This document shows positions 1 to 64,000 of a stretch of DNA of 64,000 bases, piece after piece. Where the stretch lies: assembly GCF_022682495.2 (NCBI RefSeq), contig NC_071391.1, forward strand, positions 79,077,161-79,141,160, in the 5' to 3' direction. Numbering within the stretch: the first letter of the stretch is position 1; the number at the start of each line of letters is the position of its first letter. Both the position numbers and the translations under genes were made by a program. Under the pieces are notes generated by a model. That model did not search any database. It was not told where the DNA came from and was given only the letters and a program-made list of their open reading frames with translations. The stretch comes from Desmodus rotundus. Its lineage: Eukaryota; Chordata; Mammalia; Chiroptera; Phyllostomidae.

Positions 1-514
1 CAACCACTTCACCGCTTTGATTTATACAGTCCCTCTGAGGAATGAGTTATAGCTCAAGGACACTAGTGTAAATCATTCACAAGTAACTGAATTCTGGACT
101 GCAGACTTACCATTGAGCAAAGATAGTTCAAGTCTAGACATGCCATTCTTCAACTTGATTACCCTCGGCTCTGTAACATCTTCTGTGTAAACATTTTTGA
201 TTTATTGACATCTCTTTTGTGAGCTGACTAGTGGATATAATCTCTTAGTACTTTCCATTTCAGTTACATTTATGAGATGGAGGTGGGTAGGGTGGGGGGT
301 GAAAGTGGAGGTGATAGGTAGGTAGTTGTATTTTCCCAAGACAGTTTTCAGAATCAATAAATTGTGATTCAAATCCTCAGGCATCTTTCTTCTCTGTGGC
401 TAGAATGACAGACTGTGCAAGGCTTGAGAATTCATGCCCAAGCGAACACTTCCAGGAAAAAATCCTTTCCACAATCAAGCAAGAAGCAGAACTGTCAGAT
501 TGGGTTGTAAGTGG
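1..514. other. Non-coding DNA, probable EXPH5 intron 1
   Basis: No gene, RNA or clear repeat is visible. The stretch lies downstream (minus strand) of EXPH5 exon 1 and so is probably intronic. The assignment is inferred from context only. Confidence 0.5.
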
Positions 515-530
515 CAATTTCTCCCTCTTT
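515..530. repeat. Target-site duplication, left copy, HAL1 copy 1
   Basis: The 16-bp sequence CAATTTCTCCCTCTTT occurs here and again at 2387-2402, exactly flanking the HAL1 element. Perfect identity indicates a recent L1-type insertion by target-primed reverse transcription. Confidence 0.85.
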
Positions 531-2386
531 TTTATTTTTTATTTTTTTTATTTTTTTAAATATATTTATTGATTATGCTATTACAGTTGTCCCATTTCCC
601 CCTCCACTCCACTCCATCCTGCCCACCCCCCTCCCTCCCACATCCCCCCCCATAGTTCATGTCCATGGGTCATACTTATAAGTTCTTTGGCTTCTACATT
701 TCCTACACTATTTTTACCCTCCCCCTGTCTATTTTCCACCTATCATCTATGCTACTTATTCTCTGTACCTTTATCCCTCTCTCCCCCTACCACTCCCTTA
801 TTGACAACCCTCATGTTCTAGTTGTTTGCCTAGTTTGCTCTCGTTTTTGTTTTATGTGTGGTCGTTAATAACTGTGAGTTTGCTGTCATTTTTACTGTTC
901 CTATTTTTGATCTTCTTTTTCTTAGGTAACTCCCTTTAACATTTCATATAATAAGGGCTTGGTGATGATGAGCTTCTTTAACTTGACCTTATCTGAGAAG
1001 CACTTTATCTTCCTTTCCATTCTAAATGATAGCTTTGCTGGATACAGTAATCTTGGATGTAGGTCCTTGCGTTTAATCTTGGGTAATGTAATTATGATGT
1101 GCCTTGGTGTGTTCCTCCTTGGGTCCAGCTTCTTTGGGACTCTCTGAGCTTCCTGGACTTCCTGGAAGTCTATTTCCTTTGCCAGATCGGGGAAGTTCTC
1201 CATTATTTGTCCAAATAAGTTTTCAATTTTTTGTTCTTCCTCTTCTCTTTCTGGCACCCCTATAATTCGGATGTTGGAACGTTTCAAGGTGTCCTGGAGG
1301 TTCCTAAGCCTCTCCTCATTTTCCCAAGTTCTTGTTTCTTCATTCTTTTCTGGTTGGATGTTTGTTTCTTCCTTCTGGTCCATACCATTGATTTGAGTCC
1401 CAGTTTCCTTCTCATCACTATTGGTTCCCTGTACATTTTCCTTTGTTTCTCTTAGCATAGGCTTCATTTTTTCATCTGTTTTTCGAACAGATTCAACCAA
1501 GTCTGTGAGCATATTGATAACCAGTGCTTTGAACTGTGATAGGTTGGCTATCTCTTCGTCGCTTAGTTGTATTTTTTCAGGAGCTTTGAAGTGTTCTGTC
1601 GTTTGGGCCAATTTTTTTTTGTCTGTCTTGGCGCATCTGTTACTTTAAGGGGCGGAGCCTTAGGTGTTCACCAGGGCGGGGTAACGCTGGTCCCTGCGCT
1701 GTGACGCTGTACGTGGGGGAGGGGCTGAGTGGGAGCAATGGCGCCCACCTCACTCTCCTCAGGATTTCAATCTTTCACTCTGATACCCACAATCAAACTG
1801 GGCCACTCTGGTGCTGGTTCCGAGTAAGTGGGCCTGTGCACACTCTAGGCCCCTGTGGGTCTCTCCAACAACCTCTCCTGTGAGGCTGGGAGTCTCTCCT
1901 GCCGCCCCAACCCCCAGGGGCGCTTTCAATCAGAGGTTTGAGGCTTTATTTCCCCGAGCTGGAGCCCTGGGTTGCTCAGCGGTCTGCTGCGCTGCCTGCC
2001 GTTTGTCCAGTTTATCTGTGGGCGAATGTGGTGCCGCAAGGTGCTACCCGCCACTCTGCCTGCCCCACTCTCTGCCACTCTGAGTCCGGCCCTCTGGGTT
2101 CATCTGTGCGAATGTGGGGCCGCAGGGTCTGCTAGTGCTCGGACTGCCTGCGCCATTTGTCCCACACTCCGCCAGTCTCAGTCCCGCCACAGCCACGCGA
2201 GTCCTCTCCACCCCTGTGCCCGTCTCCGCCCCTCCTACCAGTCTGGATGAATGATTATTTTCTGTTTCCTTGGTGTCAGTCCCCCTTGCTGTTCGATTCT
2301 GTCAGTTCTGGTTGTGCGAGGAGGCGCAGTGTGTCTACCTACGCCGCCATCTTGGTTCCCTCTCCCCTCATGTTCTTTTTTTCCCC
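531..2386 (-). mobile_element. HAL1 (half-L1) retrotransposon, copy 1, near full length
   Basis: Read on the minus strand, the element has a 5' leader starting near 2358 with a CAAGATGGCGGC motif, a GC-rich 5' UTR of about 740 nt, an ORF1-like frame (1611 to 922), and then directly an L1-type 3' UTR ending in an A-rich tail with AATAAA-like sequence near 545-570. No ORF2 sequence lies between ORF1 and the 3' UTR, which is the defining structure of HAL1 elements. It is flanked by a perfect 16-bp TSD. It is very similar throughout to the copy at 35875-37701, including shared deletions in ORF1 and in the 3' UTR. About 25 extra bases (2361-2386) precede the expected 5' end. Confidence 0.85.
922..1611 (-). 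pseudogene. HAL1 ORF1 (L1 ORF1p-like), start codon lost and C-terminal domain deleted
   Basis: The frame encodes 229 residues related to L1 ORF1p: a short N-terminal coiled-coil-like region, an RRM-like core (around RSNIRIIGVPEREEEEQKIE), then the end of the C-terminal domain (LHPRLLYPAKLSFRMERKIK). The ATG used by relatives is TTG here, so translation would need another start. Two codons after 'ANLS' are missing relative to copy 2. Between ITLPKIK and LHPRLLY about 47 codons present in the copy at 22.7 kb are absent, removing much of the RNA-binding C-terminal domain. ORF1p of L1 is a trimeric nucleic-acid chaperone. This version is probably inactive or strongly altered. Confidence 0.75.
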
Positions 2387-2402
2387 CAATTTCTCCCTCT
2401 TT
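2387..2402. repeat. Target-site duplication, right copy, HAL1 copy 1
   Basis: Perfect 16-bp match to 515-530. It defines the 5' boundary of the minus-strand HAL1 insertion. Confidence 0.85.
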
Positions 2403-3294
2403 AACTGACTCTGAGAATATTTCTATAGCATGAATCTTACACTTGCACAACAGATAAATATAACATGGAGATTACAGTGTGTTACATAGTTCAAAGGAAA
2501 GAGAAATCTTGTCTGGTTGGGCAGAGGATGTTTGAAGTATAGAGGAAGGGAAAACAGAGTTAGAGATGGGGAGAGAGGCTCCAGACTGCAGAAGTCTCTC
2601 ACTTCAGCCAGTTTAGGTTATTAATTCCTTCATTTATTGGAGGCCAATTACATGCAAGTTCCTTGCCCGTCCCTGCTGTCCCCTGTCCTCTGAGACAAGA
2701 AATCCTTTACCCTTCCCCTCATCTGCCTTCCCAGAGGCTCCTCAGGTGGCATGTGCCCAGGATTAATTCCTGCCTGGCCTGCCACACGTCCTCTCCCCTA
2801 GGTCTGACTTTCCACCTTGGCAGTGTTCGGGGAAACTGCCCCTCCCAGCTGTCAGGGAAGGATCTCGCCTGCGTAAACATTCATTGAACCTTCGCCATGT
2901 GCAGAAGCATAGATTTTTGCCCATTTTTCTTCCAGTTGCTGTGCACATCACAGATGTCCTGAAGAAAGTACAACTATAACATAGACACTATTTTGTGTTC
3001 TGCTTTTTCACAGAACAATGTCATACTTGCATTTCCCCACAGCTGTATCCGAGAAACGCTTGAGGTGTCTATACAACAAGGTAGTCGGCAATATGGAACT
3101 AAAATATCACACTGGGTAAGATATAATTATCTCTTCATAATTGTCCATTGTAATGACTGTGCTCTATAGATTTGAAATTTCCCACTATTTAGCCATTATA
3201 GGTAATACTGCAATAAATATCCGAGACAATATGTCTTGTTTTTCCTTTACTAAATTATTTCCTCAGGAGAAAATATGGTATAGTAGGAAAATAC
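2403..3294. other. Non-coding DNA, no recognised feature
   Basis: Mixed-composition sequence inside the probable EXPH5 intron 1. Short open frames here lack any recognisable domain or splice context. Confidence 0.5.
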
Positions 3295-3470
3295 AGGCTT
3301 TGGAGCCAGATAGATTTAGATTCAAATTCTAGTGCTGCCATTTGTGAACTGTATGACCTCGGTACAGTCCCTTAACCTTGTTAATTTTGGTTTCTCTTTT
3401 ATACAAAGTCAATAATGACACTCATCCCCACCGATGGTTGTGAGGATTATTCAATGCTGATCGGTAAAAT
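3295..3470 (+). repeat. MIR SINE
   Basis: The sequence reads like a diverged MIR consensus: GGAGCCAGATAGATTTAGAT, then 'TTCAAATTCTAGTGCTGCC', a 'TGACCT..GTACAGTCCCTTAACCTTG' core and a 'GTGAGGATTATTCAATG' 3' part. It is ancient and non-coding. Confidence 0.75.
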
Positions 3471-3487
3471 AGTTTTGGGATAGAATG

Positions 3488-3680
3488 GGTTTAAGTTCTG
3501 GCTCTGTCATTTAACTTGGGTAAGACACTCAATATTTGTAAGTTGTTTCCTTCTCTGTGAAATGCAAATTAAAGTGTGTACCTCATGAGGTTATTGGGAG
3601 GATTAATTAACTGTATACATATAACATGTTTAGTACAGTCCCTGGTGGACAGTAAGGGACCAATAAATACTGTTATTATT
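3488..3680 (+). repeat. MIR SINE, second copy
   Basis: A second MIR-like unit directly follows the first: 'TTCTGGCTCTGTCATTTAAC', 'TAAGACACTCAATATT', 'GGGAGGATTAATTAAC', and a 3' end 'GGACCAATAAATACTGTTATT' typical of the MIR tail. Confidence 0.7.
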
Positions 3681-6600
3681 ATCATAGTAATTACTATTAT
3701 TATATAAGAAGGCAGGACATAATGTTGGTGTGGCCATCCTCTCCACCTCAGTCTAGTACTAATGAAAACTATACAGGAATTGGGTGAGTGGGTCAAGGGG
3801 AAGGCATATCTTTATAGGTGCTGCGGTATAATTCACCAAAAGGATTGTATTCCATTTACAATATCACTAACAATATGCTGAATCTATTCATTTCACTCCA
3901 CAATAATTTTTCTTATGTTATTTTTAAAGGTGCAACATGGTATCCTGCCAGAGGTTACTTCGATTTCCATTTCTGCATTACTGTGAGGGTGATTATTTTC
4001 CTGTATGTTTTGTTTACTGTTTGGATATCTTCTAGCATGAATGATTTGTTTCTATCTTTTGCCTATCAGTTTGAATCTTAGTGTTTTTCTTAAAAATTTG
4101 AATAAACTTTATATATTAGAAACATTATAATATTCAATGCAAATACTTTGTTAGTAAGCTGGAGCCAGATGAGGTCCGGTACAGTGAGGGAAGACCAGGG
4201 GAAAGTTCTGTGTGTTCAGGAGCACTGTTATGAACGGGCTGTAGTCTCCTGCATGGTGAACTCAACTATTCTCATGCGTTTAAACATCCTTCTCTGGACG
4301 TATATGGCCCCACATGACAGTATAGCTCTATTTTTCTAACTCTAAAATATTTCTTCTTGGTTGTCCTGTAGACTTCTCAAGCCCAGCATAGATATAACTG
4401 AACTCATCAGCTGTCCCTCATCCAGCAAACTTTCAAAACTTCCCCATTCGGTCCCTTATGGTCCTAACCAAGAGATCTTGAGGCTGTTTCTCAATATAGT
4501 AAAAGGCCTCCCAGAGTCTCCAATAATACTCTTGAATTATAAGTCATGTGTTCTGACTTTTGATTTGGAAAATATGATGATCATAGATATCAAGAAAATA
4601 AGCAAAAGAGGCAGCCAAGTGACATGTTATCTCAGGTGTTTTCTGCATGCCATTACCTGCTGTTAATACGATGCACATGAGTCAGTAAGCAGAACCATCC
4701 CATGCAGACTGCTACCCAGTACAGGTATTTGATAGTGGGACCCAGGAACTAACCAGGGAAAAGAATGTGTTATACTAGAAATAATTGTCTTGAACATTTG
4801 GACCAAGTGTCTACTTTCCTTAAATTATTTTTATATTTAAATGGTGACACTTTTAAAATTTGGGGGAGTAATTATTTTTAATAGTTTGATCGTTAAGAGT
4901 ATTGATTTTGTCTTAGCATCGCGGCTTTTTCTATTGGTGTTCCAATTAGGATATGAGCACCCTGAAGTCAGAAAATGTGTTGTAGCCTTCTGCTAAGGCC
5001 CAGCCCATGGCCCTTCCCACCTACGTGTAGTTCCACTTCCCAGTAAAGTCAGCTGATGTGTGCACCAAACCCTGCCATAGAGGAAGCACAAGGCAAGCAT
5101 CAGGTCAACTGTAAAAAGTCAAAATTCACTCAAATGAAAATTAAAATAAAAAACGCTACTTCTAAGACTATATAGTTCATGAGAAGCCATGTTGATAACA
5201 TTCAAAATGCAAGCTTTCCCCCTCCCTTCTGATAGTTCCTAATTCTCCCCTCAATTTCCCCAAACATATGCCTGATCACTTAAGAAGCCCCATCCTCTGC
5301 AGAGACAAGAAATGCTTCTGAGAACACACACTGTGAGCCACCACAGTTTCTTATTCCTTTTGGAATGTGTTGAAGACAAACTGCATGCAGTTCTAAAGTT
5401 CTTTTCAGGTTGGGTGTGCCTGTGTATAGTGCATGTACATATCTGTGGGTACATGCATGTGGGTGTGGACAAACTGTGTTCATGAGGCACACTTTAACAC
5501 TGTTTGAGGAGATGATGGGGTATATTTTTCTAAAAGCAGAATATGACAGTGTGAACTACGCATCCTCAAACTTCACACATTCACTTCTCCCCACAAGAGG
5601 CAGATCTAGTGGAGAAGACAGGGCTTAAGGTCTGATATATTCAAATTGCTTTTACGAAGACCAGCTAGGGTTTCCCTATGTGGAGTATCTCTGGGTGGGC
5701 AGTGAGATCACTGTAAAGAGGTAGAAACCTACAACCCACATCACCACCACCACGGCCAACAACAAAAACATCACTCACAAATAAAATAGCTTTCTAAATC
5801 CCAGTTGATGCCACATTTGGTCTGAGAGTGATGCCCTAAATTCTCTTCCACAGTCGACCGGAGAAGGCTTTGGACAGTCTACTCCAGAACTGGTGAGAAA
5901 GTTCCTTGAATTCATTCCAGGATTTAACCACACTTCCCCAGCAGAAAAATACTGGTTAATTTACATCCCAAGTAGTAAGTTCTTGGATTCCACTCCCTGG
6001 TAACTACACCACTGCATAGTAAGGTCAAGGGTGAAATTCCCAAACAACTTCCCCACAGCATCGCCAGCAACCCCAGAATCCCAGTCCCAGCCTGGTTTAC
6101 TCCACACAGTTTGGCAAGTTTCTGGAGCTCCAGCCCTTGGGTTGGGGTCCATTTTGCTGCCAACGAGAGGCCAGCTTTCCGGGCCCTCTCTGACGGTCGG
6201 TGTTGGGTGGAGAAAGTCTCTGGGATGGAGAGTATGTTGGGTGAGGATGTACAATCTGGAGGAACTGTATAAGCACGTGGGTGCGCGTGGGCCAGGGCTC
6301 CACGCAGCGCCCTCGTCCCATTTTACCTGTCTGTCTGCCTCACGCCCTGCGACAGACCAGGATGCAATCGAGCATCAGGAGGCAACTGAACACTGCAAGG
6401 CAGAGTGGCTTGTCCGCACCCAGCTTGGACACCCCCTCAGGGTTCCCACCCAAGTATCTTAGCGGGGTGGGGCAGCCACTCCTAGGGAAACACACCAAAG
6501 AACGCGCCAGCAGGGCGAAGGTAGGCGAGCCCTTCTGAGATGCTGTGTGTGGAAAAGCACCAACTAGGCACCCCAGAGTCCTTAAGGAAAAAACTCATTG

Positions 6601-6753
6601 CAGATTTCACCCGGCCAGGTGCACTCCAAACGGATGTTGCTCCTTGGGAGACTCCGGACAGGTGCCCGGAGAAAGCTCCGCGCCTCCCTCCCAGCACGCC
6701 CCGGACACTGCTGGACGCAGGCCCAGGGAAGAGAGAAAGAATTTGTTTTGTAC
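3681..6753. other. Non-coding DNA, start of EXPH5 intron 1 at its right edge
   Basis: No repeat I can name with confidence and no coding exon. The frame at 6031-6462 (143 codons, plus strand) shows no domain. The last kilobase before 6753 is GC-richer, as is common just downstream of a promoter and first exon. Confidence 0.45.
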
Positions 6754-6872
6754 CTGATCCTGTCCTTCTCTGCCCTCTGTAGCTCTTCATTTCTTTCCAG
6801 CACCTGAAGGATCTTCCTGGCTTCTTCGTCGTTTAGGAAACTGAAATCAAACCCCTGAGGAACTTTCGTCAT
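6754..6872 (-). CDS. EXPH5: EXPH5 (exophilin-5 / Slac2-b), first coding exon
   Basis: Minus-strand ATG at 6872-6870 opens 39 codons beginning MTKVPQGFDFSFLNDEEAR, followed by KILQVLERNEELQRAEKDRI, and ends with two bases AG at 6754 before a splice donor GTACAAA (6753 leftwards). This matches the start of the Slp-homology domain of EXPH5. That family protein continues SKLQ, so the split AG codon would be completed to serine by the next exon. The helix rich in E, L and R is the Rab27-binding segment. EXPH5 is a Rab27 effector acting in vesicle and exosome trafficking, important in keratinocytes. The minus-3 base of the ATG is A, a fair Kozak context. Later exons would lie on the minus strand beyond base 1. 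The gene call comes from remembered family sequence, not a search. Confidence 0.85.
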
Positions 6873-7135
6873 TTTTCTCTGTGTTGTTAGCTACACTTAA
6901 GCTTCTTGGCGCCTCCTGTTACGATGCCATTTTTTTAAGATAGAGAAAGCTTGATCCCATAACCAATAAGTCCGCCCCTTTGAATATCTAAAACCTCAAA
7001 CTTAACGAACAGCCCACACCTAAGGGGCTCATTTTGACACCACCTTAATGACAAGTTTGTCTCAACCAATCCACTGAGATGCAAGACTAAAGGGAGAGAG
7101 GGAACCAATCGCATTCCAAAGGGGCGGGCCCTACC
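6873..7135 (-). promoter_or_regulatory. EXPH5: Probable EXPH5 5' UTR and proximal promoter
   Basis: Directly upstream of the EXPH5 ATG are three CCAAT boxes (6963-6967, 7066-7070, 7105-7109; all read CCAAT on the plus strand) and two GC boxes (CCGCCCC at 6972-6978 and GGGGCGGG at 7121-7128). No TATA box is evident. Clustered CCAAT and GC boxes next to a first exon fit an NF-Y/Sp1-type promoter. The transcription start site cannot be fixed from sequence alone. A tiny upstream ORF (minus 6930-6919, ATG-GCA-TCG-TAA) lies in the presumed 5' UTR. Confidence 0.6.
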
Positions 7136-8167
7136 TCCTCCCTCCCCCTTTCTCTCTCCCACCCCCTATTGTGCTTGTTAAACCAACAACCCTACTGAAT
7201 TCTGCTGTTAATTGAGGCTGAGACTTAAGAGTTGGCTCCAAATTATTTGTTTTAGCTGTTTGCTCTCAGAACTTCAGCTTGACTAGCATGAGTGCAAAGG
7301 AAAAGAGGTTCGTGACTAATCCTTTTCAATAAAGGGCCCTTAGGAAGTCGAATTGCTTATAAGAGCTTTAAACTGACTGAATGAAAAAAGTTACCCTATT
7401 TGAAAGACCTGAAAGGACTGATCTCGTTATGCAGCCTCTGTGAGAAGACCAGGCTGGAGAGCTGAAGTTAGCGCAGGCAGCCTTGGAACATCCTTCATCC
7501 TTCAGACACCCTCCAATCCGATTATCCCACAAAAGTTTTTCTAAGACTTTAGAGAAAAAACAACATAAGAAGAAAGCCCTGGAGCAAAGAATAATAGAAA
7601 GCACCTGTTTGTAGTTTTCTATAAGATTTGATCATCATTAAGCTGTTTCTGAGAAGTAATACAAGTGACACTTTCAAATACTTAAATCCTCTGACTAAAG
7701 CAAAATATAATCCTATGAAACCACAGAAATAGGTTTTCCTAGAAAGTGTTATTCCAAGATATGACGGAACTTTCTAAACATATTCATATACTGTATGAAT
7801 ATGTTTACATATTCAAGCCTCTTCAAGAAAATGTTTCTTTGGTCTTCACTTCCTACACAAAAATAACTTGGTCAGATCCACTTTCATGCTTCATAGTCTT
7901 AATTTGGTCACTTCTTATGTAGTGGTGATATAACAAAAACATAATGTCAAAAATATCTTTTTTGTTTTGGCCTCTGGGTCCTCCACTCACCTTTATCATC
8001 ATTATTTAAGATATGTCTAGGCAGGTAGCCACTCACATAATTTTCAGTGGGTGTCTGTTATTTCTATGAAGCAAGAACAATTTTAGTTCACCAATGATGT
8101 ACAATACACACTCCTTCATAAGTAGTCTCTGTGTTATGATGGTTTAAGGGGTATGTCTTATATATGC
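7136..8167. other. Intergenic DNA, no recognised feature
   Basis: AT-rich unique-looking sequence upstream of the EXPH5 promoter. No gene or clear repeat was recognised. Confidence 0.45.
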
Positions 8168-8416
8168 CCATTTTTTTCATCCTCACCTGAGGATCTGTTT
8201 ATTGATTTTACAGAGAGAGGAAGGGAGGAGGCGGGGTGGGGAGAGAGACAGAGAGGCATTGATGTCAGACAGAAACATTGATCAGTTGTTTCCCATATGC
8301 TCCCTGACCCAGGATGGACCCTGAAACCTAGGTATGTGCCTTGACTGGGAATTGAACCCACAACCTTTTGGTGTATGGGATGACACTCCAACCAACTGAG
8401 CCACCTGGCTAGAGTT
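8168..8416 (-). mobile_element. VES-type bat SINE (tRNA-derived), copy A
   Basis: On the minus strand the unit begins CTAGCCAGGTGGCTCAGTTG (A-box-like TGGCTCAGTTGG), has a B-box-like GGGTTCAATTCCC, then the pyrimidine-rich body 'TGCCTCTCTGTCTCTCTCC' and ends 'CAATAAACAGATCC..GGTGAGGATG' before an A-tail (T-run at 8168-8174). This is the layout of the VES SINE of bats. It is mobilised in trans by L1. Confidence 0.85.
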
Positions 8417-8479
8417 ATGTCAGTTTTTCCCACTCATTAGTGTATTCATTTATTCAGCATGTATATAAAACTTTTTTAA

Positions 8480-9690
8480 TGTGGGTGCTGGTAGGCTTTT
8501 ATCCTGTTCCCAGTGTATCGGTGGATTGATTTCAACTAACATATACTGGTGCCCACTGTATGAAGGCTTTAAACACTGTGAAGAAGTTAGTCCTTGTCTT
8601 GAGGAAGTTTATAGTACAGTGGGAGAGATAACACAAATAGCAAAATCACTACATTACAAAGAAGAACATAATGGAGATATAAAGAAAACTCTATTATAGG
8701 ACAGAAAGAAACTAGTTCCAGCAGAGTGGATTGGGGGAGGACAGAGTATTTGGGTTGCAACATGAAAGGTCAGGAATCAATGGAGGGTAGTGGTAGGAGA
8801 TGTTGAGTCAATTCCAGGCAGGGAGAATAGTACACTGAGTAGCTGAAGTATGCTCTAGTAATCTTCTCGTCATTTTTCAACTCCTCTGACTAATGGCTAA
8901 AGTGAGCGAGAACTAGGAAGCTAGGAAAAATGGGGACATATTCAGGAATTGGAAAGTGATCTGTTTTCTCTAGAGTACACATTCTCAATAGGAAGGTGTT
9001 GCCTCTAATGGAGCAAAAATTGGTTCTTGGAGAGTAAAAACATGTTACTTTTAAATATAAAGTACAGAACATAAACATATGTACAGTACATAAATAGATA
9101 TACAGTATATTGGTGGCAACAATATTTTATGAGAGGGGTAATTAAGAAAAAAATCCTCAGAAGGCTCCTTAGGGGGGACAATAACAAAAAAGAAGTTGAG
9201 AAACACCGGACTAGTGCATAGGGCATATGAATAGCAAAAAAGGCAGAGACCCAACTATGAATCTATGCTAAGGAACCTGGACTCCATTTGTAAGCAATAA
9301 GGAGTCAGCACAGGTTCTGAGGATGACCATGATATGGTTGAAATGAAACAGTGTAAAGATGAGTGTGGTAGCAGCAGTAAATAAGGGAGAGGAGAGTGAG
9401 GATGGTGGAAGGGCACCACTGTGTTGGAATGCTGATGTAGGAGAGGGAAAGAGGACCTCAGCTAAAGCAGTGGAAGTAGGAATAGAAAAGAGGGCCAGAT
9501 CCCAAAGATATTGGCTGGCTGGACTACTAGTGCATTCGGTATGAGTGTTAAGAAAGAAGGAGTCTCAAAGATGATGCAAGTTTTCAAGAGTGTCTGAAAG
9601 GAGAGCAGTCTATTTGATGATACGAGAAGCATGTGGTTTGTAAAAAGATTGGGAGTTCAGTTTTAGACATAAAGAGATTGGGGAACCTAC
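8480..9690. repeat. Degenerate ancient repeat material (L2-like) and unresolved DNA
   Basis: Segments such as 'TACTGGTGCCCACTGTATGA' and '..CCTTGTCTTGAGGAAGTTTATAG..' resemble the widespread eutherian repeat that carries the 'TTATTGAGCACCTACTATG' signature. Similar material occurs at 20660-21180 and 55280-55640. The family name is uncertain and borders are approximate. Confidence 0.3.
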
Positions 9691-10047
9691 AATTTAAGGA
9701 GGCGCCCAGCAAAAGTGAGAAATGTGAGACTGGAAATTCTTTAAACTGGGATGGAGAAGTAGATTTGGAACTCATCTGCATACAAATAACTGCCAAAACC
9801 CTGAGACTGGGTACAATGGCCAGAGCAAAGGGTACACAGAGAGCTGAGGCTCAGCTCAGATCCTTGAATGACCATATCACACATTGTCACCAAGGCATGC
9901 TTCAGCCCTCGTTGGGGCACAGCAGGGCATCCAATTGAGAAAGTTTTAAATTGAGGTTTTATAATGAAAAATTTGCAAGGCATTGAAGGTTGCTTTATAA
10001 ACATACAGGATAATTTCTGCAGGGCTATAAACTTCATGCTTTTAAAG
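9691..10047. other. Intergenic DNA, no recognised feature
   Basis: Nothing supportable was seen. The long minus-strand frame crossing this stretch (to 10304) is partly antisense SINE. Confidence 0.4.
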
Positions 10048-10282
10048 TAAAAATAATTCCTTTTTAAAGATTTTATGTATTTACTTATTTTTGGAGAGAG
10101 GGGAAGGGAAGGAGAGAGGGAGAGAAATATCAATGTGTAGTTGCCTCCCACACCCCCCCTACTGGGGACCTGGCCAGCAACCCAAGCATGTGCCCTGACT
10201 GGGAATCGAACTGGTGACCCTTTGGTTTGCAGGGTGGCACTCAATCCACTGAGCCACGTCAGCTGGGGCATAAAAATAATTC
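10048..10282 (-). mobile_element. VES-type bat SINE, copy B, with target-site duplication
   Basis: The SINE body is 10060-10270, flanked by perfect 12-bp TSDs TAAAAATAATTC at 10048-10059 and 10271-10282. Minus-strand reading gives a TGGCTCAGTGGATTGAG A-box region, a B-box GTTCGATTCCC, 'GGGCACATGCTTGGGTTGC', a CT-rich tract and an AATAAGTAAATAC tail. It belongs to a different subtype from copies A and D, without the GGTGAGGA 3' motif. Confidence 0.9.
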
Positions 10283-10324
10283 TTAATTTGTTGGATGGAC
10301 TCACTCAACCAAGTCTAAGCCGCT

Positions 10325-10440
10325 ATTTTTTTTTATTGTTGACACTATTATAGATGTCCCCCCCCCCCCCCGACTTTTTCCACCTCAGTATCTGGTAACC
10401 CTGGCAACCTCCTGCCCAGCCTCCCAGCTAAAAAGATACT
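10325..10440 (-). repeat. Possible fragment of L1 3' UTR
   Basis: 'TTTATTGTTGACACTATTAT' followed by a C-run and CCACCT-rich sequence resembles the 3' end of a bat L1 in antisense. It is short, so weakly supported. Confidence 0.35.
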
Positions 10441-11257
10441 CATCAATTTTGTTTTTGGTAGTAACAACTGGATAGATAGCAATAATCTTTAGAAATCTCC
10501 CATAGTCCCCTGTTTTCTCCAGTCTATTGGCCAAATCTTTAACAGAGTTCACTCAACCAAGAAAAATGCTGATCAGATACTTGCTTAATGTCTGAATTTT
10601 TGTCACCGAAATCACTTATGCCTCCCAGTAGGCCGTTAAAAATCATCTCTGCAGATTGGGGATCTTTTTTCTTTTTTCACAGAGGATATCTTTGCTTCCT
10701 GCAGCAGGCTCTGAGGTGAGTTTGGGTGGTAGCTTTCAGTTAAACAAGTAAATACAAGTCAGTTTGAATGTAAGCTGTTGGCAACAGGACTTTATTAGTA
10801 AACAAGAGATGTAGAACCCTGAGAAGGGAGTTTGCACAAAGAGTTTGCACAGTAGTTCATTTCAATTTTCACTATTCTAATAGCTCCCTGAATAGGTTTA
10901 CAAATCTAGACAGAAAACTCCCCTTTGGGTTTTCCTGAGGCTTCAAGTCTGAATCCACAATTAAAGAATAAATATTCCATGAAGAACAGAATCTTAAACT
11001 CTCTGAATGTTAGTTTTTTGTTAGTTTTTGTTTTTTACAAAAGCAAGGATAATAATAGAACCAACCTTATAAGATTTTTGTTGTAAAAATTCACTGAGAA
11101 GATGCAGTAAAGCAATTAATAAGGTTGATGCTTAATAAATGGTACCTATTAATATTATTTGCACACAAAGCAGCCTACAATTTTAAAAGTAACTTTTTTT
11201 TTTTTTTTACTACGAAAGTACTATGTATTTACTGGGGTTTGGGGAAAACTGAAAAAT
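10441..11257. other. Intergenic DNA; MIR-like 3' remnant near 11085-11160
   Basis: Mostly unassigned. The part around 11085-11160 ('AATAAGGTTGATGCTTAATA AATGG') resembles the tail of a MIR element. Confidence 0.35.
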
Positions 11258-11486
11258 ATAGGAGTTGCCCTGGCTGGTGTGGATTGAGAGCTGGTCTGCG
11301 AACCAAAGGGTCACCAGTTCAATTCCCAGTCTGAGCATATGCCTGGGTTGCAGGCCAGCTCCCAGTGGGGGGCATGTGAGAGGCAACCACGCATTGATGT
11401 TTCTCCCTCTTCCTCCCTTGATTTCCCTCTCTTCCTCCCTCCCTTCCCCTTTCTCTAAAAAAAAAAAATTAAAAAAAAATAGGAGT
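11258..11486 (+). mobile_element. VES-type bat SINE, copy C, with short TSD
   Basis: The body is 11266-11478: 'GCCCTGGCTGGTGTGG', a B-box-like CCAGTTCAATTCCCAG, 'GCATATGCCTGGGTTGCAGG', CT-rich 3' part and A-tail. ATAGGAGT occurs at 11258-11265 and 11479-11486 as the TSD. About six bases of the A-box (CTCAGT in relatives) are missing, which probably disables its Pol III promoter. Confidence 0.85.
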
Positions 11487-12784
11487 CAAGTAGATGGAGA
11501 TCAAAAATCTCAGCTTTATTAATGGTAAGTTAATGGAAGAATGTGGCCTAGTGCTACAGTCAAATGGGCTCGCTATCATCATCCCTAGCAAGTCTAAACC
11601 TTGGCGCCGACCACCAGAGGGAGATTTGGATCTGGGAGCAGATATTATTGGTGATAGGAAGGTGGTAGAGAGAATGCCCACCAAGTGCTTCTTCTAGCTT
11701 TCTAATAGTTAGTTCTAGTCAGTCAAAAAGCATGAATCATGGCATTTCATACCATTACCATTCTCCAATCGAATGATTTACTCCTCCATCTAGCCTGAGG
11801 AGGAGTGAGTAGGGATCAGATAGAGAGGCTGAGAAGTTGCTATAGTCATGGAAGCCTCCTCCTAGAGAGGTGAGGGACTGGTTGTTCCCTGAAATAATGG
11901 GCATTATATAAAAATGTAAGACTATGGAAAGGAGAAAAAAAGTACCAGTTATCTACAATCCAACTACTATTTTAAAAATATTTTCATTGATATCCTTATA
12001 TATTCCCGATTTTCCTATATATCTAATATATTATTCAACATAATATATCAGGTTCCTTCATATGGCTGCATAGAGCTCCCTAGGATAAAGGCCCTTTGAA
12101 TAATAGAAACAGTGTGAAAGATTCATGAGGACTCCTGGAGTGTTTAAACAGGTCACTGGGCCCATCTGAAACCCAAAGTATCATATAAAGCAAGGGGTCC
12201 AGAGCCTCCTCTCTTTTCATGTCAGGAGTCAATACACATAAGGTCTAGATTCCAAAATCTACCTGACAAAAACCAACAATCCTTACTAAATCAAGGAACT
12301 GAGCAACACACACTTACTTATTATTCACCCCAGTCCCAAACATGCAGTTCTGCCCCACCTCACACTCTCGTTGTCAGGTGCTTTCAGTGCCCTACTCCCC
12401 CTGAAAGATGAAGGAGGAAGGCAGTGGACCCTGAGATTTGCACCAACACCCAAGACTCTGCTCCAAAACTCAAAAGAAGTACAACATTTCCCAGGACCTT
12501 ATATGAATCTGTTGTTATCCTGATAGCAATACCTGGAAAAGCTAAGTCAATAAACAAACACACAAACCGTAAAACTCAACTCAGTCCAGTTCCCCTGAGA
12601 CTATAGATATAGGAAAAATTCCTAAGAAAATGGCTAGTAAATTCAAAGATAGAAATATATTAAATGACTAAGTGGATTTTATTCTCAAAATGCAAGAATA
12701 TTTCAAAGAAAGAATACTGTATGATCAAATGTTCTTTGACATTATAAAATTCAAGATTGCTTTTTATTTGAACTCAGCTAAATT
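11487..12784. other. Intergenic DNA, no recognised feature
   Basis: No coding or named repeat feature was recognised up to the L1 insertion site. Confidence 0.4.
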
Positions 12785-12800
12785 AAATTAAACTAAATTT
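12785..12800. repeat. Target-site duplication, left copy, intact L1
   Basis: AAATTAAACTAAATTT (16 bp) is repeated perfectly at 19901-19916. The pair brackets the whole L1 including its extra 3' tail, so everything in between arrived in one insertion. Confidence 0.9.
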
Positions 12801-12819
12801 TTTTTTTTTTTTTTTTTTT

Positions 12820-13164
12820 CATGACTGTCAAGAGCATTTATTTATTTTTGTTTGTTTCATACATTACTTTATTGTTGTTCAGTTACAATTGTCTGCATTT
12901 TCTCCCAACCATTCCACCCCCACTCCATCCAAACCCACCTCCCTCCCTTGCTTCCACCCTCCCCCTTGGTTTTCTCTATGTGTCCTTTATAGTAGTTCCT
13001 GAAAACCCTTCTCCCCACAATTCCCTCCCACTCCCCTCTGGCTATTATTAGATTGTTCTTAATTTCACTGTCTCTAGTTATTTTGATTGCTTTTTTCTTT
13101 TGTTGATTATATTCCAGTTAAAGGTGAGATCATATGGTATTTATCCCTTACCGCTTGGCTTATT

Positions 13165-13166
<2 letters not shown>
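12820..13166 (-). other. 3'-transduced segment: older L1 tail plus unique sequence
   Basis: Between the L1's own A33 tract and its terminal A-tail lies a diverged, 5'-truncated L1 3' end (homologous to 13200-13506), then a degenerate A-rich tail, then about 15 unique bases (minus strand CTCTTGACAGTCATG). An AATAAA (minus, 12842-12837) ends 17 nt before the terminal poly(A). The outer TSD includes this segment. This is what is expected when L1 transcription reads through the first poly(A) signal and uses a downstream one at the source locus. Confidence 0.8.

Positions 13167-13199
<33 letters not shown>
13167..13199 (-). repeat. Internal poly(A) tract of the L1 (33 T on plus strand)
   Basis: An uninterrupted run of 33 T marks the normal 3' end of the L1 body (minus-strand ..CAATAAAAA). 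Its length and purity point to a young element. Confidence 0.9.
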
Positions 13200-13201
<2 letters not shown>

Positions 13202-13446
13202 TGTTATGCAATTACAGTTGTATGCCTTTTCTCCCCATCCCTCTACCCCACCCCAGGTGAACCCACCTCCCTCCCCCCTCTCCACCCTCCCCCTTGGTTT
13301 TGTCCATGTGTCCTTTATAGTAGTTCCTGTAATACCCTCTTCCCACTATCCCCGCCCCCACCCCCCACCCCCGCCCTGGCTATTGTTAGATTGTTCTTAA
13401 CTTCAATGTCTCTGGTTATATTTTGTTTGCTTTTTTCTTCTATTGC

Positions 13447-16400
13447 TTATGTTCCAGTTAAAGGTGAGATCATATGGTACTTGTCCCTCACTTCCTGGCT
13501 TATTTCACTTAGCATAATGCTCTCCAGTTTCATCCATGCTGTTGCAAAGGGTATAAGCTCCTTCTTTCTCTCTGCTGCGTAGAATTCCATTGTGTAAATA
13601 TACCATAGTTTTTGGATCCACTCGTTTGCTGATGGGCACTTCGGTTGCTTCCAGTACTTGGCTATTGTAAATTGTGCTGCTATGAACATTGGGGTGCACA
13701 GATTCTTTTGGATTGGTGTTTCAGTCTTCTTAGGGTATAATCCCAGCAGCGGAATTACTGGGTCAAAGGGCAGTTCCATTTTTAGTTTTCTGAGGAAATT
13801 CCATATTGTTTTCCACAGTGGCCTCACCAGTCTGCATTCCCACCAACAGTGCACAAGGGTTCCCTTTTCTCCACATCCTCTCCAACATTTGTTTGTGGAT
13901 TTGTTTATGTTGGCCATTCTGACTGGTGTGAGATGATACCTCATTGTGGTTTTAATTTGCATCTCTCTGATGGCTAGTGATGCTGAGCATCTTTTCATAT
14001 GTCTCTGGGCCCTGTGTATGTCTTCCTTGGAGAAGTGTCTGTTCAAGTCCTTTGCCCATTTTTTAATTGGGTTGTTTGTCTTCCTGGAGTGGAGTCGAGT
14101 GAGTTCTTTATATATTTTGGAGATCAGGCCCTTGTCTGAGGTATCGTTGGCAAATATGTTTTCCCATACTGTTGGTACTCTTTGTAATTTGGTGCTGTTT
14201 TCTTTAGCCATGCAGAAGCTTTTTATTCTGATGAGGTCCCATTTGTTTATTCTTTCCTTTATGTCCCTTGCTTTAGGGGATGTGTCTGTGAGGATGTTGC
14301 TGCGTGGAATGTCTGAGATTTTCCTGCCAATGTTTTCCTCAAGGACTTTTATGGTGTTACGGCTTATATTTAAGTCTTTTATCCATCTTGAGTTTATTTT
14401 CGTGTATGGCGTAAGTTGGTGATCGAGTTTCATTTTTTTGCACGTAGCTGTCCAGATCTCCCAACACCATCTGTTGAAGAGGCTGTTTTTGCTCCATTTT
14501 ATGCTCCTGCCTCCTTTGTCAAATATTAATTGATCGTATAGACTTGAGTTTATTTCTGGGCTCTCTATTCTGTTCCATTGGTCTATGTGCCTGTTTTTAT
14601 GCCAGTACCAGGCTGTTTTGATTACAGTGGCCTTGTAATACAGTTTGATATCAGGTATTGTGATCCCTCCTGCTTTGTTTTTCTTTCTCAAAATTGCTGC
14701 AGCTATTCGAGGTCGTTTATGGTTCCATATGAATTTCTGCAATGTTTGTTCTATATCTGTGAAATATGTCATGGGTACTCTAATAGGGATTGCATTGAAT
14801 CTATAAATTGCTTTGGGTAGTATGGCCATTTTGATAATGTTGATTCTTCCAATCCATGAACATGGTACATGCTTCCATTTGTTTGTATCTTCCTTAATTT
14901 CTTTCTTCAGTGTTGTGTAGTTTTCTGAGTACAGGTCTTTTACCTCCTTGGTTAGGTTTATTCCTAGGTACTTTATTTTTCTTGTTGCTATATCGAATGG
15001 GATTTTTTTCCTGATTTCTGTTTCTGCAGTTTCGTTGCTGGTGTACAGGAATGCCTTTGATTTCTGGGTATTGACTCTGTATCCAGCTGTTTTGCCAAAT
15101 TCATTTATTAGGTCGAGTAGTTTTTGAGTGGAGTCTATAGGGTTTTCCATGTACACTATCATGTCGTCTGCAAACAGTGACAGTTTCATTTCCTCCTTTC
15201 CAATTTGGATGCCTTTTATTGCTTTTTCTTGTCTGATTGCTGTGGCTAGGACTTCCAATACTATGTTGAATAGGAGTGGTGAGAGAGGGCATCCTTGTCT
15301 AGTTCCTGATCTTAGTGGGAAAGCTCTAAGTTTTTGTCCATTGAGTGTGATGTTGGCTGTAGGTCTCTCATATATGGCCTTAATTATGTTGAGGACTGCT
15401 CCCTTTATTCCCACTTTGCTGAGTGTTTTTATCAGAAATGGGTGCTGTATCTTATCAAATGCTTTTTCCGCATCTATTGATATGATCATGTGATTTTTGT
15501 CTTTGCTGTTGTTGATGTGATGTATTATGTTTATTGATTTGCGAATATTGTACCATCCTTGCATCCCTGGGATGAATCCCACTTGGTCATGGTGGATGAT
15601 CTTTTTAATATATTGCTGGATGCGGTTTGCTAATATTTTGTTGAGAATTTTAGCGTCTATGTTCATCAGCGATATTGGCCTGAAGTTTTCTTTCTTCGTT
15701 GTGTCTTTATCTGGTTTTGGGATTAGGATGATGTTGGCTTCATAAAAAGAGTTTGGGAGTCTTCCATCAGTTTGGATTTTTTCGAATAGTCTGTGAAGGA
15801 TAGGGGTTAGTTCTTCCTTAAATGCTTTGTAGAAATCTCCTGTGAAACCATCTGGTCCAGGGCTTTTGTGTGATGGGATTTTCTTGATGACTTCTTCAAT
15901 TTCCTTTGCTGATATTGGTCTGTTCAGGTTTTCTGCTTCTTCTTCATTCAGTTTTGGAAGATTATATTTTTCTAGAAATGTGTCCATTTCATCTAGGTTT
16001 TCAAATTTCTTAGCATACAGGTCTTCATAGTAATTTCTTACGATCCTTTGTATTTCTGTGGTATCAGTTGTAATCTCTCCACTTTCATTTCTAATTCTGT
16101 TTATTTGGATCCTCTCTCTTTTTTTCTTGATGAGCCTACTTAAAGGCTTGTCGATTTTGTTTATCTTTTCAAAGAACCAGCTCCTGGATTCATTGATCCT
16201 TACAATTGTGCTTTTAGTCTCTATGTCATTTAGTTCTGCTCTGATCTTGGTTATTTCCTTCCTTCTGCTTGCTCTGGGCTGTCTTTGTTGTTGTTCCTCC
16301 AGTTCTTGTAGGCGTAGGGTTAGGTTGTTTGTGTGAACTGTTTCTAACTTCTTAAGGTAGGCCTGTATTGCTATGAACTTCCCTCTCAGGACTGCCTTTG

Positions 16401-17268
16401 CTGTGTCCCATAGGTTTTGGGTTGTTGTGAGTTCGTTTTCATTTGTTTCCAGGAAGTTTTTGATTTCTTCCCTAATCTCATTCTTGACCCATTCATTGTT
16501 TAATAGCATGCTATTCAGTCTCCATGCTTTTGAGTGTTTTGGGTTTTTACCCTTGGGGTTGGTTTCTAGTTTCAGACCCTTGTGGTCAGAGAAGATGCTT
16601 GATATGATTTCAATTTTCTTGAATTTGTTGAGGCTTGCTTTGTGTCCTATCATGTGGTCTATCTTTGAAAAAGTTCCATGGACACTTGAAAAGAACGTGT
16701 ATTTTGCTTCTTTGGGATGAAAAGCTCTGTATATATCAGTTAAGTCCATTTCCTCTAAGGTATTGTTAAGTGACACAATATCTTTGTTGATCTTTTGTTT
16801 GGAAGACCTGTCCATTTTTGATAGTGGGGTGTTAAAATCCCCTACTATAATTGTGTTGCTGTCAATATCTTTCTTGAAATCCTCCAAGATTTTCTTTATG
16901 TATTTGGGTGCTCCTATGTTGGGTGCATATATATTTACAATGTTTATGTCTTCTTGGTGGATTCTTCCTTTGAGTATTATGAAGTGACCTTCTGGGTCTC
17001 TCTTTATGGCCCTTCTTTGGAAATCTATTTTGTCAGATATGAGTATTGCTACCCCTGCTTTTTTTTCCTGTCCATTTGCTTGGAAGATTTGTTTCCAGCC
17101 CTTCACTTTCAGTCTGTGTAAGTCTTTTGTCCTGAGATGGGTTTCTTGTAGGCAGCATATGTGTGGGTCATGTTTTCTTATCCATTCAGCTGTTCTATGT
17201 CTTTTGATTGGAGCATTTAATCCATTTACGTTTAAGGTTATTATCGATAGGTAGTTATTCATTGCCAT
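13447..17268 (-). CDS. L1 ORF2p: endonuclease and reverse transcriptase, intact
   Basis: 1273 codons from ATG 17268, close to the usual mammalian ORF2p length. The N-terminal APE-type endonuclease has N13 (LNVNGLN), E42 (CLQETH), VGDFNTPLS and SDHKGL motifs. The reverse transcriptase has [26 protein letters not shown], a [15 protein letters not shown] motif and the catalytic FADD at residues 699-702. The C-terminal zinc-knuckle-like motif is C1128-X3-C1132-X7-H1140-X4-C1145. ORF2p nicks target DNA at TTTT/A-like sites and copies L1 RNA. No stop or frameshift is present. It lies 46 nt after ORF1 and would be translated by an unconventional reinitiation mechanism, as known for L1. It looks catalytically competent. 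Confidence 0.93.
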
Positions 17269-17314
17269 TATTTCCTACCTGTGTTCCTCTGTCTTTCTCT
17301 TTTCCTTCCTTTCC

Positions 17315-18247
17315 TTAAAGCAGTCCCTTTAGCATCTCTTGCAGAGCTGGTTTGGTGGAGCTGTATTCTTTTAGACTTCTTTTGTCTGGGAAACTCTTTA
17401 TTTGGTCTTCTATCTTGATTGAGAGCCTTGCTGGGTAAAGTAGTCTTGGTTGCAGGCCTCTGGTTCTCAGTACTTGGAATATTTTTTGCCATTCTCTTCT
17501 GGCTTGGAGCGTTTCCATTGAGAAGTCAGTTGCTAACCTTATTGGGGCTCCCTTGTATGTTACTTCCTTTTTCTCCCTTGCTGCCTTTAAGATCCTCTCT
17601 TTGTCTTGGAAATTTGCCATTTTAATTATGATGTGTCTTGCAGTGGGTCTCTTTGGGTTCCTCTTGTTTGGGACTCTCTGTGATTCCTGGATTTGGGTGA
17701 CTTTTTCTCTCCTCAGATTAGGGAAATTTTCCATCATTACTTTTTCAAACAGGTTTTCTATCCCTTGCTCTTCTTCTTCTCCTTCTGGTATTCCTATTAT
17801 ACGGATATTGTTACGTTTCATGTTGTCCTGCATTTCCCTTATTGCCTCTTCATTCTTTCTGAGCCTCTTTTCCTTTTCTTGCTCTTTCTGGGTGTTTTTT
17901 TCTACTTTGTCCTCCAGCTCGCTGATCCGATCCTCTGCTTCGTCAAGTCTGCTTTTAATTCCTTCTACTGTGTTCTTCAATTCAGAAATTGTATTCTTCA
18001 TTTCCTCTTGGCTCTTGTTGATATTTTCTATTTCCTTTTTCATGTTGATATAGTTTGCAGTGAGTTCATTGTAGTTTCCTTGTAGTTTCTGGTAGTTCTC
18101 TTTGAGCTCAGAGAGCTCAGTGAGTTTCCTGATGACCATTGCTTTGAACTCAGTATCTGATAGTTGAGTTGCCTCTTTTTCGGTTAGTATTCTTTCTGAG
18201 GCTTCCTCCTTTCCTTTCATTTGGGAATTGTTTCTTTGTCTTCCCAT
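17315..18247 (-). CDS. L1 ORF1p: RNA-binding chaperone, intact
   Basis: 310 codons starting MGRQRNNSQMKGKEE at 18247. A long heptad-rich coiled coil (about residues 45-135: ENYQKLQGNYNEL, ISELKNTVEGIKSRL, RISELEDKVEKN) drives trimer formation. It is followed by the RRM-like domain (NNIRIIGIPEGEEEEQGIEN, about 150-240) and the C-terminal domain (RHIIIKMANF, ERILKAAREKKEVTYKG, LQPRLLYPARLS). L1 ORF1p coats its own RNA and acts as a nucleic-acid chaperone in the ribonucleoprotein. Length and domain order are normal. The homologous ORF at 59475-60407 has the same length with few substitutions. Confidence 0.93.
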   Translation of the reverse strand: MGRQRNNSQMKGKEEASERILTEKEATQLSDTEFKAMVIRKLTELSELKENYQKLQGNYNELTANYINMKKEIENINKSQEEMKNTISELKNTVEGIKSRLDEAEDRISELEDKVEKNTQKEQEKEKRLRKNEEAIREMQDNMKRNNIRIIGIPEGEEEEQGIENLFEKVMMENFPNLRREKVTQIQESQRVPNKRNPKRPTARHIIIKMANFQDKERILKAAREKKEVTYKGAPIRLATDFSMETLQARREWQKIFQVLRTRGLQPRLLYPARLSIKIEDQIKSFPDKRSLKEYSSTKPALQEMLKGLL

Positions 18248-18460
18248 TGTTTGTGAGGCTCTTCTTGTTGGCCTCTGCGTCTTAAATTGCTTTGTTCTGA
18301 CTCCCTGGATTTATGATATGAACTTCTATGGTAGAATGCCAATGGGATTCGGTGGTGCTGTCTCCTTACTCTCCTGTGCTCACTGGTCTTGAGCTGACGT
18401 TTATGTGTTTAACACGGTCTAACTCTAGTCTTTTCAGCACTCCAGGTTTTGTTGTCTCAC

Positions 18461-19741
18461 CTGTGGGAAAAAGAGAAAGGGGGGGCAAAAGAAAAGAAAA
18501 AAAAAAAAACCACACACACACACAAAACAAACCAAAACAAAGATGGGAAGGAGGGAAAAAGGAAATAGGAAAGGAGGAAAGGAAGGAAGGAGGGAAGAAG
18601 GAATAAAGAAAGATCGGAGGCAAGATAAGAAGGAATTTTAGCAAAAATTAAAACATAGAAATAGATAAAAGAAGGCAGGAAGAAGACATAAAAATGGTAA
18701 AGGATGGGAGGAAGAAGGAATGAAAAAAAAGAAAAAAAGAGAGAGGAAGAAGGAATTCAGGGGGAAAGGAAAAAAAAGAAAAAGGATAAAAAAAAAAAAA
18801 AATCTTCTGTTGGCTTTAAACCGGTCAGGTTATTTCTGCTTGAGTCCTGTCTGTGCAACGGGAGGGTGTGGTTGGAAGGATTGGTTTCACTTTTCTCTCT
18901 TCCTGGGTCACACTCTTCGCTGTTTTGTAGGTGTGGTCCCTGGCAGTCAATCAGTCCGTTGATCAGCCAATCCAGCCGCTTTGGCTTGTGACGCGTGCGC
19001 GCGCAGCAGGGGAATCCAGCTGCTTTGGGTCTGTGACGTTATTTTGTGCCCTGAGCGCGCAGCCGGCGGACCAATCGAGCCGCCAGGGCTTGGAACGCTG
19101 GCGCGCAGGTGGCGGATTCAGCCGCCTTGGGGTTAGGACACTCGCCAGCAGCTTTGTATTTGGAAAACAGGCACCCAGCCGGCCCTGTGCTTGGTGAGCG
19201 CGCGCAGCCCGCTTAGCCACAGGCTCTGTGCTTGGGGGCCCGATCCAGCCGCCCGGGGCTTGAGTCTCTCGGGCGGGCGGGGCCGCCCTGGGACTGAATC
19301 ACGCGGCACTGGGTTCCGAGGTTTTGGGCCTGTGGGTGGAGCAGCTAGTCTCTGCTCCAAATTATCTCGGAGGTTTCAGGTGTGGGCGCCCCTCCGGGGT
19401 TTCAAGTGTGGGTCCCGTTCGCTAATCTGCTCGCGCGCGCGACTGGACCTCAGGTGAGCGTAGCAGTCCAGGGGTGGAGGGGGAGGGGCGCCAGGGGCCT
19501 CGGCTACTACCGAGAGTTCTCTAATTAGCCCCTGAGTGTCTCTATTTTCTTTTTCTTTTTGAGAAATTCCTCCTTTTCAAGCCCCTCTGGTCTAATCAAG
19601 CACCTGGCTGCTCACAGCGCAGCCTGGCCCTCTCCCAAGACTCCTGCAGGAGCCCCTGCGCCAGGGCTGGCGCTTCTGCCGCCCTTGTACCGCGCGGTCC
19701 TGGGTCCCGTGGACCTTATTGTCCTTGAGCACTCTTCTTAC
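18461..19741 (-). other. Spliceable intron (1281 nt) inside the L1 5' UTR
   Basis: Minus strand: the exon ends ..GATCTGACG at 19742, the donor is GTAAGAAG from 19741, and the acceptor is CTCTTTTTCCCACAG ending at 18461 before GTGAGACAAC. The young L1 at 59.1 kb has GATCTGACG joined directly to GTGAGACAAC (59262/59263), exactly as splicing would produce. The intron contains the CpG-rich promoter block and a roughly 330-nt pyrimidine-rich stretch before the acceptor. Confidence 0.85.
18470..18800 (-). repeat. Purine-rich low-complexity tract (plus), polypyrimidine on the L1 sense strand
   Basis: GGAAGGAGG/GAAAAAAAG-type sequence dominates the plus strand. On the transcribed L1 strand it is a long CT tract ending at the 3' splice acceptor, so it may serve as an extended polypyrimidine tract. 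Confidence 0.8.
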
Positions 19742-19900
19742 CGTCAGATCTTTCAGTGTCCTCTATCTTTGGTCTCTGATCTTCGTATATGCTGGAATAC
19801 TGTTGGCTGTTCGCTCTGCTCCTCAGATCAGCTAGGTATTTCCCTGGCGTTGAGGGGAAGTGGACTCCGCTCCCACCTATGTTGCCGCCATCTTGTCTCC

Positions 19901-19916
19901 AAATTAAACTAAATTT
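19901..19916. repeat. Target-site duplication, right copy, intact L1
   Basis: Perfect match to 12785-12800. It fixes the L1 5' end at 19900. Confidence 0.9.
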
Positions 19917-20659
19917 AAAACCCTGATTCTTAGGATTAAAAGGATGCTACTTCCCTTGTGTTGTAAGTAATATCTGTCCCAGACAATACCAGTGCCGTAA
20001 TTAATGGTGAATTAAGTAAAAACAAATCAAAGATACCTGGTATTACCTATATTAGCTAACACTGTTCTGTTAGTTCTAGTTATAACAAAGAAAGAAAAAG
20101 TAATGAGTGTAGCTCTCAGAGAAGAAAGAATTGACTATACGTGATGATTGTCTACTTAGAAAAAAATCCCAAGGAAATCCATTTAAAAACTAGTAGAATT
20201 AAAAAGACAATACATAGAAGTGACTATTGTACTGATTCACTTAATTAACTATGGAAAGTCTAAATGTGGAGGGAAATGTAGGAGTATATATATATAGTGT
20301 TAACATAAAGATGTTCCTGCCCTCCAGAACATCACATGGACTAGGCCAAGGGAAAAAAGTGAGAAAGAAATCAACATAAAATTAAGAGCGCGATAAGTGA
20401 ACCAAAATGACAGAGCGGTGGTTGGGAGGGGTGGGGGGAGCATGGCTCCAGTGAGAGGATCAGGAAGGGCTCTGGCAAGGGGCCATCGGGGCTGGAACCT
20501 GGCAGCTAAGCAGTCAGATGTGAAGAACAGGGAAAATAAATGTACAGATGCCTTCGAAGTGGCTTAAATTTGAATAAAATGTGGATAAAAAATAGACTTA
20601 TATCCTATTTGTGAAATCTTCTGAACTTACATCATCATCTTTATAACCCATTGGGTTCC
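19917..20659. other. Intergenic DNA, no recognised feature
   Basis: AT-rich sequence with a short TA run near 20288. No gene or named repeat was recognised. Confidence 0.4.
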
Positions 20660-21180
20660 CTGCCCCAGGTTGTGGCTTATTTGTTCAGCCTATTACGTGT
20701 CAGGCCCTGTGCCAGCTGCTGGAGACACAGAGGTACAATGACAAACAAGGTCTCTGTCCTCATGGAATTTGCATTCCTGAGGGAAGAAACAGACAATACC
20801 TACATAGATAAATAAATAAAAGATTAACTACTCATAGCAAGTGCCATGAAGAAAATTAACAGGGTGATGTGGCAGGGAGTGATCTTGGAAGAAAGGAGAC
20901 AACGTTCCATGGGGTGGCCAAGAGGACCACCCTAAAGTGACATTAAGTGGAGAGCTGAGGCATGATGATTCAGTCTTGGTAAGAACCAGAAGGGCTTTCC
21001 AAGCAGAGGCAAGTACAAAGATACCAAGGCAGGGAAGACATTGACGCCCTCTGGGCTGATGTCTCTGGACCAATATGGGGCACTGGTGGGGGGAGGAGGG
21101 ACAAAAAAGATGGTTGGAGAGACAGACATGGGCCTGACCATGTGAGGCAGTTAGTCCAAGGCAAGGGAGTTTAGATCTCA
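20660..21180. repeat. Ancient mammalian repeat (L2-like signature)
   Basis: 'TTACGTGTCAGGCCCTGTGC' followed by '..CTCATGGAATTTGCATTCC' and '..AGACAATACCTACATAGATA' resembles a common eutherian repeat with the motif order seen also at 55280-55640. The family name is uncertain. Confidence 0.4.
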
Positions 21181-21187
21181 TTCTAAG

Positions 21188-21320
21188 GGAGTGGGCTGGG
21201 AGTCAGGAGTCCTTGGTTCAAGCCCTGGCTGTACAATTTAGTAGATGTGTATCCTTGGATGGTTATACCACTTCCTTACATGTGAAATAATAATAGTACC
21301 CACTGCATAAAGTTGGAGTC
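21188..21320 (+). repeat. MIR SINE fragment
   Basis: 'GGAGTCAGGAGTCCTTGGTT', 'CAAGCCCTGGCTGTACAATT' and 'GTGAAATAATAATAGTACCC' follow the MIR consensus order. Confidence 0.7.
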
Positions 21321-21467
21321 TTTTCACACCAGACTGGCTTCTGGGGTAAGAAAGGATTTTTAGATGCTATCTCTTTTTTCCCTGATTCCAAACTGGAGGG
21401 AATCTTACTTGTCAGCAGAACTAGCCTCAACTCCCTTGTGGCAGAAGGATTAAAATAGTTTTAAATT

Positions 21468-21484
21468 AAAAATATTACATGATG
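21468..21484. repeat. Target-site duplication, left copy, HAL1 copy 3
   Basis: AAAAATATTACATGATG matches 23411-23427 with one mismatch (17 bp). It is older than the perfect TSDs of copies 1 and 2. Confidence 0.75.
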
Positions 21485-23410
21485 GATCAGTTGCCATGAG
21501 AACCAAGATGGCGGCACAGGTAGACACACTGCACCTCCTCGCACAACCAGAACTGACAGAAAGTTGAACGGCAAGGAGATAAAAAAGAAACATACATCCA
21601 GACCTGTAGGAGGGGCAGAGACGGGCTCCGGGACGGAGAGGACTCGCGTGGCCCAGGCGGGAGTGAGATTGGCGGAGTGTGGGACCAACGGGGCAGGCAG
21701 TCCAACCACTAGCAGACTCTGTGGCCCCACATTCGCGCACAGATAAACGGAGATAAACAGAGGGGAACGAAGCAGACCGCATAACCCTGGGTTCCAGCGT
21801 GGGGAAATAAAGCCTCAGACCTCTGATTGAAAGCGCCTGTGGGGGTTGGGGCGGCAGCAGGAGAGACTCCCAGCCTCACAGGAGAGGTCGTGGGAGAGAC
21901 CCACAGGGGCCTAGAGCGTGCACAAGCCCACCCACTCGGGAACCAGCACCAGAGGGGCCAAATTTGATTGTGGGTAGCAGAGTGAAAGACTGAAGTCCGG
22001 TGGAGAGTGGAGCAAGCGCCATTGCTCCCTCTTGGCCCCTCCCCCACGTACAGCATCACAGGGCAGCGACCAGCGTTACCCCGCCCCAGTGAACACCTAA
22101 GGCTCCGCTCCTTTAAGTAACAGACGCGCAAAGACAAAAAAAAAAAAAAAAAAAAAAAATGGCCCAAATGACAGAACACTTCAAAGCTCCAGAAAAAATA
22201 CAACTAAGCGAGGAAGAGATAGTGAATCTAATGGATGCACAGTTCAAAACACTGGTAATCAGGAAGCTCACAGAATTGGTTGAATTTGTTTGAAAACCAG
22301 ATGAAAAAATGAAGCCTATGCTAAGAGAAAAAAAGGAGAATGTACAGGGAACCAATAGTGATGTGAAGGAAACTGGGACTCAAATCAATGGTGTGGACCA
22401 GAAGGAAGAAACAAACATCCAACCAGAAAAGAATGAAGAAACAAGAATTCGGAAAAATGAGGAGAAGCTTAGGAACCTCCAGGACATCTTGAAACGTTCC
22501 AACATCCGAATTATAGGGGTGCCAGAAGGAGAAGAGGAAGAACAAAAAATTGAAAACTTATTTGAACAAATAATGAAGGAGAACTTCCCCAATCTGGCAA
22601 AGGAAATAGACTTCCAGGAAGTCCAGGAAGCTCAGAGAGTCCCAAAGAAGTTGGACCCAAGGAGGAACACACCCCAAGGCACATTATCATTACATTACCC
22701 AAGATTAAAGAGAAGGAGAGAATCTTAGAAGCAGCAAAAGAAAAGGACACAGTTACCTACAAAGGACTTCCCATAGGACTGTCAGCTGCTTTCTCAAAAG
22801 AGACCTTCCAGGCAAGAAGGGACTGGCAAGAAGTATTCCAAGTCATGAAAGGCAAGGGCCTCATCCAAGATTACTGTATCCAGCAAAGCTATCATTTAGA
22901 ATGGAAGGGCAGATAAAGTGCTTCTCAGATAAGGTCAAGTTCAAGGAGTTCATCATCACCAAGCCATTATTATATGAAATGTTAAAGGGATTTATCTAAG
23001 AAAAAGAAGATAAAAAATATGAACAGTAAAAATGACAGCAAATTCACAGTTATTAACAACCACACCTAAAACCAAAACAAAAGAAAACTAAGCAAACAAC
23101 TAGAACAGAAACGGAACCACAGAAATGGAGATCACATGGAGGGTTATCAACAGGGGATTGGGAGGGGGAGAGAGGGGGGAAAGGTACAGAGAATAAATAG
23201 CATAAATAATAGGTGGAAAATAGACAGGTGGAGGGTAAGAATAGTGTAGGAAATGTAGAAGCCAAAGAACTTATAAGTGTGACCCATGGACATGAACTAT
23301 AGGGGGGGAATGTGGGAGGGAGGGGGTGGGCAGGATGGAGTTGAGTGAAGGGGTGGAAATGGGACAACTGTAATAGCATAATCAATAAATATATCCAAAA
23401 GAAAAAAGAA
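21485..23410 (+). mobile_element. HAL1 retrotransposon, copy 3, full-length type without the ORF1 deletion
   Basis: Plus-strand element: leader with CCAAGATGGCGGCAC at about 21503, 5' UTR, a pure A run directly before the ORF1 ATG (about 22136-22159), ORF1 (22159-22998), then a 3' UTR ending GACAACTGTAATAGCATAAT and CAATAAATAT with an A-rich tail. There is no ORF2. Unlike copies 1 and 2 it keeps the full ORF1 C-terminal domain and about 29 nt of 3' UTR ('GGAACCACAGAAATGGAGAT'), so it represents an ancestral form. Fifteen extra bases precede the usual start. Confidence 0.85.
22159..22998 (+). pseudogene. HAL1 ORF1, disrupted by nonsense and frameshift
   Basis: ATG at 22159 opens an ORF1p-like frame (MAQMTEHFKAPEKIQLSEEE). 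A CGA-to-TGA change (CpG decay relative to the 36-kb copy) creates a stop near 22292, and a two-base gain near 22672 shifts the frame at TPQGT. Downstream the full C-terminal domain can still be followed: ERILEAAKEKDTVTYKGLP, then TFQARRDWQEVFQVMKGKG, to the stop near 22996. It is a clear relative of L1 ORF1p with a shorter coiled coil and is not functional in this copy. Confidence 0.8.
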
Positions 23411-23427
23411 AAAAATATAACATGATG
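23411..23427. repeat. Target-site duplication, right copy, HAL1 copy 3
   Basis: AAAAATATAACATGATG, 16 of 17 matching the left copy at 21468-21484. Confidence 0.75.
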
Positions 23428-24977
23428 ACATCAAAACAGTAAAAGAAAAAAAGGATATTTATGATCTTATCATCCTAATTCAAAGCCTGTTTTTCCATAT
23501 TTGAATATCATCCTAAAGTTCTTGCCCATATGTGTGTACATAGATATAGTTACAAAAACAATTCTGTATGTACACATATTCATAAGTCAGTTATCATACT
23601 GAGCATAGTTTGATAAAGGATCTTGCTAGTTACTGAAAGACCTCTGTAGAAGATGATTTTATAATCCAGTGGTATCAAAAAATGATTTTGAAGGTTCTTT
23701 AAGAACTTTAAAGTATTTTACAAAAATAAGATTATTGATGTTTGCTATAATAATTCAGTAACCAGTTGTGCCATTTTACACTGGTCATTCTTTGGAAATT
23801 CTTTCTTAGAGTGATTCTGCCTACTTCCTTGTGGTTGCTTTTCCCTTTGGAAGACAGTGCCCTTTCAATAATAATCTTGTGAGCACATCAAGTGACACCT
23901 GAAAAATAAATTTTTCTGTTTGTCATTGGGAAATTTTTTCATCAGTAAAAAAAAGCAAGGTAAGTGGCAGCACCCACAATGATGGCTGGAATAGAGACTT
24001 TGATAACTGCTGCCAAAGTGAGAGACAGAATGCAATCCCTACTTTCAGTAGATCTAAAAAATCCTCCATAACTCACTTCAAAATCAAAGGCTTATATTTG
24101 TTTGCTCCCATAATACTAATCCATTGAACTTAATTTTACTCTTTGAGTCCAGGAGATTGCTGTCTGGGTAACTTAGAAAGTAGGAGAGAGAAGAGAAGAG
24201 ACACTTCCCTACACACCCTCTGCTATAGTGCATGGATGGGAGAGGAGAGGGGGCAGAAGGGGTCAAGGAAAATTCTAATATGAAGACTGATCTCAGCTTC
24301 TTCCAAGCTTTGAAGAAATGTCCACTCAGAATGAAATGAGAAAGATTGAAAGCTACATTTTCCTTTCCCCATCCACTGGTGTACAATAGCCTCTTTGCAA
24401 TCTTTAATTAACGAAACCATTATGGTAAATTAACAAGCATTTACATAAAATCAAATGGTGGCTCAAACTAAACTGGAAGTTTTTCTTCCTCTATGTATTT
24501 TAAAGAGAGTTATTAACATATTTGGATTTTTTCTCTTTTTGATTAAAAAACCCGGGTTTTAAACTAGATGAAATTGTTATCCCTCCCATGTGACTAGCAC
24601 AGTTCTAAGGTTATATAGTTCTTCAAAAGTTGTATTGTGATTTAAGCAGGGAAATTTTCATTAGATAGAATTTGATAATTTCATTTCTTCTTTCGAAATT
24701 CATTACCAGTACTAGCTGGCTGGAAGACTTTAAACCGATCTAAGTAAATACTAATTATGGCCTCCTTAGCTTAACTGTAGTAACTTAATTTGGATGTATT
24801 CTAATTTTTGGACCTTCATTGCCTTTACTAGTCATTTGTTCTGGTATATAGAGCATGCTTCACTCAGTACATAAACCACACAAATTTCAGGGTTGAGCCA
24901 TCGACTTTATTGTGAAACCCAATTTACTGTGGAAAACCCAATTTTCCTGGTTATATATGTATATATTTTTTCCTTTT
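23428..24977. other. Intergenic DNA, no recognised feature
   Basis: AT-rich, no convincing gene or repeat was recognised. Confidence 0.4.
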
Positions 24978-25190
24978 TTTTTGAGCAATAGTGGCAAGAT
25001 TTATTGGCAGGGTAGGGGGGCAGTGGCACAGAGCAGAGATGCCCCTGAAGAGGCTGTCTCATTGCCTGATCCATGACCAGGTGGCTCAGTTCCATCTTGC
25101 TTTAGGAGAAGTCCAGCCTCTGGGGCCTCAGACCGGCAGCCATGCCCGTCAGGCCCAGGAGGGCCAGGACACCTGGTTATTTTTGTTGTT
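24978..25190 (-). pseudogene. 3'-end retrocopy of an unidentified mRNA
   Basis: Minus-strand reading gives a GC-rich segment ending 'CCCTGCCAATAAATCTTGCC' and, 15-20 nt later, an A-run (T-run at about 24973-24981). A polyadenylation signal followed by a genomic A-tract without introns suggests a truncated processed pseudogene. I could not identify the parent gene, and an unnamed repeat remains possible. Confidence 0.45.
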
Positions 25191-25207
25191 TCACATGGTG
25201 AGGGGTT

Positions 25208-25582
25208 CATTGTTGCTACAGACTGAATGTGTGTGCCCTCCTGGCCCACCCTCAGCCTTGAAAAATTCATGTTTCGAAACTTAAACCCCAAGGTGATGTA
25301 TTAGGAGGTGGGGCCTTTGGGAGGTGATTACATCATGGGGATGGAGCTCTCAGGAGTAGGATTAGTGCTCTGGAAGAGACCAAGAGGTCTCCTAAGTGCC
25401 TTTCCTTGTGAGGACAGAGAGTAGTCTTTGAATCAGAAAGTGATCCTCACCAGACACTGAATCTGCTATCCCTTTGATCTTGGACTTCCCAGCCTCCAAA
25501 ACTGTGAGAAATAAATTTCTGTTGTTTATAAGCCACCTGGTCTATGATATTTTGTTATAGCAGCCCAAATGGGCTAAGACAA
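25208..25582 (+). mobile_element. MLT1-type MaLR LTR (solo)
   Basis: The sequence follows the MLT1A-like consensus: TGCTACAGACTGAATGTGTG, 'GGAGGTGGGGCCTTTGGGAG', 'CTCACCAGACACTGAATCTG', 'CTTGGACTTCCCAGCCTCC', 'GTGAGAAATAAATTTCTG', ending 'GGGCTAAGACA'. It is an old non-coding ERVL-MaLR LTR. No internal genes are present. Confidence 0.8.
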
Positions 25583-25652
25583 TTGTCAGGTGACAAGTTG
25601 GATTAGTACAATGTTATCAGGTGCCTTCAAACAGGATAATGATACATAAATT

Positions 25653-26240
25653 TCTTTTTTTTTAAACCATATTTATTTTGTAACCTCAATATTAATGCGG
25701 ATGAAAATTTACCATGTCTTTATAATATTTAAATTAGTATCAATCAATAAATATGAAAACAAAATTAAGTTGTTACAAAATCCATCATAACTTTTAATCT
25801 CAATATGCAACATAATTCACATTATTAAACACCTTTAAACAGAAGTTTTAACACACGAACACCTTAGAGAGAACATAAGTTTCTAAATATAAGCAGTTGA
25901 AAATACAGTACGTTGTAAGTTGTTGCCATGCATTGAGAAGCGTGCTAAGTCCTCCAGCTAAGCCCGTGGATGGGAAAGAACTGTCTGCGATAGAGGGGCT
26001 CCCTTCAGTTAATAGAATAACCCTGCTGGAGGTAAAAATATGCCATATGTGCTTGTTGTGCCTGAGTTAAAATATCGAATCTGAGTATAATCGAGCAGAA
26101 ACGAATACCCTCTTGGAATAGAGTAACTTCTACATCTTGCTAAATCCTGTTAAACAAATTGTCATGTGGATAAAAATATACCAGTGCTTTAATTAACTCT
26201 GTTGATGGTACGTATCATATTAGATCTTCTTCTAGTCAAA
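25653..26240 (-). pseudogene. Probable 3'-UTR retrocopy of an unidentified mRNA
   Basis: On the minus strand the segment ends 'TTACAAAATAAATATGG..' followed by an A-run (T-run 25656-25665), i.e. AATAAA shortly before poly(A). Several retained CpGs and no intron suggest a fairly recent copy of a long 3' UTR. No coding part is seen and the parent is unknown. Confidence 0.4.
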
Positions 26241-26659
26241 GGGTTTACTGGACAATTTTTAAAAATTAACAGCATACTTCAACTAATAGTCATATGGGAG
26301 AAAATGCACTTAACATATAAAGAAATGCAAACCAGAAACAGTATCCCCAACACTGACTAAGAAAGATCATGTGAATTTATGACTTCGTAAGGAGCAATCC
26401 AAACATATAAACAACAATTTATGTAATAAAAGATGCCCTTCTCCTTCCAGGCCTTTTTTTAAAAAAAATGCAAGTCCTCAAATTCAATCAACACTTATTC
26501 CTCAAAGCTATTTACTCTGGGTATAAAATGGTTTTATAATTTTAAATCTTTAATTATGATAAATAGCAAAGCTGTGGACACTTTGATCTTTTTGCCTTAA
26601 GTGTAAATATTTGAATACAAAATAATAGACTCTTTACATCTCTTTCCTGTTTGTTTTTA
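26241..26659. other. AT-rich intergenic DNA
   Basis: Possibly a continuation of the retrocopy at 25653-26240. Nothing else was recognised. Confidence 0.35.
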
Positions 26660-26990
26660 AAAGCAAACTAAGCAAACAACTAGAACAGGAAAGAATCACA
26701 GAAATGGAGATCACATGGAGGGTTATCAGCAGGGGAGTAGGAGGGGGAGAGAGGGGGGAAGGTACAGAGAATAAGTAGCATAAATGGTAGGTAGAAAATA
26801 GACAGGGGGAGGGTAAGAATAGTGTAGGAAATGTAGAAGCCAAAGAACTTATATGTATGACCCATGGACATGAACTAAAGCGGGGGGGAATGTGGGTGGG
26901 AGGGGGTGTGCAGGGCAGAGGGGAATAGAGGGGGGAAAATGGGACAACTAATAGCATAATCAATAAAATATATTATTTAAGAAAAAAAAA
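26660..26990 (+). mobile_element. HAL1 3' fragment (5'-truncated insertion)
   Basis: Begins 'AAAGCAAACTAAGCAAACAA' and follows the copy-3 3' UTR ('GGAGATCACATGGAGGGTTA', 'ACCCATGGACATGAACTAAA') to GCATAATCAATAAAATAT and an A-tail. Only the last 330 bp are present, typical of 5'-truncated L1-type insertions. It keeps the 3' UTR bases lost in copies 1 and 2. Confidence 0.85.
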
Positions 26991-29261
26991 GACTGGCTTA
27001 ACTGCAATGATATAGTAAACATTTAATGTGCTTCCTCTCATGGCCTATCAATTTGCCCACTGAAACACTACTTGCATACTAGATCCATTTTCAATGCATG
27101 CATGCATCCATCATCCACCCATTCTTCCATTCTGGGTTATTTCATTTATTTAGGGATATTTTGTTCATTCATTCACTCAACAAACACTTTTTGAGCACCT
27201 GCCATGTGTCAAGCCCTCTATTTATAGTTCTTATTTTTAGTTTAATGTCCTCCAAGTTCCTACAGTGGTCATTTTAAGCAGTTATCTGCCCCCATCTGCT
27301 ACACCTCTCTTTTGAAGAGTGTATTCTATATAGATCCATGTTACTCATCGCCTTTCCGGAAAGACAGGTTATGTGCACTAGCTGAGTTTCCTTCTGTGTA
27401 ACTCCCTGACTATGGTCTTTGGACTCCCACTTCACGAAAACTGTCTTTAACACAAAGGGGGTTATAAGGGATCAGTAAGATATGAAAAACAAAACCAAAC
27501 TCAATGCCTACTACAAATATTGTGCAAATTTTATATAATTTCTGAGGCCGGTTTAAATGGGCAGGATTTTTCTTTTTGGGTGCTAAAATATTTTGAAACT
27601 AGACAGAATTGTCCAACATTGTAGGTGTAATAAATGCTGCTGAATTTTTCTATTTAAAAAGATTATTTTTATGTGAATTTCACTTGAATAAAAATGTTTA
27701 ACATTTATATTTCACTGTTTTTGTTTATTTTAATAAAATTGTAAACCTCCCCATCTTCACCCCGGTAGTTTAGGAAATAATCTAAATATAAACTCAATGT
27801 ATCAAACATAATGTCATTATTAACTCAATCTTCTTAAGATGTAAAGCTTAAGTTTAGCCCAGCAGGACAGTATTAAGTGGGAAGAGTTGTAAACACACGC
27901 AGGGCACAGTCACTCTGTCCTGATTTATAGCCTGTTTGTTCCTCATGACTCTGAGTCCTAGAACAAATATGACTGTCACCTGTGGGTGGAGAGAGGTCCT
28001 CCCAGTAACATCTAATTACAGTGAGGAGCCAGGCTTCCTCAAGGATTGACTTGGAAGAAAGGAACGGTGCTTCTAGGAGAAGCAAGTTCAGATTTCAGAA
28101 ATTTAAGGAAAAGATGGCTGGGATTCTGGAATGATGTTGGGGAAGCAGAACAAGGCCATTACTCATAAGCGAATACACATTTGAGGTGTATCCAGTGCCC
28201 CAGGACAGAGAAGATGTTCTGATGGTACTTGATCTATTTCAGGCTAATTTTTGGAGGTAGGTAGTTATTTTTGCTCTATTTAATTGAGGGAAGGCCTGAA
28301 TGTCTTTGCTGGTTAGAAAGAACCTATTTTCCTTTCAATTCATGTATCCCTCATTACTCTCTCATCCTTTGTGATTTTCTGTATTTATTTTATGAATATT
28401 ATTATTGAAAATTAAGAGTCAAAGAAAAATTTTCCTACTGAGGAAGTCTGGACCCTAATCCCTTTTCTATGAGCAAGTATCCTAGTTTATAGACGATAAG
28501 ATCAGCAACAGGAATGTGGAGGAGATGACTTGTAAAGAAGAGGACACTGGAGCATGTGCCCAGAGAACTGGTCTGGAAGTGGATGTGCAGTCCAAGGAGA
28601 GTGCCAGTGACTGAGGACCTTGAGCCCCGAGAGTCAAAGGGAAGAAGGCAACCACCTCTGTTCAAGGAGAAAATCTGGATCATGAGAACAAAAAGTTTTT
28701 TGGGCAAAGGGGAAAGGAACACTAAAGAAAGTCTGTAAATGTATAGAAATTTTTGGTAAAGGAAATAAAGGTTTCAGAGATCATACTGTAAACAAGTAAG
28801 AGTGATAAAGCCAAGTTGCATGGAGCTGAGTTGGACTAGACTAGCTTGGAAGGGACTGGGAGTAAAGAAGTGGTTAGCGGACAAGAAGGACATTATCCAC
28901 GAGCCAGGTCACAGAGATTGATGTGATGTTTCAGGAAGCAGAAAAACTCTGGGAGAAGAACACCAAACCAATTATCCCCAAAGTTCCCGATGGGACGGGA
29001 ATGTGATGGAGAAGCACCTTGAAAGGGAGCCTCAAGGTATCGAACCTTCCACTGCTAATGAATTGTACCTGTTATTTCCAAAATGAATTGATCACAGAAG
29101 TAGTGGCCCTGGTGCTTGGATTTTTCTCATCCTTCAAAGACTCGGTGTCTGAATCAAACTAGCCTGAGGTTTACAGTGAAAGTACTGAAGAATATCTGTC
29201 TCGGTAAAACATAGGAGATGTTATTCTTATAAAAATTAAACTGTATGATATATTACAGCAG
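26991..29261. other. Intergenic DNA, no recognised gene
   Basis: Contains an L2-like scrap near 27165-27225 ('CATTCACTCAACAAACACTT') but otherwise nothing I can name. Confidence 0.4.
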
Positions 29262-29535
29262 TCTTTCTCAACTGAGGGTGATTTTGTTACCTCAGGAGAA
29301 CATTTGGCAAAGTGAGTAGCCCTCTAAGACATAAGTCTGAAATCTTTACTCAAGCACTTTCTTCTGTCAAAGATAAGTAGCAGCCTAATCCTCCTAGAGG
29401 CTGGGAAGGAACTGTGGAAAATCATAAAGGACTCCTCCCTTTTGAACTCGGCAAATGTACTCATTCTTCATGAGAGAGTGCTCCTGGCATCTAGTGTAGA
29501 GGCCAGAAATGCTTCTGATATCCTACAATGAAGAG
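29262..29535 (+). repeat. MER5-type hAT relic, interrupted
   Basis: 'CAGTCTTTCTCAACTGAGGG' at the left and 'GTGCTCCTGGCATCTAGTG' with '..CCTACAATGAAG' at the right match the two halves of MER5A. About 170 bp of unrelated sequence (29315-29480) separates them. Confidence 0.5.
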
Positions 29536-31235
29536 GCCAGCCTCTTACATACTCCACTCATTGCTAACTCTGTCCTTTGAAAAGCTACTCAATTTCTCTG
29601 ACAGATGGAAATAGACCAAGTTGCTTGCCATGACCATCTTATGGCAGACATACGTGATAATGAATCATTCTGAAAAGAATGAATAGAAATGCAAATGCAA
29701 TACACCATCAGAGGCAGTGATGGACAGTGACTAACAGTCCCCTCCCACCCAATGTTGTGTGTGCCTCTTCGAAGGCCCACAGCACCTTCCTCCTGAAGGG
29801 CTGCAGCAGCCTTTGCGCTGACCTCCCAGCCTCCACCCTAAGCTCTTTATAATTCATGATCACAGTGGAAACCAGACTTGTTTTCCTAAAATATTATTTT
29901 TGGCATATGGCTTCCCTGATCAGCAATCTATGAGATACTGGCATCACCTTCCACATGAATCCCCAAACTGCCTGCCTCTAAAACCCCATCTTCATTTGAC
30001 CCTGTTGTCCCTCCAGACTAACCCCAGTCAGTTGGTTTCCTTGAGGTCCCATATTTAAAAACTTTTAAAAGAGAAAAGAAAAAACACATGGATTTTAAAA
30101 ATTTATAAATCATTGAAAGCATTTCCATTTACCCTCACAGACTACAAAAATCTTAAATGATGGGCTTCTCATTGTGATCATCTAAGAGATACCAGATTGA
30201 TGCTCAAGAGAAACAGGAGAGATCAGGAGATCTGAAAACAGAGGTTCTCTGGAAATATTTTGAAATATGAACTTGAGAATGAACAGAAGCTGTTCCAAAC
30301 AATAAACTGATACAACACAAATGTAAAATATTACTAATGAGAATGTCACTATCCAACATAAGGTTTTTAGAAAAAGGGAGGAAGAGCCTCATTTCTGTTT
30401 GTTCCCTTTATTATCTGCTTGTCACTTACATGACTTGAAGAGCTAGAAGAACTGAGAAATAGAAGGAATATTTATAGAATTATTTAAAAAACTTACTTAG
30501 ATTTATATTTATTAAATGTCATATGGTTTTTAGTGTGGACAGAATATGAAGTCAAGTGGAAAAGATTCCATTATAATTGTTCCTCATTCAATGTACAAAA
30601 TACCCTCCAAACAAAACATTTTTGCTCTGTGCATGTCTAACAGAGTATCAAACAATTGGAAACCATATCATTGTTGGTACTTACATGTGGGCATCTGGAA
30701 ACGATGCTATGACTGGCATGGTGGCTCTAGAATGTGCTAATAATGGTCTTTGTTTGGTTTGGTTCATATATATGCTCTTCTAATTTGCATGTATAATTAC
30801 CTAAATGCCATGCAATTACCCACTTTCCTCACACAGTGCTTTGTACAAGTAAGGAATCCTTCCTCTTCACTAATCTTTCATGACTCCACCCACAATTACT
30901 TCAAACAAGATCACATGTCTGCTAATTGCCTTCTCCTAGACCAGATCTAGGGACATTTCTTTAGCCCTGGGACTCTGTCTGATTATTTTTCAGAGCTCTT
31001 CCCCATGAACCAGTTTTAAAATCTTATCTTCATTGAACAAAATTGTATCTTGGCATTTCTGGAAAATCACACATTTCTAGCTGACCTCAGTATATCCATT
31101 TATTTTATCTTCTTTATAAACTAGTATTTCTGAAAAGATTATCTAAAGATAAAAATTAGCTGGGCTGCTCATTAAAAATGCAAATTTCTGCGCCCATTCA
31201 GACCAACTGAATCAGAAGCACTGGTGGTAATCAAG
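29536..31235. other. Intergenic DNA, no recognised feature
   Basis: No gene or clear repeat. Short frames (for example 30546-30783) show no domain. Confidence 0.4.
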
Positions 31236-31239
31236 TATC

Positions 31240-31665
31240 TGCATTTTTTATTGAGTATTTTTTAATTTATTTTTAATTGTGGTAAAATACATACAATATA
31301 AAATTTACCATTGTAACCATTTCAAGTGTACAGTTCATTGGCATTAAATATATCCATGTTTTTGCACAATCACCACCACCATCTATCTTCAGAACTGTTT
31401 TCATTTTGCAAAGCTAAAACCGTATTCATTAAACAATAACTTCCCCCCATTCCACCCACCTCAGTCCTGACAACCATCGTTTCACTTTCTGTCTCTATGA
31501 ATTTGATTACCTTATGTACCTCATATAAATGGAATCATATAGTGCCGGCACTTGTGTTTTTGTGACTAGTTTATTTCACTAGCAGAATCTCAAGTTTTAT
31601 CCATGTTGTGATATGTGCCAGAATTTCCTTCTTTTTGAAAGACTGAATAATATTCCACTAAATGC
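31240..31665 (-). repeat. Old L1M-type 3' end
   Basis: 'GTGGTAAAATACATACAATA', 'AAAATTTACCATTGTAACC', 'CAATCACCACCACCATCTAT', 'CTATGAATTTGATTACC' and 'GACTGAATAATATTCCACT' match the 3' end of ancient mammalian L1 in antisense. Highly diverged. Confidence 0.65.
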
Positions 31666-32134
31666 ATTTAAGGAACCTGCATTTTAATAAGCACTGTTAG
31701 GTAATACTAATATACAATAAGGTTTGTAGCCACAACCAGATTTTTTGGTGTTCAAATTGTACTTTCCTAAAGTAAAGATTTGGAAGGTTCTGCTCATCAC
31801 CTCATAACAGTGTGGTGCAGAAGAAAGGTGCTTTTGTGATTATTGAATTCTGAAAATGGACATTCAAGAATAAATTAATAAAACTTTGGAAATAGAGAAA
31901 GCTTCAAATACACTGCTGTTAAACTTCTTCTTAAATGTCCCTTTGTACACTGGCGAAGGCATGGTTGCTGAGTCCAGAAGGAGGGGGTCCTCTATGCATT
32001 TCAGCAGCTCCTTCTCAGTAGCTAGGAGAATGGGGCTGCCACCTATCTGTGATGGTAGAGGAAAGTGCTAAAGCAGAGGTTGCAAGGACTTCTGTCTTAG
32101 AGGGCTGCTCTCTTCAGGCCAAAGTTTTATTCTC

Positions 32135-32137
<3 letters not shown>

Positions 32138-32169
<32 letters not shown>
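32138..32169. repeat. (AG)n microsatellite
   Basis: An uninterrupted AG dinucleotide run of about 32 bp, likely polymorphic. Confidence 0.95.
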
Positions 32170-32172
<3 letters not shown>

Positions 32173-32345
32173 TGTGAATGAGCATGAGCAAGAGCAAGGC
32201 CAGGGCTGAAGGCTGAAACCCATAAGCACTGTCCTTAAGAATTATTCCTGATTGAATTAGTCTTCCACACTCAGACTCCTCTTCAGTTCTTGGTATCGCA
32301 CAACAATCCATGATCTTTGATTTGTTAATATTATTTTATGTAAGT

Positions 32346-32570
32346 GGTTCTCAACCAGGGGCAATTTTGCTTCCCAGGGGACATTGACAATATCCAGAGA
32401 TGTTTTTGATCATCACAACTCAGGGGTGGGGATCGGGGACGGGAGGGGATGCTACTGGTATCTAGTGGGTACAAACCTGTGATGATGTTAAACATCCTTC
32501 AATGCATAGGATAGCCACCCAAAGAATTATTCAGTCCAAAATGTCAGTAGAGCAAGATTGAAAAGCTTTG
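32346..32570 (+). mobile_element. MER5A hAT-Charlie non-autonomous element
   Basis: 'GTGGTTCTCAACCAGGGGCA', 'CAGGGGACATTGACAATATC', 'GATGCTACTGGTATCTAGTG' and 'AGCAAGATTGAAAAGC' follow the MER5A consensus end to end. Ancient, non-coding, inactive. Confidence 0.8.
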
Positions 32571-32670
32571 TCCTATTTTTCCAAGTCAAAATTTTATTGA
32601 ACAACAAAGATTTATGAGAGTGGTATTCAGAGTGTGTACTTATTTCCAGGACTACAATCTTGTTTCATAC

Positions 32671-33190
32671 GAAGATACATTTGTGCAATTTACAATAGCC
32701 TAGTGTTGGAAACAGCCTAAGTGCCCATCAGTAAGTGAGTGGATCCAAAAACTGTGGTACATTTACACAATGGAATACTACACAGCAGAAAGAAAGAAGG
32801 AACTCCTACCCTTCACAACAGCATGAATGGAACTGGAGAGCATTATGCTAAGTGAAGTAAGCCAGGTGGTGAAAGACAAATACTATATGGTCTCACCTAT
32901 AAGTGGAACCTAATCAACAAAACAAAGAAGTGAGCAAAATATAACCAGAGACATGGAAAAAAGGAACAAACTGACAGTAACCAGAGGGATGGGTGGAGGG
33001 AGATAATGGAGAAAGAAAGGGAAGGGTCGTCAAGGAACATGTATAAAGGACCCATGGACAAAGGCAATGGGAGTGGGGCAGGATTGAATGTGGGAGGTGG
33101 GGGTGGGTAGGGTGGCGGAGAGTAATGGGGGGAAATGGGGATGACTGAAATTGAAAACAAAAAAAATTTTTAAAAAGAAGATACATTTGT
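32671..33190 (+). mobile_element. 5'-truncated L1 with target-site duplication
   Basis: Element 32685-33176 contains the last part of ORF2 (with 'GAGTGGATCCAAAAACTGTG'), a GA-rich 3' UTR and an A-rich tail. GAAGATACATTTGT (14 bp) is repeated at 32671-32684 and 33177-33190. About 490 bp long and diverged from the young L1s, so an older subfamily. Confidence 0.88.
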
Positions 33191-35119
33191 AAGTTAGGTT
33201 GAGTTGACAAAGGTGTAGCACAATCCTATATATACTAAAGATTATCCGGGAAAGAACTAAAAATTATAAAGCCACCTCGAGAAAATCTATTTGGACAATG
33301 GTGTTATTCTGACATGGATACACAGATTCCTGCCATTTGTGTGAACCATTGAGACTTCAACTGTAGCCACGGTCTTAATAACTTTTATTCTTTTGTTACA
33401 AGACTCTTCCCTAAAGTAGTTGAGACCTATAGGTCTTTCATACACAACACATACAACTGGATTATCACACACCCATTTGGGTTGGGTGTCCTGCTATGTT
33501 TGAAGTGGAAGAATGTAACTGGCCTTAAGGTGCCTGTGAGCTTTGTCCTATTTGATATTGTCCTGGCTGATGTGAGCCTGGTCATTCTTCCCTGGCCCAC
33601 GCCCTAACCCACTGCCCTTTGCTGAATTTTCCCTTAACATTTCCATTCCAAGCAGGTTTTTGGTTTGACTAATCCACTCTGGTCCAACTTTATTGCGGGA
33701 CCTGTCTGAACAATTAAGACACATTATAGAGCTTACAAGGCAGCATGTGGTTTCCCGAGTGGCTAGGGTGTAAGAGAGGCTCAGCCTTGCACTGTTGATT
33801 TAATCCTCTGCAGAAAAGTCCAGATGCATTCATCTCCCCTCCTTTCCTGTTTTAGAGTAACCTGATCTTCAGACTTCTCACTGAAGAACTGAGTGCAAGA
33901 ATGAAGTTCAACCTGTCACCACATTGCTATTGCTGTTTGTCTTCTAAAAATTCCAAGTAATACTTAGTTATTTTTCATTTCCCCTTGAAAGACATTTTGA
34001 TATCTTCATTGATACACTCTTCACCATTTTCCTGACGTGGCTTTCCAAACATAAACTAGAAATCGATCTGCAGGTCAAATGGCAGTGATGGTGGATGAGA
34101 GTACCCAGGAGGGCAGAGGAATTGAAGAGCAAAAATGGAAAGAGAGGGTCATACTCTGGTGATCTTGCCATGCCTTTATGAGACCACAGGCTTTTTGCTC
34201 TTTGGTGTTTTTTCTTTGGGGGGAGGGAGTGGAGACTGGAATAAATCTCCTATTTGCCAATACTTGCTTTAGACTTTCAAAGTCCATCATGTGCAAAATG
34301 CCAATCCTCAAATAGATTAGAATACATAAGGATTTGAATAAGCTAATTCAGTATTTATGAGCATCCCAGGAACATGGTGAGAAGTTACAGATCAGAAGTG
34401 TGTTTTCTCATTTCCCTATAATGTAATAGGTACCATTTATTTATGCTATTATCTTATTAATCCTTTTCATGTATTTTCTTATTAATCCTCGCAGTAATTC
34501 TATGAAGATCAAGTAGTATCCAAACCTCACAATTCTAAGATGCTCATTTTTTCACACTTAGATGCTCATCTTTGCAATCAGGATACATCCCAGGATGCAT
34601 GTTGTCTTATGCGCAGTGCCAGAAAGACAGCACTCATGATGCCAGTTGTCATTGCCTGCTTGTGAGCAAACCCAGTTGTTACTCTGGTGTCATAAAGTGT
34701 CAGCATCAAGGTATGACTCGGAAGAAAATCCTAGAAGCGATAGCGAGTGCATCTTTCAAGAAATAAGCATCACCAATGCCCTTGATGGCATAGAGGTCAA
34801 TATTGTGTAGAAAAATGGGGACATGATGACTGAGTCAAAAAGTGATTTAGAGGGGTCTCTATGTAAAATTTGAGGGATATATTAAGTAATTTATTTTGCT
34901 AAGTTTTTTTCTTTTTATCTATGCATCAAGGTGGTATATGATTAAAATCCATCTAAATATATTTAAAGTCAGCTCTTTAAATAAGTATAAAATAAAAACT
35001 CTGTGTTATAAGAAAGTATTGCATCTTATTGGCAGTGTTTTCTTGTATGTGAAAGAAAAATGAGTCTTACTATATACAGAATATTAGGTTCAATGAACTA
35101 TGATATTCTCCTTTTCCTA
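33191..35119. other. Intergenic DNA, no recognised feature
   Basis: No gene or confidently named repeat. A 23-bp stretch at 34354-34376 recurs at 39740-39762. Confidence 0.4.
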
Positions 35120-35235
35120 TCAATAAAAAATGAGCCTTAAAGATATTAAGTTTCTTGCCTAAGATCACACAACTAATAAAGGAACTAAGATGTGACCCTA
35201 ACTGTCTCTAATTTCAAAACCTTTTCTTATTTCCT
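35120..35235 (-). repeat. MIR SINE fragment
   Basis: 'TGCCTAAGATCACACAACTA' and 'ACTAAGATGTGACCC' are the usual antisense MIR core. Confidence 0.6.
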
Positions 35236-35339
35236 ACTGCACTATATTGTTCCTTCACTGAGTCTTTCTTAAAAATCATAAACTCATTCGTCTGTTTTCA
35301 CTAACATTTTGTGGATCTAGAACCAGAACATTTACTTCC

Positions 35340-35861
35340 TTTTATTTCCTATATTGATTTTGAGAGTACATTTATTAAAGCTGGGGACAGTGAAACAAGG
35401 AAGGGCTTAGGGTAGAACACAGGTGGCAAACGCAAGGCCCTCGGGCAGAATCCGGCCCTCCACCTTGTTTTATCTGTCTGGGCACCTCGTTTCTAAACAG
35501 TGGCAGCCCTGCACTCTTGCTTAACTGTTAGGGAGTAGTTACATTTATACAGTCCTAAAATTACATTTGGCCCTTTGAAGGCAACCATGAGGCTGATGTG
35601 GCCCCTGGTGAAAATGAGTTTGACACTCCTGGGATAGAAGAAGCAACAGGAGAGAGCTCAGGTGGGGCTGCTTTGGCTCACTGGGAAGTCAGAGAAAAGG
35701 GGCCTTGGAGAAAGGTTCTTGGGGTTAGCCCAGGACAAGCGGCCACTGCCCATTGCTCCCCTGGTTGCAAGTGTTGTGGGGCCCCTTAGAATTTAGGAGG
35801 TGCACTCCTGTGGAGAAGGGAAAGGGAAAGGTGCAGGTGTGCTCCTGGGAAAGGGTGCACG
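35340..35861. repeat. Unclassified interspersed repeat, copy 1 (interrupted by hAT and HAL1)
   Basis: Outside the hAT insert, this segment aligns with 54887-55200: shared stretches include GTGAAACAAGG, GAAGAAGCAACAGGAGAG, CACTGGGAAGTCAGAG and TTAGCCCAGGA. On the minus strand AATAAA near the left edge suggests an LTR or an mRNA end. I could not name the family. HAL1 copy 2 is inserted at its right edge. Confidence 0.6.
35418..35631. mobile_element. Small non-autonomous hAT DNA transposon (214 bp)
   Basis: Inserted within the repeat above. The paralogous site at about 54953-54962 is empty (CTTAGGATAGAAGAAGC). The flanks are an 8-bp TSD, GGGTAGAA (35410-35417) versus GGATAGAA (35632-35639). The ends form imperfect terminal inverted repeats (CACAGGTGGCAAACGC and, reversed, CAGGAGTGTCAAACTC, 11 of 16 matching). 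The 8-bp TSD and CA(G)-ends with an internal 'GGCCCTTTGAAGGCAACC' type body fit the hAT superfamily. Confidence 0.8.
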
Positions 35862-35874
35862 CCTGTTTACTTTT
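35862..35874. repeat. Target-site duplication, left copy, HAL1 copy 2
   Basis: CCTGTTTACTTTT, repeated at 37702-37714 (13 bp, perfect). Confidence 0.85.
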
Positions 35875-37701
35875 TTTTTAAATATATTTATTGATTATGC
35901 TATTACAGTTGTCCCATTTCCCCCCCACTCCACTCCATCCTGCCCACCCCCCTCCCTCCCACATTCCCCCCCCCCATAGTTCATGTCCATGGGTCATACT
36001 TATAAGTTCTTTGGCTTCTACATTTCCTACACTATTTTTACCCTCCCCCTGTCTATTTTCCACCTATCATCTATGCTACTTATTCTCTGTACCTTTACCC
36101 CCCTCTCCCCCTCCCACTCCCTTATTGACAACCCTCATGTTCTAGTTGTTTGCCTAGTTTGCTCTCGTTTTTGTTTTATGTGTGGTCGTTAATAACTGTG
36201 AGTTTGCTGTCATTTTTACTGTTCCTATTTTTGATCTTCTTTTTCTTAGGTAACTCCCTTTAACATTTCATATAATAAGGGCTTGGTGATGATGAGCTTC
36301 TTTAACTTGACCTTATCTGAGAAGCACTTTATCTTCCTTTCCATTCTAAATGATAGCTTTGCTGGATACAGTAATCTTGGATGTAGGTCCTTGCGTTTAA
36401 TCTTGGGTAATGTAATTATGATGTGCCTTGGTGTGTTCCTCCTTGGGCCCAGCTTCTTTGGGACTCTCTGAGCTTCCTGGACTTCCCGGAAGTCTATTTC
36501 CTTTGCCAGATTGGGGAAGTTCTCCATTATTTGTTCAAATAAGTTTTCAATTTTTTGTTCTTCCTCTTCTCCTTCTGGCACCCCTATAATTCGGATGTTG
36601 GAACGTTTCAAGGTGTCCTGGAGGTTCCTAAGCCTCTCCTCATTTTTCCAAGTTCTTGTTTCTTCATTCTTTTCTGGTTGGATGTTTGTTTCTTCCTTCT
36701 GGTCCATACCATTGATTTGAGTCCCAGTTTCCTTCTCATCACTATTGGTTCCCTGTACATTTTCCTTTTTTTCTCTTAGCATAGGCTTCATTTTTTCATC
36801 TGTTTTTCGAACAGATTCAACCAAGTCTGTGAGCATATTGATAACCAGTGCTTTGAACTGTGCATCCGATAGGTTGGCTATCTCTTCGTCGCTTAGTTGT
36901 ATTTTTTCTGGAGCTTTGAAGTGTTCTGTCATTTGGGCCATTTTTTTGTTTGTTTGTTTGTCTTGGCGCATCTGTTACTTTAAGGGGCGGAGCCTTAGGT
37001 GTTCACTGGGGCGGGGTAATGCTGGTCGCTGCGCTGTGATGCTGTACGTGGGGGAGGGGCCGAGAGGGAGCAGTGGTGCCCGCCTCACTCTCCTCCGGAT
37101 TTCAATCTTTCACTCTGATACCCACAATCAAACTGGGCCACTCTGGTGCTGGTTCCCGAGTAAGTGGGCCTGTGCACACTCTAGGCCCCTGTGGGTCTCT
37201 CCCACGACCTCTCCTGTGAGGCTGGGATTCTCTCCTGCTGCCGCCCCAACCCCCACGGGCTCTTTCAATCAGAGGTTTGAGGCTTTATTTCCCCGAGCTG
37301 GAGCCCTGGGTTGCGCGGTCTGCTTCGCTCCCTGCCGTTTGTCCGGTTTATCTGTGGGTGAATGTGGTGCAGCAGGGTGCTACCCGCCACTCTGCCTGCC
37401 CCACTCTCTGCCACTCTGAGTCCGGCCCTCTGGGTTTATCTGTGCAAATGTGGGGCCGCAGGGTCTGCTAGTGCTTGGACTGCCTGCGCCATTTGTCCCA
37501 CACTCCGCCAGTCTCAGTCCCGCCACAGCCACGCGAGTCCTCTCCACCCCGGTGCCTGTCTCCGCCCCTCTTACCAGTCTGGATGAATGTTTATTTTCTA
37601 TTTTCTTGGTGTTGGTCCCCCTTGTTGTTCGATTCCCTGTCAGTTGTGGTTGTGCGAGGAGGCGCAGTGTGTCTACCTACGCCGCCATCTTGGTTTCCCC
37701 T
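35875..37701 (-). mobile_element. HAL1 retrotransposon, copy 2, near full length
   Basis: Minus-strand leader starts GGGGAAACCAAGATGGCGGC next to the TSD, then the 5' UTR, an open ORF1, the 3' UTR and an A-tail (T-run 35871-35879). No ORF2. Nearly identical over its length to copy 1 at 531-2386. Both lack about 141 nt of ORF1 and about 29 nt of the 3' UTR found in copy 3, so they form one young subfamily. Confidence 0.88.
36246..36971 (-). CDS. HAL1 ORF1 (L1 ORF1p-like), open but lacking much of the C-terminal domain
   Basis: An uninterrupted frame of 241 codons from ATG 36971. The ATG conserved in relatives is at residue 11 (MAQMTEHFKAPEK), giving 231 residues. It has an acidic coiled-coil-like N-terminus (DEEIANLSDAQFKALVINML), an RRM-like core (SNIRIIGVPEGEEEEQKIEN; RRNTPRHIIITLPK) and then jumps to LHPRLLYPAKLSF, omitting about 47 residues equivalent to KERILKAAREKKEVTYKG onward. 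In L1 this region contributes to RNA binding, so the product may trimerise or bind RNA poorly. It is the only HAL1 ORF1 in the window with both an ATG and no stop. Confidence 0.7.
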   Translation of the reverse strand: MRQDKQTNKKMAQMTEHFKAPEKIQLSDEEIANLSDAQFKALVINMLTDLVESVRKTDEKMKPMLREKKENVQGTNSDEKETGTQINGMDQKEETNIQPEKNEETRTWKNEERLRNLQDTLKRSNIRIIGVPEGEEEEQKIENLFEQIMENFPNLAKEIDFREVQEAQRVPKKLGPRRNTPRHIIITLPKIKRKDLHPRLLYPAKLSFRMERKIKCFSDKVKLKKLIITKPLLYEMLKGVT

Positions 37702-37714
37702 CCTGTTTACTTTT
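37702..37714. repeat. Target-site duplication, right copy, HAL1 copy 2
   Basis: CCTGTTTACTTTT, perfect match to 35862-35874. Confidence 0.85.
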
Positions 37715-37884
37715 AAAAAAAAATCTAAGTTCTTTCACAATGTTCTTTCACATTTATGAATGAACTCAGTAAATTTATTGACTTCTCACTTTGCAGAAGC
37801 AAAGTCTGACTTTCTGTTTCTATTTTTACTATAGCTTGTCAAAACATTTTTAAATTTAATAGAGGAATGAACATTTATTGAGCT

Positions 37885-38045
37885 ATAGTTACACTAGGCA
37901 CTGTGTTTGTGAGGTAGGTTTTATTACCCCACTTGAGAGATGAAGAAACTGAGTCTCACAGAATTTAAGTAACTCATCTAAGGACACACCAAGAACATAC
38001 TGACAATAACTGGCAAAGCTGGGGCTTTGAGTTCTTTTGACTATG
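37885..38045 (-). repeat. MIR SINE
   Basis: 'GAGAGATGAAGAAACTGAGT', 'TTTAAGTAACTCATCTAAGG' and '..GGCAAAGCTGGGGCTTTGAG' are typical antisense MIR sequence. Confidence 0.75.
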
Positions 38046-38508
38046 AGTGTGGATTTCTCTTCTCTGTACACACACAAAAAAAGAATAAAATGTATTAACT
38101 TTTCATTATTAGGTACTATTGAACTAAAGTTACATTTGTCTGGAAAAGAATTAAATAATGAAAATCTATTCCTTATGTATACTACCTTTATATTGTAGTG
38201 TTTGGTATTAAATAGAAATGCTGCTGCTTCTCAGAGAACCTCAGCCAGACATAAAGTTATCACAATTTCTAACTCCTTAGGTGATGTTCATATGTTAATA
38301 TTGCATTACGTTCCTCAGCATCCCTGCTTCCATTGGCAACAGTATGATTTCTCCCTGGGCTCCAACTAGATGTACTAGAGATGCCCAAGACAATGAGCCC
38401 TTAAAGGAACATGTTCAGAAATTCCAGGTCACTGATAGTCCTTCAAGACTGTCATTCTCTGACATTGACAGAAAACCAGGGTCAATCACTCACTCCACCC
38501 TCATTTTT

Positions 38509-39580
38509 TCCCCTTTTTTTTTTCAGGTTTCATATCTTTATTCAGAAGGTGATTCAACATAGAGTGAAACATTTTTAGCATTATGAAATATAATGTTTTG
38601 ATATCTTTTCCCCTGCAATTCTATTTATTGCCATTTTTATAATCCTAAAGAAATTCTCTTATTAAAAGTTTTCAAGCATTTAGGTATTTCACATGATCAA
38701 TAATAAAGGTTGCAGTGAAGGAGTAGTTGTGATTAAGAACCCTCTTGTGATCTAAAAACAACAGGATTTTCTTTTCTGAATAGGCAGCTACGAAGTTATC
38801 AGGTAGTACCTGTCCAACTGGAAAAAAACTGGTCATCTTTTCCTTGAGCAATTAGTATGTTCAGCTGAGAACCTAGATAGGACTTCACAAGATAGGTAGC
38901 ATCATAAACTTTCCATTTACTTTGGTCAGTTCCCAAATATCCACCAAAGGCTCCCCACCGCCGCCACCCAAGGACAGAGCACTGAATTGCAAATAGGAGC
39001 AAATGCTGAGACAGATTTTCATTTTCCAGGTTTCTTTAAAGCGAAAACCAGAGCTCCATGGCATTTCACAGAGTGACCAAAAACAGACATCCTTTGGGGG
39101 TCCACTGGAAAATTGGCATTTATGAGCTGGGGAAGCTCCTCCGTTACCTAGGAGTACATTCAGTAGTTAGTTTCCCAAGGATCTTCAGTGGCACCCACAT
39201 AAAACACAGCACCGGTGCCTGCATCCCAGCTCTCGCCTTCTTGTCTAATGTTGCAGCCACAAGGACAGGTATCTGGAGCAATAGCAAAAAGGCCATGTTC
39301 TGAGGCAGCTTGATGATGACCAGATCTTAATATAAAATTCTGTTCTATCAAGTGAAAGCACACAGCCAATATGGTGCAGGACATTTTCCAGTTTCTGCCT
39401 TTGGTGGTCAGTAGACAGCAAATTTCATTTTGCAGTTCAGTATAATACTGTCATGTTTAAAAACGTTCTCAATCCCTCAAACTGCTAGTTGGAAATCTGT
39501 TTCAATGCCATTCTTTTCGTGTCCAACTGTGACTTGCTTTTTGTTCTCAACAAAGGGTAGATGATCCTCCAGTGGCAGGA
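38509..39580 (-). pseudogene. ESD: Processed pseudogene of ESD (S-formylglutathione hydrolase / esterase D)
   Basis: Read on the minus strand, an intronless copy starts at ATG 39511 (MALKQIS) and shows, across several frames, ESD-like segments: [67 protein letters not shown], then QGKDDQF. It continues through a 3' UTR to 'CTTCTGAATAAAGATATG' and an A-tail (T-run about 38513-38522). Frameshifts and stops break the frame many times (for example right after MALKQIS), and the catalytic segments are not in one frame. ESD hydrolyses S-formylglutathione in formaldehyde detoxification. This copy is dead. It probably arose by L1-mediated retroposition. Confidence 0.88.
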
Positions 39581-39629
39581 AGAGGAGAAGCAGTCGGAGA
39601 GAGAAGAAGCAATCAGAGGCCTCAACACT

Positions 39630-39740
39630 TTCCCCAGTTTTCCTGAGATATAAGTAACACATAACACTGTATTAGTTTCAGGTAAACAGCATAACGATTT
39701 GATGTAAGTGTATACTGTGAAATGATTACTCCTCATTTTT
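39630..39740 (-). repeat. L1M-type 3' end fragment
   Basis: 'TTTTCCTGAGATATAAGTAA' and 'CACATAACACTGTATTAG..' match the 3' UTR of old mammalian L1. Short and diverged. Confidence 0.45.
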
Positions 39741-39762
39741 TTATGAGCATCCCAGGAACATG

Positions 39763-42665
39763 AGTTATTTAGTTATCACTTGAAGCAGAATACCGACAAA
39801 AGTTTTTAAAAAGTTTACAAGTTATATGAATTTCTGAACTATAATTTCAAAAAACTTGGGCTATTAATTCTTGTACATGTTATTATCAGAATAAACCTTA
39901 AAAGTCTTTATATTTCTGGCTTGAAAAATACTTTTTCAAAAAAGTTTAAACAACAAGAAAATTAAGATGATCATATGGTTTAATTATATAACCAGTACAA
40001 TTTAAGACGTTGCTGTCAGATTTTACTACTGTACTAATGCTCAGAGAGATATACCAAGTGAATTGCTATAGTACCCAACTGGTTAACTTATAACACATGT
40101 AGCTAATTGTGCTGTTGAGTTACGATTTTTTGGTTTCCATTTATAAAGTATATCAATCAGGCACTCTGATGACTGAAATAAAACTGGTAAAGACATTACA
40201 GCCACTAATAATGGGGGAAGGAATTATGTTTTATGCTTATTCTTACTCTACATCGACCATTACAAAGCAGGAAGCTTTGAGTCAAATGACCTGGGTACAA
40301 CACAATAATCTATTCTGGGTCACATCTGTAGGGATGTGTAAACAAGTGTTGTTTATTTGGAGACTCTCAAAATGAACAGGTGGCATGAGGAGAAGCAGCT
40401 CTGACAGAAGTTTTGACAATAGTGTAGTTTATATCAAGGACCTACCATAAGCCTAGCATGTCAAAGTTGAGAAATGTATTAATTCATTCACTTGGTCATT
40501 TATCCACTGTATCCTGGACACCCACTCTATGGGAGACACTTTGTGGGAAGTCAAAATTGCTAAGGATGTTGACTGGTAGAAAAAGTTTAGTTGTGCCAGG
40601 AGCTACACAAAGAGGTTAAAATGGCTTAAGAAAGAGAAGCGACCTATTTATTTCTTACCAAAAGACAGGAGAAAAGCCTAATCAGTCATAGTGGCTTATT
40701 AATGAGGTTCCTAAGCTTTTTTCCCCTTTTTGCTACTGAGCATCTCTTTTAACATTGTGAAAAGGCTTTAGCAGTTATATTACTTAAGGAATAACAGATT
40801 TCTTGTTCTCTCAAGAGCAACTATTATGCCAATAATGTTAGGAGAGGCTTTCCTATGGAAAAAACTGTATTCTCCAGTCCTCATTTCAAATATCTATTCA
40901 CAATAATTTAGGATGTGTTATTTGAGTGAGTATTTAATTTGAAAATAAATATGAACCCTAGGAATACAAACAAGACTTATGAAACTAAAGAAAGTGTATA
41001 TGATTCATATACATAGTCATAAAACTAAAATATGTGCATAAAGAGTGTTTAAATATAAAAAATCAAATAATCTGGGCCTTTTGTATTTGTCTTTATGTAA
41101 TGTGTGGTGCCCATTATTTAACTGAGGAGCAAAACAACTTGGATATTCAAACTTGAAACATGACTCTAACGACTCATAATTGTTGCTTGACCTTAAATCC
41201 TATTGTCTAATGGTTGCCTCATTGGGATTATATGAATCATCGCCTTGTCTTCTGTGTGTTGACTGGAAGGAGGCCTCTAGGTTTCTCCTGAGAGATTGTT
41301 TCCCTTTTGCTGTGGTCCAACATCACCATGACACTTGAATAGGGTGATCACGTTCCAGGGCACTGGATGGTGTCCTGAGCCAGGAGACTCAATTAGGGAT
41401 AACCTGATTCCATCCTACCCCTTAAATATTCCATGAGCTCTACTCAGTGTAATGCTAATTGTCGTGGTCCCTGGCCTTTAAGACTACAACCTGGCAGAGG
41501 AGTAGAAGTTAGAGTACAGCTGGATAAAATGGGCAGGGCAGGAGGTTTACAACAAGCCAATTGCTTCACTGTCAATCCTCTTAATAAGACAAAATAAATA
41601 TATTTTAAGACATATCTGAGGAAATTTACCACTCACAGCTTCTTACTAAAAGGCTAGGAAAGTACTTACTCTAAGAAGAAGCAATTTGAATGGAGGAGGA
41701 AGGAGCAAGGAGGAGGGAGGGTTAGGAAATTCAGGAGAAGGAAGACACTGGTTTCTGACCTCTTGCCTCATTTCCTCCCTCTCTTTTCCATTCCAGGGAG
41801 TTTCTGCTTTCCTTCCTATTCTTGAAGTAGGTTGCCCTTTATCCTATCTTCCCCCATTTAATGGAATTTTCTTCTAGTTTTTACTTTTTCCCCTGGGGCA
41901 CCATCTAGTTTAGTGTGAGTAATAGCAGGGTATTGGGGAACATGATTAATAAGGAAAACAAAAAATAACCTGCTTAATATCTTAAAAATATTGCCCCTAT
42001 AATGTTTATATTATATTTTGGGTTATCACTGAAATGAAAATGTGACATTTTAAAACTTATATCCAAGATCCCAAGGATTCAATGCCAGTTTGAAAGATCT
42101 GCTTGGAAGATTTACCCTCTTAATTCACAGTTGTTCTCATTTTTTTCTTAGGAGCAGGCTCACTTTCATTGTGGCTATAGGCTTGTCCCAAGCAAACAAG
42201 CCAATATATGTTCATTTTCTTGTCAAAAAGTTTTGCGTTTGAGGTGAGGTTTGTATATTAGAGATGTTCCCATAGTATAATTGGCACTATCGTGAGAGGC
42301 AGACTTCGCCAAGAACCAGTGCAACTATGTTTAGCATGCTTTCTGGGTGCAGGGTTTATATTGGCATATAAGTCCAGGGAGAGCTCAGTTTCCAGGTCCT
42401 TCCTGTTCAATCATATTACAAACAAAAATGTTCAAACCAGTAATAAAGTTATCCTATGGTTAAATAACAACTTTCACCCTTTAAGATTTGAGCAGCTGTC
42501 ATTTGACTGGTTCTTTTAGATTCATTTAAAATGTTTGAGAAGTAAGGTCTCACCTGTCGAATCTCTGCTTTCATTAAGCAGGAAAGGACATAGACGGAAA
42601 TTTAAATGACATTTAAGATTCTGCGTTTTCGTGTCTATGGTCTCCCCAATTCTTCCTCGTCGTCC
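39763..42665. other. Intergenic DNA, no recognised feature
   Basis: About 2.9 kb of AT-rich sequence without an identifiable gene. A short CCT/CGT repeat sits at about 42655-42680. No further named repeats. Confidence 0.4.
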
Positions 42666-42679
42666 TCCTCCTCCTCCTT

Positions 42680-43300
42680 TTAATGTAACATCACTTTATT
42701 TTTATTCTTGGGGTTTGGGGGGTTTTTTGTATTTTTTTCCATTACCATTTAATCCCTTTATACTTCCTTCTCCCTGGCAATTACCACACTGTTGTCCATG
42801 TCCATGAGTCTTTTTTCTTTTTTGCTCAATCCCTCCATCCTCTAACCTCCCCCCCCCCCGCCACTAGCTGTCATTTGCTCTCCATCTATGAGTTTGTCCC
42901 CATTTTCCTTGTTAGTTCAGTTTGTTCATTAGATTCCACATATGGGTGAAATCATATGGTGTTTGTCTTTCTCTGACTGGCTTACTTCACTTAGCATAAT
43001 GTTCTTCAGGTCCATCCATACTATTGCAAAGGGTAAAAGTTTCTTCTTTTTTTAGGGCTGAGTAGTGTTCCATTGTGTAAATATCCCATAGCTGTTTTAT
43101 CCACTCATCTATTGATGGACATTTGGGCTGCTCCCATATCTTGGTGATTGTAAATAATACTGCAATGAACTTATGGGTGGTTATGTTCTTTTGAATTAGT
43201 GTTTTTGGTTCCTTTGGATATATTCCCAGAAGTGGGATTGCTGGGTTAAAAGGCGGGTTCATTTAAAAATTTTTGAGGTATCTCCATACTACTTTCTATA
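42680..43300 (-). mobile_element. 5'-truncated older L1 (3' UTR and ORF2 C-terminus)
   Basis: Minus-strand frame 43262-42987 encodes the ORF2p C-terminal tail (FNPAIPLLGIYPKEPKTLIQ; then EWIKQLWDIYTMEHYSALK), followed by an L1 3' UTR ending around 42690. Diverged from the young L1s. Confidence 0.85.
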
Positions 43301-44759
43301 GTTTGAAGACTGGTGCAGCAGCCAATTCCTTCTTTTAAGTCACTTTTGTTTTGATAGAGTGGGTAGGGGATTGGCAATTCAACTTAACCCACAGTGAGTA
43401 ATGAAATACTTATGTCAGTGTGCAGAACTGGAAACACTGCTCTCTAGAAAGTAAATTACTGAACTGACAATGTTTCTTCAGTGTTTCTATGGAAGTTCTT
43501 CTCTAAAAGGCTACTTTTCACAATACAGTATAGATTTCCCAGCCTGATCTGATAAAACACATTCAGTGAGATAAATGTCAGAGTTCCTGTCTTACAAAAA
43601 ATGAAGACAATTAGGCACAGAGAAGTCAGGGGCAATGATAGCATTGGTAAAGTAAGTCATCATTTATTTTATGGGTAATCCAAAAGGTCTGGCCTTTCTC
43701 CAGTGGCCCTGCCCAGGTGGTAGAATGAGATCCTGTAGAGAGAGGACCAATTCACAAGGGATCTCCTATGATATGCTGAGAAATATGACCTTAACTCTGA
43801 GAAGGTTACAAAAATACATTAAAGGCTCTTTTTCTTTTTTAATTAAATAAATTTGTCCTTATAAAACAAAACATATCATCTTCATAAAATTGACATAACT
43901 TATAATTTAAAATATTGACAATAGGGTTTTTATTTAAAAGGGAGTTGAATATACTTCTTCACCTTTACTCCACTAAGAACAGAGAAAAAAAATGGGAAAG
44001 AAACTTTAGAGGCTAAAAAGCAAACAGGCTATTCTTAACTGACTTAGAAGAACCAAGAGAGGTAAAACCATAGAAATAGGGAAGGACAAAAAGCAAGTTA
44101 CTTCATAGTACAGAGCTGTAGAAAGGCTGAAATTTGAGGGGCTACATACCCCATAAGTTAGAGAACAGGTGAGGTTAAAATAAGATAGTTGAAACTAAGA
44201 GATAAATAAGAGACAATTACTAACTTCAGGAAAAAGCCCAAGTTATACCAGGCAGGTAATACTCATGGCTTAGCTATGAGTCATTGTTTACATGGACATT
44301 AATAGAATATTATAATAGAATATTACATAGAATAATGTAATATTACATTAGAATATTATAATAGAATATTACATAGAAAGTTATGTAATAACTTAGAAAG
44401 TTATGTGCATAGTTAAAAGGGAGCTGCTTAAAAGATATAAATATTTACCTTTTATAGTAGAAAGTCAAGAGATAACATCTAAAACTGAAAATAAGAATTA
44501 GCTGTTTAAACATGTTTGTGGGAAACAAATACATGGGCAAATACTAAAAGAAAAAGCTAAAGGATTTTTAAATGGCTGCTGCTTGAGTGCAAAAATTGGA
44601 TATATATGTGAAAAGAAGAGATTCCTGTTTTCACTTATAGAACTCTGACTTTCACTACTATGATATATTTAACTTGGATAAGAAGTAATATTCTAATAAT
44701 AAAAGCTATAACCACACTCCTCGCATGGGTTATCATGAGGATTAAGAATAAGGTATGAG
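43301..44759. other. Intergenic DNA with AT-rich tandem stretch
   Basis: No gene was recognised. Contains the ATTATAATAGAATATTACAT repeats described separately. Confidence 0.4.
44285..44405. repeat. AT-rich imperfect tandem repeat
   Basis: Units of the form AATAGAATATTATAATAG / AATATTACATAGAA recur several times, followed by two copies of AACTTAGAAAGTTATG-like sequence. Confidence 0.75.
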
Positions 44760-45455
44760 GGGTCATAAGATGGTGGCAGAGTAGGAGGCCCTTCCTCAAA
44801 CCTCCTGCCAGAAACAAACTGGAAATAAAACTAAAGAAGGGAACAGTCACCTGGAATTACCAACCGAAGACTGCCTTAAGAAGAGACTTTTAACCAAGGA
44901 CAGGCAAAAACCACCTTGAGAGACCTGTAGGAAGGTCACAGTCATGAAAGTGTCCAGCCCACTCCCATGGGTGGCAGGCCAAGGTTGTAGAGGGATAGCA
45001 TGGTTCATCACCACCAAACCAGTATTACATGAAATGTTAAAGGATCTTCCTGAAGAAGAAAATGAAGAAGAGGAAGAAGAAGAAGAAAAACAAATATATG
45101 AAAAATAAAATGGCAATAATACATATCTATCAACAATTGAATCTAAAAAACAAAGTAAACACAAGCAGAACAGAAACAGAATTATAGATACAGAGAACAT
45201 TTTGGTGGTTGTCAGAAGGGAAGGGATTTAAAGGGCACAAGTGAAAAAGGTGAAGGGATTAGAAGTACAGTTTGGTCATTACAGAATAGTCATGAGGATG
45301 TAAAGCACAACATAGGGAATATATGCATGATCCATGGACATAGACAATGGTGTGGGATTGCCTGAGGATGTGAGGGAGCTAGTAGGAAGGTGAGGAAATG
45401 GGAAAAAATTGTGACAACTGTAATAGCATAAACAATAAAATATGTGTTAAACAAA
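44760..45455 (+). mobile_element. HAL1-like remnant with most of ORF1 deleted
   Basis: Starts with AAGATGGTGGCAGAGTAGGA (related to the L1/HAL1 5' end), runs about 240 nt, then jumps to the last codons of ORF1 (ITTKPVLHEMLKDLPEEEN at about 45008-45065), a GAAGAA-rich end and a HAL1-type 3' UTR ending GACAACTGTAATAGCATAAA, CAATAAAATATG. Almost the whole of ORF1 is missing. Confidence 0.65.
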
Positions 45456-46418
45456 GACACAGGGTAACTGAATGGATAAGAAAACATGACCCATATATAT
45501 GCTGTCTACAAGAGACCAACCACATATCAAAATATTTATATGGGCTGAGAGTGAAGGAATGAAAAAAAATATTCCATGCAAATGGAGACAAAAAAGAAAG
45601 CTGGGGTAGCAACACTTATATCTGACAAAATAAACTTCAAAACACAGGACATTAACAAGGGACAAAGACAGTCACTACATAACACTAAAGGAATCAATCC
45701 ACCAAAAGGATATAACCCTTGTAAACATATATGCACCCAACATAGGAGCACCTAAATATATAAGAAAATCTTGGACTTTAGGAAAGAGATCGACAGCAAT
45801 ACAGTCTTAGTAGAGAATTTTAACACTCCTCTGTCACCAATGGATAAATCTTCCAGACCAAAAAAAAAAAATCAACAAGGAAACAGTGACCTTAAACAAC
45901 ACACTAGATTAAATAAATTTAATTGATATTTAGAGAACATTTCATCCCATAACAGCAGAATACATATTCTTCTCAAGTGCACATGGATCATTCTCAAAAA
46001 TAGACCACGTTAGGAGCCAAAAAAACCCCCAAAACAACAAACCCTTAACAAATTGAAGAAAATTGAGATCGTATCAAGCACTTTCTCACACCACAATGTC
46101 ATGAAACTAGAAATTAACCTCAATAAAAAAGTCAAAAACATTCAAATACATGGATATATATAGCGTGTTATTAAATAATGGCAAACAAAAATTCCAAACC
46201 AGATGGCTTCACAGGGGAATTTTACCATACATTCAAAAAAGTTCTCGAGTGGAAAGGGGACAGTGAGGAGAGGGGATTACAGGAACTACTATAAAGGACA
46301 CATGGACAAAATCAAGGGGGAGGGTGGAGATGGGGGAGGGAGAGGGGTTTGGCTGGGGTGGGGTGGAGGGATGGGGAGAAAAGGCATAGAACTGTAATTG
46401 AAAAACAATAAAAATTAG
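45456..46418 (+). mobile_element. Older L1 fragment with internal ORF2 deletion
   Basis: Begins within the ORF2 endonuclease region (GAATGGATAAGAAAACATGA), runs with several stops and frameshifts to the RT-start motif 'CCAGATGGCTTCACAGGGGA' near 46200-46220, then jumps straight to a GA-rich 3' UTR (46230-46400) and an AATAAAAATT end. Most of the RT and C-terminal domain is missing. Confidence 0.75.
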
Positions 46419-47109
46419 AGGAGAGAGAACATAGCAGCGAGATAGGTGGGAGTGGAGTTAATTTCCCCCTGCACCTGGGTGAATCACCTACCCATTCTAC
46501 TGAGAAACAAAGCGAACAGCCAAAAGCAGCCCTGCGTTTATGAAGATAGGAGACCAAAAAGTACAGAGGACACTGAGAAAACAGGAGGTAAGGGGATTGC
46601 TTCAGGACAAAAAGGTCCCTGGGACCAACTCGGGACCAGCACAGCTGCAGCCCCAGGCCCACCCCTGCTGGGCCTGCCGCAGGACTTCTGGGAGAGAGCC
46701 GGGTTAACGGCCCCCTCCCCTGCCAAACAAGGCCTGAGCAACACTGTGAGAGACATGGTTGCCTGAAGTCGCAGGGAGGGGAATAAGGACGAAGTGGAAA
46801 ACCCAGGGAGACCGCAGGCGCTGGCCGAGGAGAGTTGAAAGTTGGGCCGCATGGGATCCTGATCCCGACAGCCCCCGGCCTAGCTGGAGAGGTGGGCTGT
46901 GTGAGAGGTCAGGCCCTTCCTTGTACCGAGGGAGCCACAGGATTGAGCAGGAGGATTTTTCCCCAAAAGAGTACAACCCTCTGGGGCACTTTGGGGAATT
47001 CCCCTGCAGCAACAGCTCCAGTCTCCTCTCCACCCCCCCACCCATCCGGGGACTATGCGCACCTCATCTCGGAGGGAGCTGAGACTACAGGCACTACCTG
47101 GGCCAGGGT

Positions 47110-47190
47110 GCCTAATGACCAGGAGTGTGCCCAGCAACCGGGGAGTGTGCCCAGCGACCGGGAGTGTGCCCACCCACCGGGGAGTGTCTG
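47110..47190 (+). repeat. Short tandem repeats in the 5' UTR of the 46.4-kb L1
   Basis: About four imperfect units of ACCGGGGAGTGTGCCCAGCG-type sequence occur in a row, inside a larger duplication in which CACCTCATCT..GGAGGGA.CTGAGAC occurs at 47060 and again at 47190. Confidence 0.75.
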
Positions 47191-47815
47191 CACCTCATCT
47201 TGGAGGGAACTGAGACCACAGGCACCAGGGAGAGTGCAAATCAAGGAAGGCTCTGCGCACACACCCATAGCCCAGAGGAGGCCTACCATAAAAAAGAGTG
47301 GGTAGAACCTGGGAACACCAGGATTCCTCCTGGAAGAGGAAACCCACCAACAAAGGAATCACCAACAGATAACAACAGAAGAAGGTGAAGGAGGGAGTGG
47401 AAGTCACACTAACTCAACCCAGGACCTATCTGGAGATAAAACTAAATAGTGAGAACAAACAACTGAACAAGAGCAAGAGAAAAGCCTCCAAACCTTGTAC
47501 ACACAGAAGAACTAGCTCCAACACAACCTGCCAACACCTGCACAACAGAAGACAAGAGGTGGGGGACAGACTGACCCTCAGATAACCAGCTGGTGGGAAA
47601 GGCCCACCAAAGAAAGACCCAACAAGAACGAAAAACCAAAGACATACACAGAGCCAACATAAACCACAGCCCAAGATCAGTAAGATCAGGAGATCAAGGA
47701 GACTGTACCACTGAATCTCACAGGTATTCTACCACAGAAGTTTACACCAAAAACCCAGGGGGTCAGAACAGAGCAACTTAAGAAGCAGAGACTAACAGGA
47801 AGAGTCTCACAAACA

Positions 47816-48739
47816 ATGGGAAGACAAAGAAACAATCCCCAAATGAAAGGAAAGGGGGAAGGCTCAGAAACAATGCTAAATGAAAAACAGGCAAGTAAAC
47901 TATCAGATACTGAGTTCAAAGCAATGGTTATCAGGAAGCTTACTGACCTCACAAATAACTACCAGAAACTACAGGGAAACTACAATGAACTCACTGAAAA
48001 CTACATCAACATGAAAAAGGAAACAGAAACTATCAACAAGGGCCAAGAGGAAATGGAGAATACAATTTCTGAACTGAAGAATACAGTAGAAGGAATCAAA
48101 AGCAGGCTCAATGAAGCAGAGGACCGGATCAGTGAACTGGAGGACAAGGTAGAAAAAAACACCCAGAATGAGCAAGAAAAGGAAAAGAGGCTCAGAAAGA
48201 ATGAGGAGGGGTTAAGGGAAATGCAGGACAACATGAAATGCAATAATATCCATAGAATAGGGATACCAGAAGGAGAAGAGGAAGAGTAAGGGATAGAAAA
48301 CGTGTTTGAAAAAGTAATGATGGAAAATTTCCCTAATCTGAGGAGAGAACAAGTCACACAAATCCAGGAAACACAGAGACTCCCAATCAAGAGGAACCCA
48401 AAGAGGCCCACTGCAAGACACATCATAATTAAAATGGCAAAATTCCAAGACAAAGAGAGGATCTTAAAGGCAGCAAGGGAGAAAAAGGAAGTAACATACA
48501 AGGGAGCCCCAATAAGGTTAGCAACTGACTTCTCAGTGGAAACGCTCCAAGCCACAAGAGAATGGCAAAAAATATTCCAAGTAATGAGAACCAGAGGCCT
48601 GCAACCAAGACTACTTTACCCAGCAAGGCTCTCAATCAAGATAGAAGGCCAAATAAATAGTTTCCCAGACAAAAGAAGTCTAAAAGAATACACCTCCACC
48701 AAACCAGCTCTGCAAGAGATGTTAAAGGAGCTGCTGTAA
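47816..48739 (+). pseudogene. L1 ORF1 with one nonsense codon
   Basis: ATG 47816 (MGRQRNNPQMKGKGEG). The coiled coil is about three residues shorter than in the intact copy (KLTDLTNNYQKLQGN). A single CAA-to-TAA change at 48287-48289, in the acidic GEEEE motif of the RRM region, ends the frame. Otherwise the RRM and C-terminal domain continue in frame to ALQEMLKELL at 48739. It is the least damaged of the older ORF1 copies. Confidence 0.85.
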
Positions 48740-48793
48740 GGAAAGGAAGGAAAAGAGAGAAAGCGGGAAGAACACAGGTACAAAGAATGGGCA

Positions 48794-51700
48794 ATGAATA
48801 ACTACCTATCAATGATAACCTTAAACGTAAATGGATTAAATGCTCCAATCAAAAGACATAGAATAGCTGAATGGATAAGAAAGCATGACCCACGCACATG
48901 CTGCCTACAAGAGACCCACCTCAGGACAGAAGACCTACACAGACTGAAAGTGAAGGGCTAGAAACAAATATTCCAAGCAAATGGACAAGAAAAAAAAGCA
49001 ATACTCATATCAGACAAAATAGACTTCAAAAAATGGACAGAAAGGGAGACCACTTCATAATACTCAAAGGAAGAATCCACCAAGAAGACACAAACATTGT
49101 AAATATATATGCTCCCAATATAGGAGCACCCAAATACATAAAGAAAATCTTGGAGGACTTCAAGAAAGATTGACAGCAACACAATTATAGTAGGGGATTT
49201 TAATACCCCACTGTCAAAGATGGACAGATCTTCTAAACAAAATATCAACAAAGATATTGTGGCATTGAACAAGGCATGGGATGAAATGGACTTAACTGAT
49301 ATATATAGAGCCTTTCATCCCAAAGAAGGAAAATACACATTCTTTTCAAATGCACATGGGACATTTTCAAAGATAGACCACATGATAGGACACAAAACAA
49401 GCCTCAACAAATTCAAGAAAATTGAAATCATATCAAGCATTTTCTCTGACCATAAGGGACTGAAACTAGAAACAAATCTCAAGGAAAAAACCCCAAAACA
49501 CTCAAAATCATGGAGATTGAAGAGCATACTATTAAACAATGAATGGGTGAAATACGAGATTAGGGAAGAAATCAAAAAGTTTCTAGAAACAAACAAAAAT
49601 GAACTCACAACAATCCCAAACCTATGGGACACAGCAAAGGCAGTCCTCAGAGGGAAGTTCATAGCAATACAGGCCTACCTAAAAAGAATAGAAACAGCTC
49701 AAACAAACAGCCTAACCCTACACCTACAAGAACTCGAGGAACAACAACAAAGACAACCCAGAGCAAGTAGAAGGAAGGAAATAACAAATATCAGAGCAGA
49801 ATTAAATGACATAGAGACTAAAAGCACAATTGTAAGGATCAATGAAACCAGGAGCTGGTTCTTTGAAAAGATAAACAAAATCAACAAGCCCTTAAGCAGG
49901 CTCATGAAGAAAAAAAGAGAGAGGACCCAAATAAACACAATCAGAAATGAAAGAGGAGAGACTACAATGGATACCACCGAAATACAAAGGATTGTAAGAA
50001 ATTACTACAAAGAACTGTATGCCAAACAATTTGAAAACCTAGATGAAATGGACAAATTTCTAGAAAAATATAACCTTCCAAAACTCAATGAAGAAGAAGC
50101 ACAAAGCCTGAACAGACCAGTAATGCCTGATGAAATTGAAACGGTAATCAAAAAGCTTCTGACACACAAAAGCCCTGGACCAGATGGTTTCACAGGAGAA
50201 TTCTACAGAACATTGAAGGGAGAGCTAACCACCATCCTTCACAGATTATTTCAAAAAATTCAAGAAGATGGAAGACTTCCAAACTCATTTTATGAAGCCA
50301 ACGTCATCCTAATCCCAAAACCAGATAAAGACATACCAAAGAAAGAAAACTTCAGGCCAATATCACTGATGAACATAGATGCTAAAATCCTCAACAAAAT
50401 ATTGGCAAACCACATCCAGGAATACATTAAAAAGATCATACACCATGATCAAGTGGGATTCATCCAAGGGATGCAAGGATAGTACAATATTTGCAAATCA
50501 ATAAACATAATACACCACATAAACAAAAGCAAAGACAAAAACCACTTGATCATGTCAATAGATGCAGAAAAAGCATTTGATAAGGTACAGCACCCATTTA
50601 CAATAAAAACCCTCAACAAAGTGGGAATAGAGGGAGCATTCCTCAACATAATAAAGGCCATATATGAGAGACCTACAGCCAACATCATACTCAATGGACA
50701 AAAATTTAGAGCTTTCCCACTAAGACCAAGAACAAGACAAAGATGCCCTTTCTCACCACTCCTATTCAACATAGTATTGGAAGTCCTAGCCACAGCAATC
50801 AGACAAGAAAAGCAATAAAAGGCATCCAAATTGGAAAGGAGGAAATGAAACTGTCACTGTTTGCAGATGACATGATAGTGTACATGGAAAATCCTATAGA
50901 CTCCACCAAAAAACTACTCGACCTAATAAATGAATTTGGGAAAACAGCTGGATACAAAGTCAATACTCAGAAATCAAAGGCATTCCTGTACACCAACAAC
51001 GAAACTGCAGAAACAGAAATCAGGAAAAAAATCCCATTTGATATAGCAACAAGAAAAATCAAGTACCTAGGAATCAACCTAACCAAGGAGGTAAAAGACC
51101 TGTACTCAGAAAACTACACAACATTGAAGAAAGAAATTAAGGAAGACACAAACAAATGGAAGCATGTACCATGCTCATGGATTGGAACAATGAACATCAT
51201 CAAAATGGCCCAAAGCAATTTATAGATTCAATGCAATCCCTATTAACGTACCCATGATATATTTCATAGATATAGAACAAACATTTCAGAAATTTATATG
51301 GAACCATAAACGACCCCGAATAGCTGCAGCAATTTTGAGAAAGAAGACAAAGCAGGAGGGATCACAATACCTGATATCAAACTGTATTACAAGGCCATTG
51401 TAATCAAAACAGCCTGGTACTGGCATAAAAACAGGCACATAGACCAATGGAACAGAACAGATAGCCCAGAAATAAACCCAAGTCTTTATGGTCAATTAAT
51501 ATTTGACAAAGGAGGCAGGAGCATAAAATGGAGCAAAAATAGCCTCTTCAACAAATGGTGTTGGGACATCTGGACAGCTACGTGCAAAAAAATGAGACTT
51601 GATAGCCAACTTACACCATACACAAAAATAAATTCAAGGTGGGTAAAAGTCTTAAATATAAGTCGTAACACCATAAAAGTCCTAGAGGGAAACATTGGCA

Positions 51701-52560
51701 GGAAGATCTCAGACATTCCACAAAGCAACATCCTCACAGGCATGTCCCCTAAAGCAAGGGACATAAAGGAAAGAATAAACAAATGGGACCTCATCAAAAT
51801 AAAAAGCTTCTGCATGGCTATAGAAAACAGCATTAAAATGAAAAGAGAACCAACAGTATGGGAAAACATATTTGCCAATGATACCTCAGACAAGGGCCTG
51901 ATCTCCAAAATATATAAAGAACCCACACAACTGCACTCCAGGAAGACAAACAACCCAATTAAATAATGGTCAAAGGACTTGAACAAACACTTCTCCAAGG
52001 AAGACATACAGAGGGCCCAGAGACATATGAAAAGATGCTCAGCATCACTAGCCATCAGAGAGATGCAAATTAAAACCACAATGAGGTACCATCTAACACC
52101 AATCAGAGTGGCCATCATAAACACATCAACAAACAAATGTTGGAGAGGATGCGGAGAAACGGGAACCCTAGTGCACTGTTGGTGGGAATGCAGACTGGTG
52201 AGGCCACTGTGGAAAACAGTATGGAATTTCCTCAGAAAACTAAAAATAGAACTGCCCTTTGACCCAGCAATTCCGCTGCTGGGATTATACCCTAAGAACC
52301 CTGAAACACCCATCCAAAAGAACCTGTGCACCCCAATGTTCATAGCAGTACAATTTACAATAGCCAAGTACTGGAAGCAACCGAAGTGCCCATCAGCAAA
52401 TGAGTGGATCCAAAAACTATGTTATATTTACACAATGGAATTCTATGCAGCAGAGAGAAAGAAGGAGCTTATACCCTTTGCAACAGCATAGATGGAACTG
52501 GAGAGCATTGTGTTAAGTGAAATAAGCCAGGCGGTGAGGGACAAATTCCCTACGATCTCA
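48794..52560 (+). pseudogene. L1 ORF2, multiply disrupted
   Basis: Starts at [16 protein letters not shown] (48794). Lesions: a Trp-to-TAG change at 48959, a deletion in the endonuclease near 49035, a Trp-to-TAG at 50480, a one-base loss near 50815, about seven bases lost near 51210 and a stop near 51964. Segments with recognisable motifs remain: [47 protein letters not shown] (about 50864-50899) and the [18 protein letters not shown] zinc motif (about 52138-52191). No protein of useful length can be made. Confidence 0.88.
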
Positions 52561-52672
52561 CCGTTAACTGGAACATAATCAACAAAAGAAAAGTTCCATG
52601 TACACTTGAAAAGAATGTGTATTTTGCTTCTTTGGGATGAAAAGCTCTATATATCAGTTAAGTCCATTTAAT

Positions 52673-53185
52673 CTAGGGTATTGTTAAGTGACACAATATC
52701 CTTTTGATATTTTGTTTGGAAGACCTGTCCATTTTTGACAGTGGGGTGTTAAAGTCCCCTACTATAATTGTGTTGCTGTTAATATCTTTCTTGAAGTCCT
52801 CCAAGATTTTCTTTATGTATTTGGGTGCTCCTATGTTGGGCGCATATATATTTACAATGTTTATGTCTTCTTGGTGGATTCTTCCTTTGAGTATTATGAA
52901 GTGACCTTCTGGGTCTCTCTTTATGGCCCTTCTTTGGAAGTCTATTTTGTCTGATATGAGTATTGCTACCCCTGCTTTTGTTTCCTGTCCGTTTGCTTGG
53001 AAAATTTGTTTCCAGCCCTTCACTTTCAGTCTGTGTACGTCTTTTGTCCTGAGGTGGGTCTCTTGTAGGCAGCATATGTGTGGGTCATGTTTTCTTATCC
53101 ATTCAGCTATTCTATGTCTTTTGATTGGAGCATTTAATCCATTTACGTTTAAGGTTATTATCGATAGGTAGTTATTCATTGCCAT
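52673..53185 (-). pseudogene. L1 ORF2 N-terminus (endonuclease part only)
   Basis: 170 codons from [18 protein letters not shown], including [24 protein letters not shown] and [11 protein letters not shown], then a frame break near 52705 (KQNIKRILCHL). The endonuclease lacks its last motifs and there is no RT. Confidence 0.85.
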
Positions 53186-53231
53186 TATTTCCTACCTGTG
53201 TTCCTCTGTCTTTCTCTTTTCCTTCCTTTCC

Positions 53232-54096
53232 TTAAAGCAGTCCCTTTAGCATCTCTTGCAGAGCTGGTTTGGTGGAGCTGTATTCTTTTAGACTTCTTTT
53301 GTCTGGGAAACTATTTATTTGGCCTTCTATCTTGTTTGAGAGCCTTGCTGGGTAAAGTAGTCTTGGTTGCAGGCCTCTGGTTCTCATTACTTGGAATATT
53401 TTTTGCCATTCTCTTGTGGCTTGGAGCGTTTCCACTGAGAAGTCAGTTGCTAACCTTATTGGGGCTCCCTTGTATGTTACTTCCTTTTTCTCCCTTGCTG
53501 CCTTTAAGATCCTCTCTTTGTGTTGGAAATTTGCCATTTTAACTATGATGTGTCTTGCAGTGCACCTCTTTGGGTTCTTCTTGCTTGGGAGTCTCTGTGT
53601 TTCCTGGATTTGTGTGACTTGTTCTCTCCTCAGATTAGGGAAATTTTCCATCATTATTTTTTCAAACAGGTTTTCTATCCCTTGCTCTTCTTCTTCTCCT
53701 TCTGGTATCCCTATTCTATGGATATTATTGCATTTCATGTTGTCCTGCATTTCCCTTATTGCCTCTTCATTCTTTCTGAGCCTCTTTTCCCTTTCTTGCT
53801 CTTTCTGGGTGTTTTTTTCTACTTGTCCTCCAGCTCGCTGACCTGATCCTCTGCTTCATCAAGCCTGCTTTTGATTCCTTCTACTGTATTCTTCAGTTCA
53901 GAAATTGTATTTTCATTTCCTCTTGGCCTTTGTTGATAGTTTCTGTTTCCTTTTTCATGTGGACGTAGTTTTCAGTGAGTTCATTGTAGTTTCCCTGTAG
54001 TTTCTGGTAGTTCTCTGTGAGCTCAGTGAACTTCCTGATAACCATTGCTTTGAACTCAGTATCTGATAGTTGACTTGCCTCTATTTCATTTAGCAT
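53232..54096 (-). pseudogene. L1 ORF1, 5'-truncated and frameshifted
   Basis: Coiled-coil part 54096-53893 (LSDTEFKAMVIRKFTELTEN) breaks with a one-base loss near 53919, and another one-base loss occurs near 53825. The RRM and C-terminal domain (53750-53232) remain open and end ALQEMLKGLL. The N-terminal codons are lost at the fragment border. Confidence 0.8.
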
Positions 54097-54112
54097 TCTT
54101 TCTGAGGCTTCT

Positions 54113-54886
54113 GGTTACCATTATTTTAAATATCTTTCCATCTCTGTATACAAATAGAGGAATGAAGTAACATATAGGTGAATAGATAAGACTAATTTTG
54201 TAAGAATATAATCATGATGTGCATATTGTCTTTTAAGCATTTTAAAAAACATAATTTTAGATTAATAGAAAGGTTGCGATGATAGCCCCGAGTTTCTGTG
54301 TATTCTTTTTACCCCGGTTTTCCTAAAATTAACATTTTACATTACCATGGTATGTTTATTAAAAGTAAGAAATTAATACTTGTGCAACACTATTAATTAA
54401 ACTACTGACTTTCAGTTTTTCCAGTGATGTCCAGGGTCCCACAGTGCATTCAGTCTCCATGTCTCCATAGTCTCTTTCAGTGACAGCTTCTTAATCTTTC
54501 TTTGTTTTTCATGTCTTTTATACTTTTGAAAAGTACTGGTAAGATATTTTGTAGAATATCCCTCAATTTGAATTTGTCTGATGTTTCCTCATGATTAGAA
54601 CAGAAAATATGAATTTGGGGGAAAAAACAGCACAGTAATGAAGGATTCTTCTTGCTGTATCATGTCAAGATACAGGATGTCGAAATTATTTATTATACTT
54701 GTGCCTTTAACCTTGATCACTTGATTAAAAGGTGGTGTTTATCAGACCATATGTTACTTTTCCAATGAAAGGCATAAAGCTTAATTTTATGAATTCAGTA
54801 GAAGAAAATAAACAAGAAAAGTTCAAGAAATCATTGAACTTCAGATGAGTTTTTTTCATAGTGAGGCCTAGTAACTGTGGTGTTTT
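54113..54886. other. Intergenic DNA, no recognised feature
   Basis: AT-rich sequence with no gene. Part around 54235-54500 ('GAGTTTCTGTGTATTC', 'CAGTCTCCATGTCTCC') may belong to an old L1 3' end but is too diverged to call. Confidence 0.35.
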
Positions 54887-55200
54887 TAATTTCTTTTTTT
54901 GATTTTAAGAATGTGTTTAGTAAATCTGGGGACCGTGAAACAAGGAGGGGCTTAGGATAGAAGAAGCAACAGGAGAGCCTAGACAGGTCTGCTGTCAGTT
55001 CACTGGGAAGTCAGAGGAAAGGGGGCCTTGGACAGTGTCAGGGGTTTAGCCCAGGATGAGCTACCGCTGCCCACTGTTCCCCTGCTTGCAAGTCTGGTGG
55101 GGTGTCTTAGAGTTTAGGAGATGCATGCCTATGGGGAAAGAAGAGGGGGAAGTGAAAGGCATGGGTGTATTCCTGGGAGGGAGATGGTGCAAGAGAGATA
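54887..55200. repeat. Unclassified interspersed repeat, copy 2 (empty hAT site)
   Basis: Paralogous to 35340-35861, with the same order of shared blocks and no hAT insertion (CTTAGGATAGAAGAAGC at 54951-54967). It serves as the pre-integration allele for the 214-bp transposon. Confidence 0.65.
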
Positions 55201-55279
55201 GTAACTTTGAAAGTTCACTGAAAAGCAAAGAAAAGAAATGATAAAAATCATAAATCATTTAGAGCCTTTATTTTAAAAA

Positions 55280-55640
55280 TTTAATTTTCATTCACTCAAC
55301 AAATATTTATTGAGGATCTACCATGTTCCAAGTACCACTTTTAGTAGTGAAGAAAACAGGCTAATATCCCTACTCTCACAGAGTTTGCATTCTAGTTGGA
55401 AAGAGGGGTCCACCTAAAAATAAACAATAAACATAATAAATAAATACATTATATGATGTGCTGCAAAGTGTAAATGTAATAAACACAATGGGAAAGTTGG
55501 AGCAGGCTAAAGGGACTCAAAGGTGGGTGTTGGGGGACATGTTGCTGTTTCAAACAGTGAGGTCAGAATAGACTGCACAGCTATGGAACAGTACTCTAGG
55601 CAAAAAAAACAGTGCAAAGGGCCTGAGGCAAGTACAATAT
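55280..55640. repeat. Ancient mammalian repeat (L2-like signature)
   Basis: 'CATTCACTCAACAAATATTT', 'TTGAGGATCTACCATG', 'GAGTTTGCATTCTAGTTGG', then '..GCAAAGGGCCTGAGGCAAG' follow the same block order as 20660-21180. Confidence 0.5.
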
Positions 55641-55880
55641 AATAGTTAATTCTACCTGTCAACTTGGCTTGGCCAGTGTCCAGCTATTAATCAAACATTG
55701 GTCTGGATGTTTCTGTAAGGATGTTTTTTGGGTAAGATTAACATTTAAATCTGTGGACTTTGAGTAAAGCAAAGTGTTGTATAATACAGACAGGCTTCAT
55801 CAAATCAGTTGAAGGGCTAACTATACCAAAAAGACTGACCTCCCCCAAGCAAGAGGAATAAAAATCCTAAATTTTTAGTA
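55641..55880 (+). repeat. Partial MLT2-like ERVL LTR
   Basis: 'CTACCTGTCAACTTGGCTTG', 'GTCTGGATGTTTCTGTAAGG', 'GATTAACATTTAAATCTGTG', 'CATCAAATCAGTTGAAGG' and 'AAAAAGACTGACCTCCCCC' match the MLT2 LTR order. The 3' part is missing. Confidence 0.6.
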
Positions 55881-55936
55881 AAATTTGTTGAAAATGATCA
55901 TAATCAGTCAAGAATTTGTTGCTGTGTGATTCGTTT

Positions 55937-56203
55937 GAAATACATAATGTCATGCCTTGGCAGGTGTGGCTCAGTTGGTTGGAGTGTCATCCCATAGCCC
56001 AAGCATTTTGGGTTTGATTCCCAATCAGGGCATATACCTAGGTTTCGGGTTCGGTCTTCAATCCCTTGTCTAGGTGCACAGGGGGAACTCAATTGATGCT
56101 TCTCTTGCGTCAATGTTTCTCTTTCTCCCTCCGTTTTTCTCTAGAAGCAAAGGGAAAAAAAAATCCTTGGGTGAGGGTGAAAAAAGGAAATACATAATAT
56201 CAT
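55937..56203 (+). mobile_element. VES-type bat SINE, copy D, with target-site duplication
   Basis: Body 55954-56186 with A-box TGGCTCAGTTGG, B-box-like GGTTTGATTCCC, CT-rich region, A-run and GGTGAGGGTG 3' motif. TSDs GAAATACATAATGTCAT (55937-55953) and GAAATACATAATATCAT (56187-56203), 16 of 17 matching. Same subtype as copy A. Confidence 0.9.
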
Positions 56204-56242
56204 ATACTATAAGCTTTATTTCTATATTTGCATGTCTTTTTA

Positions 56243-57828
56243 AGTACATTGTATTGATTATGCTATTACAGTTGTCTAATTTTTTTCTCCCTTTTACTCC
56301 TTTCCACTCTGTACCCATCCTCCCACCAGAATTCCCACCCCCTTAGTTCATGTCAGTGGGTCATACATGTAAGTTCTTTGGCGTCTCCATTTCCTATACT
56401 ATTCTTAACCTCTCCCTATTTTGTACTTACCATTTATGCTTCTTATTCCATGTACCTTTCCCCCCACTCCCCCCTCACCCTTTCTGCTGATAACCCTCCA
56501 CGTGATCCCCATTTCTGTGATTCTGTTCCTGTTCTAGTCATTTGCTTAGTTCATTTTTGTTTTTGTTTTTTTAAGTTCAGGTGTTGAGAGTTGTGAGTTT
56601 GTTGTCATTGTACTGTTCATACTTTTGATCCTCTTCTTTTTCTTAGGTAAATCCCTTTAACATATCATATAATTCGGGCTTGGTGATGATGAATTCCTTT
56701 AACTTAACCTTATCTAGGAAGCACTTTATCAATGCCCTTCCACTGTAAATGATAGCTGTGCTGGAGAGAGTAAGCTTGGATGTGGGTTTTCATGACATTG
56801 AATACTTCTTTCCAGCCCCTTCTTTCCTGCAAGGTTTCTTTGGAGAAATCAGCTGATAATCTTACGGGAATTCCTTTGTAGGTAACTCTCTCCTTCTCTC
56901 TTGCTGCTTTTAAGATGCTCTTCTTATCTTTAATCTTGGGTGATGTAATTATGATGTGTCTTGGTGTGTGCTTCTTTGGGTCCAACTCTTTTGGGACTCT
57001 CTGAGCTTCCTGGACTTCCTGGAAGTCTATTTCCTTTTCCAGATTGGGAAGTTCTCCTTCATTATTTTTTCAAATAAGTTTTCAATTTCTTGCTCTTCCT
57101 CTTCTTCTGGCACCTCTATGGTTCAGATGTTAGAACATTTAAAATTGTCCTGAAGGTTCTTAAGCCTCTCCTCATTTCTTTGTTTTTGAATTCCTGTTTC
57201 TTCATTCTGTTCTGGTTGAATGTCTATTTCTTCCTTCTACTGCAAATCTTTAATTTGATTCCCAGTTTCCTTCCCTTCACTGTTGGTTCCTTGTATATTT
57301 TCCTTTATTTCACTTTGCATAGCCTTCACTTCGCATAGCCTTCACTTCTTGATCTATTTCGTGACTATACTCAACCATTTCTGTGAGCATCCTTATTACC
57401 AGTGTTTTGAACCCTGCATCTGACAGGTTGGCTATCTCCTCATTGATTAGTTCTTTTTCTGGAGCTTTCATCTGTTCTCTCATTTGGGCCATATTTATTT
57501 GTCTCAGCACAGCTGTTACGTGGTAAGGGGTGGAGCTGTAGGTATTCACCAGGGCAGGGCAACCCATGTTGCTGCATTATGGTACTGTATGTGGGGGAGG
57601 GATCAGAGAGGGAACAATGCCACTTGTTTGGCTCTTGGTGGGCTTTCAGTCATTTCCCCTACTACCCACAAGCAAATTGGGCCCTTCTGGTGCTGATTCC
57701 CAGATGGGTGGGTTTGTGTATGTTCTAGGACCCTGTGGGTCTCCCCAACGAACTCTCCTGTGAGGCTGGGAGTTTCTTCCACCACCTCAACCCCCACATG
57801 TTTTTTTCAGTCAGAGGTTTTGAGACTT
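56243..57828 (-). mobile_element. Older HAL1 retrotransposon, 5'-truncated
   Basis: Minus-strand order: partial 5' UTR (from 57828), ORF1-like frame starting near 57506 (NMAQMREQMKAPEKELINEE), RRM core, complete C-terminal domain ending near 56670 and a HAL1 3' UTR to about 56243. No ORF2. Diverged from copies 1-3 and keeps the C-terminal domain, confirming the deleted form in copies 1 and 2 is derived. Confidence 0.82.
56660..57506 (-). pseudogene. HAL1 ORF1, old and decayed
   Basis: Pieces in several frames: AQMREQMKAPEKELINEEIA and RMLTEMVEYSHEIDQEVKAM (57500-57310), then TPRHIIITSPKIKDKKSILK and AAREKERVTYKGIPVRLSAD (56975-56840), TLQERRGWKEVFNVMK. Stops and frameshifts separate them. 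A duplicated block CTTCACTTCGCATAGC near 57318-57345 breaks the N-terminal frame. Confidence 0.75.
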
Positions 57829-57858
57829 AAAAATAGACATAAAAATATGTCTATTTTT
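57829..57858. repeat. Perfect 13-bp inverted repeat (hairpin) at an element junction
   Basis: AAAAATAGACATA (57829-57841) and TATGTCTATTTTT (57846-57858) are exact reverse complements around a 4-base loop. They sit precisely where the old HAL1 sequence ends and an L1 ORF2-like scrap (GTGCCAGTATGATGCTG) begins. Confidence 0.85.
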
Positions 57859-59035
57859 GTGCCAGTATGATGCTGTTTTTTCCACTGACACATTTTATTT
57901 GTACTTCACTCCTCTCAATTTTTTTTCTTTTTTAAATTGTGCTTCTCCCATTACCATTTATCCCTCCTATAACCTCTTCCACCTTCACCTACTGCCTTCA
58001 GCACCCCCCCACACAATCACCACACTGTTGTCTGAGTCGATTAGTTCTCTCTCTTTTTTCCTTTTTGCTTAATTCCTTCCCTGACACCTAAACTCCCGGA
58101 GCTGTCAGCCTACTCTCTATTATTCTGTCTCTATCTTGCTTGCTAGTTCAGTTTGTTCATTAGATTCTACACATGAATGAAGTCATATAGTGATTGTCTT
58201 TCTCTGACTGGCTTATTTCACTTAGCATAATGTTCTCCAGGTCTATCCATGTTGTCACTAAGGGTAACGTTTTCTTCTTTTTTATGGCTGAGTAGTATTC
58301 CATTGTGCAAATCACTATTTTATCCATTCATCTACTGATGGACACTCCAACTGCTTCCAAAACTGACTATTGTAAATAACGTTGCAATGAACATATAGGT
58401 GCATATATTCTTTTAATTAATGTTTCAAGTTTCATCAGATTAATTCCCAGATGACTTTATAGTATAATTTTCTATCAGGTAGTGTGACTCCTCCAACTTT
58501 GTTCTTTCTCAAGATTGCTGTGTCTATTAGGGGTCTTTTGTGGTTTCACATACATTTTTGGAATATTTGTTCTAGTTCTGTGAAATACATCATTGGTGTC
58601 TTGATAAGAATTATGTTGAATCTATAGATTGCTTTGGGTAGTATGGACATTTTAGTGATGTTAATTCTTCTTATCCATGAACATGGTATACGCTTTCACT
58701 TATTTGTATCTTCTTCAAGTTTTTCTTCAGTGTCTTATAATTTTCCAAGTATAGATCTTTTACATCCTTGGTTAAATTTATTCCTAGGCATTTTATTTTA
58801 GTTTTTTGATGCAATTGTAAATAGGATTGTTTCCTTAGTTTCCCCTTCTGATAGTTCATTATTGGTGTATAATAATGCAACTGATTTCTGGTTATTTATT
58901 TTCTTTCCTGCTACTTTACTGAATTTACTTATCTATTTTAATAGTTCTTTGGAGAAATTTTTAGGATTGTGTATATAGTCTATTATGTCATCCACTAAGC
59001 TGGTATATTTGTATACCTCTTTTGAAAGTAATTTT
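57859..59035 (-). mobile_element. Old L1 with internal deletion
   Basis: Minus strand: an ORF2 segment from the middle of the protein (58880-58671, KCLGINLTKDVKDLYLENYK; up to 59030) is followed, after a deletion at about 58440, by the ORF2 C-terminal end and a 3' UTR (58440-57890). Diverged, with no open frame. A short scrap of ORF2 lies at 57859-57885. Confidence 0.7.
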
Positions 59036-59261
59036 TAAATATGAATTTTTCTCCCTAAGGTCCTGGAGGCAGAATACATTTTTTCAAGTAAAAGAAAGTT
59101 ATAGGGGGGAAGATGGCGGCAACATAGGTGGGAGCGGAATCCACTTCCCCTCAACGCCAGGGAAATACCTAGCTGATCTGAGGAGCAGAGCGAACAGCCA
59201 ACAGTATTCCAGCATATACAAAGATCAGAGACCAAAGATAGAGGACATTGAAAGATCTGAC

Positions 59262-59263
59262 GG
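59262..59263 (+). other. Exon-exon junction in genomic L1 copy
   Basis: GATCTGACG is joined to GTGAGACAAC with no insertion or loss. In the unspliced relative these are separated by GTAAGAAG...TTTCCCACAG. Confidence 0.85.
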
Positions 59264-59474
59264 TGAGACAACAAAACCTGGAGTGCTGAAAAGACTAGAG
59301 TTAGACCGTGTTAAAAACATAAACGTCAGCTCAAGACCAGTGAGCACAGGAGAGTAAGGAGACAGCACCACCGAATCCCATTGGCATTCTACCATAGAAG
59401 TTCATATCATAAACCCAGGGAGTCTAACAAAGCAATTTAAGAAGCAGAGGCCAACAAGAAGAGCCTCACAAACA

Positions 59475-60407
59475 ATGGGAAGACAAAGAAACAATTCCCA
59501 AATGAAAGGAAAGGAGGAAGTCTCAGAAAGAATACTAACCGAAAAAGAGGCAAGTCAACTATCAGATACTGAGTTCAAAGCAATGGTCATCAGGAAGCTC
59601 ACTGAGCTCTCTGAGCTCAAAGAGAACTACCAGAAACTACAAGGAAACTACAATGAACTCGCTGCAAACTATATCAACATGAAAAAGGAAATAGAAACTA
59701 TCAACAAGAGCCAAGAGGAAATGAAGAATACAATTTCTGAATTGAAGAACACAGTAGAAGGAATGAAAAGCAGACTTGATGAAGCAGAGGATCGGATCAG
59801 CGAGCTGGAGGATAAAGTAGAAAAAAACACCCAGAAGGAGCAAGAAAAGGAAAAGAGGCTCAGAAAGAATGAAGAGGCAATAAGGGAAATGCAGGACAAC
59901 ATGAAACGTAACAATATCCGTATAATAGGAATACCAGAAGGAGAAGAAGAAGAGCAAGGGATAGAAAACCTGTTTGAAAAAATAATGATGGAAAATTTCC
60001 CTAATCTGAGGAGAGAAAAAGTCACCCAAATCCAGGAATCACAGAGAGTCCCAAACAACAGGAACCCAAAGAGGTGCACTGCAAGACACATCATAATTAA
60101 AATGGCAAATTTCCAAGACAAAGAGAGGATCTTAAAGGCAGCAAGGGAGAAAAAGGAAGTAACATACAAGGGAGCCCCAATAAGGTTAGCAACTGACTTC
60201 TCAATGGAAATGCTCCAAGCCACAAGAGAATGGCAAAAAATATTCCAAGTAATGAGAACCAGAGGCCTGCAACCAAGACTACTTTACCCAGCAAGGCTCT
60301 CAATGAAGATAGAAGACCAAATAAATAGTTTCCCAGACAAAAGAAGTCTAAAAGAATACAGCTCCACCAAACCAGCTCTGCAAGAGATGCTAAAGGGACT
60401 GCTTTAA
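59475..60407 (+). CDS. L1 ORF1p, intact
   Basis: 310 codons from ATG 59475, same length and domain order as the ORF1 at 17315-18247: coiled coil (ENYQKLQGNYNELAANYINM, then RISELEDKVEKNTQKE), RRM-like domain (NNIRIIGIPEGEEEEQGIEN) and C-terminal domain (ERILKAAREKKEVTYKGAP, then LQPRLLYPARLSMKIEDQIN). Only scattered substitutions separate the two, for example MEMLQATREW for METLQARREW. It could produce an RNA chaperone, though its partner ORF2 in the same copy is broken. Confidence 0.9.
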   Translation: MGRQRNNSQMKGKEEVSERILTEKEASQLSDTEFKAMVIRKLTELSELKENYQKLQGNYNELAANYINMKKEIETINKSQEEMKNTISELKNTVEGMKSRLDEAEDRISELEDKVEKNTQKEQEKEKRLRKNEEAIREMQDNMKRNNIRIIGIPEGEEEEQGIENLFEKIMMENFPNLRREKVTQIQESQRVPNNRNPKRCTARHIIIKMANFQDKERILKAAREKKEVTYKGAPIRLATDFSMEMLQATREWQKIFQVMRTRGLQPRLLYPARLSMKIEDQINSFPDKRSLKEYSSTKPALQEMLKGLL

Positions 60408-60453
60408 GGAAAGGAAGGAAAAGAGAAAGACAGAGGAACACAGGTAGGAAATA

Positions 60454-63400
60454 ATGGCAATGAATAACTACCTATCGATAATAACCTTAAACGTAAATGG
60501 ATTAAATGCTCCAATCAAAAGACATAGAACAGCTGAATGGATAAGAAAACATGACCCACACATATGCTGCCTACAAGAAACCCATCTCAGGACAAAAGAC
60601 GTACACAGACTGAAAGTGAAGGGCTGGAAACAAATTTTCCAAGCAAACGGACAGGAAACAAAAGCAGGGGTAGCAATACTCATATCAGACAAAATAGACT
60701 TCCAAAGAAGGGCCATAAAGAGAGACCCAGAAGGTCACTTCATAATACTCAAAGGAAGAATCCACCAAGAAGACATAAACATTATTAATATATATGCACC
60801 CAACATAGGAGCACCCAAATACATAAAGAAAATCTTGGAGGATTTCAAGAAAGATATTGACAGCAACACAATTATAGTAGGGGATTTTAACACCCCACTA
60901 TCAAAAATGGACAGGTCTTCCAAACAAAAGATCAACAAAGATATTGTGTCACTTAACAATACCCTAGAGGAAATGGACTTAACTGATATATAGAGCTTTT
61001 CATCCCAAAGAAGCAAAATACACATTCTTTTCAAGTGTCCATGGAACTTTTTCAAAGATAGACCACATGATAGGACACAAAGCAACCCTCAACAAATTCA
61101 AGAAAATTGAAATCATATCAAGCATCTTCTCTGACCACAAGGGTCTGAAACTAGAAACCAACCCCAAGGGTAAAAACCCAAAACACTCAAAAACATGGAG
61201 ACTGAATAGCATGCTATTAAACAATGAATGGGTCAAGAATGAGATTAGGGAAGAAATCAAAAACTTCCTGGAAACAAATGAAAACGAACTCACAACAACC
61301 CAAAACCTATGGGACACAGCAAAGGCAGTCCTGAGAGGGAAGTTCATAGCAATACAGGCCTACCTTAAGAAGTTAGAAACAGTTCAAACAAACAACCTAA
61401 CCCTATGCCTACAAGAACTGGAGGAACAACAACAAAGACAGCCCAGAGCAAGCAGAAGGAAGGAAATAAGAACTAAATGACATAGAGACTAAAAGCACAA
61501 TTCTAAGGATCAATGAAACCAGGAGCTGGTTCTTTGAAAAGATAAACAAAATCGACAAGCTTTTAAGTAGGCTTATCAAGAAGAAAAGAGAGAGGATCCA
61601 AATAAACAGAATTAGAAATGAAAGTGGAGAGATTACAACTGATACCACAGAAATACAAAGGATCGTAAGAAATTACTATGAAGACCTGTATGCTAAGAAA
61701 TTTGAAAACCTAGATGAAATGGACACATTTCTAGAAAAATATAATCTTCCAAAACTGACTGAAGAATACTCAGAAAACCTGAACAGACCAATATCAGCAA
61801 AGGAAATTGAAGCAGTCATCAAGAAACTCCCATCACACAAAAGCCCTGGACCAGATGGTTTCACAGGAGATTTCTACAAAGCATTTAAGGAAGAACTAAC
61901 CCCTATCCTTCACAGACTATTTGAAAAAATCCAAACTGATGGAAGACTCCCAAACTCTTTTTATGAAGCCAACATCATCCTAATCCCAAAACCAGATAAA
62001 GACACAACGAAGAAAGAAAACTTCAGGCCAATATCGCTGATGAACATAGACGCTAAAATTCTCAACAAAATATTAGCAAACCGCATCCAGCAATATATTA
62101 AAAAGATCATCCACCATGACCAAGTGGGATTCATCCCAGGGATGCAAGGATGGTACAATATTTGCAAATCAATAAACATAATACATCACATCAACAACAG
62201 CAAAGACAAAAATCACACGATCATATCAATAGATGCAGAAAAAGCGTTCGATAAGATACAGCACCCATTTCTGATAAAAACACTCAGCAAAGTGGGAATA
62301 AAAGGGAGCAGTTCTCAACATAATTAAGGCCATATATGAGAGACCTACAGCCAACATCACACTCAATGGATAAAAACTTAGAGCTTTCCCACTAAGATCA
62401 GGAACAAGACAAGGATGCCCTCTCTCACCACTCCTATTCAACATAGTATTGGAAGTCCTAGCCATAGCAATCAGACAAGAAAAAGCAATAAAAGGCATCC
62501 AAATTGGAAAGGAGGAAATGAAACTGTCACTGTTTGCAGACGACATGATAGTGTACATGGAAAACCCTATAGACTCCACTGAAAAACTACTCGACCTAAT
62601 AAATGAATTTGGCAAAATAGCTGGATACAGAGTCAATACCCAGAAATCAAAGGCATTCCTGTACACCAACAACGAAATTGCAGAAACAGAAATCAGGAAA
62701 AAAATCCCATTCAATATAGCAACAAGAAAAATAAAGTACCTAGGAATAAACCTAACCAAGGAGGTAAAAGACCTGTATTCAGAAAACTACACAACACTGA
62801 AGAAAGAAATTAAGGAAGATACAAACAAATGGAAGCATGTACCATGTTCATGGATTGGAAGAATTAGCATCATCAAAATGGCCATACTACCCAAAGCAAT
62901 TTATAGATTCAATGCAATCCCTATTAGAGTACCCATGACATATTTCACAGATATAGAACAAACATTGCAGAAATTCATATGGAACCATAAACGACCTCGA
63001 ATAGCAGCAGCAATTTTGAGAAAGAAGAACAAAGCAGGAGGGATCACAATACCTGATATCAAACTGTATTACAAGGCCACGGTAATCAAAACAGCCTGGT
63101 ACTGGCAGAAAAACAGGCACATAGACTGATGGAACAGAACAGAGAGCCCAGAAATAAACCCAAGTCTTTATGGTCAATTAATATTTGACAAAGGAGGCAG
63201 GAGCATAAAATGGAGCAAAAACAGTCTCTTCAACAGATGGTGTTGGGAGATCTGGACAGCTACGTGCAAAAAAATGAAACTCGATCACCAACTTACGCCA
63301 TACACGAAAATAAACTCAAGATGGATAAAAGACTTAAATATAAGCCGTAACACCATAAAAGTCCTTGAGGAAAACATTGGCAGGAAAATCTCAGACATTC

Positions 63401-64000
63401 CACGCAGCAACATCCTCACAGACACATCCCCTAAAGCAAGGGACATAAAGGAAAGAATAAACAAATGGGACCTCATCAAAATAAAAAGCTTCTGCATGGC
63501 TAAAGAAAACAGCACCAAATTACAAAGAGAACCAACAGTATGGGAAAACATATTTGCCAATGATACCTCAGACAAGGGCCTGATCTCCAAAATATATAAA
63601 GAACTCACACAACTCCACTCCAGGAAGACAAACAACCCAATTAAAAAATGGGCAAAAGACTTGAACAGACACTTCTCCAAGGAAGACATACAGAGGGCCC
63701 AGAGACATATGAAAAGATGCTCAGCATCACTAGCCATCAGAGAGATGCAAATTAAAACCACAATGAGGTATCATCTCACACCAGTCAGAATGGCCAACAT
63801 AAACAAATCCACAAACAAATGTTGGAGAGGATGTGGAGAAACGGGAACCCTAGTGCACTGTTGGTGGGAATGCAGACTGGTGAGGTCACTGTGGAAAACA
63901 ATATGGAATTTCCTCAGAAAACTAAAAATGGAACTGCCCTTTGACCCAGTAATTCCGCTGCTGGGATTATACCCTAAGAACACTGAAACACCAATCCAAA
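60454..64000 (+). pseudogene. L1 ORF2, disrupted, runs off the window
   Basis: ATG 60454 ([18 protein letters not shown]). The first 179 codons are open and end at a TAG (60991) created by a two-base loss in the TATATA stretch. Further lesions: about 14 bases lost near 61468, one base gained near 62290, CAA-to-TAA at 62371 and CAA-to-TGA at 63127. Between them the RT motifs are readable ([47 protein letters not shown] near 62536) and the zinc motif [18 protein letters not shown] (about 63822-63875). The C-terminus lies beyond base 64000. Not functional. Confidence 0.9.

Follow-up and report, generated by a model that had tools for sequence, protein, structure and literature searches.

Bat L1 copies that lack a 1281-nt 5' UTR segment appear to derive from repeated splicing and retrotransposition

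Two L1 elements in a 64,000-nt stretch of bat DNA (the window) raise the question of whether the 5' UTR of an L1 lineage can hold an intron whose removal is passed on to new genomic copies. One element, on the minus strand, is intact and has a donor, GACG/GTAAGAAG, at 19742/19741 and an acceptor, TTTTTCCCACAG/GTGAG, at 18461/18460, with 1281 nt between them (slashes within sequences mark exon boundaries). The other, on the plus strand, reads GACG/GTGAG at 59262/59263, with no letters between, as expected of an exon-exon junction. A preliminary description of this DNA had called the segment a GT-AG intron, took the shorter copy as proof of splicing, and proposed checks that included a genome-wide count of the exact junction, independent target-site duplications (TSDs) and junction-spanning RNA reads. 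We read both junctions on the sequence and confirmed the position of the segment and its GT-AG ends; the intron begins GTAAGAAG and the acceptor of the intact L1 is CCCACAG/GTGAG. The features of the two elements are as follows.

12801..19900, minus strand: whole intact L1 insertion, bounded by TSDs, and including both the leader GGAGAC and a 3' transduction that has a second poly-A
19901-19916 and 12785-12800, minus strand: 16-nt TSD of the intact L1, AAATTTAGTTTAATTT
19742..19894, minus strand: L1 exon 1, the first 153 nt of the 5' UTR, starting AAGATGGCGG; kept in spliced copies
18461..19741, minus strand: putative 5' UTR intron, 1281 nt, GTAAGAAG...CCCACAG; removed exactly at 401 places in the genome
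18463..18803, minus strand: AG-free stretch of 341 nt ahead of the terminal AG; 87% pyrimidine, counting the AG
18248..18460, minus strand: remainder of the 5' UTR past the acceptor, beginning GTGAGACAAC
17315..18247, minus strand: ORF1 of the intact L1, 310 codons, open
13447..17268, minus strand: ORF2 of the intact L1, 1273 codons, open
59090..59103, plus strand: 5' TSD of the spliced copy, AAAAGAAAGTTATA; its 3' partner, AAAAGAATGTTATA, lies past the window end and has one mismatch (by eye)
59110..59262, plus strand: exon 1 of the spliced L1 copy
59263..59474, plus strand: 5' UTR remainder of the spliced copy, abutting exon 1
59475..60407, plus strand: ORF1 of the spliced copy, 310 codons, open

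The two elements match closely on both sides of the junction. By BLAST, the spliced copy is 97.5% identical to the intact one upstream of the junction (159 nt, including 6 past it) and 97.7% identical downstream (4756 nt). With G and GT common to both ends, the breakpoint of the deletion can slide across four positions, and at only one of these are the ends GT and AG. The start of the spliced copy had been put at 59104, but the 6 nt from there on are a G leader, and L1 proper begins at 59110. The ORF2 region of this copy has several broken frames and extends beyond the window end. At the 3' end of the intact L1 (12785-13200, minus strand), a poly-A is followed by the 3' fragment of an old L1, a second poly-A and the TSD, the arrangement of a 3' transduction.

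The junction is found at 401 places in the 2.12-Gb genome. We searched with a 24-nt junction word allowing up to two mismatches; the reversed-pattern control gave no match, placing the junction in the window beyond chance. The 100 places that were listed of the 401 all matched without a mismatch. The intact donor word had 2950 matches and the intact acceptor word 3372, each with a control of 0. The spliced share is therefore 401/3351 (12.0%; 95% interval 10.9-13.1) relative to donors and 401/3773 (10.6%; 95% interval 9.7-11.7) relative to acceptors, both being estimates, because the words may differ in their sensitivity to age and duplicated segments are still counted.

The splice sites are conserved in copies that retain the intron. 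In all 52 unspliced copies compared, the intron starts with GTAAGAAG, and the same donor is present in 23 of 23 pairable unspliced copies that were not chosen by donor (20 distinct insertions). Conversely, the acceptor CACAG is present in 29 of 29 pairable copies selected by donor only (the 30th, L066, was unpairable). The absence of AG from the 341-nt stretch is within expectation for its base content (P 0.22), and AG exclusion before the acceptor was rejected on that ground. Because GTGAG comes right after the acceptor, the spliced junction, ACG/GTGAGA (for example at 59259-59268 in the window), rebuilds a donor-like site. Scattered deletion endpoints, which had been named beforehand as evidence that would count against splicing, were checked in part: internal deletions were seen in two of the 52 unspliced copies (L064 and L067), and their endpoints match neither each other nor the splice sites.

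Other copies bear on the history of the two sites. At the position homologous to the donor, an older L1 of the window (46.4-52.6 kb) reads GGAG/GTAAGGGG (46581-46595, plus strand), and inspection by eye revealed no clear CAG/GTGAG acceptor in it, which suggests that the donor position may predate the acceptor. In three further copies (L072, L090 and L094), unrelated sequence meets L1 at or adjoining the acceptor; in L090 the joined sequence is CpG-rich at its start and ends after an ATG. The three may be plain 5' truncations, and L090 is a possible host-exon fusion.

Spliced copies have the hallmarks of retrotransposition. We compared the 5' and 3' flanks of eight spliced copies, including that in the window, and found a TSD after the poly-A in seven, all different, as independent insertions had been predicted to have. 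The TSDs were 14 nt in L011, 17 nt in L015, 15 nt in L023 and L033, and only 9 nt in L010; those of L012 and the window copy have one mismatch each and were extended by eye. No TSD was seen in the flanks of L016. Among the first 30 spliced copies, three (L009, L026 and L027) lack part of exon 1 through 5' truncation, yet their junction is exact, as expected if reverse transcription used RNA that was already spliced. Between the TSD and the L1 start (just upstream of AAGATGG) are leaders of about 1-25 nt, which differ in most copies and are common to some: GGACTCC in L037 and L058, AGAGACGGG in L076, L043, L054 and L085, and TGGAGGCGG in L013 and L028. Common leaders may mark source elements. 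The 5' flanks of L003, L004, L005 and L006, on C363 and C15, are identical over 268 nt; by this identity the four are one insertion multiplied by segmental duplication.

Splicing removes a CpG-rich block and leaves the coding capacity. The intron has 61 CpG; the 171 nt that precede the donor have 6, and the stretch from the acceptor to ORF1 has 4. Among 38 spliced copies, one of them unreadable, 24 have an ORF1 that is open along all 310 codons. Spliced copies keep the first 153 nt, starting with AAGATGGCGG, which we take to be YY1-like. By analogy with human L1, the removed block would be a promoter, and spliced copies would have weakened or lost promoter activity. The preliminary description had stated outright that the intron carries the promoter block and that the progeny keep their ORFs and lose their promoter. 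The CpG richness and the open ORF1 bear out part of this; the word promoter goes further than the evidence, given that the first 153 nt stay, and so does the view that the progeny are only losers, since the pair L091 and L092 described below look like offspring of a host-driven source.

The spliced copies arose many times. Our comparison, across exon 1 and 229 nt of exon 2, took in 38 spliced and 52 unspliced copies (90 of 98 sequences; L026, L066, L072, L074, L081, L086, L090 and L094 were lost). The spliced rows were the first 30 junction places listed (contigs C1 and C2), eight copies with GACA/GTGAG, and the window copy; this sample was picked by the junction, so the exactness of its junctions is not independent evidence. 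The unspliced rows were the first 30 donor matches (C1), the eight best matches of another search, and further ones from the GACA/GTGAG search. Subfamily variants occur across both classes, and two sets of sequences that are identical over 362 columns hold both spliced and unspliced members. A single clade of spliced copies was rejected with all 38 and 52 rows (AU p 2.3e-5; 20 state changes needed) and with a reduced set of 36 and 49 rows (AU p 1.3e-9; again 20 changes, with starred branches forcing at least seven). The reduced set dropped L004-L006 (the insertion of L003, with identical flanks), L031 (long branch), and L092 (leader common with L091). A spliced copy (L037) and an unspliced one (L058) are identical over the compared region and have the 7-nt leader GGACTCC in common, which indicates that one source probably produced both forms.

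We consider it very probable, on the strength of these comparisons, that repeated splicing and retrotransposition, and not one deletion, explains the spliced copies. On this view, a spliceosomal intron would lie in the 5' UTR of the bat L1 lineage. Transcription would start near the L1 5' end, and in a fraction of the transcripts splicing would join the donor that follows nt 153 to the acceptor located 213 nt ahead of ORF1. Such an mRNA would still encode ORF1p and ORF2p and would presumably be retrotransposed in cis, so that its copies show a precise exon-exon junction together with the usual features of L1 insertions. These events, repeated many times on old and young haplotypes, would account for the 11-12% of copies with the region that are spliced. 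From the sites, the junction, its copy number, the TSDs, and the multiple origins, all observed in the DNA, we infer the splicing of the RNA itself. The single copy in the window was too little for the proof first claimed of it; the reading drawn from it stands, through the 401 copies, their TSDs and their many origins.

Some spliced copies may themselves have been sources. Spliced and unspliced labels were more clustered than when shuffled: 20 changes versus about 27 in both exon trees, and 11 versus 20 in the ORF1 tree (made without L072, L090 and L094), in which the unspliced sample was biased, with few comparable unspliced ORF1 sequences, so that this tree is a weak test of second-generation copies. 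An unspliced row was among the nearest for 25 of 38 spliced rows, versus 29.8 in shuffles. Given such clustering, some spliced copies may have had a source in common or a parent that was itself spliced.

Candidates are L091 and L092, which may point to a host promoter. The two copies (C14:45.889 Mb and C14:48.186 Mb) are both spliced with the same -1 base, GACA/GTGAG, and group as sisters in the ORF1 tree, a quick one (SH-aLRT 87). Their flanks are unrelated, barring one stretch directly before L1, and this leader plus the L1 start is found at these two places only (32-nt pattern, up to three mismatches). The leader matches C2:35393247-35393289 over 42 of 43 nt in L091 and 32 of 34 nt in L092. 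Both matches end at CAG, where the C2 locus goes on with GTAATTGG, making a CAG/GT donor there, and one shared base sets both copies apart from the C2 locus. The locus (C2:35392960-35393400, 441 nt) is 61% GC with 41 CpG, and we take the stretch for a putative host promoter and exon. The simplest reading that these matches suggest is a transcript from a CpG-island-like host promoter, in which the host exon was spliced to an acceptor 9 nt before L1 and the L1 intron was removed too. The source L1 may itself have been a spliced copy, or the host and L1 introns may have been cut out of a single transcript; trans-splicing is also possible. A search for the source with 31 nt of leader and L1 start gave 30 matches with up to two mismatches, none of them near C2:35.39 Mb; the pattern is exact only in L091 and L092, and a more diverged or unassembled source would escape it. 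Two insertions at different places thus share a probable host exon that ends at a donor, and we regard the pair as one probable case of host-promoter capture.

These observations bear on a mixed origin, compatible with repeated splicing, in which most spliced copies are first-generation and some are themselves sources, for example behind a host promoter. The clustered labels and the common host-derived, exon-like fragment of L091 and L092, with its CAG/GT end, the same GACA junction and different flanks, speak for it. However, there are only two such copies, the search of the assembly did not turn up their source L1, and the L1 intron could have left together with the host intron in one transcript from an unspliced source; we find a mixed origin quite conceivable and lean slightly against it. 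We think it unlikely that the intron marks a regular, possibly maintained isoform, with some promoter-less spliced progeny remobilised by splicing onto a CpG-rich host promoter and exon and the lineage persisting on borrowed promoters. What suggests this is the placement of the CpG block inside an intron that has a donor, a long pyrimidine tract and a CAG/GTGAG acceptor that rebuilds a donor-like site.

A single ancestral deletion at the 3-nt GGT microhomology, followed by multiplication of the resulting short-leader subfamily, would fit both the GGT common to the two breakpoints and the somewhat clustered positions of spliced copies on the trees. However, spliced and unspliced copies have identical haplotypes (L037 and L058 also the same leader, GGACTCC), the deletion ends exactly at GT-AG, and the AU tests reject one clade. 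As the sole explanation, one deletion lineage is ruled out by the AU tests, and we hold it very improbable as an account of the data. Least probable of all is that the 1281 nt were inserted into a short-leader L1 and that the 59-kb copy is ancestral: an insertion would also produce two length states, but the long form is the majority of genome copies, and the older L1 described above (46.4-52.6 kb) reads GGAG/GTAAGGGG where the donor would be, is 69% similar to L1 nt 3-271, past the donor into the intron, and has about 0.95 kb between its two matching leader stretches.

Repeated splicing and retrotransposition places these copies beside the spliced integrated retrotransposed elements (SpIREs) of human L1. 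That copies of the 59-kb type are SpIREs in a bat is well supported by the DNA: the deletion is bounded exactly by GT-AG sites that are present in full-length L1s, a TSD and poly-A are present in seven of eight copies, and formation from unspliced sources was recurrent and independent (AU tests, two trees). Titles and abstract openings of freely accessible papers among the matches listed reported no SpIREs in bats. Of related work, the text available for PMC4072516 leaves the megabat L1 leader without a reconstruction, and PMC10901741, in its accessible part, treats SAFB and L1 splice sites. The window also has a Ves-like SINE at about 10.06-10.27 kb; it carries AGGGCACATG, which fits the motif for Ves_a2 and Ves_b, and has two mismatches to a 21-nt head word, which supports a bat origin of the DNA. 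All Yangochiroptera are believed to carry Ves (PMC8466645).

The bat copies resemble the human intra-5' UTR SpIREs in kind and differ in position and share. According to the available text on SpIRE97/622 and 97/790 (Larson et al. 2018, PMC5860796), both systems have lost an internal 5' UTR intron and have kept the ORFs, with an exact junction, L1 hallmarks and many copies. The human donor is after nt 97, with acceptors at 622 and 790, whereas the bat donor is after nt 153, and the bat intron, in contrast to those of human SpIREs, is 1.28 kb with a long pyrimidine tract. Human SpIREs make up 131 of 6609 annotated full-length L1s (about 2%), whereas the bat share is 401/3351 (12.0%), by different counting methods. 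SpIREs are thus already known in human L1, in which they were defined; new here are the bat L1, with splice sites at other positions, a spliced share about five to six times higher, and one probable host-promoter capture. The bat case suggests that splicing is a cost borne by mammalian L1s in general, at a variable rate, and it provides a second system, whose several hundred genomic copies record how splice sites in an L1 leader evolve.

The pair L091 and L092 has a human counterpart in the SpIRE driven by RAP1GDS1, for which the available text describes an intronic source L1, distinct TSDs, and RNA reads (PMC13174262, 2026). Both cases have more than one insertion in which host exon sequence (putative in the bat) that ends at a donor directly precedes an L1 whose 5' UTR is spliced. 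The bat pair differs in that it consists of two insertions carrying a single transduced stretch, 34-43 nt long. If the bat pair is what it appears to be, capture of host promoters by spliced L1s would be known from two mammalian orders.
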